DNA from: an alpha proteobacterium IMCC14465
GTDB lineage: Bacteria > Pseudomonadota > Alphaproteobacteria > RS24
Length of the DNA stretch: 64,000 bases
Assembly: GCA_000293845.2 (NCBI GenBank)
Contig: ALYF01000002.1
Location: 1-64,000 of the forward strand
Direction: 5' to 3'
Part shown: piece after piece, positions 1-64,000 of the stretch
Layout: each line of letters begins with the position of its first letter
Position numbering within the stretch: position 1 is the stretch's first letter
The notes under the pieces: generated by a model
Seen by the model: only the letters and a program-made list of their open reading frames with translations
The model's database searches: none
Told to the model about the DNA's origin: nothing
Position numbers and translations under genes: made by a program

Positions 1-90
1 CTGGGAAGCCGACGCATGGTGGGTGGTCAAGAAGATATGATTGTCGATGTCGCACTTGACCTACTTAAACAACAAAATGAACAGTCTTAA
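1..90 (+). CDS. 4-hydroxy-2-oxovalerate aldolase, C-terminal end (partial)
   Basis: Only the last 29 codons are in the window; the frame is open from base 1 and stops at TAA 88-90. The visible peptide contains RRMVGGQEDMIVDVALDL, the conserved C-terminus of the DmpG/BphI/MhpE aldolases, which split 4-hydroxy-2-oxovalerate into pyruvate and acetaldehyde at the end of the catechol meta-cleavage pathway. The next gene begins 14 bp downstream on the same strand and belongs to the same pathway, which supports the call. The partner acylating acetaldehyde dehydrogenase is expected just outside the left edge. Confidence 0.85.
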   Translation: MGSRRMVGGQEDMIVDVALDLLKQQNEQS

Positions 91-104
91 ATAGGGGTAA
101 GATT

Positions 105-875
105 ATGGAAAGATTAGATGCATATGCTGAAAAATTAGACACTGCTGCATTGACTGCAACTGATACACCTCAAATTAGTATTGAGGATAATTCTTTTACA
201 GTTGAAGAGGCCTATCAAGTTCAAGCGAAATCTATTGATCGTCGATATGCACGCGGTGAAAAGCGTATTGGTATTAAGATGGGGTTAACAAGCCGTGCGA
301 AGATGATTCAGGTTGGTGTTGACGAAGTGATTTGGGGGCGCTTGACCAATAAAATGGTATTGGAAGAAGGGAGGACTCTTTCAAAATCTAAATTTGTTCA
401 CCCGCGCATTGAGCCAGAAATTGTTTTTTTAATGAAAAAGGAATTGAAAGGTAATGTGACAGCCCTTGAGGCAATGAACGCGGTTGAGGCGATTGGTCCT
501 GCGATGGAGGTTATAGATAGTCGTTATGAAAATTTTAAGTTCGCTTTAACCGATGTGATTGCTGATAACTCATCATCCTCAGGTCTTGTGATTGGAAATT
601 GGCATAAGCCTGATATTGATATTTCCAATCTGGGCATGCGGTTAACTGTTAATGGCCAAGATAAAATGTTTGGTTCATCGGCGGCGATATTAGGCCACCC
701 TGTGCGCTCGCTTGTGTCAGCGGCGCGTATGGTGGCGCAATCAGGTGAAACTCTCAAGCCGGGCGATATCGTTATGGCAGGTGGCGCTACGGAGGCGCAT
801 GCCGTTAGTATTGGTGAAACAGTGTCCCTTACCGTACAAAATTTAGGGACAATCAGCATTACTGTTGAGGCTTAG
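105..875 (+). CDS. 2-oxo-3-hexenedioate (4-oxalocrotonate) decarboxylase, DmpH/XylI type
   Basis: A 256-residue member of the fumarylacetoacetate-hydrolase-like hydratase/decarboxylase family. Members of this branch decarboxylate 2-oxo-3-hexenedioate to 2-hydroxypenta-2,4-dienoate in the oxalocrotonate branch of the meta-cleavage pathway, using a divalent metal. Visible family signatures are IKMGLTSRAKM (about residues 57-67), the metal-site segment HPRIEPEI (about 99-106) and EVIDSRYENFKF (about 136-147). The last resembles DmpH/XylI more closely than the DmpE/XylJ hydratases. It lies 14 bp after the aldolase and 9 bp before the hydrolase, in one operon. A hydratase is the main alternative. 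Confidence 0.8.
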   Translation: MERLDAYAEKLDTAALTATDTPQISIEDNSFTVEEAYQVQAKSIDRRYARGEKRIGIKMGLTSRAKMIQVGVDEVIWGRLTNKMVLEEGRTLSKSKFVHPRIEPEIVFLMKKELKGNVTALEAMNAVEAIGPAMEVIDSRYENFKFALTDVIADNSSSSGLVIGNWHKPDIDISNLGMRLTVNGQDKMFGSSAAILGHPVRSLVSAARMVAQSGETLKPGDIVMAGGATEAHAVSIGETVSLTVQNLGTISITVEA

Positions 876-884
876 TGACGTCTT

Positions 885-1739
885 ATGGCCCAACCACAAA
901 ATAGCCCTGAAATTGGTGAAACTATTCTAGCTGCTGGAGTTGCAACGAATATTCATGATAACCATCTAGCCTCTGACAAAATCCCTGTGATGTTTTTGCA
1001 CGGCTCAGGTCCAGGCGTTTCGGCTTGGGCAAATTGGCGGTTAAATCTTCCGATTATAGGGCGCGAAAGGCGCGTTATAGCTCCTGATATCCTTGGTTTT
1101 GGCTTTACTCAGAGGCCTGAGAATAATCAGTATTCTATGCCGATTTGGTTGTCACATTTGAACGATGTTTTCCATGCATTGGATGTTGAGCAAGTTGATC
1201 TTGTCGGAAACTCATTTGGCGGCGCGTTGGCTATAGCGTTCTGTTCGCATTATCCGGAGCGGGTTCGTCGACTTGTGTTGATGGGGTCGGCAGGCATTGA
1301 ATTTCCGCTTACAGCAGGTCTCGATGCGGTTTGGGGCTATCAACCTTCTGAAGATAATATGCTTAATATGATGGATGTCTTTGCTTATAATAAGCAGCTG
1401 GTTAACAAAGAGCTGGCTGCACTGCGATATAAAGCAAGCATTGCACCGGGGGTTCAAGAAGCCTATGAAAATATGTTTCCGGCGCCGCGCCAAGAAGGGA
1501 TCACAAAAATCGCGACGGCTGAGGATAAAATTAAACAAATTAAAGCTAAAACATTAATTGTGCATGGTCGCGATGACCAAGTCATACCATTAGAAAATAG
1601 TTATCGCTTACATGCACTTATTGACGATTCTCAATTACATGTATTTGGCCGTTGTGGTCATTGGACACAAATTGAATATTGCGATGAATTTAACCAGCAA
1701 GTTATTGATTTTTTTGATGCTGATAGAGGCTATAAATAA
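885..1739 (+). CDS. 2-hydroxymuconic semialdehyde hydrolase (alpha/beta hydrolase), DmpD/XylF type
   Basis: A 284-residue alpha/beta-hydrolase closely resembling DmpD/XylF from end to end. It cleaves the C-C bond of the ring-opened semialdehyde, releasing 2-hydroxypentadienoate and a carboxylic acid. The nucleophile is Ser110 in GNSFGG, the oxyanion region is HGSGPGVSAWANW (39-51), the acid is probably Asp231 in HGRDDQVIP, and the base is His259 in GHWTQIE. The N-terminal NSPEIG (6-11) is typical of this family. The stop codon overlaps the next start by one base (TAATG), indicating translational coupling with the glutathione transferase. Confidence 0.9.
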   Translation: MAQPQNSPEIGETILAAGVATNIHDNHLASDKIPVMFLHGSGPGVSAWANWRLNLPIIGRERRVIAPDILGFGFTQRPENNQYSMPIWLSHLNDVFHALDVEQVDLVGNSFGGALAIAFCSHYPERVRRLVLMGSAGIEFPLTAGLDAVWGYQPSEDNMLNMMDVFAYNKQLVNKELAALRYKASIAPGVQEAYENMFPAPRQEGITKIATAEDKIKQIKAKTLIVHGRDDQVIPLENSYRLHALIDDSQLHVFGRCGHWTQIEYCDEFNQQVIDFFDADRGYK

Positions 1740-2521
1740 TGATTGAGTTATACACACATCCAATGTCACCTTGTGCCCAAAAAGTCCGGATTTTACTAGC
1801 TGAGAAAGGTTTGGATTGGCAAGCACACCATATTGATTTGACGCAAAAAGAGAACCTAAAACCAGAATATTTAAAACTTAATCCTCTTGGTGTCGTGCCG
1901 ACCTTGGTTGATGACGGTAAGGTGGTGATTGAATCCAGTATTATTTGCGAATATTTAGACGAGGCCTACCCGCAAAAAACCTTCCGTCCTAAAGATGCTT
2001 ACGAGGTGTCGAAAATGCGCTTCTGGATGAAGCATATTGATAATAAACTTCACCCGTCTTGTGGTGCTATTCAATGGCCCATGATAATGCGGCCCGCCAT
2101 GCTTGAGCATTCAGCTGAAGAGCGCGCCGCATTATTGGAGAAAATACCTGAAAAACCTCGTCGTGAGAGGCAAAGACGTTTGATCGAAATGGGCTTAGAT
2201 GCTCCAGATGTTACTGACGCGGTAAAAACTTATCGCAAGACAATATTGGATATGGAAAAAAACTTGGAAGGCCATGAATGGCTTCTCAGTAATGCGGTTA
2301 CACTAGCGGATATTTGCCTTATTCCGTATTTCCAAACACTTTTCCAATTCGAGTGGACAGGGATTTATGAAGATTGCCCGAATGTTCAGCGGTGGACACA
2401 AAAATGGTTTGATCGCGCATCATTTGTTGAAGCAGTGCGTCAGGATTTTTCGGCTAAAATTATGGAAGACTGTAAACGCGACGGGCGCGCCGCTTGGCCA
2501 AAAATAAACGCCTACCTCTAA
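1739..2521 (+). CDS. glutathione S-transferase family protein
   Basis: A 260-residue protein with an N-terminal thioredoxin-like GST domain (LYTHPMSPCAQKVRILLAEK at 4-23, NPLGVVPTLVDDG about 49-61, ESSIICEYLDE about 65-75) and an alpha-helical C-terminal domain containing WLLSNAVTLADICLIPY. It is longer than the usual 200-220 residues because of a charged helical insertion at roughly 115-155. The single-base overlap with the hydrolase gene makes it part of the meta-cleavage operon. GSTs are known companions of some aromatic pathways (for example BphK), where they remove halogen or reactive intermediates. The substrate here cannot be told from sequence. Confidence 0.85.
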   Translation: MIELYTHPMSPCAQKVRILLAEKGLDWQAHHIDLTQKENLKPEYLKLNPLGVVPTLVDDGKVVIESSIICEYLDEAYPQKTFRPKDAYEVSKMRFWMKHIDNKLHPSCGAIQWPMIMRPAMLEHSAEERAALLEKIPEKPRRERQRRLIEMGLDAPDVTDAVKTYRKTILDMEKNLEGHEWLLSNAVTLADICLIPYFQTLFQFEWTGIYEDCPNVQRWTQKWFDRASFVEAVRQDFSAKIMEDCKRDGRAAWPKINAYL

Positions 2522-2925
2522 TTATTTGTGAGTAGGGTCCTTTAACTTTTTAAATAACTCGTGTGTTCGAGAAGAGTTCGATGCCTATCCTAGTTCTAAA
2601 CAAATCCATGAGTTTCAATAATTTCAGTAATTAAGTGGTTTATTTGGTTGGTGTAAGTCTTTTTTATGTAATTCCTTAGTGTCTAAGGATCTATAAACCC
2701 AATAGAAACCCTTGGCATTGGCTCAAAATCAATCATTTTTATAATACTCTAAAAATTATAAATAATAAATAAAATCAATGTGTTGATTGCATAATGTAAC
2801 ATAATTAATAAAGGTTAAATGGAATAGAAGTGGAGCATTAACGACGGCTGTCGCTAGATTATAATCGGGCTCTCGCCTCACCCGCAGGGAGCTATTGTCT
2901 TGGAAGTACCTTACCGGGGGGTGCA
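2522..2925. other. intergenic region between the meta-cleavage operon and the accessory element
   Basis: There is no convincing gene in these 404 bases. Most of it is strongly AT-rich. It contains a small hairpin (CCTTAG 2674-2679 pairing with CTAAGG 2683-2688) and a GC-rich tract from about 2838 that can form several short hairpins: CGAC 2842-2845 with GTCG 2850-2853, and GCTCTC 2869-2874 with GGGAGC 2887-2892. The left boundary of the element next door should lie here, but I found no copy of the tRNA-Ser 3' end to mark it. Confidence 0.6.
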
Positions 2926-3666
2926 TCAGTATTCTCCCCATTCTTTTTCTTTTTTGGGGAAATCAATGCTTCTTATTGTTTCTTTGTCTAATCGTGGATA
3001 ATCGTTATTCCACCAATCTATAGCTTTATCAGAGTTGCTATAAATAACGTAGTCTTCCATGTACTCATTTGAATTAAACGACAAGTTTATAAGTTCATAA
3101 ACACAATCTATAGTTTTGATAATTTGATTAAACGAGGGCGCTGAGTTGTTCTCAGTAAGATAATGTTTTAGTGCGCATCTGATGACAGATGGTGAGCAAT
3201 CAGTTTTAAATCGAGTCACGCCAAATTTATTGTTTGTCCAAGTGTCATAAAGTGTCCATTGGTTTTTTTTAAAATCCAAATGATGCTTTTCCTCGGGACA
3301 TACATTTTTCACAACTGCATCAATTATAATATGAACGTTTTTGGGTTTAGTTGAGAAGTGGTCATAAAACTCATTTAATGCATGAGCCATATATTCTTTT
3401 GACGTAAAAATATCGCATACGTAATAAAAATTAGTTTTGTTACTGACCTCTAAAACTTTTTTATTAACTCTTAAATGATAGTAAATTTCCCTAAATGTTT
3501 CATACGGCAGCATTTTAGATAGCTCTGCCTGACTATCTAAGTCTGAGATACTTTTTACCCATTCTAGGTAAGTGTTTTTCCTTTCATTTTTCTCTCTTAC
3601 CTTTTCTTCATGGTCAGAGTCATAAATATAAAAATCATCTTCACATGGTTTATCAAATTTAGTCAT
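2926..3666 (-). CDS. hypothetical protein, last gene of the tRNA-Ser-linked element
   Basis: A 246-residue soluble protein I do not recognise. It is rich in Lys, Asp, Glu, Asn and aromatic residues and has no signal peptide, membrane segment or familiar nucleotide-binding motif. The start is well supported: AGGAGG sits 8 bases before ATG 3666. The gene overlaps the end of the winged-helix initiator-like gene by 8 bases, so the two are translationally coupled. By position it could supply a partner function to that protein, such as helicase loading, but this is guesswork from gene order and no motif supports it. Its codon use is much more AT-rich than that of the flanking chromosomal genes. Confidence 0.7.
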   Translation of the reverse strand: MTKFDKPCEDDFYIYDSDHEEKVREKNERKNTYLEWVKSISDLDSQAELSKMLPYETFREIYYHLRVNKKVLEVSNKTNFYYVCDIFTSKEYMAHALNEFYDHFSTKPKNVHIIIDAVVKNVCPEEKHHLDFKKNQWTLYDTWTNNKFGVTRFKTDCSPSVIRCALKHYLTENNSAPSFNQIIKTIDCVYELINLSFNSNEYMEDYVIYSNSDKAIDWWNNDYPRLDKETIRSIDFPKKEKEWGEY

Positions 3667-4102
3667 CTAATAGCCTCCTAGTGGGCTGAGGTCGCGAAGC
3701 CACTGGCGAAGCGGCCTCTTGCCCACGGTAAGAGGTATTATTCGACTGAATATAACTCTCTCCTTTAGGAGAGTTATATTCAGTCTTATGTGTCCCAACG
3801 GTTTGGGACGTGGTACTTGTCATTTTGGGACGCGATGACTTTGAATTTGGGACGCGGTGATTGCAAATTTGGTACACGTTAGCCTTGCCTAAACTTCCAC
3901 TTTTTCTCTCTAGCCACTTTGCTTTCACAAGGGCATTAATTGAGGTTTGGATAGTGTTTTTGGATTTGTTTAGATAATTGGCTAAGTAACGAATACCGCA
4001 CCAAGCATATCCTTTTTGATTATTGATATGATTTAGCACGGCGATGAATACCCTTACGTCTCTGTCTGATACTTTATCATCTGAAACGATTGTATTAATC
4101 AT
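3659..4102 (-). CDS. winged-helix replication-initiator-like protein with embedded iterons
   Basis: About 147 residues from the ATG at 4102, chosen because AGAGGA lies just upstream; an upstream in-frame ATG at 4132 has no ribosome site. Residues about 10-80 read as a winged helix-turn-helix, with IRYLANYLNKSKNTIQTSIN as the recognition region followed by ALVKAKWLERKSG. This resembles the DNA-binding half of phage and plasmid initiators. The C-terminal half is polar and low in complexity. The DNA encoding that half carries four 22-bp repeats and a perfect 17-bp inverted repeat. This matches the layout of lambda O, where the origin iterons lie inside the initiator gene. A simple transcriptional regulator is the main alternative. 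Confidence 0.6.
   Translation of the reverse strand: MINTIVSDDKVSDRDVRVFIAVLNHINNQKGYAWCGIRYLANYLNKSKNTIQTSINALVKAKWLERKSGSLGKANVYQICNHRVPNSKSSRPKMTSTTSQTVGTHKTEYNSPKGESYIQSNNTSYRGQEAASPVASRPQPTRRLLDD
3744..3785. repeat. perfect 17-bp inverted repeat (hairpin) inside the initiator-like gene
   Basis: The left arm GACTGAATATAACTCTC (3744-3760) is perfectly complementary to the right arm at 3769-3785, with an 8-base loop. It lies inside coding DNA, immediately beside the iteron array. A second, smaller palindrome (GTCCCAA 3792-3798 and TTGGGAC 3803-3809) bridges to the first iteron. Such arms in coding sequence are unusual and suggest a DNA- or RNA-level role, for example as part of a replication origin or a transcription attenuator. 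Confidence 0.85.
3802..3889. repeat. four tandem 22-bp iteron-like repeats
   Basis: Four copies of a TTTGGGACGCGGT-like core begin at 3802, 3824, 3846 and 3868, exactly 22 bp apart. The first three share TTTGGGACG; the fourth is diverged (TTTGGTACACGTT). Because 22 is not a multiple of three, the repeats fall in different codon phases and do not give a repeated peptide, so the conservation is at DNA level. A 22-bp pitch (about two helical turns) is typical of iterons bound by replication initiators. Confidence 0.8.
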
Positions 4103-4322
4103 TTTTATCCTCTGAACTAAATCCAGTTTCATTTGGTACTCTCAGTTCTAGACTTCTAAACTCAGCCACATGTTCAAATTGAACGTAATAGTCACCATCA
4201 ATGTCAGCGATGGGAGGAAAGTCTTTATGGTTAACCATCCACTCAAATTCATTCTCATTCTCTTCGAGAAGTGCTTGAGCTTCTCTTAGTTTTATCCAGC
4301 GCACACCAATGTCATGATGCAT
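4095..4322 (-). CDS. small hypothetical protein of the element
   Basis: About 75 residues from the ATG at 4322, which follows GGGGGA; the frame is open further to an ATG at 4334. It is acidic and contains MVNHKDFPPIADIDGDYYV, reminiscent of small excisionase or AlpA-type DNA-binding proteins, in which a Pro-Pro turn is followed by an acidic strand. The match is too weak to assign a function. It overlaps the AlpA-like gene upstream by 11 bases and the initiator-like gene downstream by 8 bases, so it sits in the middle of a tightly packed minus-strand operon. Confidence 0.55.
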   Translation of the reverse strand: MHHDIGVRWIKLREAQALLEENENEFEWMVNHKDFPPIADIDGDYYVQFEHVAEFRSLELRVPNETGFSSEDKND

Positions 4323-4533
4323 GGCTTCCCCCATAAGGACGTTCTGCTTCCGCAGTCTTAGCGGCGATGTCAGCCATAATTTCTGACCTTAGCCATCTAA
4401 ATTTCATGTTTGGGATGCTGACCGGGGGAGGGATTAACCCTTCTTTAGCCTTAGCGTAAACGGTGCTACGAGCGATGCCGTAGATACGCATGATATCTTG
4501 CACGCGTAGTAATTCATCTGTCTGGATACTCAT
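4312..4533 (-). CDS. AlpA-family / excisionase-like HTH regulator
   Basis: A 73-residue protein with the AlpA/MerR-like helix-turn-helix layout: LLRVQDIMRIYGIARSTVYAKAKEGLIPPPVSI at residues 8-40, then FRWLRSEIMADIAAK. In phages and satellites such as P4, AlpA-family proteins control excision or early transcription. AAGGA precedes the ATG by about 9 bases. The gene is the second in a minus-strand cluster running away from tRNA-Ser, and it is the clearest sign that the cluster is a mobile element. Confidence 0.85.
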   Translation of the reverse strand: MSIQTDELLRVQDIMRIYGIARSTVYAKAKEGLIPPPVSIPNMKFRWLRSEIMADIAAKTAEAERPYGGSHAS

Positions 4534-4609
4534 ATGTCCAATTCCTTTCTGCCGTATGTGGCAGAATGAAAGTGAACGTATTCATAAATGATTTACATGG
4601 TCTGAATTT

Positions 4610-5077
4610 TTATTGTTTAGACCATTTTTTTCTTTTCTTAATTACTTCCTCGATTGCAATCTCGGTTCGACCTGTCAGTTCTGCTAATTTTTTTATTAAG
4701 TCTTCTTTTTTGTATTCCGGTTTAAGATCATCATAAACATCTATAATATGCCTCGACTCCACCATGTTTTGATAAGGAGACATCCCTTTGTAGTTAATTT
4801 TATCTTCTATAAGTTGATAAAGTCGCTCTGTAATTTGAGGGGCGTGCTGACCCATATTTGATGCTCTAATTGCATACAACATTAGGTTTAGGTCTTGTGT
4901 TTTTTTTGTTTTTTTATCTGACTTATTTTTTAATTCAACCCAAAGACGCTCTAGGTGAATTAAATAATTAATACTTATATTTGGATTTTTCTTAAAAAAA
5001 TAATCCCACCCATACTTTCTCTGTGTCTGATACTCGACATCTGAAAGTTCTTCTGGAGGTATTTCGTCCTTATCCAT
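4610..5077 (-). CDS. hypothetical protein, first gene of the element
   Basis: A 155-residue, highly charged and probably all-helical protein without signal peptide or membrane segment. I do not recognise the family. The C-terminal third (LIKKLAELTGRTEIAIEEVIKK, split here for length) could form a small helix-turn-helix, which would fit an element regulator, but this is tentative. No clear ribosome-binding site precedes the ATG at 5077. It is the gene nearest to tRNA-Ser, where an integrase would normally be expected, and it shows no recombinase motif. Confidence 0.6.
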   Translation of the reverse strand: MDKDEIPPEELSDVEYQTQRKYGWDYFFKKNPNISINYLIHLERLWVELKNKSDKKTKKTQDLNLMLYAIRASNMGQHAPQITERLYQLIEDKINYKGMSPYQNMVESRHIIDVYDDLKPEYKKEDLIKKLAELTGRTEIAIEEVIKKRKKWSKQ

Positions 5078-5125
5078 GAGAACAATATTAGACGTACAGG
5101 GACATAAGGTAAATATTATTTTAAT

Positions 5126-5148
5126 AGTGGCAATTTGAGTGGCAATTT
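5126..5148. repeat. direct repeat AGTGGCAATTT x2 beside tRNA-Ser
   Basis: AGTGGCAATTT occurs at 5126-5136 and again at 5138-5148, 12 bp apart, in the AT-rich gap between the element's first gene and the 3' end of tRNA-Ser. Paired short repeats close to a tRNA attachment site resemble recombinase arm-binding sites, but this pair could be a simple local duplication. Confidence 0.5.
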
Positions 5149-5196
5149 ATTTAATTATTTTTAAATTATTGTTTTTATTATATATTTTTATAAGTC

Positions 5197-5286
5197 TGGC
5201 GGAGAGGGAGGGATTCGAACCCCCGGAACGCGCAAACGCTCAACGGTTTTCAAGACCGCCGCTTTCAACCACTCAGCCACCTCTCC
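5197..5286 (-). tRNA. tRNA-Ser (anticodon TGA)
   Basis: Read on the minus strand, a 90-base class II tRNA starts GGAGAGG at 5286 and ends with CTCTCC, G and an encoded CCA at 5197. The anticodon loop reads CTTGAAA (anticodon TGA), and the long variable arm is typical of tRNA-Ser. The T-loop GGTTCGAATCCC is intact. Its 3' end faces the accessory element at 2.6-5.1 kb, the usual geometry for integration into a tRNA gene. Confidence 0.97.
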
Positions 5287-5384
5287 GACGGGTACTGAAT
5301 AACGCGACCGCTCGCCAAGGGCAAGTCATTTTCGGTATCAATCTCGCAAACGAATCCGTTTAAATAAAGATTGATGGTGTTTTT

Positions 5385-6272
5385 ATGATGCGAATTTTTA
5401 CAAGCCTTATTGTTTTATTTGTTGTAACGGCTGTTTTGCCAGCCTGCGCTCAATTGCAGTTTGGTGCGGAACTCTTAAAGCAAGGTAAACGCACGGCTGC
5501 AGGTGGCATATATAAAGTCGGCAAGCCATATAAAATTGCTGGTGAGTGGTATTATCCGAGAGAAAACACGAAATACGATAATATAGGTATTGCGTCTTGG
5601 TACGGTCCAAAGTTTCAAGGAAGAAGAACAGCCAATGGCGAAATTTTCGATATGAATCTCCTAACAGCGGCGCATCCGACATTGCCCATGCCAGTTATGG
5701 TTCAAGTGACCAATCTTGAGAATGGGCGCTCTATGAAATTGCGTGTTAATGATCGCGGCCCGTTTAAGAAAGACCGTGAAATTGATTTGTCACGACGGGC
5801 AGCAGAAATTTTAGGTTTTAAAGAAAAAGGCACGGCTCGTGTGCGTGTGAAATATCTTCATCGCGCGCCGCTCTATAATCAACTTGGCCAGCTTATCTCG
5901 GGCAATGAAAGTGACAGCTTTGTTTTTGATAAGCCTTATACACCTAGCCAGGATAGATATGTCAGCGCTGCACCTGTTGCTCAGGTGGAAACAAAATCTT
6001 TGGATGGTCAAGGCTTGCCTTCAAAGCAATCTGTTTTGCCAAAGCAAAAATATTATGTTCAGCTTGGCGTGTTTAGCCGCAAGGAGTCTGCCGAGGCGCT
6101 TCGCCAGAAGCTGGGACAAGTTGGACAGGTTGAGGTGAGTGAATTAACATCCGGGGGCAGAATGTTATATCGGGTACGGGTTGGCCCTGTCACCAGCCGC
6201 GTTGATGCAAATATTTTGGTTGATGATGTCTTAGATAATGGTCATCAGGATGCGTTTATTTTAGAAGAATAA
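5385..6272 (+). CDS. rlpA: RlpA-family septal ring lytic transglycosylase (lipoprotein with SPOR domain)
   Basis: A 295-residue protein with a lipoprotein signal (lipobox LPAC, Cys21). The double-psi beta-barrel RlpA domain at about 68-155 contains IASWYGPKFQGRRTANGE, AAHPTLP and VNDRGPF. A C-terminal SPOR domain runs from about 222 to 292 (YYVQLGVFSRKESAEALRQK). RlpA cleaves denuded peptidoglycan glycans at the septum, and SPOR binds them. The gene is directly followed by a D,D-carboxypeptidase, the usual alphaproteobacterial pairing. Two ATG codons in a row open the frame; the first is used here. Confidence 0.93.
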   Translation: MMRIFTSLIVLFVVTAVLPACAQLQFGAELLKQGKRTAAGGIYKVGKPYKIAGEWYYPRENTKYDNIGIASWYGPKFQGRRTANGEIFDMNLLTAAHPTLPMPVMVQVTNLENGRSMKLRVNDRGPFKKDREIDLSRRAAEILGFKEKGTARVRVKYLHRAPLYNQLGQLISGNESDSFVFDKPYTPSQDRYVSAAPVAQVETKSLDGQGLPSKQSVLPKQKYYVQLGVFSRKESAEALRQKLGQVGQVEVSELTSGGRMLYRVRVGPVTSRVDANILVDDVLDNGHQDAFILEE

Positions 6273-6308
6273 TCATAAGATTTTAAACGGAAGCATGAGG
6301 AGGAAAGC

Positions 6309-7454
6309 GTGAAAAGATTAAAACTGTGTATGCTGTTTCTGCTGCTATTCAATATATCATTCAATAGTGACGCTTACGCGATTGAGACACGCGCTACCCA
6401 TGCCATATTGCTAGATTATGAAACCGGCATGGTTTTGTTTGAGCATAATCCCGATACACTCATGTCGCCTGCCAGCATGAGTAAGTTGATGACGGTTCTG
6501 ATGGTTCTCGAGGCTGTTGAGGACGAACGCATTAGCATGGATGACAAATTTTTCGTGAGTGACGATGCTTGGCGGCGTGGGGGGTCGAAATCGGGCAGCT
6601 CTACGATGTTCCTCAACGCACGGTCTCGTGTTTCGGTAGAAAATCTTTTGCGCGGGGTCATTATCCAGTCTGGCAATGATGCGTGTATTGCGCTTGCCGA
6701 GGGGTTAGGTGGGTCCGAGGCAGGCTTTGCCGAAATGATGACTGAGCGCGCCAGAGATCTTGGTATGGATAATTCGACCTTTATGAATTCTACCGGTTGG
6801 CCAGATGTAGACCATAAAACAACCGCGCGAGATTTGGCTTATCTCACCAAGCATCTGATAAAGCATCATCCGTCATCCTATGGCATGTTTGCCGAGCGCA
6901 GTTTTACTTGGAACGGTATCACTCAACAGAATCGTAACCCATTGCTTTATGCCAATATGGGGGCGGATGGTCTTAAAACCGGACATACGCAAGAGTCGGG
7001 CTACGGGCTCGTCGCATCGGCCGAACAAAATGGCAGGCGGCTTATTCTGGTGATTAACGGATTGCAAAGTAAAAAAGAGCGCGCTTCGGAGGCCAGAAAA
7101 TTGATGAATTGGGGCTTTCGTGCATTTAGCAATGAAACACTCGCCGCGCCGGAAACGATTCTTGTGCGGGCACCTGTTTGGCAGGGAGAGTTTGCAAGGG
7201 TAGGCCTCGCGCCTGCCAAAGCGTTTCGTGTCGTTCTGCCACGAACGGGATTACGCAAAATGGTTGTGACCGCCAGTTACGATAAGCCTATTCTCGCGCC
7301 GATAACCAAGGGTATGCCTGTCGGTAAATTACGTGTTACTTTGCCTGGTCTTGAAACGCAGGAGATTGATTTGGTGACAACCGCCAATATTGAACGCGAA
7401 GGCATGCTTGCGCGGGCGCTTTCTGCCATATCCTATGTTATATTCGGTGAATAA
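6309..7454 (+). CDS. dacA: D-alanyl-D-alanine carboxypeptidase (penicillin-binding protein 5/6 family)
   Basis: A 381-residue exported serine carboxypeptidase that trims the terminal D-Ala of peptidoglycan pentapeptides. It starts at GTG 6309 behind a strong AGGAGG site and opens with a signal peptide (about residues 1-24). The three catalytic motifs are complete: S56-x-x-K59 (SMSK), S121-G122-N123 and K223-T224-G225. A PBP5 C-terminal beta domain and a terminal amphipathic segment (about 360-381) for membrane attachment follow. It lies between rlpA and tmk on the same strand. Confidence 0.95.
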   Translation: MKRLKLCMLFLLLFNISFNSDAYAIETRATHAILLDYETGMVLFEHNPDTLMSPASMSKLMTVLMVLEAVEDERISMDDKFFVSDDAWRRGGSKSGSSTMFLNARSRVSVENLLRGVIIQSGNDACIALAEGLGGSEAGFAEMMTERARDLGMDNSTFMNSTGWPDVDHKTTARDLAYLTKHLIKHHPSSYGMFAERSFTWNGITQQNRNPLLYANMGADGLKTGHTQESGYGLVASAEQNGRRLILVINGLQSKKERASEARKLMNWGFRAFSNETLAAPETILVRAPVWQGEFARVGLAPAKAFRVVLPRTGLRKMVVTASYDKPILAPITKGMPVGKLRVTLPGLETQEIDLVTTANIEREGMLARALSAISYVIFGE

Positions 7455-7465
7455 GGATATGGTAT

Positions 7466-8110
7466 ATGGATGCTCCCAGCGCTAACAGTCCAGGTCGGTT
7501 CATCACGCTTGAAGGTGGTGAGGGGGCTGGTAAATCAACACAGATTCAGGTCGTGAAGGCTTATCTTGAAGACCGCGGCATTGATGTGATTGTCACGCGC
7601 GAGCCGGGCGGCACGCCTGCGGGGCAGGAAATACGGTCATTGCTTGTGAGTGGCGATAAGGATAAATGGTCGCCTCTCTCAGAAACTTTGCTGATTTTAG
7701 CTGACCGTGCCGCGCATTTGGAACGGGTTATCCGTCCGGCCTTGGCGGCGGGGAAATATGTTGTATGCGACAGGTTCTTTGACTCGACACGGGCATATCA
7801 AGGCGTTGCCGGCGGGTTGGGGCTAGAGGTTATTCATAATTTGCAACAAGTTGTTCTCGATAAAACCCTACCTGATGTGACATTACTGCTGGATATACCG
7901 CCAGAAAAAGGTCTGCAACGGGCGCAAGAACGAGGCGGTGAATTGCGTTTTGAAAGCAAAACACTGGCGTATCATCAGACATTGCGCCAAGCTTTTCTGG
8001 ATTTTGCTGCACAAGAGCCGGATAGAATGGCCGTGATTGACGCTGACCGAGATATTGAGGTAGTGAGTGCAGATATTCGCTCGATTTTGGATGACCGTCT
8101 GAATGTCTGA
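7466..8110 (+). CDS. tmk: thymidylate kinase
   Basis: A 214-residue dTMP kinase, which makes dTDP for DNA synthesis. The P-loop GGEGAGKST is at 17-25, TREPGGTPAG follows at about 48-57, and the substrate-binding DRFFDSTRAYQG is at about 98-109. Length is normal for the family. The gene is 11 bp after dacA, and its 3' end overlaps holB by 8 bases (ATGTCTGA), so tmk and holB are translationally coupled, as in many bacteria. Confidence 0.96.
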   Translation: MDAPSANSPGRFITLEGGEGAGKSTQIQVVKAYLEDRGIDVIVTREPGGTPAGQEIRSLLVSGDKDKWSPLSETLLILADRAAHLERVIRPALAAGKYVVCDRFFDSTRAYQGVAGGLGLEVIHNLQQVVLDKTLPDVTLLLDIPPEKGLQRAQERGGELRFESKTLAYHQTLRQAFLDFAAQEPDRMAVIDADRDIEVVSADIRSILDDRLNV

Positions 8111-9236
8111 ATTTATTGATGACTTACCGGATATTGATGGCGCACGTTCACCGCGTTTTTGCCGTGAATTAATAGGGCAAGAGGCGGCGGTTACTCATTT
8201 CTTATCTAATCTTGCACAGGGTAAGTTGCATCATGCGTGTCTTTTGACAGGCCCAAAAGGGGTTGGCAAGGCCAGTTTTGCTCATATGGCGGCACGTTTT
8301 ATGCTGCATCATGCAGATCCGGTCTCCGCGGCTAAAAATGCCGACAATCTGATAATTACTGCTGATGATACACTTGGAAAGCAAATAGAGCAGGGCAGTC
8401 ATCCGGATTTAATGATTGTGTCTCGCCCGTGGGATGTTGCCAAGGAACGCTTCAAGCAAAGCATATCCATTGATGAAGTCCGTAAAATCAGGTCATTTTT
8501 TAACTTAAGCGCAGGCATGGGGGGTTGGCGTGTCTGTATTATTGATGCTGCGGATGATATGACCCTTAATGCGGCCAACGCGCTTCTCAAAACACTTGAA
8601 GAACCACCGGCTAACTCATTGTTTTTAATTGTATCTCATCAATCCGGCGGTCTGTTGGATACAATACGGTCACGCTGTATGAAAATCGCGTTTCAACCGC
8701 TTTCAGCGATAAATATTCAACATCTTATGCATCTTGGGTTTAAAGGGGGCCTTAAAGATGGATCTAAAGATGGAGCAGACAATGCGGATGCGGAACAGTC
8801 TGTTGCCGCCATTGCGCATTTGTCGCGCGGGAGTATAGGGCGCGCCTTACATATTCAAGACACAAATGGCCTTGAGGTTTATTCCGATATGGTCAAATTA
8901 TTGCGCCAATATCCGCAAATACAGACCGTTGCGCTACATGAGGTGGCCGAGCGCATGTCCAAACGAAATGCCGAGCATCTTTTTGTGGATATGGGAGAGT
9001 TTTTACTCCAATGGTTACATCAATTAGCCCGTTCCTCTGCGAGAGGGGAGACACCGCGTGTTATTTTTGAAGGAGAGGAAGCAGCTTTTCAGGCAATGGT
9101 TGCCGATAGACCTCTTGAAGCGTGGGTGGATGTATGGGAGAAGGTGACGGAACTTTACGATAATGCCAAGCGTCTTAATCTTGATCGCAAGCAAACGGTT
9201 CTAGAAAGTTTCAAGCTCATTCAATCGGGTGTCTAA
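8103..9236 (+). CDS. holB: DNA polymerase III delta' subunit
   Basis: A 377-residue clamp-loader subunit. The P-loop-like GPKGVGKAS is at about 50-58, and the conserved ANALLKTLEEPP and IRSRC (sensor 1/SRC region) of gamma/delta' proteins are visible. A short Gly/Lys/Asp-rich repeat-like insert (KDGSKDGADNADAE, about 220-236) lies between the AAA+ and collar domains and looks like a linker expansion. The gene is translationally coupled to tmk, and metG follows 34 bp downstream. Confidence 0.93.
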   Translation: MSEFIDDLPDIDGARSPRFCRELIGQEAAVTHFLSNLAQGKLHHACLLTGPKGVGKASFAHMAARFMLHHADPVSAAKNADNLIITADDTLGKQIEQGSHPDLMIVSRPWDVAKERFKQSISIDEVRKIRSFFNLSAGMGGWRVCIIDAADDMTLNAANALLKTLEEPPANSLFLIVSHQSGGLLDTIRSRCMKIAFQPLSAINIQHLMHLGFKGGLKDGSKDGADNADAEQSVAAIAHLSRGSIGRALHIQDTNGLEVYSDMVKLLRQYPQIQTVALHEVAERMSKRNAEHLFVDMGEFLLQWLHQLARSSARGETPRVIFEGEEAAFQAMVADRPLEAWVDVWEKVTELYDNAKRLNLDRKQTVLESFKLIQSGV

Positions 9237-9270
9237 ATCCGATATAAATTCAGGTATATTCAGGTAATAA

Positions 9271-10806
9271 ATGACGCGACCTTATTTTATAACGACAGCT
9301 ATCTCCTATCCGAATGGCCCACCGCATATCGGTCATGCTTATGAAGCGATTGCGACGGATGTTATTGCGCGCTTTCACCGCCTTGCGGGGGAGGAGGTTT
9401 ATTTCCTGACCGGGACGGATGACCATGGTCAGAAAATGTTTCAGACCGCGCGTGACCAGAATATGTCGCCGCTGGAACTTGCGGATGAGTTGACCCCAAG
9501 ATTTAGAGATATGGTTGCAGCGTTTAATTGTTCGAATGATGATTTTATTCGTACGTCAGAAGCGCGCCATTATGAAGCCGTTGCCACCATATGGAAGCTT
9601 ATGGCGGATAATGGGGACATATATAAAGACTCCTATGCTGGCTGGTATTCAGTGCGTGATGAGGCTTTTTATACCGAAGCAGAATTGCAGACCAACGAGG
9701 CGGGCGTTAAAATCGCACCTTCCGGCACAGAGGTTGAGTGGGTCGAAGAGGAAAGTTATTTCTTCCGTCTGTCTGCGTATCAGGACAAATTGCTGGCTTA
9801 TTATGATAGCCATCCCGATTTTATCGCGCCGACCTCGCGCAAAAATGAAATCGTCTCTTTTGTTTCAGGTGGCCTGAAAGATTTATCTATTTCCAGAACG
9901 AGTTTCAGCTGGGGCGTCCCCGTACCGGATGACCCCGACCATGTTGTGTATGTCTGGGTGGACGCTCTCACAAATTATTTAACGGCTGCGGGTTTTCCAG
10001 ATAATCATGCTTCCTTATGGCCTGCCGCCTTGCATATTATCGGTAAGGATATAACGCGCTTCCATGCTGTTTACTGGCCTGCCTTTTTAATGTCTGCTCA
10101 GATTGCCTTACCTGAAAAAGTCTTTGCTCATGGTTTTTTAACTTTGCGCGGCGAGAAAATGTCGAAATCCGCGGGCAATGTTATGGACCCTTTCGATATG
10201 ATTGAGCGTTTCGGTTCGGAAAATTTGAGATATTTTTTCATGCGCGAAGTCCCTTTCGGGCAGGATGGCAGTTTTAGCGATGACGCTATTATCAATCGTG
10301 TTAATGCTGATTTGGCCAATGACCTTGGTAATCTTGCTCAGCGCAGTCTGTCTATGATTGCCAAGAATTGCGAGGGTATCATGCCTACGCCCGACTTAAA
10401 TGCTGAGGGCGATGCTGCATTGCTGGCATTAGCCGACGGGCTTCACGAAAAAATAACCAGGTCTATGGATAGGCTGGCAATTCATGAATATCTGAAATCT
10501 GTATTTGAACTTGTTTCGCAAGCCAATCGTTACTTTGCTGAACAAGAGCCGTGGAGCCTGAAAAAAACTGATCCAGAACGGATGGGGACGGTACTTTACC
10601 TCGCTGCTGAAACCATTCGACAGGCAACGATTACCCTTCAGCCCGTCATTCCAGAAGGCGCGTCGCAACTATTGAACCTTTTATGTGTCCCCGACAATGA
10701 GAGGGATTTTGCGTCCCTCGGTACCGCCGGCAGACTAGCTTCTGGTCAAGCACTCCCGAAGCCTGAAGTTATTTTCCCCCGCTTGGAAGCTGACCCCGAA
10801 GCATAA
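9271..10806 (+). CDS. metG: methionyl-tRNA synthetase
   Basis: A 511-residue class I synthetase of the short type without the C-terminal tRNA-binding domain. The HIGH motif is [10 protein letters not shown] (17-26), and KMSKS is EKMSKSAGN at about 295. The zinc-knuckle region reads [10 protein letters not shown], lacking the paired cysteines, as in the zinc-free MetG group. It is the last gene of the rlpA-dacA-tmk-holB-metG block. The tatD and MBL hydrolase genes that usually follow in alphaproteobacteria are instead at 23-24.7 kb on the other strand. Confidence 0.96.
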
Positions 10807-10906
10807 ACCAATTTATCTCGACATTATTAACTGTGGTATTTATGCAACGGGTATGCTTAGCTCATGAAAAGATGTGCCGAATTAACTTGTCAGACATCTT
10901 TGTTGT

Positions 10907-10934
10907 GACATCCTCAAATGTGAGGACGTCTTTT
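10907..10934 (+). terminator. rho-independent terminator downstream of metG
   Basis: GACATCCTCA (10907-10916) pairs with TGAGGACGTC (10921-10930) with one mismatch and a 4-base loop, followed by TTTT. It lies between metG and ntrY and would end the metG transcript. It also suggests that ntrYX has its own promoter. Confidence 0.65.
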
Positions 10935-10952
10935 AACTCAGTATGGTAAGTG

Positions 10953-13235
10953 ATGACGGATTCAGGTCTGAAAAAAGAAGCAGAAAATAAAAATCTAAAT
11001 AACTCTTTCAGAGATATTTTCGCGCATATTCAAAATTCAATTAGAATTTATATGAGCGCGTCTGTGCTTTCCTATATGTCCATGCTTGTTGTTATGGGCG
11101 GGGTGATTAGCAGTATTTCCACCTATCTGGTTATTAGCGGCCTGACGCCCGTCACGCCAACTGAATGGGTATTTAAACTCCTTATCTTTATTAATTTATT
11201 ATTCGTTGTTCCGCTGATTTTATTCGTCATCATTGGGCTGGTTAAACTCTGGAAGAAGCGTCAGCTTAAACAGCCTGGCTCTCATCTGAATGTTAAGCTG
11301 GTTTCGATGTTTTCGATTATTGCAGTCGTGCCGGCTATTTTGGTTGCGATTTTTGCTTTTGTGACGCTTGATCGTGGGCTTGATAGTTGGTTCAGCGATC
11401 GTACAAAACTGATTATCAACAATACCGCCTTGGTGGCTAATGCTTACTTGGATGAGCATAGAGCGAATTTGCGCCGCGACAGTGCGATTATGGCAAGTGA
11501 TCTCAACCGTGCGGCTGGTGCGCTTGATCAGGATTTGGCTAAATTCACAACATTTCTGACAGCCCAAGCGGCATTAAGGTCCATTCCGATGGCCTTGCTG
11601 ATAGACGAAAATGGCAAGCTGATTACAGCTGCGCAAACGAAACGTCAAATCCCGATGCAACCGCCACCCAAAGAAGCGTTTGAAGCCGTGAAAGAGGGGC
11701 AGCCGGTTATTATGACCTTGGGCGGGCAAGCGCAAATCAGGTCTCTCATGAAACTTGATGATTTTGACGGGGTTTATCTTTACACCGCAAAAAAGGTCGA
11801 CCCGCAAATTGTTGAGCATCTTGCCAAGACAGACATTGCGATGCGGGAATATAACTCGCTTGAAACGCAAAGATTTGAGGCTCAGTTAACTTTCGCGCTG
11901 ATTTATATCGGTATTGCGTTGGTTCTGCTTTTAGCCGCTATATTTTTTGGTCTTGGGCTTGCCAATGGTCTGGCGTCGCCAATCGGCCAACTGATTGTGG
12001 CGTCTAAGCGTGTGAGTAGCGGTAAGCTGGATACGCGGGTTGATATTGTTGGAAATGATGAAGACATTAATCGTCTTGGTCATACCTTTAACCAAATGAC
12101 CGAGCAGTTGAGCAAGCAGAGACAAGAGCTTGTGGATGCCCGTGATGATTTGAGCCGCCGGCATGAATTTACCGAAATGGTTTTAGACGGCATAAGTTCA
12201 GGTGTGATTGGTCTGGATGAAGATGGGAAAATCAACCATGCCAATTTGCTTGCCCAAGATATTGGCGGCGTGAATGCGTTTGATATGGTCGGGCGCCCAA
12301 TTGGGGATGTCTTACCTGCTTTTTCAAATTTGCTGATTATTGCTGATAGTAAAATCTCCCGTTCCGTAGAAATTGAATTAAAAGATGATGATGGCAATCG
12401 TCGGATATTGCTGGTGCGGGTTGCCAAAGGCCATGCAGGTAATGAAAAAAATTATGTGATTACATTTGAAGATGTAACCAATCTGATTTCTGCGCAAAGA
12501 ACGGCTGCGTGGGCGGATATTGCGCGCCGCATTGCGCATGAAATTAAAAATCCGTTAACACCTATCCAGCTTTCAGCCGAAAGATTAAAATCTAAATATG
12601 AGGGCGAGGTTTCTAGCGACCCCGAAATTTTCAAGCAATGTACAGAGACGATTATTCGTCAGGTCGGTGATATTGGCCGCATGGTAGACGAGTTTTCTTC
12701 TTTTGCGCGTATGCCAAGTGTTGTGTTCAAAAATTTTGATATCAGAGATGCAGTTAATCAAACCGTGTTTCTCCAGCGTGTTGCTCATCCAGAAATTGAG
12801 TATGTGTTTGTATGTGAGGAAGGGGGAGAAATCCCCATTCATGCTGATAATCGATTGATAAGCCAGGCACTCACAAACATTCTTAAAAATGGTGCTGAAT
12901 CAATTTATCGTAATGTAGAGCGTGTTGAGTCAAAAATAGTTGTGACCCTCAGGCAGGAGGATGAAGTTATATCCATTGATGTTGCAGATACAGGTATAGG
13001 TCTGCCGGACATTAACCGGGAGGCTCTGTTGGAGCCTTACATCACAACACGGGAGCAGGGTACCGGCCTTGGTCTCGCTATTGTGAAAAAGGTTATGTCT
13101 GATCATGGAGGAGAGATTACTCTCGGTGATGCACCGTGGGTAAGAGACGGGAAATCTGGCGCACAGATTACTTTAAGTTTCCCGTCGATTAAGCGTGAAA
13201 CGGTAGGGCATTCCAAAGTTGAGGAAGTGATATGA
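10953..13235 (+). CDS. ntrY: nitrogen-regulation sensor histidine kinase NtrY
   Basis: About 760 residues. Three N-terminal membrane helices (about 35-65, 70-95, 110-135) come before an extracytoplasmic loop; a fourth helix (about 310-335) is followed by HAMP and PAS domains. The kinase core has the H-box IAHEIKNPLTPIQLS, N-box NILKNGAES, G1 DTGIGLP and G2 GTGLGLAIV. NtrY phosphorylates NtrX and is tied to nitrogen, redox and envelope control in alphaproteobacteria. GTG 10950 is an alternative start next to the ATG chosen. The stop overlaps the ntrX start (ATGA). The usual upstream ntrB-ntrC pair is absent. Confidence 0.93.
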   Translation: MTDSGLKKEAENKNLNNSFRDIFAHIQNSIRIYMSASVLSYMSMLVVMGGVISSISTYLVISGLTPVTPTEWVFKLLIFINLLFVVPLILFVIIGLVKLWKKRQLKQPGSHLNVKLVSMFSIIAVVPAILVAIFAFVTLDRGLDSWFSDRTKLIINNTALVANAYLDEHRANLRRDSAIMASDLNRAAGALDQDLAKFTTFLTAQAALRSIPMALLIDENGKLITAAQTKRQIPMQPPPKEAFEAVKEGQPVIMTLGGQAQIRSLMKLDDFDGVYLYTAKKVDPQIVEHLAKTDIAMREYNSLETQRFEAQLTFALIYIGIALVLLLAAIFFGLGLANGLASPIGQLIVASKRVSSGKLDTRVDIVGNDEDINRLGHTFNQMTEQLSKQRQELVDARDDLSRRHEFTEMVLDGISSGVIGLDEDGKINHANLLAQDIGGVNAFDMVGRPIGDVLPAFSNLLIIADSKISRSVEIELKDDDGNRRILLVRVAKGHAGNEKNYVITFEDVTNLISAQRTAAWADIARRIAHEIKNPLTPIQLSAERLKSKYEGEVSSDPEIFKQCTETIIRQVGDIGRMVDEFSSFARMPSVVFKNFDIRDAVNQTVFLQRVAHPEIEYVFVCEEGGEIPIHADNRLISQALTNILKNGAESIYRNVERVESKIVVTLRQEDEVISIDVADTGIGLPDINREALLEPYITTREQGTGLGLAIVKKVMSDHGGEITLGDAPWVRDGKSGAQITLSFPSIKRETVGHSKVEEVI

Positions 13236-14614
13236 CAGGGGATGTTTTAATAGTTGATGACGAACGTGATATTTGTGAGCTCGTATCCGGGATTTTAACG
13301 GATTCGGGATATGCGACCCGTACGGCGTCGGACAGTGATACTGCTTTAAATGAAATTGCCAAACGGTGTCCGTCTCTGGTTTTGCTGGATATCTGGCTAC
13401 AGGGAAGCAGGCTTGACGGTCTTGAGGTGTTGAAATTACTGAAAGAGCGTCTGCCAAATTTACCGGTAGTGATTATTAGTGGACACGGCAATCTTGAAAC
13501 GGCGGTCAGCGCCATCAAGATTGGGGCTTATGATTACATAGAAAAACCGTTTAAGTCGGATCGGCTTTTGCTGGTAATTCAAAGGGCAATAGAAAATTCA
13601 AAGCTCAAAAGAGAAAACTCCGAATTGCGACGTAAATCCGGACAATATGAGCTTATTGGTGACTCGATTGCCGTCCAGAAACTAAGAAGTTCCATTAATA
13701 AAATCGGCCCGACAAATAGTCGGGTATTGATTACAGGGCCTTCGGGGTCTGGCAAGGAGCTTGTGGCCCGAGCGTTACATAAAAATTCAGAACGCGCTTC
13801 GGCTGCTTTTGTGGCGATTAATGCAGCCATTCTTGAGCCGGAGAATATGGAATATGTTCTTTTTGGGCGCATGGAAGATGGAGATGTGGTGCCGGGTCTG
13901 CTTGAGCAGGCGCATGGTGGCACGCTCTATATTGATGAGGTTGGCGAGATGCCACTTGATACGCAGGGCAAAATTCTGCGCGTCTTAACGGAACAGAAAT
14001 TCGTCCGTCTTGGTGGCGGGCCGAATGTTTCTGTTGATATCAGGCTCATGTCGTCAAGTTCGCGGGATTTGAGTAATCATATCGCTAAGGGGTTGTTCCG
14101 AGAGGATCTTTATCACCGGCTAAATGTTGTACCGATTGAGGTGCCCTCTCTGGCGCAACGCCGTGATGATATTTGCATGCTGGTTGACTATTTTGTCGAC
14201 TATCTTGTCAAAAGCTCAGGTTTTGCCCCTCGCAAAATTGCAGATGATGCTCTGGCTGTTATGCAATCTCATGCATGGCCCGGTAATGTTCGACAGCTTA
14301 GAAACTGTGTTGAGAATATGCTGATTTCTGCGGCTGATAGTGAACATGACACGATAACTGCGGATATGTTGCCGGCGGATATATTGTCAGCAACCAAGCT
14401 CAATATTGAGGAAAGCGACAGTACGCATATCATGACGCTCCAATTGCGTGAAGCCAGAGAGATTTTTGAAAAACAATATTTGTTGGCGCAAATTGACAGG
14501 TTTGGTGGGAATATTTCTAAGACTGCTGAATTTGTCGGAATGGAGCGTTCTGCGCTTCACCGTAAGTTGAAGACACTTGGGGTGAATCCAGCCAAACGCC
14601 TTAAACCGGCCTAA
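13232..14614 (+). CDS. ntrX: nitrogen-assimilation response regulator NtrX
   Basis: A 460-residue regulator with a receiver domain (phospho-acceptor Asp53 in LLDIWLQG), an AAA+ domain (Walker A GPSGSGKE about 170; GTLYIDEVGEMP as Walker B) and a C-terminal Fis-type helix-turn-helix (GGNISKTAEFVGMERSALHR). The sigma-54-contacting GAFTGA loop is missing; LFGRMEDGDVVPGLLEQA occupies that place, as in other alphaproteobacterial NtrX proteins. It therefore probably acts as a conventional activator or repressor. It is translationally coupled to ntrY and followed by trkA. Confidence 0.93.
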   Translation: MTGDVLIVDDERDICELVSGILTDSGYATRTASDSDTALNEIAKRCPSLVLLDIWLQGSRLDGLEVLKLLKERLPNLPVVIISGHGNLETAVSAIKIGAYDYIEKPFKSDRLLLVIQRAIENSKLKRENSELRRKSGQYELIGDSIAVQKLRSSINKIGPTNSRVLITGPSGSGKELVARALHKNSERASAAFVAINAAILEPENMEYVLFGRMEDGDVVPGLLEQAHGGTLYIDEVGEMPLDTQGKILRVLTEQKFVRLGGGPNVSVDIRLMSSSSRDLSNHIAKGLFREDLYHRLNVVPIEVPSLAQRRDDICMLVDYFVDYLVKSSGFAPRKIADDALAVMQSHAWPGNVRQLRNCVENMLISAADSEHDTITADMLPADILSATKLNIEESDSTHIMTLQLREAREIFEKQYLLAQIDRFGGNISKTAEFVGMERSALHRKLKTLGVNPAKRLKPA

Positions 14615-14647
14615 AGGCTAATATAAAGGTCAATCAGAGGAACGAGA

Positions 14648-16024
14648 ATGCGCGTAATTATATGTGGTGCCGGACAGGTTGGTTTTGGTATCGCCCGACA
14701 TCTTGTGGCAGAAGGAAATGATGTCACGGTTGTTGACAGATCCTCGGAGCTTATCCAGCGTATTAACAACACGCTGGATGTGCGCGCTCTTGTCGGTCAC
14801 GGCTCTCACCCCCAAGTGCTCGAAGATGCGGGTGCGGAAGGTGCTGATATATTAATAGCCGTGACTGCTTCTGATGAGGTGAATATGGTGGCCTGTCAGG
14901 TTGCCCTGTCACTTTTTTCGGTGCCTAAGCGCATCGCGCGTATTCGGGATCAAAAGTATCTCGAAAAGGAATGGAAAGATTTATTCAGCCGCGATGAGTT
15001 GCCTGTTGATGTGATTATTTCGCCTGAACGCGCTGTCGCTGAACAGGTTATGCGACGATTGGAAATTCCGGGTGCTTATGACACGGCTAATTTTGGTGAG
15101 AAAAATATACAGTTTCTCGCTATTAATCTCGACGAGAACTGCCCTGTTCTTGAAACACCTTTAAAACAATTAACGGATTTATTTCCTGACCTTCAGGCAA
15201 CGGTGGTTGCCGTTAAGCGAGATGGTAATTTATTTGTCCCTAAAAGCGATGATTTGATGGTCGCAGGGGATAGTGCCTTTTTGGTAACGGCTTCTGAAGA
15301 TTGCGAACGGACCATGACTATTTTCGGTCATGAAGAACAAGAAGCCAGAAATCTTATTATCGTCGGTGGCGGTAATATTGGATATCATGTTGCCCGCCAA
15401 CTTGAAAAAAGAGGTGTTCGTAATTCTGTGCGCCTTATTGAAAATAGTGAAACACGTGCGCGTCATATTGCTGAGTCTTTAGAGGATAGTACGGTGCTTC
15501 TAGGAAGCGGGCTTGAGCCGGATATTTTGGCTGAGGCTGGCGTACGGGATGCTGAAATACTTCTGGCGCTTACCAATGATGATCAGGTCAACCTCCTGAC
15601 AACGATGCTGGCGCGTACTGAGGGGTGTGAGCGCGCACTTTGCCTAATTAATAACACGTCCTTTTTACCGCTGGGGCAATCAATCGGTCTGGATATTTCA
15701 ATAAATCCGCGTGCGATAACGGTATCGTCCATTCTCCAGCATATCCGTAAAGGTCATGTGCTTGGCGTCCACACAATTGAAGATGGTGAGGCGGAAATCA
15801 TTGAGGCGGAAGTGCTGGAAACATCCGCCTTTGTTGGTCAAAAACTACGCCAGCTTAATTTGCCGGACACAATGCGTATTGGGGCTATTTTCCGAAATGG
15901 CGACGTGCTCATGCCAAGAGGTAATTTCGAATTTAAAGTTGGTGACCGGATTATTATTTTTGTTCTAACCGATGCTGTTAATGAGGCTGAAAACTTCTTT
16001 AGCGTTGGGCTGGAATATTTCTAA
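14648..16024 (+). CDS. trkA: Trk potassium-uptake regulatory subunit TrkA
   Basis: A 458-residue cytoplasmic NAD-binding gating subunit built from two RCK units. Rossmann motifs are GAGQVGFGIARHL (6-18) and GGGNIGYHVARQL (about 239-251), each followed by a TrkA-C domain. It controls potassium flux through the TrkH channel, which is encoded 5 bp downstream. GAGGAACGAG precedes the ATG. The order ntrX-trkA-trkH is a familiar alphaproteobacterial arrangement. Confidence 0.95.
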   Translation: MRVIICGAGQVGFGIARHLVAEGNDVTVVDRSSELIQRINNTLDVRALVGHGSHPQVLEDAGAEGADILIAVTASDEVNMVACQVALSLFSVPKRIARIRDQKYLEKEWKDLFSRDELPVDVIISPERAVAEQVMRRLEIPGAYDTANFGEKNIQFLAINLDENCPVLETPLKQLTDLFPDLQATVVAVKRDGNLFVPKSDDLMVAGDSAFLVTASEDCERTMTIFGHEEQEARNLIIVGGGNIGYHVARQLEKRGVRNSVRLIENSETRARHIAESLEDSTVLLGSGLEPDILAEAGVRDAEILLALTNDDQVNLLTTMLARTEGCERALCLINNTSFLPLGQSIGLDISINPRAITVSSILQHIRKGHVLGVHTIEDGEAEIIEAEVLETSAFVGQKLRQLNLPDTMRIGAIFRNGDVLMPRGNFEFKVGDRIIIFVLTDAVNEAENFFSVGLEYF

Positions 16025-16029
16025 GCATC

Positions 16030-17493
16030 ATGTCTTGGGGAATAATTATATTTTGTCTGGGGTGGGGCGGTGTTCTCCTCTCGACAACAATGCTACTTCC
16101 GCTGAGTTGGGCATTGTTTCAGGCGGATTATAACTATGTCAGTCGTTTTTTAATCAGTTTTATGATTTCGAGTTTTGTGTCCGTTGCCTTTGTGCTTGTC
16201 GGTAAAAGCAAAGATATTAAGCCAGTGGAAAAAAGTGAACTTTTCCTGACAGCCGTTTTTCTTTACTTGTTTCTGCCCATATTAGCGGCGATGCCATTTT
16301 ACGCGCTTGAAAATAATGGCACCCAGACCTTAGGTGCAACTATCGGCCTTTGGGAGGCTTATTTTGAATCTGTCTCCGGTCTGACAACAACGGGAGCAAC
16401 GATATTCGCTGATCCGGCTGAACTGTCTGAACCGTTATTAATTTGGCGTTCAGTCCTTGGATGGTTAGGGGGTATTCTCATCCTTTCTCTTGGGGTTGCA
16501 TTAATGGCGCCCAACGGATTTTTTGGCATCAGCCTCAAACCGTTAAATATCAGGCAAAATGCCAGCGAGCCTTTGCCACATAGATTGCGACGGTCTTTCA
16601 AATATGTCGCAAAGCCTTATTTTGGGCTCACATTCATCGGCATGGTTTTTCTTTTGCTTACCGGAACGGAATTGGCTGAGGCCGTTTCCCTAACTTTTAA
16701 TGCGATTTCCACAACCGGCTTTTCCTTATCCCTGAATCCCTTGGATAGTTTTTTGACCTCACAGGCACTCGTTGTTGTGACTTTGTTGATGTTTGCAGGC
16801 AGTGTCAGTTACCCACTTCTGATTGCTGCACAAAATCTTACATTCGAAACATTCAAAGAAGATCGAGAGATACAAGATTTTGTCGTGACAATTATCTGTT
16901 TGGGTGTGGCGCTTGCCTTAATTTTACCGAGCCATTCACTTCTATCGTCATTGACTATGGCGGTGAGTATGTTGTCCACGACGGCTTTTATGATTTTAGA
17001 CCCGAAAATCATCACAACTTATTTGCCGGCGGCTATCTTCTTTCTGCCTGTATTGATTGGCGGTATGACCCTTTCAACAGCAGGGGGGCTTAAAGTATTG
17101 CGGTTCTATCTTTTGATTAAGCGTGTGACTTATGAGGTGGTTAACTTGCCATATCCAAATTCCGTCGAGTCCATGCATTATGGCGGCAAGTTTGTCACCA
17201 AGGAAACAATGGCCTCCATTTGGGGATTGTTTCTGATGTATTTCATTGGATTTGTCGGCAGTTTTCTCATTATGTCTTTTCTGACAAATGATTTTGAAAT
17301 CGCTTGGCTGCTGGCTCTTGCGCTATTGAATAATGCGGGCGGGGTACTTCACATGGCGGCGCATTATGATTTATTGGTGAATATGCCTCCAATTAGCCAT
17401 ATTCTCATGTCATTCATCATGATACTAGGAAGACTTGAGTTTCTTGTTGTTCTGGTGATTTTACTGCCAAAACTTTTAATCCGCGGGAACTAG
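16030..17493 (+). CDS. trkH: Trk potassium transporter TrkH
   Basis: A 487-residue multi-pass membrane protein of the TrkH/KtrB family that forms the potassium pore gated by TrkA. P-loop-like filter segments are visible, such as SVSGLTTTGATIF (about 114-126) and FNAISTTGFSLS (about 223-234), each around the conserved TTG. About ten hydrophobic helices surround them. It begins 5 bp after trkA, so the two are one transcriptional unit. Confidence 0.94.
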   Translation: MSWGIIIFCLGWGGVLLSTTMLLPLSWALFQADYNYVSRFLISFMISSFVSVAFVLVGKSKDIKPVEKSELFLTAVFLYLFLPILAAMPFYALENNGTQTLGATIGLWEAYFESVSGLTTTGATIFADPAELSEPLLIWRSVLGWLGGILILSLGVALMAPNGFFGISLKPLNIRQNASEPLPHRLRRSFKYVAKPYFGLTFIGMVFLLLTGTELAEAVSLTFNAISTTGFSLSLNPLDSFLTSQALVVVTLLMFAGSVSYPLLIAAQNLTFETFKEDREIQDFVVTIICLGVALALILPSHSLLSSLTMAVSMLSTTAFMILDPKIITTYLPAAIFFLPVLIGGMTLSTAGGLKVLRFYLLIKRVTYEVVNLPYPNSVESMHYGGKFVTKETMASIWGLFLMYFIGFVGSFLIMSFLTNDFEIAWLLALALLNNAGGVLHMAAHYDLLVNMPPISHILMSFIMILGRLEFLVVLVILLPKLLIRGN

Positions 17494-17529
17494 GCGCGTT
17501 ATTAAAAGTAGAAATTAAAGAAGATTTGC

Positions 17530-18378
17530 ATGACTCGAATTGCTTATGTTGATGGTGCTTATTTGCCTTTCGATGAGGCAGGTGTCCATATTGAAGATCG
17601 CGGCTACCAATTTGCCGACGGTGTTTATGAAGTATTTGCGCTGATAGATGGTCACATGCTTGATGTTGACGCGCATTTAAAGCGGCTGGATTTATCACTT
17701 GAGAAAATAAGCCTTGTTTCACCGGTTTCCCGTCCGGCTTTGCTGGTTATTTTAAACGAGACCATCCGCGCCAATAATATCAAAAATGGCCTTGTCTATA
17801 TGCAAATCACCAGGGGCAGGGCGGCGCGTAATCATGCTTATCCAAAAACACTGCACCCTGTTTTAAGTGTGACAGTCAGGCCGATGAATGAAACCTATCG
17901 TGACCATGTTGCTCAGTCAGGGATAAAAGTTATTAGCCTCGACGACCAGAGATGGAAGCGATGCGATATTAAATCTATTTCGCTTTTGCCCAATGTGATG
18001 GCAAAGCAAGTCGCGGTTGAAGCCGGCGCACAGGAAGCCTGGATGATTGACGAGGCCGGTCTGGTGACAGAAGGGTCATCTACAACAGCATGGATTGTTG
18101 ACGCGGCTGGAAAACTAAGAACCCGTCCGCTTGCTAATGATATTTTGGATGGCATTACACGCCAAATGCTTTTTAAACTGGTAGATGAGTTGAAACTCGA
18201 ACTTGATGAAACGCCTTTCACAATTGACGAGGCCTATGCAAGTAAAGAAGCTTTCTCGACAGCTTCTAGTCTCATTGTCATGCCAGTTGTCGATATTGAT
18301 GGTCATAAGATTGGCGATGGCACACCGGGGCCGGTTACAACCAAATTGCTGCAAAGCTATAAAATATCAAATTCTTGA
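17530..18378 (+). CDS. dat: D-amino-acid transaminase (class IV PLP aminotransferase)
   Basis: A 282-residue fold-type IV aminotransferase that probably interconverts D-Ala and D-Glu for peptidoglycan synthesis. The PLP lysine is Lys148 in RCDIKSISLLPN. LVYMQITRGRAARNHAYP (88-105) is the D-amino-acid transaminase type of substrate loop, and EGSSTTAWIV contacts the cofactor phosphate. Branched-chain aminotransferases lack this RxxxRxH-type loop, which favours Dat. It lies between trkH and hfq, its usual place in alphaproteobacteria. Confidence 0.9.
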   Translation: MTRIAYVDGAYLPFDEAGVHIEDRGYQFADGVYEVFALIDGHMLDVDAHLKRLDLSLEKISLVSPVSRPALLVILNETIRANNIKNGLVYMQITRGRAARNHAYPKTLHPVLSVTVRPMNETYRDHVAQSGIKVISLDDQRWKRCDIKSISLLPNVMAKQVAVEAGAQEAWMIDEAGLVTEGSSTTAWIVDAAGKLRTRPLANDILDGITRQMLFKLVDELKLELDETPFTIDEAYASKEAFSTASSLIVMPVVDIDGHKIGDGTPGPVTTKLLQSYKISNS

Positions 18379-18521
18379 ATTTATCAGTTAACTTCTTCTT
18401 TAAAATTAGTGTAAAGTAGACTTGTCTTCGATGTTTGGAGACACCGGATTGTTGCGTTAGAGGAGAAGCATCCGTGCGTTTAATTTGGCTGCCTCCCCAG
18501 TCATAAAAATGGGGTTTACCC

Positions 18522-18773
18522 ATGTCTGAGAAAAATCTTCAAGACTCTTTCTTAAATCATGTTCGTAAAAATCGTATGCCATTGACTATCTTCTTGGTCA
18601 ATGGTGTCAAACTACAAGGCGTTGTTACTTGGTTTGACAATTTTTGTATGTTGCTGGGGCGTGATGGTCACTCACAGCTTGTCTACAAACATGCCATATC
18701 TACAATAATGCCTACTCAGCCGATTGAAATTTTTGAGGCTGAACAAGGTGACGAAGTCCCGGAAGAAGACTAG
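18522..18773 (+). CDS. hfq: RNA chaperone Hfq
   Basis: An 83-residue Sm-like protein that forms hexamers and pairs small RNAs with mRNAs. The Sm1 strand region ([20 protein letters not shown]) and the Sm2 motif YKHAIST (about 65-71) are intact, and a short acidic tail ends EVPEED. A 143-bp leader separates it from dat. In most alphaproteobacteria hflX follows; here the next gene is mazG, convergent and only 13 bp away. Confidence 0.97.
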
Positions 18774-18786
18774 GCGAGATAAGGGC

Positions 18787-19587
18787 TTATAAACCCTTAC
18801 CTTTAGCTGTTTGCCACATGGTCTCTAATTCGGCCAGCGTCAAATCATGCATGTCTTTGTTTAGAGTCTTGGCTTGTGCTTCCATGTCATTGAAACGCCG
18901 TGTAAATTTTTGATTTCCGGCGCGCGCGGCCTGTTCGGGATCAATTTTCATATGACGAGCAAGGTTGGCAATAACGAACATCACATCGCCCATTTCATCT
19001 AATTGGCGTTCTGATGACCCGTTCTGGTCAATTTCTGCGCGCAATTCACCAAGCTCTTCATCAAGTTTATCAAAGACCTGTTGCATATCCGGCCAATCAA
19101 ACCCAATGCGGGCGGCGCGTTTTTGTAATTTCACAGCGCGGGACATACCGGGGAGGGGATTAGGAATATCATCGAGTAAGGATGTGGTTTCATCTTCAGT
19201 TTTAGCGCGTTTTTCTTCTGCCTTAATTTCTTCCCAGCTATTTTTGACGTCATCAGCTGTTTTATTTGCTTCATCTCCAAAAACATGAGGATGGCGGCGT
19301 ATCATTTTTTCAGATACAGCATTGGCAACATCGTCAAAATTAAACAAGCCGGCTTCTTCGGCCATGCGGGCGTGAAAAACAACTTGTAGAAGCAGGTCAC
19401 CAAGCTCGTCTTTCAAATCATCCGTATCTTCACGTTCAATCGCGTCAACGACTTCATAAGCTTCTTCGATTGTATAGGCGGCAATAGACTTAAAGTTTTG
19501 CTTTAAATCCCACGGACATCCGGTCTCGGGTGTGCGCAGTTTTTCCATTATAAGCAACAACTCATTCATTTTAGATGACTTATTCAT
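18787..19587 (-). CDS. mazG: nucleoside triphosphate pyrophosphohydrolase MazG
   Basis: A 266-residue house-cleaning enzyme that hydrolyses NTPs and dNTPs to monophosphates and pyrophosphate. Two MazG domains are visible. The first has the metal-binding EEAYEVVDAIE with DDLKDELGDLLLQVVFH (about 37-72). The second has DELGELRAEI and DEMGDVMFVIANLAR (about 185-225). Length matches the E. coli-type enzyme. It converges on hfq. Confidence 0.94.
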   Translation of the reverse strand: MNKSSKMNELLLIMEKLRTPETGCPWDLKQNFKSIAAYTIEEAYEVVDAIEREDTDDLKDELGDLLLQVVFHARMAEEAGLFNFDDVANAVSEKMIRRHPHVFGDEANKTADDVKNSWEEIKAEEKRAKTEDETTSLLDDIPNPLPGMSRAVKLQKRAARIGFDWPDMQQVFDKLDEELGELRAEIDQNGSSERQLDEMGDVMFVIANLARHMKIDPEQAARAGNQKFTRRFNDMEAQAKTLNKDMHDLTLAELETMWQTAKGKGL

Positions 19588-19823
19588 TGATATGTCCTAA
19601 TTCGCAGAGATTTTTTATTTCTAACGAATAACCCTAAACAGTCCGTAGAATAATATAAATCCTTATAATGTTTGCCTCAGATAGAAGGTTAGCTAACAAC
19701 TATAAGAAAGGGCATAGGTATAGGTATTAGGCAATTACCAAATTACCCATAGCTTAGATGCCATTATTATTTTATTCGCATAATATATATTATGACAAAT
19801 TTATAAGGACAACTAGTTGGATG

Positions 19824-22259
19824 CTAGTCGCATGAATAAACAGTTGAGTTACGACACCAGAAGGAATTGGAACCGCCACCACTATTACTTCTGCAAGCCC
19901 CATTAATTAGGTTATCGCTTGAGTCCCGATATTTAACCCTATATGTATTACTGGAGTGGTTCCTCCAGAGCGCCGTGTTGGTAACAATATTGTTATTTCC
20001 AAAGCTCGACCCGCAAACCGGAACAGTACGAGCAGTCGTACCCGATTTTGCATAAACTTTTGTGTTTGGCACTGCATTCTTGAGTGCCGTCGAAACTTCA
20101 GATTCTTCTGCCAGTTCCCAACCAACACCTTTTGAAAGGCAATGGTTCCACGGTGTAATTGCTAAGTTTCCGGCCCCTGAGTGCGTTGTGAGCTGAACAT
20201 TGGCCGTTGCATTAGATGACGCTGGTATATCCATGCTGTAAGAAAAATCCTTATAGTATGAGCTTCCCGTGTAATTTAATGTCTTTCTGATTGTGTAACT
20301 TACGCCAGTCACTGGGCCGCCATCTGATACTACCAGCTTAACGTTACCGTCTGCCAAATCTAAAGTTAGTGACGATGGCGTTTTTGAGGCAAATGTGCAG
20401 GTCCAGCTAGAATGGTTGCAACCGCCAATGAGCGGCATTGTGACTGTATTTGTTGTGTTGGACGCTGCACAAGCATCACCAGAAGATGAAGGATTGGCTG
20501 GTGCAGATTGATTAAATGCAACAGTGTCTTGGAAATGGCTGCGCATCGTTGAATTAATCCAATTTTGCACTGCTGTCGCCGAGGAGTCTGCCGTTAAAGT
20601 TGCAGACGATAATGCTGAACTGATCACAGACAAGCACGAAGAATTTCCGGAAGTACCACAGTAATTCTGACCGATTATTCCGCTTTCATGTGCGTCTAAA
20701 CCTATATTTACCATATCACTTTGAGTAATAGTTGAGGTGGTATAAGTTCCGCTATTCGTGGCTGCTATTTTACCAAGTTTAAAAGCAGTTACATTTTTCT
20801 TAAGAACTGTTTCTGTAATGCCACCAGATCCGCCTGATCCGCTTGATACACAGTTCACAACCGCATCAACTGCATCACTTTCACCAGAAATACAATTATT
20901 AAGATAATCCATCATGACGGCATTACTACTGTCAAAGAAGCTATGAGCCGTAACAGATGTTGTAGAGAGAATGTTTGTTAAATCTGATGCTGTGATGTCT
21001 AGTGACGTATCGGAAACGGCAGCTATTGCAGATGCAATAGAACTCCAATTCGAATTTGTTAACGAACAACTCCCTGCCCCCCCAGTAGTGCTATGAGTTG
21101 AGCTATAGCAGTTATCCCAATTTGCAAGCGTGAAGTTAGAGCTATCTGTATTCGCCAAATAAGCCGTAAACGATGTTGTGGAAGCAAAGCCGATATGGGT
21201 CCCTACCCAGTCCTGAACTGCACTCGCTGTCGGTGAACTGCCAAGCCCTGAGCTTGATAAAGCTGTCTGTAAAGTGCTGATTGTTTTTGTGCTATCCAGC
21301 GCCAGCACATCAGATGTGCTGAATAAGTTGCCAATAGCGTTGTCTACTAAGCCTTCTGTCAAACCTGATGATGGATGATTGGTGCTATCTGAAACCATTT
21401 TGCCGATTTTCCACAAGGCTACATTCGTTGCCGTCGCGCCAACTACATAGGATGTGAGTTGGGAAGGCTGTGTTGTGGTTGTGCTATCCAGTGATGCAAA
21501 TTGCCCGGCAAGATAATCAATGACATTACTATCAGTCAAATCGATAGAAGATGTGTCCAGGCTGACAATATTATCAATGAGAGCCTTCGTAAGTGTATGC
21601 GGCGTGTTATCTGCCGCATCAAGTGCCGCGGCAACCGCAACGGCACCACTGGCAATATCGTCATATTCAGATTTTGGAATACAGGCACAATTGCTGATAG
21701 AAGCCGAACAAGTTGTTAATGGCGACGTCGTGGAACTGCTACATTGGGTTTGTAAATTGGCTACAGCTGATGCAGCAGCTTCATAAGTTGTATTGTGATC
21801 TGAGGATGCGCTATAACCGAGTTGGTTCGCGTAAATAGCTTTTGTATTTGTTAGGTAAGTATCAAAATATGATTTTTGCTCTGTATAGGAAGTAAATCCG
21901 TTGCCACCACTCGTAATTCCAAGGGTCGCTTGGCCATATGCAGTTTTGAAATTTGTATATTGCGTATGCGTTAAACCTGAACAGGCTGAGATGGAAACGA
22001 CAGGACTTTGATCCAAGCCCCAATTCACACAATCTGTATCATAGGTGCCAGCCGTCACTTCCTGACATAAAGTTGCGCCGGCCGTGTCACTCGGGAAACC
22101 ATTCGTCAAACAAGAACTGGTAATGGTTGAAACGGACGACCCGTCATATTTACCCTTCCCTGTCTTTGATGTTCTGAATGCTGCCTCGGCAAACGGAGAT
22201 AAAATCAGTCCGGCAATAACGAGAAAAGCCAGTTTCATGTGGAGCTGATTTTTAAACAT
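19824..22259 (-). CDS. large secreted modular protein, pilin-linked (possible adhesin)
   Basis: An 811-residue exported protein of no family I recognise. A signal peptide (about 1-27, ending AEA) is followed by a Ser/Thr/Asn-rich, Cys-containing ectodomain. Two diverged modules of about 170-180 residues can be read at about 200-368 and 405-582: both contain IAS..., a DYL segment, a KIGK/KLGK segment, an S-A-L-S-S segment and AVQDW/AVQNW. A Cys-rich C-terminal domain (about 590-811) ends in short Ser/Asn/Gly-rich loops. It lies 29 bp downstream of the type IV prepilin gene on the same strand, so a surface, adhesive or pilus-associated role is inferred. Confidence 0.75.
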   Translation of the reverse strand: MFKNQLHMKLAFLVIAGLILSPFAEAAFRTSKTGKGKYDGSSVSTITSSCLTNGFPSDTAGATLCQEVTAGTYDTDCVNWGLDQSPVVSISACSGLTHTQYTNFKTAYGQATLGITSGGNGFTSYTEQKSYFDTYLTNTKAIYANQLGYSASSDHNTTYEAAASAVANLQTQCSSSTTSPLTTCSASISNCACIPKSEYDDIASGAVAVAAALDAADNTPHTLTKALIDNIVSLDTSSIDLTDSNVIDYLAGQFASLDSTTTTQPSQLTSYVVGATATNVALWKIGKMVSDSTNHPSSGLTEGLVDNAIGNLFSTSDVLALDSTKTISTLQTALSSSGLGSSPTASAVQDWVGTHIGFASTTSFTAYLANTDSSNFTLANWDNCYSSTHSTTGGAGSCSLTNSNWSSIASAIAAVSDTSLDITASDLTNILSTTSVTAHSFFDSSNAVMMDYLNNCISGESDAVDAVVNCVSSGSGGSGGITETVLKKNVTAFKLGKIAATNSGTYTTSTITQSDMVNIGLDAHESGIIGQNYCGTSGNSSCLSVISSALSSATLTADSSATAVQNWINSTMRSHFQDTVAFNQSAPANPSSSGDACAASNTTNTVTMPLIGGCNHSSWTCTFASKTPSSLTLDLADGNVKLVVSDGGPVTGVSYTIRKTLNYTGSSYYKDFSYSMDIPASSNATANVQLTTHSGAGNLAITPWNHCLSKGVGWELAEESEVSTALKNAVPNTKVYAKSGTTARTVPVCGSSFGNNNIVTNTALWRNHSSNTYRVKYRDSSDNLINGACRSNSGGGSNSFWCRNSTVYSCD

Positions 22260-22288
22260 ATTTTCACCTCTTTTAACTTAACGCTAAC

Positions 22289-22954
22289 TCAACAAATGGG
22301 GGAAACGGTTGCATCGGAAAATGTCGTCTGTGGAACCGGACAATAACCTTCAGGAATATCTGGGCCGACTAGAATAGGGTCGCCAGCCGCGATGGTTCCG
22401 TCATCATCACTGTCGTGGAACAAATCCGTTGGATTGGTCGGGTCGGAAGATAAATTTGTATAATCGGAAGCATCTGAATCACCGAAGGTGAAACTGTCTA
22501 AATCGCAATCCCCATCTGTGCAGGTGCACCGCATGAAGAAGTATGACGAGTCGCTAAAAGATGAGCAAACATTGGCGCATTGCAAACCAAGTTGACCTTC
22601 TTTCAGGATGGTCGTGCCGGTCACATGGAGATTTACCGCATAAGGTATGGCTTTATTATAAGCATTCTCAAAGCTGGCATTAATGCCAATAACAGAGGCT
22701 TTTAAATAGTCATAGCAATTTGATGTAGATGTAATGCTTGTTTGGCCGACAATATCAGTTGTGCCTGAAAGGTCGTTGGAAAGTTAAATATAATCTTGAT
22801 CAATGGATCTGTTGACCCTGTCATCTGAAGCAAATGTTGCTTCTCTTTTAGCTTCATCTAGAAAGTCATTGTAAACCGTAAGTCCGACTGAAGCGATAAT
22901 CCCCAATATGGCGATAACAACAAGCAACTCAATCAACGAAAACCCATTACGCAT
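22289..22954 (-). pseudogene. type IV prepilin interrupted by an in-frame TAA
   Basis: From ATG 22954 the frame encodes a classic type IV pilin start: MRNG, a cleavage site, then FSLIELLVVIAILGIIA with Glu5 of the mature protein. Codon 57 (22786-22784) is TAA. The same frame then stays open to 22289, with a plausible pilin-like C-terminal domain containing several cysteines and an acidic DSDDDG loop of the calcium-binding type. The total would be 221 codons. Either the gene is freshly inactivated, or the stop is read through or is a sequence error. The secreted protein gene follows in the same direction. Confidence 0.8.
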
Positions 22955-23081
22955 TTATTTACCCTCGGCTTATTACTTAAGCTATTTTACCTAGACGCTA
23001 TAATTATGCAATTCATAGTATAAGTGAGAGCAATTCTTATCTAATTTATGGTAAAAATACCAGTCTTATATTGGCTTAAAA

Positions 23082-23882
23082 TTAACTTAGAGTAATCTCA
23101 AGCCCATCATAGGCTGGCCTTATATGATTGGGTAATTCTTGGCAAAGGGTCTCGTAATCCATATCAATATGTAAATTGGTAAGATAAGCTTTTTTGACTT
23201 TAAGCCTCTCAATATATTCTAATGTCTTCTCAAGATGAAAATGGGTCGGATGCGGTGTCAGACGCAAGGCGTCGACAACCCAGACATCAACCCCCTCAAT
23301 ATAGTCTAGACTTTCATCAGGTAATTCACTGACATCACTGGAATATACCAGATTACCAATGCGATAGCCGAGCGAACGAATACGGCCATGCTGTTGCGCG
23401 AATGGAATAATCTCTAAGCTCCCCCCCTCCCCGGTAACGACAACCGGCGCAAGGCTTTCTTCGATACGGCAATCCTCAAGGATAGACGGGTAGCCGCTGT
23501 TTTTAAGCTCCTCAAAGCAATATTTAAATCTGGTTTTAATGGTCTCGGCTGTCATCGCATCCATCCAGACCGGTATGCGTTTCATATGTTTATAAACAAG
23601 AGCACGCAAATCATCGATACCATGCGTCTGGTCAGCATGGTCATGGGTCAGTAAAACAGCATCAATTCTGTTGATGCCCGAATCTATAATCTGTTCTCGT
23701 AAATCCGGTGATGTATCAATGACGGTATTTGTGAAACCTTGTGGCGTTTCAAGCTGAATAAGAAGCGAACAGCGCCGTCTTTTGTTTTTGGGTTCATTGG
23801 GGTCACAAATACCCCAATCCCCATCAATTCGCGGCACACCGCCTGAGGAACCAGATCCCAAAACTGTAAATTTAAGTGTCAT
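23082..23882 (-). CDS. MBL-fold metal-dependent hydrolase (PhnP-like)
   Basis: A 266-residue metallo-beta-lactamase-fold protein. The metal-binding signature is LLTHDHADQTHGIDD (about 78-92), with further ligands in FAQQHGRI (about 157-164) and SSDVSEL. Related proteins act as phosphodiesterases or carbon-phosphorus pathway enzymes, but the substrate here is unknown. It overlaps tatD by 4 bases. The tatD-MBL pair usually sits behind metG in alphaproteobacteria, so its position here points to a rearrangement. Confidence 0.88.
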   Translation of the reverse strand: MTLKFTVLGSGSSGGVPRIDGDWGICDPNEPKNKRRRCSLLIQLETPQGFTNTVIDTSPDLREQIIDSGINRIDAVLLTHDHADQTHGIDDLRALVYKHMKRIPVWMDAMTAETIKTRFKYCFEELKNSGYPSILEDCRIEESLAPVVVTGEGGSLEIIPFAQQHGRIRSLGYRIGNLVYSSDVSELPDESLDYIEGVDVWVVDALRLTPHPTHFHLEKTLEYIERLKVKKAYLTNLHIDMDYETLCQELPNHIRPAYDGLEITLS

Positions 23883-24697
23883 GACGTGCTGCTTGCCGTA
23901 AGAGGCTGACCAGATTTTTCAGGGGGTATTGCTTTGGTGAATAGTTTGAAGAAATTAGTTCCACTTATGTCTATAAACTCCTGATAACTAATACCTTTTA
24001 TATCAGCAATAAGCTCAGCTGTATGACGTACAAAGCTTGGTTCATTTCGTTTGCCACGATGTGGTGTCGGCGCAAGAAAGGGCGCATCGGTTTCGACAAG
24101 TATCCGGTCAAGCGGCACAATCTCAATTACATCCCTTATTTCCTGAGTGTTTTTGAATGTCGCAATGCCAGAAAATGAAATATACATGCCAATATTCAAA
24201 GCACGTTCAGCAAGTTCCGGTCCGGCAGTAAAGCAATGTATCAGCCCCGGAAAACTGCCCTTTCCCGCTTCCTCTTCCAGTATCATAGCTGTATCCGTAT
24301 CGGCATCACGGGCATGAACGATAAGCGGCAGATTTGTGTCTCTGCTGGCGGAAATATGCGATTGAAAGTTTTTCTTCTGAGCCTCACGCGGGCTGTGCTC
24401 ATAATAATAATCAAGCCCGGTTTCCCCGATACCGACTACTTTGGGATGGGCGGCTATACGTGCCAACTCATCTGCGGATGTTTCTGGTTCACTTCCGGCT
24501 TCATGTGGATGAATGCCAATGGAGCAGACAAGGTCTTCATAAGCCTCTGCCAGTGATATGATTTTATCGGCTTCAGTGATTTTCGTTGAGATTGTGAGCA
24601 TAAGACGCACACCAACTTCTCTTGCGCGCCGAATAACATCATCGCGGTCCTCGACGAATTCTGGAAAATCAAGATGGCAATGGCTATCAATCAACAT
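23879..24697 (-). CDS. TatD-family metal-dependent deoxyribonuclease
   Basis: A 272-residue TIM-barrel hydrolase of the TatD/YcfH family. Metal ligands appear in DSHCHLDFPEF (4-14), GIGETGLDYYYEHSP (about 90-104), VHARDAD (about 128-134) and ETDAPFLAPTPHRG. Related enzymes are 3'-5' exonucleases with roles in DNA repair and D-Tyr-tRNA or RNA quality control. It is coupled to the downstream MBL hydrolase gene; mfd lies upstream on the same strand, ending 25 bp away. Confidence 0.92.
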   Translation of the reverse strand: MLIDSHCHLDFPEFVEDRDDVIRRAREVGVRLMLTISTKITEADKIISLAEAYEDLVCSIGIHPHEAGSEPETSADELARIAAHPKVVGIGETGLDYYYEHSPREAQKKNFQSHISASRDTNLPLIVHARDADTDTAMILEEEAGKGSFPGLIHCFTAGPELAERALNIGMYISFSGIATFKNTQEIRDVIEIVPLDRILVETDAPFLAPTPHRGKRNEPSFVRHTAELIADIKGISYQEFIDISGTNFFKLFTKAIPPEKSGQPLTASSTS

Positions 24698-24722
24698 GTG
24701 CTCTGTCTAGCATATCCGCGCG

Positions 24723-27700
24723 CTAAGCAACAGTATCTGTGGCTACTAATTCGACAAGTTGCTCAATGATTTTACGTGTTGGCCCTAATCTTTCATCATC
24801 GGGTTTCCAGTTCATTTTGAAAACCATTGTGTGATCAGGTCTCAATTTTGCATGCGACGCGTGCCGAGATAAATAATCGACAAGCCCGGCAGGGTTGGCA
24901 AATTGATTATTTCTAAAGGTTATAATAACCCCCTTATTCCCTACATCAATTTTCTCAATCCCCGCTTTTCGGCAGAGTGTTTTTACAATCACAACTTGCA
25001 GAAGATTTTCGGCCTCACTCGGAAGTGACCCAAATCGGTCAATGAGTTCAATGGCAAAACCATCCACTTGTTCGGGTTCTATGAGATTGGATAAGCGTCG
25101 ATACATGGCCATTCGAAGCTCAAAATCTTCGATATAATTTTCCGGCAGAAGCACGGGCGTATCAATATTAATCTGCGGCGACCAGCTTTCCTCATGCGCG
25201 ACACCTTTTTGAAGTGCAACGGCCTCTTCGAGCATGGATTGATAAAGCTCATAACCGACTTCTTTAATATGACCCGACTGCTCCTCGCCCAATAAATTAC
25301 CGGCGCCGCGCAAATCCAAATCGTGGCTTGCAAGCGTAAAGCCTGCGCCGAGGCTATCGAGTGATTGGAGAACTTTCAGCCGTTTTTCTGCGGGACCGGT
25401 GAGTGGTTTTTGATCATCATAGGTAATATAGGCATAAGCACGCAGCTTTGACCGCCCCACCCGTCCGCGCATTTGGTAGAGCTGTGCGAGGCCAAAAAGA
25501 TGCGCGTTGTGAATAATCATCGTATTGGCTGTCGGGATATCGAGACCGCTTTCAATTATCGACGTCGATACGAGCACATCATATTGCCCGTCATAAAATG
25601 CGGTCATACGGCTTTCCAGTTCCTTACCCGCCATTTGCCCATGTGCCGTGATAAAATTAACTTCAGGCACATTTGCGGTCAGGAATTCGGTTATTTCGTC
25701 AAGATTGGAAATATGTGGGCAAATGAAAAAACTTTGACCCGCACGATATTTTTCCCGCAAAAGGGCTTCGCGGATAATCACCGGATCGAAAGGTGTCACA
25801 TAAGTCCGAACAGCCAGTCGGTCGACAGGTGGTGTGGCAATGAGCGATAAGTCACGCACGCCGGTGAGCGCGAGTTGCAGTGTCCGCGGTATCGGGGTGG
25901 CAGATAGCGTCAGCACATGAATTTCAGATTTAAGTTTTTTAAGCTGCTCTTTATGTTTAACCCCGAAGCGTTGCTCTTCATCAATTATGACAAGACCCGG
26001 ATTTTGAAGCTCAACTTCTTTTGACAGCAGTGCATGCGTGCCGATTACGATATCTATCTTGCCGTCTTTTAATTCTTGCCTGACGGCGGCAATTTCTTTT
26101 TGCCCAACAAGCCGAGACATTTCACGGATTTCAATCGGCAAGCCTTCAAACCTCTCTTTAAAAGTTCTGGCATGTTGCCTTGCGAGTAATGTGGTTGGCG
26201 CGATAATAGCCGTTTGTGCGCCTGACATGGCGACGATGAATGCAGCGCGCAGGGCGACTTCGGTTTTTCCAAATCCAACATCACCGCAAACAAGCCGGTC
26301 CATTGGGCGGCCGGAGCCAAAATCTTCAATAACGGCCTCAATACTTTCAAGTTGGTCGTCAGTTTCATTATATGGAAAGCGCGCACAGAATGTTTCGTAT
26401 AATTTATTATCAACTTCGAAAACACGGCCTTCACGTAGTTCCCGCGCCGCAGCAATTTTAATCAGTTCATCGGCAATGTCCCGCAGCTTATTTTTAAGTC
26501 TGGCTTTGCGTGTCTGCCAATTTGCCGTGCCCAGTCGGTCAAGCTGTGCGCCGACATCATCTGGCCCGTAGCGGCTTAAAAGGTCAATATTTTCAACGGG
26601 AAGATAAAGCCTGTCATCGCCATGATAAATGAGCTTGAGGCAATCATGCGGTGAACCAGAAACGGTAATTGTTTCCAGCCCCTCAAAGCGTGCCACCCCG
26701 TGATCGGCATGCACAACAAGATCACCTTTGGAAAGCGTGCTGGCCTCAGTAATAAAGTTTGCGGCTTTTTTAGTTGCTTTCCGCTTTACGAGGCGGTCGC
26801 CAAAAACATCCTGCTCGGTGATAACAACTATATCTTCTGCCTCAAACCCGGCTTCAAGCGGCAATATACCTATTCCTGTTTGCCCTTCCGGTAAGTTCAA
26901 AAAGGCTGACCAGCTATCAACTTGTGTAATTTTGCTCAGATTATGTTCCGCCAACATGCTGGTTAGGCGTTCACATGCCCCGGCAGACCAGCTGGTGAGA
27001 AGAACTTTTTTATTATCTTTGATTAATGCGTTAATATAATCTGACAACTCATTAAATATATTGGTATTTTCTTTGTTTCTTTCGGCTGCAAAGCTGCGTC
27101 CGGTACGAGCGCCAAAGCTCAAATTTGCTGATTTTTGCGCGCTATCATCTGTCTCAAAGGGTGTCACAGTGATTGGCGTTAAACGCGTTTTCGTTTCCGC
27201 CCATTCTTTCTGCGTAACATAGAGATGTTCCGGCGGTAGCGGGTGAAGTGCGGGGGCTTCATTTTTAAGCGCCATCTCCAAAGCTTGGCAACGCGCATCA
27301 TAATAGTCATTAACTTGTTCAAATCGGACATCAGCTGCGTTTTGTGCGAGATGATCCAAGGTCACTTTCATATCACCGCAATGATCAAAGATGGTTTCCA
27401 ATGACTCATGAAATAAAGGCAACCAATGTTCCATGCCTTGGTGACGCCGTTTTTCGGATATGGCCTCATAGAGTTGGTCGCGGGATGTGGCGGGGCCAAA
27501 TTGCTTGATATAACCTTGCCGAAACCGCGTCACAGTTTCATCATCTAAGCGAATTTCACTCGCTTGATACAGGTTGATAGCGTCGCGTTTATCGAGGCTT
27601 CGCTGAGTTTCAGGCTCAAAGATGCGGATGCTCTCGAGTGTTTCACCAAAGAAATCCAGCCGGAATGGTTGCGCTTCTCCCGGGGGAAACAAATCAACAA

Positions 27701-28235
27701 TGCTCCCTCTTATCGCGAAATCACCCTGCTCCATGACCAATGAACTTCGGATAAAACCATTCTCCGCCAGAAACAATAGCAGGCCGTCCATATCCACATT
27801 GTCGCCAATCCGTGCTGAAAAGCTTTGCTTTTTGATAATTTCTTTCACGGGCAGTTTTTGTAAAACTGCGTTGACACTCGTTAGCAGTATAAAAGGCGTG
27901 TTGTTTTCTTTACATGCGGCAAGGCTTGCTAATGTCGACATGCGTTGTGACATAACTGTTTGCCCGGGGCCGACACGGTCATAAGGCAAGCAGTCCCAAG
28001 CCGGTAAGGATAAGACGCTTATATCGGGTGCAAAAAAACTTAAAAGATCTTCAAGCGCCTCGCGCTTACCCGCATCACGCGCAATATGTAGCAAGCCGGG
28101 CTTTCCCGCTCCGGATAAAGCACGGCAATAATCTGCGAGAATAAGCGCATCATAGCCATCAGCCACACCGGAAAAACTGCGTAGCCTATAATCAATTAAT
28201 CTATTTAAATCAGTTATTTGTTGAGGCAACTTCAA
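24723..28235 (-). CDS. mfd: transcription-repair coupling factor Mfd
   Basis: A 1170-residue ATP-dependent translocase that removes RNA polymerase stalled at lesions and recruits UvrA. Order of domains: UvrB-like N-terminal part (about 1-340), the RNA-polymerase-interacting CarD-like domain (about 495-570, KGDLVVHADHGVARFEGL), a RecG-like helicase core (GDVGFGKTEVALRAAF as Walker A, IIDEEQRFGVKHKEQLK as DEEQ box) and the C-terminal TRCF domain. The start codon overlaps the sdhE stop (ATGA), giving a coupled sdhE-mfd pair. Confidence 0.97.
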   Translation of the reverse strand: MKLPQQITDLNRLIDYRLRSFSGVADGYDALILADYCRALSGAGKPGLLHIARDAGKREALEDLLSFFAPDISVLSLPAWDCLPYDRVGPGQTVMSQRMSTLASLAACKENNTPFILLTSVNAVLQKLPVKEIIKKQSFSARIGDNVDMDGLLLFLAENGFIRSSLVMEQGDFAIRGSIVDLFPPGEAQPFRLDFFGETLESIRIFEPETQRSLDKRDAINLYQASEIRLDDETVTRFRQGYIKQFGPATSRDQLYEAISEKRRHQGMEHWLPLFHESLETIFDHCGDMKVTLDHLAQNAADVRFEQVNDYYDARCQALEMALKNEAPALHPLPPEHLYVTQKEWAETKTRLTPITVTPFETDDSAQKSANLSFGARTGRSFAAERNKENTNIFNELSDYINALIKDNKKVLLTSWSAGACERLTSMLAEHNLSKITQVDSWSAFLNLPEGQTGIGILPLEAGFEAEDIVVITEQDVFGDRLVKRKATKKAANFITEASTLSKGDLVVHADHGVARFEGLETITVSGSPHDCLKLIYHGDDRLYLPVENIDLLSRYGPDDVGAQLDRLGTANWQTRKARLKNKLRDIADELIKIAAARELREGRVFEVDNKLYETFCARFPYNETDDQLESIEAVIEDFGSGRPMDRLVCGDVGFGKTEVALRAAFIVAMSGAQTAIIAPTTLLARQHARTFKERFEGLPIEIREMSRLVGQKEIAAVRQELKDGKIDIVIGTHALLSKEVELQNPGLVIIDEEQRFGVKHKEQLKKLKSEIHVLTLSATPIPRTLQLALTGVRDLSLIATPPVDRLAVRTYVTPFDPVIIREALLREKYRAGQSFFICPHISNLDEITEFLTANVPEVNFITAHGQMAGKELESRMTAFYDGQYDVLVSTSIIESGLDIPTANTMIIHNAHLFGLAQLYQMRGRVGRSKLRAYAYITYDDQKPLTGPAEKRLKVLQSLDSLGAGFTLASHDLDLRGAGNLLGEEQSGHIKEVGYELYQSMLEEAVALQKGVAHEESWSPQINIDTPVLLPENYIEDFELRMAMYRRLSNLIEPEQVDGFAIELIDRFGSLPSEAENLLQVVIVKTLCRKAGIEKIDVGNKGVIITFRNNQFANPAGLVDYLSRHASHAKLRPDHTMVFKMNWKPDDERLGPTRKIIEQLVELVATDTVA

Positions 28236-28504
28236 GTCATATGTTTAAGGCTTAGGAGTCTGTCCAGTAACGGAGAGCGCAATGTATCTGGTAATTCTTG
28301 GCGCCCTGTTGACCAGGCAAATAAATCAGTGTCGGAAAGCTCCAGAATCCGTTCATAATCATCAAGTTCATCGTCGTTGAGATCGGCAAGATTTTGTTCG
28401 GCAAATTTGGAGAATATAATATCCATTTCTTTAATACCGCGATGGCAAGACCGGAAATAGAGTTTCTTCCGTCTATCATCAAGTGTCGCTATAAATGTTG
28501 GCAT
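28232..28504 (-). CDS. sdhE: FAD assembly factor SdhE (DUF339)
   Basis: A 90-residue SdhE/YgfY/Sdh5 protein, which helps attach FAD covalently to succinate dehydrogenase. The diagnostic RGIKEMD motif (about 22-28) is present, followed by the acidic helical segment typical of the family. It overlaps mfd by 4 bases and is divergent from recG, an arrangement widely conserved in alphaproteobacteria. Confidence 0.92.
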   Translation of the reverse strand: MPTFIATLDDRRKKLYFRSCHRGIKEMDIIFSKFAEQNLADLNDDELDDYERILELSDTDLFAWSTGRQELPDTLRSPLLDRLLSLKHMT

Positions 28505-28571
28505 AACTCATTCCATATAAAACAGTAGTGAATGCATAATATAGTTTCATTCTTTTGAACAGGTAGAAGAT

Positions 28572-30659
28572 ATTAGACCCACTATTTTAAATCCGCTGTT
28601 TACCAGCCTTGAGACATTAACAGGTGTTGGGCCAAAGATATCAGCGCTTCTCGAAAAGCTGTGCGGCCCTGCCCCAGTTGATTTATGTCTTCATTTGCCT
28701 AGCGGTATAATTGATCGCCGTTATCAGCCAACTGTGCAAGGGGCTGAAGATAATCGCATTGCGACATTTGAAATCATGGTCGAAAAGCATAATGCCCCGC
28801 CGCGCAAATATCGCCGCGCGCCTTATAAAATTTTATGCAGTCACGATACCGGATATCTAACCCTAATTTATTTTAACGCCAAAGCCGATTGGTTGAGCCG
28901 CAGTCTTCCGGTAGGACAAAAACGTATCGTTTCGGGACGTGTTGAGCGTTTTAAAGATAGCTTGCAAATGGTGCATCCTGATCATGTTTTAACAGCTGAA
29001 GAATTCGAAAAAATGCCGCTTGTGGAGCCGGTATATCCGATGACAGCAGGGGTAACATCAAAGCCTCTCTATAAAGCGATTAGAGGGGCATTGGCGCGTT
29101 TGCCTGACCCTGATGAATGGCAAGATAAAGAATGGCTTAAAAGGCAGCAATGGCCCGCATGGAAAGCCGCTTTACTGGCAACGCACGCTCCAGAAGATGC
29201 GGAAAACCTTCGCCCTGACGATATTAACCGGCAAAGGCTGGCTTATGACGAGCTCTTAGCAAACCAGCTTGCTTTAGGGCTGGTTAGGTCTCAACGGCGA
29301 TCCAAACCGGGTCGGGTTTTAACAGGAACAGGGGAGCTTAAATCAGCCCTTCTCAAGCAGCTTCCTTTTACACTAACTGGTTCTCAGGAAGTGGTGCTGA
29401 AAGAGATATTTGCCGACCTTCAATCTGACCAGCGAATGCTGCGTTTACTTCAAGGTGATGTCGGCAGCGGTAAGACCATCATTGCACTTTTATCAATGCT
29501 GCATGCTGTTGAAAGCGGTACCCAAGCCGTGTTGATGGCGCCAACAGAAATCCTTGCCCGTCAACATGCAGAAACAATTATGCCGCTTTGTGATGCACTT
29601 AATATTCGCGTTGAGTTGCTGACCGGCAGAGATAAGGGCAGTAAGCGTGAAGAAAAATTAGCTGGCTTCAGACAGGGTGATACGCATATCGCGATTGGCA
29701 CACATGCACTTTTTCAAGAGGATGTTATTTTCGACAATCTGGGCGTGGTCGTGGTTGATGAACAACATCGCTTTGGTGTGCATCAACGCATGCGGCTTTC
29801 GGCAAAAGGTCACGGGACTGATGTGCTGGTGATGACCGCGACGCCGATACCACGCACACTTACGCTCGCGGCCTATGGTGATATGGATGTGTCGCGTTTG
29901 ACAGAAAAGCCCGTCGGACGTCAACCGATTGAAACAACGCTTATAGATGTTACGCGCATTGATGAAGTTGTTGCGGGTCTTAAACGTCAACTTGAGAAGA
30001 AAAGCCGCATATATTGGGTCTGCCCGCTTGTTGAAGAGAACGAAATGCTTGATTTAGCCGCTGCAGAAGCGCGTTTTGAGGACTTAAAGGCAGTTTTTGG
30101 GGCGCGGGTCGGCATGGTGCATGGCAAAATGAAGCCAACTGAAAAAGATAAAGTCATGGCGCAATTCCAATCCGGTGAGATTGAGGTGCTTGTTTCGACC
30201 ACTGTTATTGAAGTTGGTGTGAATGTACCAGAAGCGACTGTCATGGTTATTGAACATGCCGAGCGGTTTGGGCTATCGCAACTCCATCAGCTGCGTGGAC
30301 GTGTTGGTCGCGGGGCTGACAAATCATTTTGCATTTTATTATATCGCTCACCGTTAAGTGAAACGGCAAAAGCACGACTTAAAATTATGAGAGAAACCGA
30401 AGACGGGTTTTTGATTGCTGAAGAAGATTTACGGCTTCGCGGCGCGGGCGAGTTATTGGGGACACGCCAAAGCGGGTTACCACATTTCCGACTTGTTAAT
30501 CTCGACAGTCATAGCGGTATGCTTCCGGCCATTCATGATGATGCACGTTATATATTGGAGACAGATCCGAAGCTGACCTCACCGCGCGGGGAAGCGTTGC
30601 GCTTATTGCTTTATTTATTCAAACGAGATGAGGCGATAAGATTGCTGGAGTCAGGTTAG
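28572..30659 (+). CDS. recG: ATP-dependent DNA helicase RecG (apparent ATT start)
   Basis: A 695-residue branch-migration helicase that rescues stalled replication forks. The wedge/OB domain occupies about 1-260. The helicase core has Walker A GDVGSGKTII, DEQHRFGVHQRMRL and the C-terminal GRVGRG region. The frame is open upstream of the first conventional start (TTG 28695) and encodes the expected N-terminus, including the LTGVGPK hairpin-helix, back to ATT 28572. There the reading I-R-P-T-I-L-N-P-L-F aligns with the usual M-R-P start. AGGT lies 7 bases before ATT, and no ATG, GTG or TTG occurs between the upstream stop (28542) and ATT. Confidence 0.9.
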   Translation: MRPTILNPLFTSLETLTGVGPKISALLEKLCGPAPVDLCLHLPSGIIDRRYQPTVQGAEDNRIATFEIMVEKHNAPPRKYRRAPYKILCSHDTGYLTLIYFNAKADWLSRSLPVGQKRIVSGRVERFKDSLQMVHPDHVLTAEEFEKMPLVEPVYPMTAGVTSKPLYKAIRGALARLPDPDEWQDKEWLKRQQWPAWKAALLATHAPEDAENLRPDDINRQRLAYDELLANQLALGLVRSQRRSKPGRVLTGTGELKSALLKQLPFTLTGSQEVVLKEIFADLQSDQRMLRLLQGDVGSGKTIIALLSMLHAVESGTQAVLMAPTEILARQHAETIMPLCDALNIRVELLTGRDKGSKREEKLAGFRQGDTHIAIGTHALFQEDVIFDNLGVVVVDEQHRFGVHQRMRLSAKGHGTDVLVMTATPIPRTLTLAAYGDMDVSRLTEKPVGRQPIETTLIDVTRIDEVVAGLKRQLEKKSRIYWVCPLVEENEMLDLAAAEARFEDLKAVFGARVGMVHGKMKPTEKDKVMAQFQSGEIEVLVSTTVIEVGVNVPEATVMVIEHAERFGLSQLHQLRGRVGRGADKSFCILLYRSPLSETAKARLKIMRETEDGFLIAEEDLRLRGAGELLGTRQSGLPHFRLVNLDSHSGMLPAIHDDARYILETDPKLTSPRGEALRLLLYLFKRDEAIRLLESG

Positions 30660-30662
30660 AGA

Positions 30663-31328
30663 TTAAGACTTGCCTTCTTCTTCGTCAGGCTGACTGGTCA
30701 TGCCTGCGGAGATAACAAGCCTGGCCCCCTCCTCTATCGTCATGTCCAGAACACGCACATCTTTGCGCGGATAAAAAAGCAGGAAGCCGGATGTCGGGTT
30801 CGGCGTCGTCGGCACAAAGACAGAGACCGTCTCATCTCCAACAATATCAGCAATCTGGCCTTCTATATCATTCGTGATAAAACCCACGGCCCAGCAGTCT
30901 TTCCGCGGGTATTCAATCATAACAACCTGTGAAAAGGAGCGCTGACCGTTCTCAACAGCGGCCTTAAAAATTTGTCTTAGAGCGTTATAAATCGTACCGG
31001 CAATCGGTGTTTGAGAAATTAAATTCTCACCAAATTTAACGAGTGAACGACCAAAGAAGTTTGTTGTCAACGCGCCAACAATAAACACAATTAAAAGCGC
31101 GAGAATGACACCAATACCCGGCACATCAAATGGGAGATATTCAGAAGGTTGAAACGACGCCGGGATAAGTGGAGTGAACCAGCTATCCAATAAACCAATA
31201 AACCAGGTGATAAGGAGAATGGTAATCCCAATCGGGCCTGTTACCACGAGGCCTGTCAGGAAACTATTCCGCAAGCTGCGCATAACAGATTTGGGTGGTT
31301 TGGGTTCTTCGAGAAGCGGATCAGACAT
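30663..31328 (-). CDS. DUF502 family membrane protein
   Basis: A 221-residue protein with two membrane segments (about 24-46 and 66-90) and a conserved cytoplasmic or periplasmic beta-rich domain. The DUF502 hallmarks are visible: the VTGPIGITI, GPG-like and TPIAGTIYNALRQ segments and FVPTTPNPTSGFLLF. The function is unknown for the whole family. It converges tail-to-tail with recG, 3 bp away, a neighbourhood often seen in alphaproteobacteria. Confidence 0.88.
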   Translation of the reverse strand: MSDPLLEEPKPPKSVMRSLRNSFLTGLVVTGPIGITILLITWFIGLLDSWFTPLIPASFQPSEYLPFDVPGIGVILALLIVFIVGALTTNFFGRSLVKFGENLISQTPIAGTIYNALRQIFKAAVENGQRSFSQVVMIEYPRKDCWAVGFITNDIEGQIADIVGDETVSVFVPTTPNPTSGFLLFYPRKDVRVLDMTIEEGARLVISAGMTSQPDEEEGKS

Positions 31329-31374
31329 GAATAGAACTTATATTATTCAATATGATTTGAAAACAGACCCGTGA

Positions 31375-31791
31375 TTATTTTTGCATCTTATTTGTCTTGT
31401 TACGCAAATATCTTTTATAGAGTGTTGGTGCCAGTACATGGTCATAAAGTTGTTCTGCTAAGGGGCGAATAAAAGGCAAGTCAACAAAGCGCGCAAGAAT
31501 AACGAAACCAGGTAAATGTCCCCATAGCGTAATAAAGGCATGTACCCCGCTGACAATCTCGCCATTGGGCAGGCGCGCATGTAGACGTTTAAGCATGTCG
31601 TCTTGCGCCATACCATCAGGCGCCAGGCCATCAGGCGCTGAAATGGATATATCAATAAAGTCGAGTGGGGAGTTTTCGGCGCCGTTTTTCTTCACGGCCA
31701 TTTTCTCATACATGAGTATTTCGGGCGCGCAAATCGAGCAACTCCCATTATAAAATATCTCAGTTTTCTGGTTTTTTTCGCCTGTTTTCAT
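31375..31791 (-). CDS. DCC-family thiol-disulfide oxidoreductase-like protein (DUF393)
   Basis: A 138-residue protein with the DUF393 start FYNGSCSICAPEI (13-25), carrying the C-x-x-C pair. The usual DGxCxxC reads NGSCSIC here. A helical region with a conserved arginine and tryptophan-poor core follows. Members are thought to be thioredoxin-like redox proteins of unknown substrate. A short repeated stretch (APDGLAPDGMAQDD) lies in the middle. The gene marks the left border of the accessory region at 31.8-36.8 kb. Confidence 0.82.
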   Translation of the reverse strand: MKTGEKNQKTEIFYNGSCSICAPEILMYEKMAVKKNGAENSPLDFIDISISAPDGLAPDGMAQDDMLKRLHARLPNGEIVSGVHAFITLWGHLPGFVILARFVDLPFIRPLAEQLYDHVLAPTLYKRYLRNKTNKMQK

Positions 31792-31849
31792 AGTGATGAT
31801 ATAGGTTGATGGCTTTTATAGAAAAATTATTTTTTTATATTTAATAATG

Positions 31850-32045
31850 CTGTATCTGGAGACGTAAAATCGAGTTTTTGAGGGGGACAATTTTGGACTT
31901 TTTCCAATTTTCATATATATATCATGATGTAAGATTGGTAAGATAAAGTTTGTAACATAGTTTTGAAACGGCACGAATTTTGCTGTTTTTTAGAGTAAAA
32001 TGTATCTCGCTGTATCCTGTTTTTTTCTGCGTTTTTTGTATCTTG
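31850..32045. repeat. TGTATC repeats upstream of the recombinase-like gene
   Basis: TGTATC followed by C or T occurs at 31850, 32001, 32011 and 32037, all on the plus strand in the 262-bp gap before the recombinase-like gene. Two more copies lie 200 bp after its end. The spacing of 10 bp between two copies resembles arm-type binding sites of tyrosine recombinases; operator sites for an autoregulator are equally possible. Confidence 0.5.
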
Positions 32046-32053
32046 AGTAATCT

Positions 32054-33289
32054 ATGCGTAAAGTTGATGTAAATAAGTTAACCCGCCCCGGTTTTCACCG
32101 GCTTGAGAAGAAGCTTTACCTGCGCTGTTATCAGGGCGGTTCCAGAGCTTATGTCCATCGCCACCGGAATTATTGGATACTGATTGGTGACTTCCGAAAA
32201 CTTGATATTGATGATGCAGAGGCAATTAATGATGCCATCCTGACGGCTTTAGCGCGCGGGTATGACGTCGATACTATCAGAAGCAAAATTGCCCGACGCG
32301 AAAGCCTTGAGACGCTCTGGGACAAAGTAGAAGAACCGGAGATAGAAGAGCCGGCTGTTGAAGATGATCGTATTCTCTTTAACCGTGTCGCTACTGAGTG
32401 GTTTAATAAAAACAAATCATCATGGGCGCGGGAAAAAACCATCGCGCAAATGTGGCGGATGCTTGAAGTGTATTGTTTTCCGCATCTGGGTGATATGCCC
32501 GTTGAGGATATTAGTACCTCCGATGTCGTTCAGTGCCTTGCACCAATTTGGTTAAAAAAACCTGAAACGGCTGACCGCTTGATGAGTAAGTTAAAGCGGA
32601 TTTTTGAATACGCTCAATCGCGTAAATATTGTGTGTTTAACCCGGCAGTGTTTTCAGTGGATTTCGAATTACCACGACGCGCAAAAGTCACTCGCCGAAA
32701 CGTGGCGCGAATTGACTATGTGCGTGCTGCGCATTTTTGGAATGAGTTTAATACGAAAGCAGACCAGCGCTCACTCTCAGTTCAAGCCGCTAAGATATTG
32801 ATGTTATTATGTAAATCACCCATGCAGATTGCCCAAATGAATTGGATGGATTTGGATCTCACAAATGCGCGATGGATGATTGGTTCATTTTCCGAAACAG
32901 AGCTAGAGCTGAATATGTATACGCCTATCCCCTCAATTGCCCTTGGTCTCCTAAAAGATCTTAAAATGGAAACCGGTAATGAACCGTTTGTATTTTATAA
33001 ACAGAACAAACAATCTGACACCATCACCGAAGCCTCTATCCGTCATGCCATTCAAAATATTTGGGGTAAAGGCCTGACGCCATTTGGCTGGTTGGGGACT
33101 TTTAAAACGTGGTGTCGTTCAACCGGATATTCTCAATCATTGCTAGAAGTATATTTCAACCAATCAGCTTTCTTGAGATTGAACATTTCGGAACGTCAGG
33201 AAATGTATCGCCAATCTCGTATCATGCTGACACATTGGCAGGACTATCTCATCGGCGAAGCTAAGGTCACAGAGCGCGCCCGCTTATAG
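32054..33289 (+). CDS. P4-type tyrosine recombinase homologue with degenerate active site
   Basis: An intact 411-residue protein laid out like P4/DUF4102 integrases. An N-terminal arm-binding domain (about 10-80, AYVHRHRNYWILIGDF) precedes a SAM-like core-binding domain (about 105-200) and a catalytic-like domain (about 225-400). Only the nucleophile position is kept (Tyr385 in ERQEMYRQSR, before HWQDYL). The first catalytic Arg position falls in LLCKSPMQIAQMNW, the H-x-x-R box has become PFGWLG (residues 343-348), and the second His position is lost in VYFNQS. It should bind DNA but not recombine. The open frame suggests it is maintained rather than decaying. Confidence 0.8.
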   Translation: MRKVDVNKLTRPGFHRLEKKLYLRCYQGGSRAYVHRHRNYWILIGDFRKLDIDDAEAINDAILTALARGYDVDTIRSKIARRESLETLWDKVEEPEIEEPAVEDDRILFNRVATEWFNKNKSSWAREKTIAQMWRMLEVYCFPHLGDMPVEDISTSDVVQCLAPIWLKKPETADRLMSKLKRIFEYAQSRKYCVFNPAVFSVDFELPRRAKVTRRNVARIDYVRAAHFWNEFNTKADQRSLSVQAAKILMLLCKSPMQIAQMNWMDLDLTNARWMIGSFSETELELNMYTPIPSIALGLLKDLKMETGNEPFVFYKQNKQSDTITEASIRHAIQNIWGKGLTPFGWLGTFKTWCRSTGYSQSLLEVYFNQSAFLRLNISERQEMYRQSRIMLTHWQDYLIGEAKVTERARL

Positions 33290-33616
33290 ACATTGATTAT
33301 AATGAGGGTCGGGGTTAAGCCTGATTTAGCCAAAATAACTAAAGCTAAATTTTATTCATTTTAATAAATAAGTTCTATGACTTTAAAAAAAATTGCCCGG
33401 AACCGGAGTGCAGTTCCGAGCAGTTGTTATTATTTTTTTTATTATTAAGACAACGTCCCTACTATATGCCATTAATTAATAATAGTAAAAAGATATGTAT
33501 CTCAATCTGTATCTTAAAATATAAGATGTTTAACATACTGATTTTAAATGATTTAAATTTAATCTTTGCCCGAGCTCACGAAAACGTAAAATTTATAATC
33601 GAATCAACTGTCTAAA
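33290..33616. other. AT-rich gap after the recombinase-like gene
   Basis: No gene was seen in 327 bases. It holds two hairpins, ATTTAGC 33324-33330 with GCTAAAT 33344-33350, and CGGAAC 33398-33403 with GTTCCG 33413-33418, each followed by a T-rich stretch. It also holds two TGTATC motifs at 33496 and 33508 that match those upstream of the recombinase-like gene. Confidence 0.55.
33398..33440 (+). terminator. putative rho-independent terminator
   Basis: A 6-bp stem CGGAAC/GTTCCG with a 9-base loop is followed 13 bases later by eight T residues (33433-33440). It would end transcripts from the recombinase-like gene. The distance from stem to T run is longer than ideal, so the call is modest. Confidence 0.4.
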
Positions 33617-34999
33617 TTATATTTTTTTATATCTATTAGCTTGAGCAAAGCTGGCGCATACGATGAATAAACGATCAACGTCTTCATGAGTTTTATAAAT
33701 TGCAAAAGACGCACGGGCTGACTCTTCCACCCCAAACCGTCGCAGGATTGGTTGGGCGCAATGATGCCCTGACCGAATAGCAATGTCAACTTCGTTAAGC
33801 CCTATGGCGATATCTTGTGCGGAAAACCCATCAATATTAAAGGATAAGACGTCAGCCTTTTGGGAGGACTGCCCTAATATAGAAAAACCGGGAATAGTCT
33901 TTAGAGCGTCAGTTGCCATTGTCAGCAGTGCCGTCTCGTGTAACGCCGCAGCTTGCAGGTCAAGCGTGTCTAAATAGGTGAGTGCCGCACCAAGGCCAAC
34001 AGCATCGGCAAGACTTCCAGTACCCGCTTCAAACTTAGCCGGCACATCCGCATAGCTTGTTTGGGTGAAGGTCACATCTTTAATCATGCCCCCCCACCCT
34101 GCCATGGGCTCATCTGGTCAAGCAAATCGCGCCGCCCATAAAGGGCACCAATGCCAGTTGGCGCAAAAATCTTATGTCCTGAGAAAGTTAAGAAATCGCA
34201 TCCCAATTTCTGTACATCAACTTTGAAATGCGGCAGAGACTGCGCCCCATCAACCAGGCTTACCGCGCCGACAGCACGCGCCATTGCGCAAACTTCAGCG
34301 ACGGGGTTAATTATGCCTAACACATTGGAAACATGGGTTATTCCGACTATTTTAGTCTTCGGGCTAAGCATATTTGCATAGGCCAGCAAATCCAGTTAAT
34401 CTAAATCAGTCGTTGGTATCACGCGGATAATAGCACCCGTCATTTGTGCCACCATTTGCCAAGGTACAATATTTGCGTGATGCTCCATTTCCGAAAGAAT
34501 TATCTCATCACCGGCCATTAAGATGTCACGCCCATAACTATTAGCCACGAGATTAATGGCCTCAGTTGTTCCCCTCACAAATATGATTTCCTCAGGGCGT
34601 GCGGCATTAGGATATTGCTGAACCGTTGAGCGCGCTTCCTCATACATATCTGTTGCTTCACCCGCAAGTGCATGCGCCCCCCCGATGAACATTAGAATTT
34701 GTCCGCCTATAAAACTGACTGACAGCATCTATCACCTGATTGGGTTTTTGACTTGTCGCACCATTATCAAGCCATGTTAGCGGATGACCATTTACCTCGC
34801 GCGATAGGATTGGAAAGTCAGACCTGACCTTTGCGCTATTATATGACTTGGCGAAATGACTTGTCTCATTTGGGGTCTTCTGAGGTTTTGACTGAGGGGA
34901 TTGTTTATCAATAAAATAATAGTTCCCGCGATGTTTGCCCTGTAAGGCTTGGCGGCCCCATATTGGTGCAAGGATGCCATTTATTGCCCTTTTAAACAT
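33617..34999 (-). pseudogene. sufS: cysteine desulfurase SufS, broken by two frameshifts and a stop
   Basis: The minus strand encodes nearly a whole SufS (group II cysteine desulfurase), but in pieces. The first piece runs from 34999 to the C7 run at 34677-34683, where one base too many shifts the frame (RTNSNVHRG then [10 protein letters not shown]). An in-frame TAA lies at 34396-34398. A second shift occurs at the C7 run 34089-34095 (one base too few), after SPWQGGG. The PLP lysine (SGHK), the VDGAQS segment and the active-site Cys (RSGHHCAQP) are all still encoded. A 50-residue N-terminal extension is unusual. No other suf gene is nearby, so this appears to be a decaying extra copy. Confidence 0.88.
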
Positions 35000-35040
35000 G
35001 GGGGGGGAACATCGGTAACATCAGCGTTAGCTGAAATAGC

Positions 35041-35334
35041 TCAGTTATTTAATGGTAAATCATCCATTGGCGCTCTTAAACCCTGCTGAGTGAGCTCTGC
35101 ATCTGATAAAATGAGGTCATTTGAAGCGATATCGTCCTCAATAAGCGTGCGGGCAAAGTTTGAATAATCAAATGCACCACTTGATATTTTGTTCATAAAA
35201 CTATGATATTGCTCATTAATATCTAGAATTTTCATGGCAGCACTCTCATTGCAGCCTAAATCTTCGGTGTCTCGAAGAAAATCCTCTGATAGAGCCTCAG
35301 CTATCACGTCAGAATCGGGTTTTTTTGCTGTCAT
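35041..35334 (-). CDS. small hypothetical protein
   Basis: A 97-residue acidic protein, probably helical, without signal peptide, membrane segment or motif I can name. It lies 41 bp upstream of the sufS pseudogene on the same strand. An imperfect palindrome (35377-35397) sits before its start and could be a control site. The family and function are unknown. Its reality rests on frame length and position only. Confidence 0.5.
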   Translation of the reverse strand: MTAKKPDSDVIAEALSEDFLRDTEDLGCNESAAMKILDINEQYHSFMNKISSGAFDYSNFARTLIEDDIASNDLILSDAELTQQGLRAPMDDLPLNN

Positions 35335-35687
35335 TATTCTCTCAGGGTTCTAATGGCGACTGTATAGGTGTTAATTAAAATCCTAAATTTAGATTTTGAC
35401 CTTCATAATACCAAGCGCATCAGGAACCAATATGGCAAGCGATACATAACGTGTCAGCAAAAAGCGTTGTAACCCCTGCGCATCCGGTTTCACGATAATT
35501 CTCATATAAGAATAAATCATTCAGATATATAAGGTATTGAGCTGAGATTGTGATTTGGATGAATTTGATAATGAGGCAGCCTAACAAGGTTTTCATCTTC
35601 ATTTAGACTTTGTGTTGCATTCATTTTATTCCATTAAATCTCAAATACCCTTAATATATAACAATAAATATTAAAGGTAATATTATA
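35335..35687. other. AT-rich gap before the glycosyltransferase gene
   Basis: No convincing gene in 353 bases. It contains a near-perfect palindrome, AAAATCCTAAA (35377-35387) facing TTTAGATTTT (35388-35397), and an AT-rich leader before the glycosyltransferase start with AAAGGT just upstream. A 60-codon open frame at 35420-35602 (minus) shows no coding signature. Confidence 0.5.
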
Positions 35688-36752
35688 ATGATTTCAAACA
35701 AAAGAATTCTGCACATTGCTCGTTTTGATACATTGGTAAAGAAACCTTCAGTTTCCTATTATTCATGCGATAAAAAAATCTCCCTTGGGTTTCTTAAGAA
35801 CAACAATATTGTTAGGGAGTTTTGTTATAATGACATTTTAAGAATGAACAGCCTCCTAGGTTCTAGAAAAAGTTTTAAGGGAAAAGGGCTAAAATTACTC
35901 TTAAACACCATTGATATTTTTGACCCTGAAATTATTGTTTTGGGTCACGTCGATATTCCAACAGACATTATGTCGACAATAAGAAAAAATCGTCCAAATA
36001 CAAAAATAATGTGTTGGAATGTAGATGCGCCAAGCTTGCCGGTTATGTCTAGATATAAAAGAATCGGCGCGTTTATTGATGTCTTATTTATAACAAGTGG
36101 TGGTGAAACATTAGCAAAGTTAAAGAAAAGTTTTCCACAAATACCTAAATTTTGTTTTTTTCCTAATCCGGTTGATAAGTCGGTTGAGTTCCTTAAGGCC
36201 TATTCAAGAGAAGATTATAAATTTGATGTTATGTATTGCGGCTCAGAGTCTAGGCTTAAAGATGTAACCAAGCGAACAAATAGATCAGACTTTTTAACTA
36301 AAACTATGCGTATGACGCCCAATTTAAATTGGTTTGTGGCGGGGTGTCTAAATCAACCCACAATTTTTGGTGCCAAACATTATGAAATAATGGGAAACAC
36401 GAGATTTGGCATTAATTTATCACAATTCTATCCGAATAGTTTCCATCTTTATTCATCAGACAGAATCGCTCGGTTGATTGGAAATGGTCTACTTACATTT
36501 AACCAAGAATTTCCAGGGCTTAATAAGTTATTAGATTTTGAAGAAAAAACATCATTTAAGTCGCCTGAAGATCTGGCAAAAAAATTGAACTTTTTTAAAA
36601 ATAATCCTTCAGAAGCAAAACAATTAGCTCAAAAAAATTCAGAAAAATATCACACACTCTACTCTTCACAAGAGATCTGTCAGTATTTTTTGGATACGTT
36701 GTACGATGAAAACCTTGATAAATATGCGTGGTCTGATGAGGTTTATACCTAA
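35688..36752 (+). CDS. CgeB-like glycosyltransferase family protein
   Basis: A 354-residue protein resembling the CgeB / glycosyl-transferase group 1-like family. The N-terminal Rossmann-like half contains DPEIIVLGHVDIPTD and CWNVDAPSLP. The C-terminal half has FDVMYCGSESR, NTRFGINLSQFYPNS and RIARLIGNGLLTF, matching the nucleotide-sugar-binding C-terminal domain. It lacks a signal peptide, so it would act in the cytoplasm on a surface polysaccharide or protein. AAAGGTAATATT precedes the ATG. The sequence is clearly more AT-rich than its neighbours and stands alone, which suggests recent acquisition. The acceptor is unknown. Confidence 0.72.
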   Translation: MISNKRILHIARFDTLVKKPSVSYYSCDKKISLGFLKNNNIVREFCYNDILRMNSLLGSRKSFKGKGLKLLLNTIDIFDPEIIVLGHVDIPTDIMSTIRKNRPNTKIMCWNVDAPSLPVMSRYKRIGAFIDVLFITSGGETLAKLKKSFPQIPKFCFFPNPVDKSVEFLKAYSREDYKFDVMYCGSESRLKDVTKRTNRSDFLTKTMRMTPNLNWFVAGCLNQPTIFGAKHYEIMGNTRFGINLSQFYPNSFHLYSSDRIARLIGNGLLTFNQEFPGLNKLLDFEEKTSFKSPEDLAKKLNFFKNNPSEAKQLAQKNSEKYHTLYSSQEICQYFLDTLYDENLDKYAWSDEVYT

Positions 36753-36817
36753 AGCCTCTTTTTTAAGGCATCAATTGTAAGCCTTGATGTCTTAAAACCC
36801 CTAGAATTGTCATAAAA

Positions 36818-38644
36818 TTATTCAACCGTAACAGACTTCGCAAGATTACGTGGCTGGTCAACATCGGTACCTTTTGCAACCGCCGTATGATAGGCCAGTA
36901 ATTGCAAGGGAATGGTGTATAGAATGGGCGAAAGCAGTGCGTTAATTTCGGGGAGATATATGACATCGGTAATATTATCCGTGTCTGTTTTGTCAGGATT
37001 TTCGGTCAGAAGGATAACATCTCCTTGACGCGCAATAACTTCCTGCATGTTTGAAATCGTTTTAGGGTACATCGCGTCTTTTGGTGCAATAGTGATCACA
37101 GGCATATTATCTTCAATAAGTGCGATAGAGCCATGTTTGAGCTCGCCTGCGGCAAATCCCTCAGCATGGATATAAGAGATTTCTTTTAATTTAAGCGCGC
37201 CTTCAAGTGCCAGTGGGCTCATGAGGCCGCGCCCAATAAAAATGGCATTTTCTTGCTTTGATAATCTCGTTGCGATCTGTTCGATATTTGCTTCGAGTTT
37301 CAGCGCCTCGCCCATCAAGCGTGGCAAGGTCAGAAGTGCTTTGACCAACTCATTCTCACCTTCCTTGCCGACACGCGCTTTGCCTAGAGCTAATGCAAAA
37401 CAAAATAAAACTGCGAGCTGGCAAATAAAAGCTTTGGTTGAAGCCACCCCAATCTCCGGCCCCGCGAAAGTCGGCAGTGTCACATCGGCTTCACGTTGCA
37501 TGGAGCTATCAGGCGCATTGACAATGGCAAGTGTTTTAACATTTCTGGCTTTACAGGCTTTGAGCGCGGCCAAAGTATCGGCTGTTTCGCCAGATTGTGA
37601 CACGAATACCGCCAATGTCCCCTCATCCATCGCAACGTCTCGGTAACGAAACTCGGATGCAATATCAATATCCGTAGATATGCCGGCCAATGTTTCCAGC
37701 CAATATCGCCCAGTCATGGCGGCGTAATAGGCCGAACCGCATGCAATCAACACAATCCGCTTAATCTCTGATGTGTCAAAATCAAATTCAGGTATGTGAA
37801 CCGTGGCTTCATTAGCATTAACATAATGCGCGAAAGTGTGGGAGATGACTTCGGGCTGTTCGAATATTTCCTTGGCCATGAAATGCCGATGTTGGCCTTT
37901 ATCGACCAGAGATGCCGATGCATCTTTAACCTGCATAGGGCGTTTGACAGGCTGACCGTCAGCTTCAAAAATATCGAGACTGGTATCTGTTAGAATAGCC
38001 CAGTCACCATCTTCGAGATAGGTAATTCGATTTGTCATGGGCGCGAGAGAAAATGCATCAGAGCCAACGAACATCTCATTATCGCCATGACCGATGACAA
38101 GTGGGCTTCCTTTGCGTGCCGCAATCATCATGCGGTCTTCATTTTCAATGAGGAGCGCGATAGCATAAGCGCCCTCGAGCATGGCAAAGGTCTTACGTGC
38201 AGCAATCTTAATGCTATCTACCTCTGAGGCATGTTCTGCGAGATGATAGGAAAACAAATGTGCGATAACTTCGGTATCTGTTTCTGTTTGGAAATCAAAC
38301 CCTTTAGCTTTAAGCGTGTTTTTGAGCTCCAGATAATTTTCAATAATCCCATTATGCACCACCATCACACTATCAGCCTTGTGCGGATGTGCGTTTTGCT
38401 GTGTCGGCGCACCATGGGTAGCCCAGCGCGTATGGCCTATACCGATATTTCCTTTTAGCGGTGTACGCTTAAGCTCAGCCTCGAGATTAACGAGTTTACC
38501 CTGACTTCTGCAGCGATCAATTTTGTTATCTAAAATGGTGGCAATGCCAGCACTGTCATAACCGCGATATTCAAGTCTTTTTAACGCCTCATAAATGGTA
38601 GGTGTGACATCTTCCTGACCAATAATACCAATAATACCGCACAT
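36818..38644 (-). CDS. glmS: glutamine-fructose-6-phosphate aminotransferase (isomerizing)
   Basis: A 608-residue enzyme making glucosamine-6-phosphate, the entry to amino-sugar and peptidoglycan synthesis. The N-terminal glutaminase domain begins M-Cys2-GIIGIIG. Two SIS domains follow (ACGSAYYAAMTGRYWLE; FVSQSGETADTLAAL), and the C-terminus ends PRNLAKSVTVE, as required for the active site. It lies 2 bp downstream of glmU, so the two successive pathway enzymes form one operon. Confidence 0.97.
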   Translation of the reverse strand: MCGIIGIIGQEDVTPTIYEALKRLEYRGYDSAGIATILDNKIDRCRSQGKLVNLEAELKRTPLKGNIGIGHTRWATHGAPTQQNAHPHKADSVMVVHNGIIENYLELKNTLKAKGFDFQTETDTEVIAHLFSYHLAEHASEVDSIKIAARKTFAMLEGAYAIALLIENEDRMMIAARKGSPLVIGHGDNEMFVGSDAFSLAPMTNRITYLEDGDWAILTDTSLDIFEADGQPVKRPMQVKDASASLVDKGQHRHFMAKEIFEQPEVISHTFAHYVNANEATVHIPEFDFDTSEIKRIVLIACGSAYYAAMTGRYWLETLAGISTDIDIASEFRYRDVAMDEGTLAVFVSQSGETADTLAALKACKARNVKTLAIVNAPDSSMQREADVTLPTFAGPEIGVASTKAFICQLAVLFCFALALGKARVGKEGENELVKALLTLPRLMGEALKLEANIEQIATRLSKQENAIFIGRGLMSPLALEGALKLKEISYIHAEGFAAGELKHGSIALIEDNMPVITIAPKDAMYPKTISNMQEVIARQGDVILLTENPDKTDTDNITDVIYLPEINALLSPILYTIPLQLLAYHTAVAKGTDVDQPRNLAKSVTVE

Positions 38645-38646
38645 AA

Positions 38647-39999
38647 TTACTTGTCCTTTACTTTGGATTTTTTCAATCGAAACTTAACCGACCAGCCTTC
38701 TATCTCACGTAAAGGCGCACGCGTGAGCGCAAGGCTATCGGCTTCTATCTCCCCGGAAATGCTGGATGATGATCCAATATAAGCCCCGTCGCCAATTTTA
38801 ACCGGCGCGATAAGGGATGAGTTCGAACCGATAAACGCCCCTGCCCCAATTTCAGTCAGATGTTTGTCAAAACCATCATAATTACAAGTAATCGTGCCCG
38901 CGCCAATATTCGCGCCTTCACCAATATGGGCATCACCAATATAGGAAAGATGGTTAACCTTGGCGTTATCCATAATTTGAGCTTTTTTAGTTTCCACGAA
39001 ATTACCGATTTTAACCCCCGCGCCCAATTGTGTTCCGGGGCGCAGACGCGCATAGGGACCAATTTGGACACCAGTTTCAGCCCGCACGCCTTCTAGATGA
39101 CTAAAGCCTTTAATGATAACGCCCGGTGCGATTTTGACATCACCCCCAAAAAAGCAGTGCGGCTCAATAAAACTATCTGCGCCAATCTCTGTATCATATG
39201 AAAAATAAACAGTTTCAGGCGCTGTCATGGCAACACCATTATCGAGATGTGTGCGGCGTAATCTGTTTTGCATCAGCGCTTCAGCTTTCGCTAATCCGCT
39301 TTTGGTATCCACACCCATTGTGTCTTCCTGAGGGCATTCAACAAGACTGATAGAAATATTCTGCGCATGAGCTAAGCTGACAATATCAGGCAGGTAGTAT
39401 TCGGATTGTGCGTTATTATTCTGCAATCCATCAAGTAGTTCAGGCAATAATGATGCACGCACCGCCATAGCGCCGCCATTACATAAATCTATCTGACGTA
39501 TTTTCTCATCCGCATCTTTATGCTCGACAATCTCAATCGGGCGCCCATCCTGACAAATTATCCGTCCATAGCCATCTGGGTTTTCAGCCTTAAAGCCAAG
39601 CAGGGTGACGTCTGCACTGTCTTCAACCATTTGCTTTAGAATTTCTGAGCGCATGAGAGGCGTATCACCGAAGAGAATAAGCACTTTGTCAGCTGCACCA
39701 GAAAGCGGCAAGGCGGCTTTCACAGCATCACCTGTGCCAAGCTGTTGCTCTTGAATGGCCATAGTCATAGGTATATTCAGTTCATCACTATGCGCGAGCA
39801 GCTTATCTCTTAACGCTTCTTGTGAAGGTGAGGTCACAATATTTATATTTGAATTGCCGGCAGATTTTGCGGCATTAATGACATGCAAAATCATTTCAAG
39901 GCCTGCAACCTTATGCAGAACCTTGGGTAAATCCGATTTCATTCGTGTACCTTTACCAGCGGCAAGAATGATTGCTGAAAATTTACGATGATTAGTCAT
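38647..39999 (-). CDS. glmU: bifunctional UDP-N-acetylglucosamine pyrophosphorylase / glucosamine-1-phosphate acetyltransferase
   Basis: A 450-residue two-domain enzyme that makes UDP-GlcNAc. The N-terminal uridylyltransferase has LAAGKGTRMKSDLPKVLH (13-30), QQLGTGDA and FGDTPL. The C-terminal left-handed beta-helix (about 250-430) carries hexapeptide repeats and the catalytic region NHLSYIGDAHIGEGANIGAG. It is the upstream gene of the glmU-glmS pair. A tandem 14-bp repeat lies in its 5' region. Confidence 0.96.
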   Translation of the reverse strand: MTNHRKFSAIILAAGKGTRMKSDLPKVLHKVAGLEMILHVINAAKSAGNSNINIVTSPSQEALRDKLLAHSDELNIPMTMAIQEQQLGTGDAVKAALPLSGAADKVLILFGDTPLMRSEILKQMVEDSADVTLLGFKAENPDGYGRIICQDGRPIEIVEHKDADEKIRQIDLCNGGAMAVRASLLPELLDGLQNNNAQSEYYLPDIVSLAHAQNISISLVECPQEDTMGVDTKSGLAKAEALMQNRLRRTHLDNGVAMTAPETVYFSYDTEIGADSFIEPHCFFGGDVKIAPGVIIKGFSHLEGVRAETGVQIGPYARLRPGTQLGAGVKIGNFVETKKAQIMDNAKVNHLSYIGDAHIGEGANIGAGTITCNYDGFDKHLTEIGAGAFIGSNSSLIAPVKIGDGAYIGSSSSISGEIEADSLALTRAPLREIEGWSVKFRLKKSKVKDK

Positions 40000-40025
40000 G
40001 TTTCATTTCTATACGAGTCTAATTT

Positions 40026-40053
40026 CCTTAAATAGACTGCCTTAAATAGACTG
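40026..40053. repeat. tandem duplication of CCTTAAATAGACTG upstream of glmU
   Basis: The 14-bp unit CCTTAAATAGACTG is present twice back to back at 40026-40039 and 40040-40053, about 27 bp upstream of the glmU start. It may be part of the promoter or leader region, or just a recent slippage event. Confidence 0.75.
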
Positions 40054-40117
40054 AAAGATGAGATAAATAAACTCAAAGAGTTTTGCAGATTATTTCAATT
40101 AATACGATTAATTAAAA

Positions 40118-41866
40118 CTAACCGACAATATGGAAAATCTCTTCATTATCGAGATGTTCTTTTGATGATAAAAGAGACGCGAGATGAGCTTTTGTGCGCG
40201 GCAGAAGACGATCCATGTAAAATGTAGCAGTCTTAACTTTATGGGTCATCTCATTTGTTTTCATGGTGCCGAGTGCGCCTCTCGCAAGGTAATGCCCACC
40301 CGCAACCAGACCAAAAAGCGTTAGATAATCAGTCGCTCCATAAAGACGGTCAAGCTTATCGGGATGCGACATCATAAACTTAGTCGCCGCGCGCAAATCA
40401 TCTAACCCGTTTTTCAGAGCTGATGCCATTTCTTGAAGCGTCTCGTTTGCCGCGCATTGAGTAATAGTTTCATCTATCTGCGTCAGGTAGTCGGCGACAA
40501 TATTGCCATTATCTAAAGGCAATTTCCGGTTAATCAAATCTATGGCTTGAATACCGTTTGTACCTTCATAAATTGGTAAAATTTTGGCGTCTCGGGCAAA
40601 TTGAGCAATGCCCGTTTCTTCAACAAACCCCATGCCGCCATGAATCTGCACGCCAAGACCGGCAACTTCATTAGCAATATCAGTGCTGAACGCCTTTGAG
40701 ATTGGCGTAAGAAGCTCGTTAAAGGCTTTAGCCTTTTCATCACCACCAAAATGGGCAAGATCGTGAAACACGCCATTTTCATAGCAGATTGCGCGGGCTG
40801 CATCTGTCAGCGCTCGCATGGTCATGAGCATGTTGCGCACATCAGGATGCGATGATATCGGCACAGGGGCGTTATCCCCTCTGTCAGCATTAGGGGCGCG
40901 GCCTTGAAGCCTATCAGCCGCATAAGACATTGAAATTTGTGTGGCTTGTTCGGCCAAACCGACACCCTGAATACCAACATTCAAGCGGGCATTGTTCATC
41001 ATGGTGAACATAGCGGCCATGCCTGTATTCTCAGCACCAATCAACCAGCCTGTTGCACCTTCATTTTCACCAAACGACATCACACAGGTCGGGCTGGCAT
41101 GAATGCCGAGCTTATCTTCAAGACCGATACATTGAACATCGTTTCTTTCGCCAAGTGAGCCATCATCATTGACGAAAAACTTAGGCACAATAAACAAAGA
41201 AATACCTTTTGTGCCTTCCGGCGCACCAGGCGTACGAGCGAGAACAAGATGAATAATGTTCTCAGTCATATTATGGTCGCCATAGGTGATATATATTTTC
41301 GTACCGTAAATCTTGTAAGAGCCATCTGGCTGTGGTTCGGCTTTGGTTTTAACAGCGCCAACATCCGAGCCGGCCTGCGGCTCCGTTAAATTCATCGTCG
41401 CGGACCAATTGCCAGAAATAATCTGATGCAGGTATTTTTCTTTTTGTTCCTCTGACGCATGCGCCTCAAGTGCCTCAACCGCGCCGGAGGTCAACATCTG
41501 ACAAAGCGTGAAAGCAATATTGGAGTTCAGCATTTCGAATACGGCATTTGCCAAAGAAATTGGAAGCCCCTGCCCGCCATATTTTTCGGATGCGGAAAGT
41601 GTCGGCCAACCATTCTCAACAAGTTGTGCATAGGCATCTTTAAAAGCGTCCGGCACCACAACACCTTGCGCCTCGAGATGAGCCTTTTCTTCGTCACCAA
41701 TTTTGTTGGTGGGTGCAATGACTTCCGTCGTAAATTTACCGGCTTCTTCAAGAATAGAAGTTATCAAATCGGCATCAAGATCGGGAATTGCATCATACAG
41801 GCGGTCAAAGCCAGCCTCATGTTTTAAACTGAAACTTATGCGATCAACAGGCGCTGAATAAGACAT
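40118..41866 (-). CDS. acyl-CoA dehydrogenase (long form with C-terminal extension)
   Basis: A 582-residue FAD enzyme of the long acyl-CoA dehydrogenase group (DmdC/AidB-like architecture with an extra C-terminal domain, about 460-580). Family features are NLTEPQAGSDVGAV (about 159-172), the catalytic base Glu434 in YEGTNGIQ, and IHGGMGF (about 408-414). It catalyses alpha,beta-oxidation of an acyl-CoA. Related marine enzymes oxidise 3-methylmercaptopropionyl-CoA from DMSP, but sequence alone does not decide the substrate here. A hairpin precedes the start. Confidence 0.88.
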   Translation of the reverse strand: MSYSAPVDRISFSLKHEAGFDRLYDAIPDLDADLITSILEEAGKFTTEVIAPTNKIGDEEKAHLEAQGVVVPDAFKDAYAQLVENGWPTLSASEKYGGQGLPISLANAVFEMLNSNIAFTLCQMLTSGAVEALEAHASEEQKEKYLHQIISGNWSATMNLTEPQAGSDVGAVKTKAEPQPDGSYKIYGTKIYITYGDHNMTENIIHLVLARTPGAPEGTKGISLFIVPKFFVNDDGSLGERNDVQCIGLEDKLGIHASPTCVMSFGENEGATGWLIGAENTGMAAMFTMMNNARLNVGIQGVGLAEQATQISMSYAADRLQGRAPNADRGDNAPVPISSHPDVRNMLMTMRALTDAARAICYENGVFHDLAHFGGDEKAKAFNELLTPISKAFSTDIANEVAGLGVQIHGGMGFVEETGIAQFARDAKILPIYEGTNGIQAIDLINRKLPLDNGNIVADYLTQIDETITQCAANETLQEMASALKNGLDDLRAATKFMMSHPDKLDRLYGATDYLTLFGLVAGGHYLARGALGTMKTNEMTHKVKTATFYMDRLLPRTKAHLASLLSSKEHLDNEEIFHIVG

Positions 41867-41887
41867 TTAACCTCACAACACGATTCG

Positions 41888-41910
41888 GGTTTCAGGTTTA
41901 TGCTGAAACC
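41888..41910. promoter_or_regulatory. inverted repeat upstream of the acyl-CoA dehydrogenase gene
   Basis: GGTTTCAG (41888-41895) and CTGAAACC (41903-41910) are perfectly complementary with a 7-base spacer, about 22 bp upstream of the minus-strand start at 41866. It could be an operator for a fatty-acid-type regulator or the remains of a terminator for the TonB operon; no T run follows it on the minus strand. Confidence 0.4.
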
Positions 41911-41968
41911 GAAAATGACTAAATATTAAGTAATGCCAAAGCACTGGTAATCAATGTTAATCAAAGGA

Positions 41969-43276
41969 TTAACCAGTTTTTTGCTTCTCTTTTTCTTCAC
42001 GCGCCTTTTCGGCAAGCTGCCTCTCAAGAGACCTTATCCATTTAAACGCATCCTTGGCGGTGTCATCAAAGTCACCAGCTTTACGGAAGGTTTTAATAGC
42101 TTTTTCAAACTTACCAAGGCGAGCTTGCGTGATACCAAGAACGAGATAAGTATTGCTTTCTCTCTTCTCGAGCTTGCCTTTATCGACGGCCATAATGAGA
42201 TATTTCTCAGCGTTTTTCCAGTCTTCATCCTGAATATATGCTTGTCCTAGCTGAGCATAAAGCTTTCCGTCTTCAGCTTTAGATGCGGCTTTGAGTAGCG
42301 GACTACGAGATTTCTCCCACTCACGCGAATGCATCCATGCTGTTGCTAGCAATTCCCAATTTTTCGATGTTTTCTTAATAGAGCCGTCTTTTAAACCTTT
42401 ATCAAGAATAAGAGCGGCTTTAAATGGAAAGTCATTATAGAGATAAAGCTGGGCAATACGCACAAGCTCTTTGCTGGTCTTGAGCATATCTTGTGAATGC
42501 ATGGCTTGTTGGGCGGCAAATGCTTTTTTCTCATTGCCAAGCTCCTGATAAACAGCAGAAAGCTGTTGCCAGAATGCTTTTTTGCCAGGGAAGCGATCTA
42601 CGGCAAGCTCAAGAACCGGAAGTGCTTCTTTGTAACGCTCCTGCTGGAGATAAACAGAAAGTAAAATTCGATACCAAGCCTCTTTCGGTGAATCCGACAT
42701 GCTAATCGCTTTAGACACATTTATTTCAGCTTGTTTCAGATTATCCATAATGAGATAAATCTGAGCCTTAAGACCATAAGCAGACGCGCTTGGGTCTTCA
42801 ACTTGCGAGAACCAACGATTTAAATAACGAAGCGCCTGTTTTGGTTTGTCTTCAGCAATACTGAGCTGAGCGAGATTATAGGTTAAATCAAGCTGAACTT
42901 GTTCAGGTAAAACACCCAGGTTCAAGGCGCGTTCAAATTCAACAAGAGCACGGCTATAATCACCCTTATCGGCCCAAACATAGGCGTAGGTTTGTTGTGC
43001 AACACCCTTTTCGTAGGGCTTATAGCGATCACTTTGCATCATATTCAGCAAGATACTCATAGCTACTTCATGATTACCTTCGGCTAAAGCTTCCTGAGCA
43101 GACGTAATCTGGTTAAAAGCCCCTTTACTCAACACCTGTGAACGTCGAGTTTTAGGCTTTTTCTTGCGATCTTCTTCCGCAGTCGCCGTATCAATCAGCC
43201 GAATGGCTTCTGGCATAATAGGCGATGCCATGAAAGAAAATATCAGAATAAGTGAGCTAAAGCGAAGCTTTGACAT
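41969..43276 (-). CDS. tetratricopeptide-repeat protein of the TonB operon
   Basis: A 435-residue exported protein. A signal peptide (about 1-24) precedes a basic stretch and then TPR-like helix pairs along the whole length (for example ALVEFERALNLG, AEINVSKAISMSD, AEKYLIMAVDKG, AIKTFRKAGDF), ending in a Lys/Glu-rich tail. It begins 2 bp after tonB. TPR proteins are regular last members of TonB systems with DUF3450 and two ExbB proteins, where they probably act as a periplasmic scaffold. Confidence 0.85.
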   Translation of the reverse strand: MSKLRFSSLILIFSFMASPIMPEAIRLIDTATAEEDRKKKPKTRRSQVLSKGAFNQITSAQEALAEGNHEVAMSILLNMMQSDRYKPYEKGVAQQTYAYVWADKGDYSRALVEFERALNLGVLPEQVQLDLTYNLAQLSIAEDKPKQALRYLNRWFSQVEDPSASAYGLKAQIYLIMDNLKQAEINVSKAISMSDSPKEAWYRILLSVYLQQERYKEALPVLELAVDRFPGKKAFWQQLSAVYQELGNEKKAFAAQQAMHSQDMLKTSKELVRIAQLYLYNDFPFKAALILDKGLKDGSIKKTSKNWELLATAWMHSREWEKSRSPLLKAASKAEDGKLYAQLGQAYIQDEDWKNAEKYLIMAVDKGKLEKRESNTYLVLGITQARLGKFEKAIKTFRKAGDFDDTAKDAFKWIRSLERQLAEKAREEKEKQKTG

Positions 43277-43278
43277 AA

Positions 43279-43881
43279 CTAGTCCTTACTGATTTGGAAG
43301 GTAATCATTTGACGTACACCCGGTCTTGGGACAGCACGACCTTCCTCTGTTTTTGGTCTATATTTCCATTTGCGAACCGCGTTAATAGCAGCACGGTCAA
43401 AAATACCGGCAGGATCGGAGTCGATCACAACAGGTGTTAGGGCTTGTCCGATTGGGCTAATGGTAAATTCAAGTAGCACCCAGCCTTCAATACCGCGTGA
43501 CAAAGCACGGTTCGGGTATCTCGGCAAGACACGCACAATGGCGAGGGCATCACCGTCAACAGGTGCATTCAGATTAAGACCCATTGAGAGGCCAAAATCC
43601 GCATCGATGTTAGACGGATCAATATCCGGACGCTCAACCTGATCCATAGGCGGCGGTGGGGGTGGCGGTTCAGCTTCTTTACGAGATGGGCGTTTCACAC
43701 GGTCTTTCGTGTTAACGTCCTCTTCCCGCTCGAGACGAACGAAGTCAATGGCAACCCCGCCAAAGGCTTCTTCAATCTCATATTGCTGTCCGGTCACCAT
43801 GATTTTCATCACGAGGAAAAGGGCTGTTGTCGTAACAGCAGCCAAAAACCAATTTGGTAAACCTTGGATAAATGAAGGCAT
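43279..43881 (-). CDS. TonB energy-transducer protein
   Basis: A 200-residue TonB-family protein. It has one N-terminal membrane anchor (about 10-29), a short Pro-rich linker (EAEPPPPPPPMDQVERP, about 69-85) and a C-terminal TonB domain (about 105-200) with YPNRALSRGIEGWVLLEFTI and AINAVRKWKYRP. It spans the periplasm to energise outer-membrane receptors using the ExbB-ExbD motor. The linker is short compared with E. coli TonB, as in TonB2-type proteins. It lies 14 bp after exbD. Confidence 0.92.
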   Translation of the reverse strand: MPSFIQGLPNWFLAAVTTTALFLVMKIMVTGQQYEIEEAFGGVAIDFVRLEREEDVNTKDRVKRPSRKEAEPPPPPPPMDQVERPDIDPSNIDADFGLSMGLNLNAPVDGDALAIVRVLPRYPNRALSRGIEGWVLLEFTISPIGQALTPVVIDSDPAGIFDRAAINAVRKWKYRPKTEEGRAVPRPGVRQMITFQISKD

Positions 43882-43895
43882 GTCCGGAGACTCCT

Positions 43896-44297
43896 TTACC
43901 GTTCTTCGGCGGCAATTGAAATTGCTTGCACACCGGCCAAACGGATTTGGTCCATAACTTCGACAAGCGTACCGGTTTGGGCATTCTTGTCAGCCTGAAT
44001 AACTGCACCACCTTGCGGGTTTTCGGCATGAAGACGCTCGATATTTGCACGAACGGCGTTCACATCGACCTCACGGCGATTAATCCAGATTTCATTATAC
44101 TCATTGATAGCTACGAGAATACCGACACGATTCTGCTTAGTAGCAGTTTGCGCATCGGGACGCGTAACATCAATGCCGCTTTCTTTAACGAAAGTAGCCG
44201 TCACAATGAAGAAGATAAGCATGATAAACACAACGTCCATCATTGGTGTGATGTCAATATCGGACTCTTCGGTATTTCTTTGACGTTTGCGACGCAT
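43896..44297 (-). CDS. exbD: ExbD/TolR-family biopolymer transport protein
   Basis: A 133-residue protein with one membrane helix (about 18-40) carrying the essential proton-pathway aspartate in DITPMMDVVFIMLIFFIV, followed by a periplasmic domain ending LAGVQAISIAAEER. With ExbB it forms the proton-driven motor for TonB. The gene sits between the short ExbB and tonB, 13-14 bp from each. Confidence 0.93.
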   Translation of the reverse strand: MRRKRQRNTEESDIDITPMMDVVFIMLIFFIVTATFVKESGIDVTRPDAQTATKQNRVGILVAINEYNEIWINRREVDVNAVRANIERLHAENPQGGAVIQADKNAQTGTLVEVMDQIRLAGVQAISIAAEER

Positions 44298-44310
44298 AAG
44301 ATTCCCCCCC

Positions 44311-44862
44311 CTACATCAATATTAATTTATCTTCGAGTTCTGAGACTGCACGATTTGCGCGCCGTTCCAGAACAGTCGAAAAAGCAATGCCTGCAACTGC
44401 GGTCACAAGACCTGCCATTGTTGGCAGTGTTGCCTTGGATATGCCCGCGGCCATGGCTCTAGCATTTCCTGATCCTGTAATCGCCATCACATCAAACACT
44501 TCGACCATGCCTGTCACGGTCCCGACGAGACCAAGCAATGGCGATAGCGCAACAAGTGCTTTGATAGAGCCCATATTCTTTTGGGCACCGATTTTGGCGA
44601 TTGAGATGAGTTGCTCCCTAATACGGTGAGCTGTCCAGGATTTATGATCACTACGTGCATTCCAGTTACTTAATGTTTCATCATGCAATTGCACAAATCC
44701 ACGACGGAAATAGCTGAAACGCTCGTAAATTAATCCCATCAAAATGACATTAACAATCATGATAACAAATAAGACATTACCACCCATCTCAAGGAAGTCC
44801 CTAACGCCACGAATGGCGTTAAGGGGATTAAGAAACAGCCAGATGATCTCGCTGAATTCCAT
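44311..44862 (-). CDS. exbB: MotA/TolQ/ExbB proton channel family protein (short)
   Basis: A 183-residue ExbB-like protein with three membrane segments (about 28-48, 105-128, 140-160). The conserved LVALSPLLGLVGTVTGMVEVF and AAGISKATLPTMAGLVTAV are characteristic. It is the second MotA/TolQ/ExbB-family gene in this operon, after the long form 13 bp upstream. Having one long and one short channel protein is typical of TonB2-type systems. Confidence 0.92.
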   Translation of the reverse strand: MEFSEIIWLFLNPLNAIRGVRDFLEMGGNVLFVIMIVNVILMGLIYERFSYFRRGFVQLHDETLSNWNARSDHKSWTAHRIREQLISIAKIGAQKNMGSIKALVALSPLLGLVGTVTGMVEVFDVMAITGSGNARAMAAGISKATLPTMAGLVTAVAGIAFSTVLERRANRAVSELEDKLILM

Positions 44863-44875
44863 GCTCGACTCCTAC

Positions 44876-46249
44876 CTATCGACCTTTATTGTTTTCAGCA
44901 TGCGCGGCAACTAGACCAGTCGCTTGCTCTTCAAGGATTTGAACAACTTCACGTGAACGTGAGGCTGCAACCGAATGAAGCAACAATGTTGGAATAGCAA
45001 CACACAGACCTAAAACAGTCGTCATGAGAGCTTGTGAAATACCGCCAGCCATGAGTTTCGGATCGCCCGTACCAAACAATGTAATTGCTTGGAAGGTCAG
45101 GATCATACCTGTCACCGTACCCAGAAGACCCAGCAATGGCGCAACACCTGATATCAACTTGATCGTGCTGAGACCACGCTCCAGCGCAGGCATCTCTTTC
45201 AAGATAGCATCATCAAGTTTCAGTTCGAGTGTTTCAACATCTACTGAACGGTTATTTGTATAAGCTTCCCAGACACGTCCCAGCGGATTGTCACCGCCCG
45301 GCTGACCGGATTCAAGCTGATTATTGATGGACTTGGCAGTCAGTGTCAGACTGAAAATCCGTTCGAAGGCCAACAAGACACCCGCAATACCTAACAAGAT
45401 AATGATGTAACCGACAAGACCACCCTGTCCGATACGCTCACTCAAGTTTGGCGTTTGCAGGAAGAGGTCAAGAATAGCACCACGTGACGGGTCAACAACA
45501 CCTGCGGTGAGTTCACCGGCATCTGCGTCAAGCAAATCATCGGCACCATCCATAAAGCGTGCCGGTGGCTGGCGACCCAGCTCGACAAATTTACCATCGC
45601 CCGCATAACGGAGGAAACGGTTATCACTAATGGCGGTAAAGGGGCCGACACGCGTAATCTCGGCAGCACCGGCGATACCATCAGGCGCAACAATCTGACC
45701 CGTAAATGTTTTGACTTCACCTTGTGCAGTCATTTCTTGTTGAAGGGCATACCATAGACCTTCAAGCTCTTTAATCTTTGGCAGACCCTTAGATTTTGCA
45801 AGCTCATCAAGAGCAGGCAAACGTCCCGTAATCTCACCACTGATAATGCTTGTGCCGACCTGAGCGCTGGTTTCACCAGAAACCTGACGCACAACACCAA
45901 AAAGCTCACCAAAGACGCCGAGACGTTCATTTAGCAGGCCTTCAAGCTCAGCAAGCTGTAATTCATTCGCGTTAAATGTGGCTTCAAGACGTTCACTGCG
46001 CGCTTCTTCGATATCGATTTTACGGTTCACATCATCAAGCATTGATTTACGCTTGTTACGCTCATTTATGAACTGGCGCTCACGTTTTTTATTGGCAGAG
46101 TTATCTGTAACACGACCCTCTTTAACACGCTCGAGGAGCTGTTGTAGCGTAAGGGGTTCGTCTTTAGCAGGCGCGGCAGCTTCCTGTGCAAGGACGGGTG
46201 AAGCGAAAAAACCGCAGACCAGAAATGTTAAAAGTGTCTTACGAAACAT
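44876..46249 (-). CDS. MotA/TolQ/ExbB proton channel family protein with long periplasmic region (TtpC-like)
   Basis: A 457-residue protein with a signal peptide (about 1-21), a coiled-coil region of Glu/Arg-rich helices (about 35-110), a further extracytoplasmic domain (about 115-265), and a C-terminal ExbB-like channel (helix about 280-300, then SGVAPLLGLLGTVTGMILTF and GGISQALMTTVLGLCVAIPTL). It matches the TtpC/ExbB1 proteins of TonB2 systems in marine bacteria, which couple the motor to TonB. The DUF3450 gene ends 2 bp upstream. Confidence 0.9.
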   Translation of the reverse strand: MFRKTLLTFLVCGFFASPVLAQEAAAPAKDEPLTLQQLLERVKEGRVTDNSANKKRERQFINERNKRKSMLDDVNRKIDIEEARSERLEATFNANELQLAELEGLLNERLGVFGELFGVVRQVSGETSAQVGTSIISGEITGRLPALDELAKSKGLPKIKELEGLWYALQQEMTAQGEVKTFTGQIVAPDGIAGAAEITRVGPFTAISDNRFLRYAGDGKFVELGRQPPARFMDGADDLLDADAGELTAGVVDPSRGAILDLFLQTPNLSERIGQGGLVGYIIILLGIAGVLLAFERIFSLTLTAKSINNQLESGQPGGDNPLGRVWEAYTNNRSVDVETLELKLDDAILKEMPALERGLSTIKLISGVAPLLGLLGTVTGMILTFQAITLFGTGDPKLMAGGISQALMTTVLGLCVAIPTLLLHSVAASRSREVVQILEEQATGLVAAHAENNKGR

Positions 46250-46251
46250 GA

Positions 46252-47058
46252 TTAGTTACCCCCATTAGCGCCAAACAAAGGCACAACCATTAGATTTGGC
46301 GCGGCTTGTTCACGGGCAATTCTTAAATTTGTACGAATTTCAGCGTCAAAGTCACCATCTAGGTCAACCCAATCGCCAGCGGCTTGTGACCAAACGCCAC
46401 TTTCTTCACCGTCAAGTGTTTGATATAGCCAGGAAACCCGACCCAGACGCAAGAAGTTAACCGTGCGTTCAACACCCTCAACCGTCAGCTCGCCTTCATA
46501 GGCTTCAATCGTACGGCCATATTCGTTCTCAATTTCGAAAGCTTCGAGAATTTTACGATATTTTTCAGCAGGATTAGCATCTGAGCGATCCATGAGTTCA
46601 CGCAAACGAGCAACACGCGCCTTACGCTCATCAATCAGGAACGGTGTATCAAGATTAACAAATGCTTCCAGACCATCAATCATTTTAAACATGTGAGGGA
46701 TGATTGTACGGTCAATCGTGGTTACGTCTTCGATTTCTTGACGAATTTTAACCATCTCTTCTCGTTGAGCTTTAATAAGTTTCTCCAACTGTCCGTTGTA
46801 CTCTCTTAACTCATCAAGTTGTCTAACAGCTGCTCTGTACTCCATGACGAGTTCAGCGGTTTGATCATCTAGTTTATCAATCTTCTTTTGAGAATTTGAA
46901 CCATCAGTCACAGTACCGTCAGTAGTTGACTGAACCTGAGCAAGTACCTCTTGTGCATTTGCCTGAAAAATTAGAGCAATTAAAACAAAAAAACTTGCAA
47001 TCGCAGTAATCAGACCGCGATGCAACAGGGCATTGCTGCTTGAATAAGCCTTCGGCAT
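46252..47058 (-). CDS. DUF3450 family exported protein
   Basis: A 268-residue protein, the first gene of the TonB operon. A signal peptide (about 10-36, ending NAQA) precedes a long coiled coil (about 55-115, KLDDQTAELVMEYRAAVRQL), then a globular domain containing MFKMIDGLEAFVNLDTPFL, GRTIEAYEGELTVEG and VSWLYQTLDGEESGVW, the DUF3450 hallmarks. The family is nearly always found with two ExbB genes, ExbD and TonB, and probably forms a periplasmic part of that complex. Confidence 0.9.
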   Translation of the reverse strand: MPKAYSSSNALLHRGLITAIASFFVLIALIFQANAQEVLAQVQSTTDGTVTDGSNSQKKIDKLDDQTAELVMEYRAAVRQLDELREYNGQLEKLIKAQREEMVKIRQEIEDVTTIDRTIIPHMFKMIDGLEAFVNLDTPFLIDERKARVARLRELMDRSDANPAEKYRKILEAFEIENEYGRTIEAYEGELTVEGVERTVNFLRLGRVSWLYQTLDGEESGVWSQAAGDWVDLDGDFDAEIRTNLRIAREQAAPNLMVVPLFGANGGN

Positions 47059-47205
47059 TTTTATCCCTCACTAAAAAATTACGATTTAAAAACCGTTATT
47101 AGAAAATATCCATAGTTTTAGTCTCATATCACCGCGTTAAAATCAAGTCGTGTAATGCGAGAAAAGCAATTTATTACCTAATAAGAATGTTAGTGAATGG
47201 CAGAT

Positions 47206-48252
47206 TTATTGGGATATTCTTTTTATTGTTCTGAATCCAAGATGGTTCGTTCCAAGGCCTGTTTCTTGCGGCTGTCTTGCGGCGGGTCTGTAGCGCAGGC
47301 AATAATTTTGGGCACATAAATAAGAACCGCCTTTAATAACATACACTTCGTCCATGTTCTGCTGTGTCGTATTTTTCCTGAGTTTTCCATCAGGACCGGA
47401 ATGGGTAATTGTTTCGCGCTCAGGTTTATAGGAATCACGCGTCCATTCCCAAACATTTCCAATCATGTCTGCTAATCCATTATTATTTTCCGGAAAACAG
47501 CCCACAGGCGCGATTAAGTGATAACCATCTTCCCCCGTGCCGAGCATAGGGAATCGCCCCTGCCAGGTATTCGCCATGTATATGTCATCCGGATAGGCTT
47601 CATCGCCCCAGGCATAACGTGCATCAGAACCAGCCTTAGCCGCATATTCCCATTCTGCCTCACTGGGCAAATCATGGCCTTTCCAATCCGCATAGGCTTG
47701 CGCATCCGCATAAGCAATATGCACGACCGGATAATGAGGGCGTGTCTCAATAGAGCTCGTCGGTCCTTCAGGGTGACGCCAGTTTGCGCCCGGCACAAAT
47801 TGCCACCAATTCATAAAGTTAAGAGTGTAAAACTTATCCGGAGGCGAAAAGACTGCAGACCCCGGCTTGAGTAACGCATCGTCTAAATCAGGATAAGCCT
47901 CTTTAGAAAGCCCGCGTTCGGCAAGGGTCACATATCCTGTTGCCGTTACAAATTCAGCAAACTGCGCATTGGTGACCTCATATTTATCAATATAAAAGTC
48001 TGCCAGCGTGTGTTGCTGGCGAACACGTTCCTCAGGATAACCAGAACTGTCCCCAATAATAAACTTACCGCCCTTTATGAAAACCATTTCATGTTGTGGA
48101 TTATCACATTGTGCCTTTTGGTCGGGCTTACGGATATTGATATAAAAAAGGCCAGCACCAAGACAGGCGACAACTAAGGTAATCAGTGCCGTGACATAAA
48201 TCTTTTTTTCGGAAAAGTTCACACCCAAAATCCCTGTCTTGATATTTATCAA
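47206..48252 (-). CDS. formylglycine-generating enzyme-like protein (sulfatase-modifying factor domain)
   Basis: A 348-residue protein with one N-terminal membrane anchor (about 18-37) and an FGE-sulfatase domain (about 48-345). The C-terminal segment GGSYLCAQNYCLRYRPAAR contains the Cys313-x4-Cys318 pair that binds copper and drives cysteine-to-formylglycine conversion in true FGEs; many non-FGE family members lack it. The anchor implies action at the periplasmic face. No sulfatase gene is in this window, so its client must be encoded elsewhere. It is downstream of tRNA-Lys and upstream of nothing obvious. Confidence 0.85.
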   Translation of the reverse strand: MINIKTGILGVNFSEKKIYVTALITLVVACLGAGLFYINIRKPDQKAQCDNPQHEMVFIKGGKFIIGDSSGYPEERVRQQHTLADFYIDKYEVTNAQFAEFVTATGYVTLAERGLSKEAYPDLDDALLKPGSAVFSPPDKFYTLNFMNWWQFVPGANWRHPEGPTSSIETRPHYPVVHIAYADAQAYADWKGHDLPSEAEWEYAAKAGSDARYAWGDEAYPDDIYMANTWQGRFPMLGTGEDGYHLIAPVGCFPENNNGLADMIGNVWEWTRDSYKPERETITHSGPDGKLRKNTTQQNMDEVYVIKGGSYLCAQNYCLRYRPAARQPQETGLGTNHLGFRTIKRISQ

Positions 48253-48285
48253 AATGTCTTATTATAAGGGAGATGTCCAGGTAAC

Positions 48286-48361
48286 TGGTGAGCCCTGCAG
48301 GAATCGAACCTGCGACCCACTGATTAAAAGTCAGTTGCTCTACCAACTGAGCTAAGGGCCC
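48286..48361 (-). tRNA. tRNA-Lys (anticodon TTT)
   Basis: On the minus strand a 76-base tRNA starts GGGCCCT at 48361 and ends with an encoded CCA at 48286. The anticodon arm CTGACTTTTAATCAG gives anticodon TTT, and the T-loop GGTTCGATTCC is intact. The acceptor stem pairs fully with one G-U. Confidence 0.97.
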
Positions 48362-48457
48362 GTCCAGTAAGCGGGATATAGACCAACTTTCATGCCACTT
48401 CCAGCCCTAATTTGAAGATAGGTACAATTCGTCTCACCTACCCTTATATGAAGCCTT

Positions 48458-49585
48458 CTAAAGTGGCGGAATATCGCCTTCATTATAGTTTTGATAAAAA
48501 GCCTCAACAAAAGCATCGAATGTCCCCGCTTCGATGTTTTGCCGCATTTCTTGCATGAGTGTTTGGTAATAATGAAGATTATTCCACGTCAACAACATGG
48601 CGGCGAGATACTCCCCACATCTGACAAGATGATGCAGATAGGCGCGGCTATATTGGCTGGCTGCAGGGCATGTGCTTTCTTCATCGAGCGGCCTTGGGTC
48701 ATTAGCATGACGCGCATTTTTTAAATTTACCTTGCCTCTTCTCGTATAGGCCAGTCCATGGCGGCCGGCGCGGGTCGGCATCACGCAATCAAACATATCA
48801 ATGCCCTTGCTTACAGCGAGAACAAGATCTTCAGGTGTCCCCACACCCATGAGATAACGCGGCTTGTCTTCTGGTAAGGCGGGAAGCGTGAAATCAAGAA
48901 CCTTCATCATCTCCTCTTGCCCTTCACCTACAGCCAGGCCACCAACGGCATATCCGTCAAAGCCGATATCAAGCAGGTTTGAAACGCTTTCTAATCGCAA
49001 GTTTTCATAAACCCCGCCTTGAACAATCCCGAAAAGCGCATCCCCCTCGCCCTTATCATAAAGCTGGAATGCTTTTTTCGATCTTTCTGCCCAGCGTGTT
49101 GATAACTCCATCGATTCGCGCGCTTGCTTTTCTGTCGCGGGGAACGGCGTACATTCATCCAGAATCATACGAATATTTGCACCTAATAGCGTCTGTATTT
49201 CAATACTGCGCTCAGGCGTGAGCATATAAGACTTACCATCAATATGGCTTTGAAAATTAACGCCCTCCTCACTCATTTTACGGAGTTTTGACAGGGACAT
49301 CACTTGAAACCCGCCGCTATCAGTCAGAATAGGCCCGTCCCATTTCATAAACTCATGCAATCCGCCAAGTGCTGCCACTTCCTCAGCACCGGGACGTAAC
49401 ATCAAATGATATGTATTCCCCAGCACGATGTCAGCACCCAGGTCTTTCACCTGATCCATATACATCGCTTTAACTGTGCCAGCCGTACCGACAGGCATAA
49501 AGGCAGGCGTACGTATCTCGCCCCTAGGCGTGATAACCGTGCCGCGACGTGCCTTCCCGTCTTTGCAATGTAATGTGAATTCCAT
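48458..49585 (-). CDS. tgt: queuine/preQ1 tRNA-ribosyltransferase (tRNA-guanine transglycosylase), zinc site lost
   Basis: A 375-residue TIM-barrel enzyme that inserts preQ1 at position 34 of GUN tRNAs. The catalytic residues are present: Asp89 in ILTDSGGF and Asp266 in FDCVMPTR. The C-terminal zinc site, normally C-x-C-x2-C plus a histidine, reads S304-T-C306-P-A-A309 before [11 protein letters not shown], with Asn335 in place of the histidine (WNNLHYY). Three of four ligands are therefore replaced. The frame and length are otherwise normal, so this looks like a zinc-independent variant. It is 9 bp downstream of queA. Confidence 0.95.
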
Positions 49586-49594
49586 GCTGTTTCT

Positions 49595-50695
49595 TTAATC
49601 CATTTTTTCGGTCAATTCCAGCAAGCAGGCATCGCCATAGGAATAAAACCTGTACCTACTATGGACAGCATGGTCATAGGCTTTTTTCATTGTAGCTAAG
49701 CCCGAAAACGCTGAAACAAGCATAAATAAAGTCGATTTAGGCAAATGAAAATTCGTCAACAACCTATCAGCGGCCTTAAACTGATAGCCCGGCTTGATAA
49801 AAATATCCGTAGGGGCTGCAAAAGGAGCAATAAGCCCGTCATCTCGGGCAGCTGACTCCAATAGTCTTAAAGATGTCGTGCCAACACAGCATATTTTGAA
49901 ACCATTTTGTTTTGCTGCATTAAGGCGGTCAGCAGTTTCGGGCTTAACCTCGCCCCATTCTGCATGCATTTTATGATGGTTGGTATCCTCAACTTTAATC
50001 GGTAGAAACGTACCCGCACCGACATGGAGTGTGACGCGGCATATCTCAACACCTATATTTTCAAGCTTGGCCTGTAATTCTGGCGTAAAATGAAGGCCTG
50101 CTGTCGGAGCGGCAACCGCACCATCATGCTCGGCGAATAAGGTCTGATAATCCTGATTGTCTTTTTCATCTGGCGTGCGCCGACCCGCAATATAAGGCGG
50201 CAAGGGCATTGAGCCAATAAGCCCAAGCACCTCATCCATTTTCTCAAGCGATAAATTGAAATCAATAAGCGCCTCGCCCTGCTCTTTTTCCCGAACAGTT
50301 GCGATATACGACCCACCCTCAGCATCCGCAAAACTTATAACATCGCCTGACCGTACCTTTTTGGCGGGCTTGAGCAGGCATTTCCACATGCTCGCCCCTT
50401 GGCGTTCGATAAGGTTTAAATCAATCTGTGCGCCACTATTCTGTTCTGTTTCTGAGGCACTATTTGAGGCACTATCGCGCAATCGTGTTCCGGTTAGTTT
50501 GGCGGGTATGACGCGCGTGTCATTCACGACTAACACTTCGCCTTTAGAAAAATATGACGGTAAATCTCGAATGATTTTATCTGAAAGATTGCCGTCAGAG
50601 GCAACATGCAAAAGTTTCGCTGAGTCCCGCGGTGAGGCAGGACGAAGCGCAATTAACTCTTCCGGCAGGTTAAAGTCAAAAGCTTCAACCTGCAT
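49595..50695 (-). CDS. queA: S-adenosylmethionine:tRNA ribosyltransferase-isomerase
   Basis: A 366-residue QueA, which makes epoxyqueuosine on tRNA from preQ1. The N-terminal FDFNLPEELIALRPASPRDSAKLLH, VVNDTRVIPAKLTG and the later AAPTAGLHFTPEL and HVGAGTFLPI are family hallmarks. A short Ser/Glu-rich stretch (SASNSASETEQNSG, about 77-90) looks like a local expansion. It acts on the product of the downstream gene tgt, so the two pathway genes are adjacent in order. Confidence 0.96.
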   Translation of the reverse strand: MQVEAFDFNLPEELIALRPASPRDSAKLLHVASDGNLSDKIIRDLPSYFSKGEVLVVNDTRVIPAKLTGTRLRDSASNSASETEQNSGAQIDLNLIERQGASMWKCLLKPAKKVRSGDVISFADAEGGSYIATVREKEQGEALIDFNLSLEKMDEVLGLIGSMPLPPYIAGRRTPDEKDNQDYQTLFAEHDGAVAAPTAGLHFTPELQAKLENIGVEICRVTLHVGAGTFLPIKVEDTNHHKMHAEWGEVKPETADRLNAAKQNGFKICCVGTTSLRLLESAARDDGLIAPFAAPTDIFIKPGYQFKAADRLLTNFHLPKSTLFMLVSAFSGLATMKKAYDHAVHSRYRFYSYGDACLLELTEKMD

Positions 50696-50700
50696 AGGCG

Positions 50701-51243
50701 CTACTTTTCCTCATCAGAATCTGCAGACCGCATACTAACGATATAATCAGGCTCTTCAGGTGGCTCGCCTTTGGCAATCGCATCAACATGCTCCATGCCC
50801 TCGATCACTTCAGCAAAAACCGTATATTGGCGGTTCAAAAATTCCGCATCCTCAAGGCAAATAAAGAACTGGCTATTCGCGCTATCAGGATGTTGTGAGC
50901 GCGCCATGCCGATTGTGCCGCGTAAAAATGGTTCTGTTGAAAACTCGGCGCGTAAGTCAGGGTAATCTGAGCCACCCATGCCTGTGCCGGTTGGATCGCC
51001 GGTTTGTGCCATAAATCCGTCAATAACACGGTGGAAAATAATGTTATCGTAGAATTTCTGTTCGGCGAGTTGCTTCATTCTTTCAACATGTTTGGGTGCT
51101 AAATCATCTCTGAGGCGGATTTTTACAACACCGGTGCTGAGTTCCAATATCATGACAGACTCCTTTTCTGACGCAGATGCGGGATTTAGGGATAGAGGTA
51201 GGATGATACTGAAAAATGCAAATAAAAATATAATGTTACGCAT
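50701..51243 (-). CDS. exported cyclophilin-type peptidyl-prolyl isomerase
   Basis: A 180-residue cyclophilin with a signal peptide (about 1-24, ending ASA), so it acts in the periplasm as a proline isomerase and folding factor. The active-site segment FHRVIDGFMAQTGDPTG (arginine in FHR) and the FFICLEDAEFLNRQYTVFAEV region are typical. It lies 5 bp upstream of queA and 20 bp after coaD; cyclophilin genes next to queA-tgt are common in alphaproteobacteria. Confidence 0.93.
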   Translation of the reverse strand: MRNIIFLFAFFSIILPLSLNPASASEKESVMILELSTGVVKIRLRDDLAPKHVERMKQLAEQKFYDNIIFHRVIDGFMAQTGDPTGTGMGGSDYPDLRAEFSTEPFLRGTIGMARSQHPDSANSQFFICLEDAEFLNRQYTVFAEVIEGMEHVDAIAKGEPPEEPDYIVSMRSADSDEEK

Positions 51244-51263
51244 TAAAAAACACTCCTAACGCT

Positions 51264-51755
51264 TTAATTTAACTTGGCAATTAATTTTGAACAAATAGAT
51301 GTTGGGCAAAACATGCTCACATCACCCTTAAGCTGGGCAATTTGACGAACTTGCGTTGATGAAATATGGGAAATTTCCGGTGAAGCTGCAAGAAATACAG
51401 TTTCAACAGGCGATGATGTCTGCCGATTAATGTTAGCCATCTGGGCTTCGTAATTAAAATCGCCCGTATTTCGCAGGCCACGCAAGATAACATTCGCACC
51501 ATGATGCTCTGCGGCCGTAACCATGAGGCCTTCAAAGACAGTTACCTCAACTTTATCTGCATAATCTGGTAGGCTGGTTGTGATTTCTTCGCTTATCATT
51601 TCAAGTCGTTCATCTATTGAGAAAATTGGCTTCTTGGTTGCGCTCACACCAACACCAATAACCAGACTATTCACCAGGCTCAAGCCACGGGTGATGATAT
51701 CAAGATGACCAAAGGTCAAGGGGTCAAAACTCCCCGGATAAAACCCTTTAAGCAT
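51264..51755 (-). CDS. coaD: phosphopantetheine adenylyltransferase
   Basis: A 163-residue enzyme of coenzyme A synthesis that transfers AMP to 4'-phosphopantetheine. The nucleotidyltransferase signature GFYPGSFDPLTFGHLDII (4-21) with the T-x-G-H box and the ISSTQVR motif (about 129-135) are present. Length is normal. Its start overlaps the gyrA stop by one base, so translation is coupled to gyrA. Confidence 0.96.
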   Translation of the reverse strand: MLKGFYPGSFDPLTFGHLDIITRGLSLVNSLVIGVGVSATKKPIFSIDERLEMISEEITTSLPDYADKVEVTVFEGLMVTAAEHHGANVILRGLRNTGDFNYEAQMANINRQTSSPVETVFLAASPEISHISSTQVRQIAQLKGDVSMFCPTSICSKLIAKLN

Positions 51756-54700
51756 TATGCATCCCCCTCATCGGGTGTCTCGTCCTGTATATCGTCTGTT
51801 TGGATATCAGCCTGGTCGTCAGAACTCGGCGCATCTGTTGCATCATCGACTGCTGTCGCTTCCTCCACATTATCGCCATTTTCGTCATTCATTCCGGCCT
51901 CATCTGATGTCTCACTCAGACAAATCACGGAAACCACATGCGCATCTTCATCAGTCTTAAAGATGGTCACACCTTGCGTATTCCGCCCTGCAACGCGCAC
52001 ATCATTTACCGGACATCTTATCAAAGTCCCGCTATCCGTCACCAGCATAATCTGGTCTGTTTCCTTAACAGGGAAGGACGCGATTAGCGGGCCATTCCGG
52101 TCAGTAGACGTCATGGCAATAATGCCCTTACCACCCCGACCCGACACACGATACTCATAGGCGGAGGAGCGCTTACCATAGCCATTCTCACTCACGGTAA
52201 GGAGGAATTGTTCATGCGCGCCCATAGCGGCGTATCGCTCAGGGCTGAGAACAGCCTCTTCACTTGTTTCCTCCAGCTCTGAATCCAGCGCCTCATCATC
52301 TGCGCCATCGGTGGCACGTCTCAGCATCGCGGCTTGTTTAAGATAGCTATTGCGTTCAGCTGGGGATGCATCGCTATGCATCAAGATTGAAAGAGAAATT
52401 ACCTTCTCATCTTTGCCAAGCTTAATACCGCGCACACCCGTTGAATTCCGACTACGGAAGACGCGTACATCGGTAACAGGGAAACGGATACAACGTCCAA
52501 CATCATTGGTGAGCAGCACATCGTCATTTTCTGTACAAAGCTCAACACCAACGATAAATTCACCCTCTTCCGGTTTCATGGCGATTTTACCGCTTTTATT
52601 GATGTTTACAAAATCAGACAAATCGTTTCGCCGGACATTCCCGAAGCCGGTCGCAAACATGACATGATAATCGCTCCAACATGCTTCATCTTGCGGGAGC
52701 GCCATAATAGCGGCAATTGTCTCGTTTTCTTGAAGAGGCAGAAGATTAACAAGCGCCTTGCCCCGAGATTGCGGGTTTCCGACAGGCAAACGCCAGACTT
52801 TCATTTTATAGACCATGCCGGTAGTCGAGAAAAACAAGACAGGTTGGTGTGTATTGGCCGCAAAAATACGAGTGACGAAATCCTCATCCTTCGTGGACAT
52901 GCCGGAACGGCCTTTACCACCACGCTTTTGCGCCCGATATGTCGATAGCGGAACACGCTTGATGTAACCTGAATGACTGACCGTCACGACCATTTCCTCA
53001 GAAGGAATAAGATCTTCATCGTCAACTTCAAATTCATCTTCAATAATTTCGGTCCGTCGCGGGGTTGCGAATTCATCTCTTACAGATGTCAGTTCCTCAC
53101 TGATAATCGACAAAACACGCTCGCGACTGCCTAGAATATCGAGATAATCAGTAATCCGACTGCCAAGCACGTTCAACTCATCACCGATTTCATCGCGCCC
53201 CATTGCTGTTAATCGTTGCAAACGCAGTTCAAGAATCGCACGCGCCTGCGCTTCGCTGAGAACATATTTACCATTTTCGTCTATGCGATGACGCGGGTCA
53301 TCAATCAGACGAATAAGGTCAGCTACATCTTCAGCATCCCAAGCACGGGTCATTAATTGTTCACGGGCAATTTGTGGGGAGGCCGCTTTGCGAATAACCG
53401 CAATGACCTCGTCAATATTCGCCACGGCAATCGCCAAACCAACCAGCACATGAGCTCTGTCGCGCGCCTTATCAAGCTCAAACTTACTCCGGCGTGTAAC
53501 AACGACCTCACGGAAGTTGATAAAAGCCTTTAAAATAGACCGGAGATTAAGCAGTTCAGGTTTGCCGCCATTCAGCGCCAGCATATTCGCCCCAAAACTG
53601 GTTTGCAGGCTGGAGAAACGATAAAGCTGGTTCAAAACAACTTCCGGCACAGCTTCGCGCTTTAATTCAACAACGACCCGCATACCGTCCCGATCCGACT
53701 CGTCGCGAATATCGGCAATGCCTTCGAGAGTTTTTTCGCGCACCAGCTCGGCAATTTTTTCAATCATCGTGGTTTTGTTGACCTGATACGGTATTTCAGT
53801 GACGATAATGGCGAGACGCCCTTTGCGGATTTCCTCAACCTCAGCTTTGCCCCGCATAACGACAGAGCCACGTCCCGTCATAACCGCTGACAGCGCGCCT
53901 CTGCGCCCTAATATTTGCCCCCCTGTCGGGAAGTCAGGCCCCGGCACAATGGTGGTAAGCTCATTGTCGTCCAATTCAGGGTTTTCAATCAGTGCCAGCG
54001 TGGCATTGACAACTTCACCGAGATTATGCGGTGGAATATTCGTTGCCATACCGACAGCAATACCATTGGCACCATTAACCAGTAGATTGGGAAAGCGGGC
54101 GGGCAGCACAACCGGCTCGCGCTCTGAGTTGTCATAGTTATCTTGAAAATCGACTGTGTTGCGATCAATATCCTCAAGTAAGGAATGGGCCGGTTTGGCC
54201 ATTCTGACCTCGGTGTAACGCATCGCAGCTGCCGGATCACCGTCAATTGAGCCAAAGTTACCCTGACCATCCAGAAGAGGGAGGCGCATAGAGAAACTCT
54301 GCGCCATACGCACCAGCGCGTCATAAATCGACTGGTCACCATGCGGGTGATATTTACCAATGACATCACCGACCACGCGAGCAGATTTCCGATATGGCTT
54401 GTTAAAATCATAGCCATTTTCATTCATCGAAAAGAGAATGCGGCGGTGAACAGGTTTCAACCCATCTCGAACATCGGGCAAAGCACGGCTAACAATAACG
54501 CTCATGGCGTAATCAAGATAAGAGGTGCGCATCTCATCTTCGATATTAATTGGACTAACGTCAAAGTCGGGCGGCACATCGCCACCGCTTCCGGCTGTTA
54601 CCGGAGGGTCTTGCCCATCATCACCACCATTTTCAGATGCACTTTCATCTTCATTTGGTGTGTCGATGTCAGCCTCATCACTGACCCCATCATTGACAGT

Positions 54701-54769
54701 ATCATCGACTGAGTCATTGACTGAATCATTATCAGTATCGTCGGGAGTATTGTCCGTATCGTTGTTCAA
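51755..54769 (-). CDS. gyrA: DNA gyrase subunit A with acidic N- and C-terminal extensions
   Basis: A 1004-residue gyrase A, about 100 longer than usual. Conserved sequence starts near residue 70 (SPINIEDEM). Before it lies a 63-residue acidic Asp/Asn/Ser extension with tandem N-D-S-V-like units, and no downstream start could replace ATG 54769. The catalytic tyrosine is about Tyr185 in [10 protein letters not shown]. The quinolone region reads [15 protein letters not shown], with Gln at the position of E. coli Ser83 and Asp at 87. The C-terminal beta-propeller carries an acidic insert (about 805-825) and an acidic tail of about 45 residues. Confidence 0.95.
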
Positions 54770-54814
54770 TTTTTGTTATTCCCGCTTTAAATTCTTAGAA
54801 AAAATCCAACATTA

Positions 54815-54844
54815 TCTATAGCATTTTAAGGCTATGAGTCGCAA
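54815..54844 (-). promoter_or_regulatory. putative promoter of gyrA
   Basis: On the minus strand TTGCGA (54844-54839) and TATAGA (54820-54815) are spaced 18 bases apart, about 45 bp before the gyrA start. The match to a housekeeping promoter is moderate, and no experimental signal is visible. Confidence 0.35.
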
Positions 54845-54891
54845 TAAATCCTTGCGGCCTGAACAGGAAAATTAATTTTTAAATCAATGGG

Positions 54892-55362
54892 TTAAAATGG
54901 AATATCGCCATCCATATCACCGCCAGATGAAGCTGGCGGTAAACTGTCACCACCACCGCCAGAACTAATGTTTCCCGCTGAGCTTCCTGCGAAATCACCC
55001 CCGCCGCCCTGACGGCTGTCAAGCATTGTTAGGTTACTGCTATAGCCCTGTAGAACCACTTCAGTTGTGTATTTATCTTGACCGTTTTGATCTTGCCATT
55101 TGCGGGTCTGGAGTTGACCTTCAATATAGACTTTTGAGCCTTTGCGGAGATATTGTTCGGCAATTTTTGCAAGCCCTTCGCTAAAAATAACGACACGGTG
55201 CCATTCTGTTTTTTCTCTGCGCTCGCCGGTATTTTTATCTTTCCAGCTCTCGCCCGTTGCAATACTGAGATTGGCAATAGGCCGCCCGTCTTTAGTTTGA
55301 CGAATTTCCGGGTCAGCGCCCAGATTACCAACGAGAATAACTTTGTTAATGCTACCAGCCAT
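54892..55362 (-). CDS. ssb: single-stranded DNA-binding protein
   Basis: A 156-residue SSB. The N-terminal OB fold (about 1-110) has [22 protein letters not shown] and [21 protein letters not shown] Gly/Ser-rich linker (about 115-148) leads to the conserved acidic tip DGDIPF, which binds partner proteins. The gene is divergent from uvrA, a frequent repair-gene pairing. I found no clear LexA-type box between them. Confidence 0.96.
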
Positions 55363-55561
55363 TTTTTCTCCATTTCTTTATTACATTATGAATTTAGTGA
55401 TGACTCGGCTTTAAGTATCAATCTTAGACGGCATTCTTGTGGAAAACTTATTTTAATTCACCTTCAGAGTGGTTAAACAAGAAGCTCTGGCAACATAATA
55501 CATTGCTCATCTAAGGATGTGAACTAACTCCTGAAATGTAATAAGATAGGTCAAATTGTAC

Positions 55562-58534
55562 ATGCCCGCAAAACGAAAAACATCTCCTATTCAGGCGCCC
55601 ATTCAGGCCAAGAATATCAATATTGTTGGTGCGCGCGAGCATAATCTCAAAAATGTCTCAATCACCCTGCCCCGTGATAAGATGATTGTCATCACAGGGC
55701 TTTCGGGATCAGGAAAAAGCTCACTGGCATTCGACACAATCTATGCTGAAGGTCAGCGCCGTTATGTTGAAAGTCTCTCAGCCTATGCACGGCAGTTTTT
55801 GGAAATGATGCAAAAGCCGGATGTTGATCAAATTGACGGCCTATCTCCTGCCATTTCGATAGAACAAAAAACCACATCAAAAAACCCTCGCTCGACCGTC
55901 GGCACAGTGACGGAGATTTATGACTATCTGCGTTTGCTTTTCGCCCGTGTGGGCATCCCCTATTCACCTGCAACAGGCCTGCCAATTGAAAGTCAAACGG
56001 TTAGTCAGATGGTGGACCGTGTAATGACCCTCCCTGAAGGGACACGGCTTTATCTGCTGGCGCCGATTGTGCGGGGGCGTAAAGGTGAATATCGCAAGGA
56101 TTTTGCCGAATTGCAGAAACGCGGCTTTCAGCGCGTTAAAGTCGATGGCACTTATTATGAAATCTCAGACGTGCCGACGCTGGATAAGAAGTTTAAACAC
56201 GATATTGACGTGGTTGTTGACCGTATCGTCGTTAAGCCCGACCTCGGCAATCGGCTGGCAGACAGTATGGAAATTGCTTTACAGCTTACCGATGGCATCG
56301 CTGTTGTCGAAATGGCAGATGGTAAAAAAGATGAAGAGCCAGAGAAGATTGTTTTTTCCTCCCGCTTTGCTTGCCCGGTATCTGGCTTCACAATTGATGA
56401 GATTGAACCCCGTCTCTTTTCTTTCAATAACCCGTTTGGTGCTTGCCCCAGCTGCGACGGTCTCGGCACGCAATTTTTTATAGACCCCGAAGCCATTGTT
56501 CCTGACCAGACATTATCTCTGCGAAAAGGCGCGATTGTGCCATGGGCAAAGTCCGGTACGTCCTCGCCCTATTACACGCAAACCCTCGAAAGCCTTGCCG
56601 CACATTATGGATTTTCCATGAGCGCTCCATGGCATGACCTTTCTGCTGATGCACAAAAAGCCATTCTTTATGGCAGCAATAAAGAGCCCATTAAATTCAC
56701 CTATGATGACGGTGCGCGTAGTTTTAAAACAACCAAGCCTTTTGAAGGTGTTGTCGGTAACCTTGAAAGACGCTACCGCGAAACAGACAGCGCATGGATG
56801 CGCGAGGAAATTGAAAAATTCCAATCCAAAACAGATTGTGATGCTTGTGGCGGGTATCGCCTCAAAGCCGAAGCGCTTGCTGTGAAAATCGCTGGTCGTC
56901 ACGTTGGTGAGGTGGTCGAAATGTCCATTCTCGATGCCGATAAGTGGTTTGGTGATTTGGATAAGCATCTAAATTCAAAACAGGCCGAGATTGCCTCGCG
57001 GATACTTAAAGAAATCCGTGAGAGATTGAAATTCCTGAATGATGTTGGGCTGGATTACCTCACCCTATCTCGAAACTCAGGCACCTTATCGGGGGGTGAA
57101 AGTCAACGTATTCGTTTGGCATCGCAAATCGGGTCCGGTCTAACCGGTGTGCTTTATGTGTTGGATGAACCCTCTATCGGTTTGCATCAACGTGATAATG
57201 CGCGCCTGCTTGAGACCCTTACCCGCCTTCGCGATCTCGGTAACACTGTGATAATTGTTGAACATGACGAGGATGCCATTCTCGCCGCAGATTATGTTGT
57301 TGATATTGGCCCGGGTGCCGGTGTGCATGGCGGCGAGATTATTGCGCAAGGCACACCGGCTAAAGTTAAAAGCACAAAAAAGAGCTTAACCGGGCAATAT
57401 CTCTCCGGCACAAAGTCTATTCCAGTACCAGCCAAAAGACGTGACGCTTATCTTGGGCGACATTTAAAAGTGGTTGAGGCAACTGGCAATAATCTGAAAA
57501 AAGTCACAACAGATATTCCGCTTGGCACATTCACTTGCGTGACGGGTGTGTCAGGTGGTGGCAAGTCAACCCTGCTCCTCGATACGCTCTATAAGGCCAC
57601 GGCTCGCAAGCTTCACAATGCGCGTGATTTACCATCGCCGCATAAAGCCATTGAGGGGTTAGAGCATCTCGACAAGGTGATTGATATTGATCAATCTCCG
57701 ATTGGTAGAACACCGCGTTCAAATCCGGCAACTTATACGGGCGCTTTTACCCCTATCCGTGAATGGTTTTCTGGTCTCCCTGAGTCGAAGATACGCGGCT
57801 ATAAGCCCGGTCGTTTTTCGTTTAATGTGAAAGGCGGTCGCTGTGAGGCCTGTCAGGGTGACGGTGTTATCAAAATCGAAATGCACTTCCTGCCGGATGT
57901 TTATGTTGAATGTGATGTCTGCAATGGCAAGCGCTATAACCGCGAAACACTCGAAGTAAAATTCAAAGATAAAAACATTGCCGATATTCTCGATATGACT
58001 GTCGATGAGGCGGCGGATTTCTTTAAAGCTGTGCCGGTTATCCGCGATAAGATGGTTACGCTTCAACGTGTTGGCTTGGGCTATATTAAGGTTGGTCAGC
58101 AAGCCACGACGCTTTCTGGCGGGGAAGCCCAACGGGTCAAGCTTGCCAAAGAGCTCTCCAGACGCGCCACAGGTCGAACGCTTTATATTTTAGATGAGCC
58201 GACGACAGGTCTTCACTTTCACGATGTCGCAAAACTTCTTGAAGTCCTGCATGAGCTGGTGGATGCAGGCAACACAATAGCTGTGATTGAACATAATCTT
58301 GAGGTGATTAAAACCGCAGACCATGTGATTGATATAGGTCCTAATGGCGGCCATGGAGGCGGAGAGATTGTCGCCGTCGGCACACCCGAAGAAGTTGCCG
58401 CCGTAAAATCCAGTTTTACAGGTCAGTTTTTGTCAAACCTTTTGAAGAAACCAACCAAATCAAAGCCAAAGACTGAGACTAAGACAAAGCCAGTGCCTAA
58501 AACACGAAAATCAACGGCCAAAGCCGCCGAATAA
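55562..58534 (+). CDS. uvrA: excinuclease ABC subunit A
   Basis: A 990-residue UvrA, the damage sensor of nucleotide excision repair. The first ATPase has [20 protein letters not shown] (about 43-62) and signature LSGGESQRI; the second has [15 protein letters not shown] and LSGGEAQRV. Zinc-module cysteines are complete in [11 protein letters not shown]...CDVCNGK; the insertion module reads CPVSGFT, with one cysteine replaced. A Lys/Thr/Pro-rich tail ends the protein. TTG 55556 is an alternative start two codons upstream, closer to AGG. Confidence 0.96.
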
Positions 58535-58561
58535 AACTTTCCACGCCTCTCTACTTGATTT

Positions 58562-59980
58562 ATGACTATTTCACATATGAGCAAAACAGTTCACATAATT
58601 GGTGGCGGCCTCGCGGGGTCTGAAGCGTCTTGGCAACTGGCACAATCAGGTGTAGCCGTGACACTCTATGAAATGCGCCCCACGCGCAAAACGGAAGCCC
58701 ATGTCACAGATGGTCTAGCCGAGCTTGTTTGCTCCAACTCCTTCAGATCGGATGATGCAGAAACCAATGCCGTAGGTCTTCTCCATGCGGAATTGCGTGA
58801 CGCTCATAGCCTGATTATGCGCTGTGCAGATACCCACCAATTACCTGCAGGGGGTGCGCTGGCGGTTGACAGAGAGGGCTTTTCGCAAGCTGTCACTCAG
58901 GAATTGGAAAATCATCCCCTTGTAACAATTAAACGCGAAGAAGTGACACATATCGACCCTGACTGGGCGCATGTGATTATCGCTTCTGGTCCATTGACCT
59001 CGCCTGCCTTGTCGGAAGACATATTAAAAATGACGGGGCACGATAAGCTGGCTTTTTTTGATGCAATTGCGCCAATTGTGTACCGCGACAGCATCAATAT
59101 GGATGTTTGCTGGGAACAATCCCGCTATGACAAATCTGCGACGGGCGGCGACGGCAAGGATTACATTAATTGCCCCATGGATGAAGCGCGCTATCACACG
59201 TTTATTGACGCTCTAATTGACAGTGAAACCGCAGATTTCAAGGAATGGGAACAGGACACACCTTATTTTAACGGCTGTTTGCCGATTGAGGTCATGGCAT
59301 CTCGCGGGCGTGAAACTTTGCGCCACGGACCGATGAAGCCGCGCGGTCTCACCAATGCCCATAATCCGACCGTAAAGCCATATGCAGTAGTCCAGCTTAG
59401 GCAAGATAATGCATTGAAAACACTTTATAATATTGTTGGCTTTCAAACTAAGTTGAAATATGGCGCCCAGGCGGATATTTTGAGACTTATTCCCGGACTT
59501 GAAGACGCCCGCTTTGCCCGATTGGGTGGCCTGCATCGCAATACATTTTTAAACAGCCCAAGCCTGTTGGCTGAAGATTTAAGTCTTAAGACAGCGCGCC
59601 ATATCCGCTTTGCGGGACAAATTACAGGTGTTGAGGGCTATGTTGAAAGCACAGCTATCGGTTTGCTCTCCGGCCTCTTTACCGCCGCACAGATAAACCA
59701 TCAACAACTTGCCCTGCCCCCTATGACAACAGCTCTCGGCGCATTACTGGCGCATATCACCAAAAATGCCAATATGGATACGTTTCAGCCGATGAATATT
59801 AATTTTGGTTTGATGCCTGAAATTGGTCAAACTGATGTGCAACTTGTCGACGCTGAAACAGGTGAGAAACTGCGCGGCAAAGCGCGGACATTTGCCAAAA
59901 AGCGGGCCCGTCAAACGGGTTTCACCAGCCGCGCACGGCAAGATTTTGCAAGCTGGAAACCTACCGCACTTATCGGTTAG
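58562..59980 (+). CDS. trmFO: methylenetetrahydrofolate-tRNA-(uracil-5-)-methyltransferase TrmFO
   Basis: A 472-residue FAD protein (also called Gid) that makes m5U54 in tRNA using methylenetetrahydrofolate. The dinucleotide fold [17 protein letters not shown] is at 11-27, [11 protein letters not shown] follows at about 54-64, and PYAVVQLRQ and [11 protein letters not shown] are family signatures. A second in-frame ATG (58577) could be the true start, since neither ATG has a clear ribosome site. It converges with the next gene, 2 bp away. Confidence 0.95.
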
Positions 59981-59982
59981 CC

Positions 59983-60678
59983 CTATAGCTTACCCAAAAA
60001 TGCCATTTTCAATAAGTGAAGCTGGTAGAAGAAAAGCGACTTTGCTTTATCAATATTTTGAACGTGTATTCTTGTCAGGCCAATAACTAAAAAGGCGGGC
60101 AGTATGGCTTTGCGCCGTTTACGCGGAAGTGCATTAAACAGAGCGCGGGCTGTTTGCAGTTTTTCTTGAGCCGAAGCAATCAGATTATCTTGCATATCGG
60201 CAGGATAAGTTGATGAGAGACGCAATAATTCAAACCCGCTTCCAGCCACATTTAACAAATTATCTTCTTGTGCATCCTCACCATCCAACACATTTATGGC
60301 GGCTTTCATAAAAACCTCGCCTATGACCTTAGCGGCTTGCTCAATATCAGACAGAGTTGGGTTTTCATTATCAAAAAGCGCTTCGCGTGCATTTATCATG
60401 TCATGCAACAGGTTTCGCGATAGGCTGGATGTTTCAAGAAAACCGCTAACGGGCGCTGTATCGACATGCTTCCCGTCAATAATTTCACGCCACCATTGGT
60501 ACCGTATCGCGCCAAGCATAGGTTCGCTAACGATAGAAGCTATACGCGCACTGTCAGCATAAATGCTGTAGAGAGTCAGCATATCCGTGCGCATTTGCTC
60601 CGGCGTAAAAAGATGGCACAGAAATAAATCCCCATCGAGGCTTCGTAATTCATCTCTGAAAACAGCTATATCTGCCAT
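59983..60678 (-). CDS. squalene/phytoene synthase family protein (NDUFAF6-like)
   Basis: A 231-residue helical protein of the squalene/phytoene synthase fold. The family positions are visible in LTLYSIYADSARIASIVSEP, IRYQWWREIIDG and LPAFLVIGL, but the Asp-rich motifs that bind prenyl diphosphate and magnesium (DxxxD) are absent. It is therefore unlikely to make carotenoids or squalene. Such proteins, common near secDF in alphaproteobacteria, resemble NDUFAF6, a complex I assembly factor; that role is inferred. Confidence 0.8.
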   Translation of the reverse strand: MADIAVFRDELRSLDGDLFLCHLFTPEQMRTDMLTLYSIYADSARIASIVSEPMLGAIRYQWWREIIDGKHVDTAPVSGFLETSSLSRNLLHDMINAREALFDNENPTLSDIEQAAKVIGEVFMKAAINVLDGEDAQEDNLLNVAGSGFELLRLSSTYPADMQDNLIASAQEKLQTARALFNALPRKRRKAILPAFLVIGLTRIHVQNIDKAKSLFFYQLHLLKMAFLGKL

Positions 60679-60693
60679 ATGTCATACGCCCAT

Positions 60694-60732
60694 AAAAAAG
60701 GCTGCACGCATCGACATGATCCGTGCAGCCTT
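60694..60732 (-). terminator. rho-independent terminator after the urate-oxidase-N membrane protein gene
   Basis: On the minus strand the 11-bp arms AAGGCTGCACG (60732-60722) and CGTGCAGCCTT (60708-60698) enclose a 13-base loop and are followed by a run of T residues (60699-60694). This is a strong intrinsic terminator, 16 bp past the gene's stop. Confidence 0.88.
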
Positions 60733-60747
60733 CATCAATTAATGTTC

Positions 60748-61353
60748 CTAGTAAAGGTTTTGTGCTGCAACCATTGAGAAAAGCATGGGAACAGAAAGCA
60801 TCGTATTTGTGCGGGAGAACAACATCGCTGTTCGCGCAGATGCCGCTTTTGACTCCGCATCGGCTTCAACAATACCCAAAGCTCTTTTTTGGTTCGGCCA
60901 AATAACAAACCAGACATTGAACCACATGATTGTACCAAGCCACATGCCGATACCAATCATGGTGTGTTTTTCAACGGCAAAACCTTCAGAAGCACCGAGC
61001 GTAATGGCCTCGACTAAATAACCATTGGCAGCCGCAAGCAAAAGACCGGATACGATAGTAATCATCGCACCCCAACGGAACCACCAAAGAGCGGCAGGCG
61101 CAATGACCTTGCCAATAGCAGGTTTTTGCTCATCAGGAATATTCGGCATGTTAGGGATTTGAACAAAGTTGAAATAGTACAAAATACCAATCCACATAAT
61201 ACCGGCCAGTACATGGAGATAACGAAGAACGAATGCCCCAAAATTATGATCAAATACACCCATATGAATCTGCCCATAAAAAACCAGCAGAACGATTGCC
61301 AGAACAAAACCGGCAATAACTGTATTTCGAAGTGAAGTTAAAATTGACGCCAT
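60748..61353 (-). CDS. urate hydroxylase PuuD-type membrane domain protein (Urate_ox_N, DUF989)
   Basis: A 201-residue protein with about five membrane helices, counted from ATG 61353 behind GGAGGG; ATGs further upstream in the frame have no better site. Hallmarks are FVLRYLHVLAGIMWIGILYYFNFVQIP, ALWWFRWGAM and GTIMWFNVWFVIWPNQK. PuuD fuses this domain to cytochrome c to oxidise urate; the stand-alone membrane form, frequent in marine bacteria, has no proven function. Conserved histidines in the helices suggest haem or metal binding. A strong terminator follows. Confidence 0.85.
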   Translation of the reverse strand: MASILTSLRNTVIAGFVLAIVLLVFYGQIHMGVFDHNFGAFVLRYLHVLAGIMWIGILYYFNFVQIPNMPNIPDEQKPAIGKVIAPAALWWFRWGAMITIVSGLLLAAANGYLVEAITLGASEGFAVEKHTMIGIGMWLGTIMWFNVWFVIWPNQKRALGIVEADAESKAASARTAMLFSRTNTMLSVPMLFSMVAAQNLY

Positions 61354-61441
61354 AAAACCCTCCATCAAATGAATTTATAAGACAAACCTAAAGCTGCCTT
61401 GGTGTTGAAACAAGCGGAAAATCTTATTTTCATCCCTTAAT

Positions 61442-62362
61442 CTAATCTTTTGCGGCTTCTGACCAGTCACGCTTGACGCCGAGATACATCAAAACCGGCG
61501 CGGCAATAAATATGGATGAATAAGTACCGACAAACACGCCCCATATCATCGCCATAGTAAAGCCACGAATAACCTCGCCGCCCAGAATATAAAGTGAAAA
61601 CAAGGCCAAAAGTGTCGTAACAGATGTCATGACTGTCCGCGACAGCGTGCTGTTTATCGACATATTGGCTAATTCAGATAGCGGCATTTTCTTAAACCGA
61701 CGCAAATTTTCACGCACACGGTCATAAACTACGACTGTATCATTCATCGAATAACCAACAATCGTCAAAATCGCGGCGATAATAGACAGGTTAAATTCAA
61801 TTTGAATGAGACAGAAGACCCCGATGGTCAAAATAATATCATGTATGAGTGCCAATACCGCGCCGACAGAAAACTGCCATTCAAATCTTAGCCAGATGTA
61901 AAACAGCATCAAACCAATAGCGACAGTCACGGCAAGAAAACCAGCCTGAACGAGTTCGCCACTAATCTGGGGACCAACAACCTCAACACGCCGGAAAGTA
62001 ACATCTTGCGGAAGTGCGTTACGGATTTTATCAACAGCAGATAGATTATCGGCATTATCCGTCGCATCAACTTTTTCGCCAACACGTATCAACACATCAT
62101 CGGGACTACCGAATTCTTGAATTTGCACCTCGCCCAAATCAAGCTTGCCTATAACATCACGCAAATCCCCAATATTGGCAGGGCCATTCGTACCAATTTC
62201 AATGAGTGTGCCGCCCTTAAAATCAATACCGAAATTTAGCCCTTGTGTGAAGAAGAGACCCAGCGAGGCAGCAACCAGAAACAACGAGACGATAAAGCTC
62301 GCAATATGAAGGCGGATGAAATCTATTTTTGTTTCGGCTGGAACTAGTTTTAATGTCCGCAT
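61442..62362 (-). CDS. secF: protein-export membrane protein SecF
   Basis: A 306-residue RND-type membrane protein, partner of SecD in using the proton gradient to pull exported proteins across the membrane. Six membrane helices are predicted, with a periplasmic P4 domain (about 45-130). GIDFKGGTLIEI (about 47-58), VGYSMNDTVVVYDRVREN and SRTVMTSVTTLLAL are family hallmarks. It lies 12 bp downstream of secD. Confidence 0.95.
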   Translation of the reverse strand: MRTLKLVPAETKIDFIRLHIASFIVSLFLVAASLGLFFTQGLNFGIDFKGGTLIEIGTNGPANIGDLRDVIGKLDLGEVQIQEFGSPDDVLIRVGEKVDATDNADNLSAVDKIRNALPQDVTFRRVEVVGPQISGELVQAGFLAVTVAIGLMLFYIWLRFEWQFSVGAVLALIHDIILTIGVFCLIQIEFNLSIIAAILTIVGYSMNDTVVVYDRVRENLRRFKKMPLSELANMSINSTLSRTVMTSVTTLLALFSLYILGGEVIRGFTMAMIWGVFVGTYSSIFIAAPVLMYLGVKRDWSEAAKD

Positions 62363-62374
62363 GATAAATCCACT

Positions 62375-63988
62375 TTATATTGTCAGTTTTTCAACGCGGT
62401 TTTGACCGCGATATTTAAGGGCTACCATAAGGCGGGTGACGGTAAAGGCTGTAAATACAGATGTGATAATGCCAATACCCAAAGTCACTGCAAAACCACG
62501 AACCGGACCCGACCCGAGATAAAATAAGATCATCGCCGAAATAAGTGTGGTGATATTGGCATCCAGAATGGTGCCAAGCGCACGGCTATAGCCGGAGTCA
62601 ATCGCCACAAGCGCAGTTTTACCGTTCCTGATTTCCTCACGAATACGCTCAAAAATAAGCACATTGGCATCAACCGCCATACCAATCGTCAACACAATAC
62701 CGGCAATGCCCGGCAAGGTAAGTGTTGCCTGTAGGAGCGACAAAACACCAACGATAAGCACCATATTTAATATCAGTGCGATATTGGCGAAAAGCCCAAA
62801 CAACGCATAGCTGATTAAAATGAAAATCATCACAGCAACAAAGCCAATAATGGAGGCACGCGTACCCGCCTCAACCGAATCCGCGCCCAAACCGGGGCCG
62901 ACTGTACGCTCTTCTAGAATGCTCAAGGGCGCAGGCAATGCACCGGCGCGGAGCAAAATAGCTAAATCATTAGCTGTCTCAACGGAGAAATTACCCGTAA
63001 TACGCCCCGACCCGCCCAGAATTGGGGATCGAATAACCGGAGCTGAAATAACCTTATCATCCAACACTATCGCAAATGGATTGCCGACATTGGCTTTTGT
63101 CACTTCACCAAATTTTCTGCCGCCTAGGGAGTCAAATCTGAAATCCACCTCTGGTGCACCAGTTTGTGGGTCAAACCCGACACTGGCATCAACCAGTCGT
63201 TCCCCACTCACCATAACACGCTTGCGGATAACATAGGGTTCTGCAGGCGACGTTTCGGAAAATACCAGCTTTGCGCCAGATGGCACACGCGCACCCCCAA
63301 CGGCATCATAACCGGACACATTTCTATCAAGCAGATGAAAATTCATTTTCGCCGTTTGCCCGAGTAGCGCTTTTAGTCTTTCAGGGTCATCTAAACCAGG
63401 CACCTGAACCAAAATACGCGAAGTTCCCTGACGCTGAATCGACGGCTCTGTTGTGCCCAACTCATCAATGCGTCGACGTACAATTTCAATTGATTGCTCG
63501 ACAGATTTTAACACTCTGTTTTGAAGCGCCGCCTCGGTTAGCTTTATATTAAACCGCCCATTCCCAATATCTTCAACCTCAAGTTCCTTCGCCGTAGCAC
63601 CGGAAAAAAGATTGGTCGCAATGGGGGTGGACAACTCGTTTAAAACCCTGCGCGCCTCATCAAGTTGAGACGCATCACGAATAACAACCGTTGCATAATC
63701 ATCCTTAACCCCAATCTGGCTATAGCCAATCCGGGCCTCACGCAGATTAAGGCGCATATCTGAAAGCAGATTCTCAAGTCTTTCCTTAACAATCGCCTCG
63801 ACTTCAACCTCAAGCAGCAAATGTGAGCCGCCTTGCAAATCAAGACCGAGATTCAGTTTGTTTTTAGGAAAAAATTCCGGCAGGTCATTTACCGACTCGT
63901 CATCATAAAGATTAGGAACGGAGAAAATAATACCTGCGAAGAGACACGCCAGTATCAGAAAGATTTTAGGTTTAGAGAAATAAAGCAT
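62375..63988 (-). CDS. secD: protein-export membrane protein SecD
   Basis: A 537-residue RND-type membrane protein. A first helix (about 7-25) leads to the large periplasmic P1 domain, starting LNLGLDLQGGSHLLLEV (about 46-62). Five C-terminal helices follow, with MAVDANVLIFERIREEI, in which the Asp is part of the proton path. The start is 12 bases from the right edge; yajC is expected further right. SecD and SecF form one operon. Confidence 0.96.
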   Translation of the reverse strand: MLYFSKPKIFLILACLFAGIIFSVPNLYDDESVNDLPEFFPKNKLNLGLDLQGGSHLLLEVEVEAIVKERLENLLSDMRLNLREARIGYSQIGVKDDYATVVIRDASQLDEARRVLNELSTPIATNLFSGATAKELEVEDIGNGRFNIKLTEAALQNRVLKSVEQSIEIVRRRIDELGTTEPSIQRQGTSRILVQVPGLDDPERLKALLGQTAKMNFHLLDRNVSGYDAVGGARVPSGAKLVFSETSPAEPYVIRKRVMVSGERLVDASVGFDPQTGAPEVDFRFDSLGGRKFGEVTKANVGNPFAIVLDDKVISAPVIRSPILGGSGRITGNFSVETANDLAILLRAGALPAPLSILEERTVGPGLGADSVEAGTRASIIGFVAVMIFILISYALFGLFANIALILNMVLIVGVLSLLQATLTLPGIAGIVLTIGMAVDANVLIFERIREEIRNGKTALVAIDSGYSRALGTILDANITTLISAMILFYLGSGPVRGFAVTLGIGIITSVFTAFTVTRLMVALKYRGQNRVEKLTI

Positions 63989-64000
63989 TTAGATTTATTT

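Follow-up and report, generated by a model that had tools for sequence, protein, structure and literature searches.

An in-gene array of 22-bp half-site repeats as a probable replication origin of a small AlpA-type element at tRNA-Ser

A short, strictly spaced DNA repeat lies inside the gene for a winged-helix protein in the alphaproteobacterium IMCC14465, which raises the question of what such a repeat is doing within coding sequence. The window analysed here is the 64-kb start of contig C2 of this 1.92-Mb genome. The initial annotation had placed four repeats at 3802, 3824, 3846 and 3868, and this holds: the 9-mer TTTGGGACG is present at the first three positions with a pitch of exactly 22 bp, while the fourth is a degenerate copy, TTTGGTACA, that still keeps the pitch (degenerate unit, TTTGGTACACGTT). 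On the gene strand, the four units read GGCAAGGCTAACGTGTACCAAA, TTTGCAATCACCGCGTCCCAAA, TTCAAAGTCATCGCGTCCCAAA, and ATGACAAGTACCACGTCCCAAA. Their starts occupy codon phases 0, 1, 2, and 0; all three frames are thus used, even though the first unit agrees in phase with the last, and the encoded peptides (NVYQ, HRVPN, SRPK, and TTSQ) are unrelated, as had been claimed. The best 4-copy, 12-column array scores 43/48; the 200 synonymous recodings and the 200 codon-order shuffles both peaked at 37, and the 40 first-order Markov 64-kb sequences at 38. The mixed phases and the synonymous null together bear out the proposal that the pattern exists at the DNA level. Scanning the window for pitches of 14–31 not divisible by 3, at a threshold of 40, returned the array at 3802–3889 as the sole one of its kind. 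The 9-mer TTTGGGACG itself is not enriched in the window with one mismatch allowed, so the signal is the array and not the word. Additionally, a fifth, inverted half-site and two large inverted repeats, all overlooked in the initial annotation, lie close by (Table 1). Only one array unit has a second half-site; three of the four are half-sites without a dyad partner.

Table 1 Features of the locus (positions in the window, except for the last line)
Feature	Position	Strand	Remarks
P2, 246 aa	2926–3666	-	Start overlaps P1 stop by 8 nt; helicase-loader position of O-type loci
P1, putative replication initiator, 157 aa	3659–4132	-	Winged helix at aa 23–74, then iteron-containing linker
Hairpin B	3668–3740		Long imperfect stem; pairs with P2 Shine-Dalgarno AGGAGG (3674–3679)
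Hairpin A	3744–3785		Perfect 17-bp inverted repeat with 8-nt loop, within P1, just past the array
Fifth half-site, inverted	3792–3798		Forms dyad GTCCCAA-N4-TTGGGAC with 3803–3809; from sequence
Iteron units, n = 4	3802–3889 (3802–3823, 3824–3845, 3846–3867, degenerate 3868–3889)	-	Gene-strand half-site CGTCCCAAA
Small ORF, 79 aa	4095–4334	-	Between alpA and P1, overlaps both; no family match
AlpA-type regulator/excisionase, 73 aa	4312–4533	-	Phage_AlpA 9.8e-8; phrog_66 1.6e-8
ORF, 155 aa	4610–5077	-	Between tRNA-Ser and alpA; no family
tRNA-Ser(TGA)	5197–5286	-	3' end is the right border of the element
L112 (sister-genus locus G017:C36:1-5317)	16–2319 and about 2509–2673	-	AlpA and DUF3987/RepB-primase, PICMI-like pair

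The gene that holds the array, P1, is best described as a putative initiator. The HTH_36 profile matches residues 23–74 at 6.6e-9, and the top PHROG matches are replication initiation or O-like initiator families (8.6e-10 to 5e-8); MarR_2-like and other HTH matches were also found, while Phage_rep_O (PF04492) gave no match in the profile search. The array follows closely on the winged helix, from about codon 82, and the tail that carries it is predicted, at low confidence, to be unstructured. As judged from its sequence, P1 consists of a DNA-binding domain and a linker only; a C-terminal domain was not detected. No close relative of P1 was found in viral contigs, species genomes, phages, or plasmids, and comparison with 144 relatives gave one weak match and nothing else. 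A sequence search found no solved structure, and AlphaFold models made with no alignment reached pLDDT values of 36 and 45, which are too poor, and were not used.

To what extent does this arrangement resemble known initiator genes? In the lambda record, four iterons are annotated within O, in mixed phases and with spacings of 20, 24, and 23 bp. Eight other annotated O genes, picked from BLAST hits, contain 3–5 copies at aa 97–143, also in mixed phases and with spacings mostly of 19–26 bp; exact 22-bp spacing runs in two of them, with three successive 22-bp spacings in Pseudoalteromonas phage Y3. In all these genes the iterons follow the winged helix, as the array does in P1. The lambda-type initiator layout proposed earlier is supported in position and pitch, although the 9-mer, one-mismatch statistic is weak for three-copy cases such as lambda and the window, and here shows position, not significance. 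The sequence after the last iteron, GGGACACAAAAGAC in lambda versus GGGACACATAAGAC in the window, is suggestive.

We also scanned 2.9 million viral contigs with a DNA-only pattern, namely two CGTCCCAAA 22 bp apart, and obtained seven loci. Three of them (L119, L120, and L121) are arrays within winged-helix initiator genes. In two of the three, L120 and L121, the arrays are built on CGTCCCAAAACGGGACG and lie in Phage_rep_O genes (7.4e-25 and 6.9e-19), and the products of both genes match O proteins annotated in phages; by inspection, a DnaB-like helicase gene comes after the L120 initiator gene, and the L119 array lies in another winged-helix gene. A dyad-pattern scan added L128, with an array in an O-like gene followed by a DnaB-like gene; its remaining loci are mostly single sites and look like chance. 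This landing of a DNA-only scan on winged-helix initiator genes, together with the layout match, supports an embedded origin to which P1 is predicted to bind.

The other loci of the half-site scan are of different kinds. L118 has 22-bp-pitch dyads, CGTCCCAAAATCGGGACG, at 1700–1830 of a viral contig, close to a winged-helix gene and outside it. L122 (7571–7601) and L124 (155–185), which are nearly identical sequences from related viral contigs, carry two CGTCCCAAAACT 22 bp apart directly by a tRNA-like sequence, and L123 looks like a chance match.

Downstream of P1, the junction with P2 resembles O-P gene junctions in its start/stop overlap, and a good ribosome-binding site precedes the P2 start. 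The PHROG initiator profile phrog_26369 matches the C-terminal part of P2 at 1.4e-4, and the C-terminal part of this profile also matches DnaA N-termini. The idea that P2 belongs to the DnaA domain I proteins was rejected, as hhalign and direct HMM comparison scored no better than shuffled sequence. Pfam, NCBIfam, and PADLOC gave no match for P2, no loader domain is recognisable in it, and homologues were found neither in viral contigs and phages nor in the 144 relatives, 385 class genomes, and species genomes. Since no loader domain was recognised and the DnaA domain I test failed, a helicase-loader role for P2 is proposed from gene order.

The stretch with the two hairpins folds far better than its shuffles, with -62.3 kcal/mol and a z of -7.3 as RNA and a z of -6.9 as single-stranded DNA. 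The pairing of hairpin B with the P2 Shine-Dalgarno motif makes it likely that translation of P2 is coupled to that of P1, while hairpin A may be a component of the origin. Hairpin B has no second copy in the window or the fetched loci that would mark it as a dispersed palindromic repeat. The GC content over the palindrome is 38–40%, not under the usual level of the element, and no marked AT-rich tract adjoins the array.

The initial annotation had left the element family unrecognised; the element contains AlpA, sits at tRNA-Ser, and is satellite-like. It spans ~2.6 kb and contains, from tRNA-Ser leftwards, the 155-aa ORF, AlpA, the 79-aa ORF, P1, and P2; these five ORFs lie close together and are all intact, and they and the tRNA are on the minus strand. 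The 155-aa ORF has no homologue in viral contigs or relatives, and in the RNA family search the tRNA alone reached the cut-off. The border lies exactly at the tRNA 3' end, a putative attachment site that is variable in congeners: in G001, G003, G005, and G008, four genomes from the genus or the family, similarity to the window ends at this point and the sequence beyond varies. The left end adjoins a catabolic operon (105–2521) whose genes are also found in congeners, in a different context. By eye, these genes were named fumarylacetoacetate-hydrolase-like, alpha/beta hydrolase, and GST-like; the G002 and G005 assemblies break within the GST gene, and a different gene follows there.

No integrase ORF or recognisable remnant was found in 2522–5196, and searches near 2522–2925 and 5078–5196 revealed neither an integrase remnant nor a second attachment repeat. 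Given the AlpA gene content without an integrase or second repeat, we describe the element as satellite-like and outside the PICMI definition. Integrases exist elsewhere in the host genome. Some 215 kb into this contig (G000:C2:215272-216473) there is an adjacent pair of phage-integrase genes, one on each strand, as a possible source of integrase in trans. In another genus of the same family (G017), AlpA and a 767-aa DUF3987/RepB-primase come after this tRNA-Ser(TGA), with no integrase between tRNA and AlpA (L112). This suggests that satellite-like elements use this tRNA-Ser site with different replication modules.

How does the locus compare with known replication systems? In iteron plasmids, direct, non-palindromic repeats of ~22 bp are bound by a winged-helix initiator; the P1 array resembles these in its repeats and differs in that the plasmid iterons usually lie outside the gene. 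O-type embedded origins are already known from lambda and Stx phages (PMC7466680). Lambda-type modules (PMC7466680) share with this locus an N-terminal winged helix, mixed-phase iterons of 20–24 bp pitch right after it within the gene, and an overlapping next gene. P1 differs from lambda O in its length of 157 aa, in having neither a detected C-terminal domain nor a Phage_rep_O match, and in an array mostly of half-sites, whereas lambda iterons are dyads; moreover, the loader is unrecognisable, no clear AT-rich tract is apparent, and the locus is not in a phage. The layout would work like a lambda-type origin; P1 matches O-like PHROG families, not Phage_rep_O. The repABC plasmids of alphaproteobacteria also keep their origin in the initiator gene, with oriV inside repC (PMC3155836); however, P1 has no RepC match, and repC of p42d is without iterons (PMC3155836), unlike P1. 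PICMI, which are small, are defined by AlpA, DUF3987/RepB-primase, and integrase (PMC10803314). The element shares with PICMI, PICI, and P4-like satellites a gene order in which AlpA precedes a small gene and then the replication gene, but has no integrase and no DUF3987 or P4-type primase. In PICI, the rep gene has the origin on its 3' side (PMC6092414), whereas the O-like initiator of this element has the array embedded within it.

Taken together, the array is probably (at roughly three in four) the iteron part of an origin that lies within an initiator gene, carried by a small AlpA-type integrated element. The embedded origin suggested by the initial annotation is thereby supported by the DNA-level repeats, the O-like profiles, the lambda-like position and pitch, and the half-site scan that landed on O-like genes. 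We propose that the winged helix of P1 would bind the direct-repeat CGTCCCAAA half-sites; as these are two helical turns apart, P1 molecules would be loaded on one face of the DNA. The resulting complex would strain the neighbouring DNA that holds the 17-bp palindrome and could favour its melting. The host replicative helicase would be loaded next, probably via P2, in the manner of P/DnaC-like loaders in lambda-type modules, and the element might in this way continue to replicate. P2 would probably be translated only once ribosomes complete P1, with hairpin B covering its ribosome-binding site. The locus departs from the known plan in its short initiator, its use of half-sites as iterons, its unfamiliar partner gene, the hairpin at the ribosome-binding site, and a new context, the AlpA/tRNA-Ser setting without an integrase. 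More speculatively, and doubtful at present, a satellite lineage of alphaproteobacteria may have swapped the AlpA-linked primase for a split lambda-type module, with a minimal O-like P1 whose linker DNA is the origin, a separate, unrelated loader P2 whose translation the origin-region hairpin holds back, and movement of the element by an integrase acting in trans.

The alternative that survives best concerns the present and not the past of the array, and is compatible with the embedded origin as its former function: the element may have decayed, leaving a fossil origin without present function. The missing integrase in 2522–5196, the failure to find a second attachment repeat, a P1 shorter than most O proteins, and singleton status would fit such decay, which we consider possible rather than probable, as the five ORFs remain intact and tightly packed and three half-sites are perfect at exact pitch. 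It is unlikely that the array is instead an operator, or a handcuffing or copy-control site, with P1 as a winged-helix repressor of the P1-P2 operon. The MarR_2-like and other HTH matches and the lack of a distinct AT-rich melting tract by the array are consistent with such a role; however, the repeats lie ~250 bp into the gene, away from the promoter, the best profiles of P1 are replication initiators, and the half-site relatives are O proteins. Another DNA function for the repeats and the hairpins, such as packaging, partition, or single-strand priming on behalf of a helper phage, we regard as quite improbable: two exceptionally strong inverted repeats do stand beside the array (DNA fold z of -6.9), but no helper phage is known, and the in-gene position right after the winged helix is that of an O-type origin. 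Chance repeats or a peptide repeat, which have only the low copy number in their favour, can practically be dismissed, as the array beats all nulls used and the reading phases differ.

An embedded origin here would extend the lambda O plan to a minimal initiator of 157 aa with no recognisable phage genome around it, in a satellite-like element at the very tRNA that carries a primase-based AlpA element in the sister genus. If active, the locus would be a very small example of one DNA stretch serving as both initiator gene and origin. A plain DNA pattern such as 22-bp half-sites in mixed codon phases can also flag origins where the proteins have no relatives. Within the same class, a prophage locus (G040; L075, 1785–3148) shares this arrangement, with 22/23-bp GTACCCCACGAG-like repeats in an HTH_36 gene, the end of which is overlapped by an IstB/DnaC-like ATPase gene. 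Applied to the remaining HTH_36 ORFs of the class, the same statistic found no embedded array in most of them, as expected since many are plain regulators. In a 4.2-Mb alphaproteobacterium, a 116-aa HTH_36/O-like gene has three 23-bp repeats (L076, 6032–6098) immediately on its 3' side.
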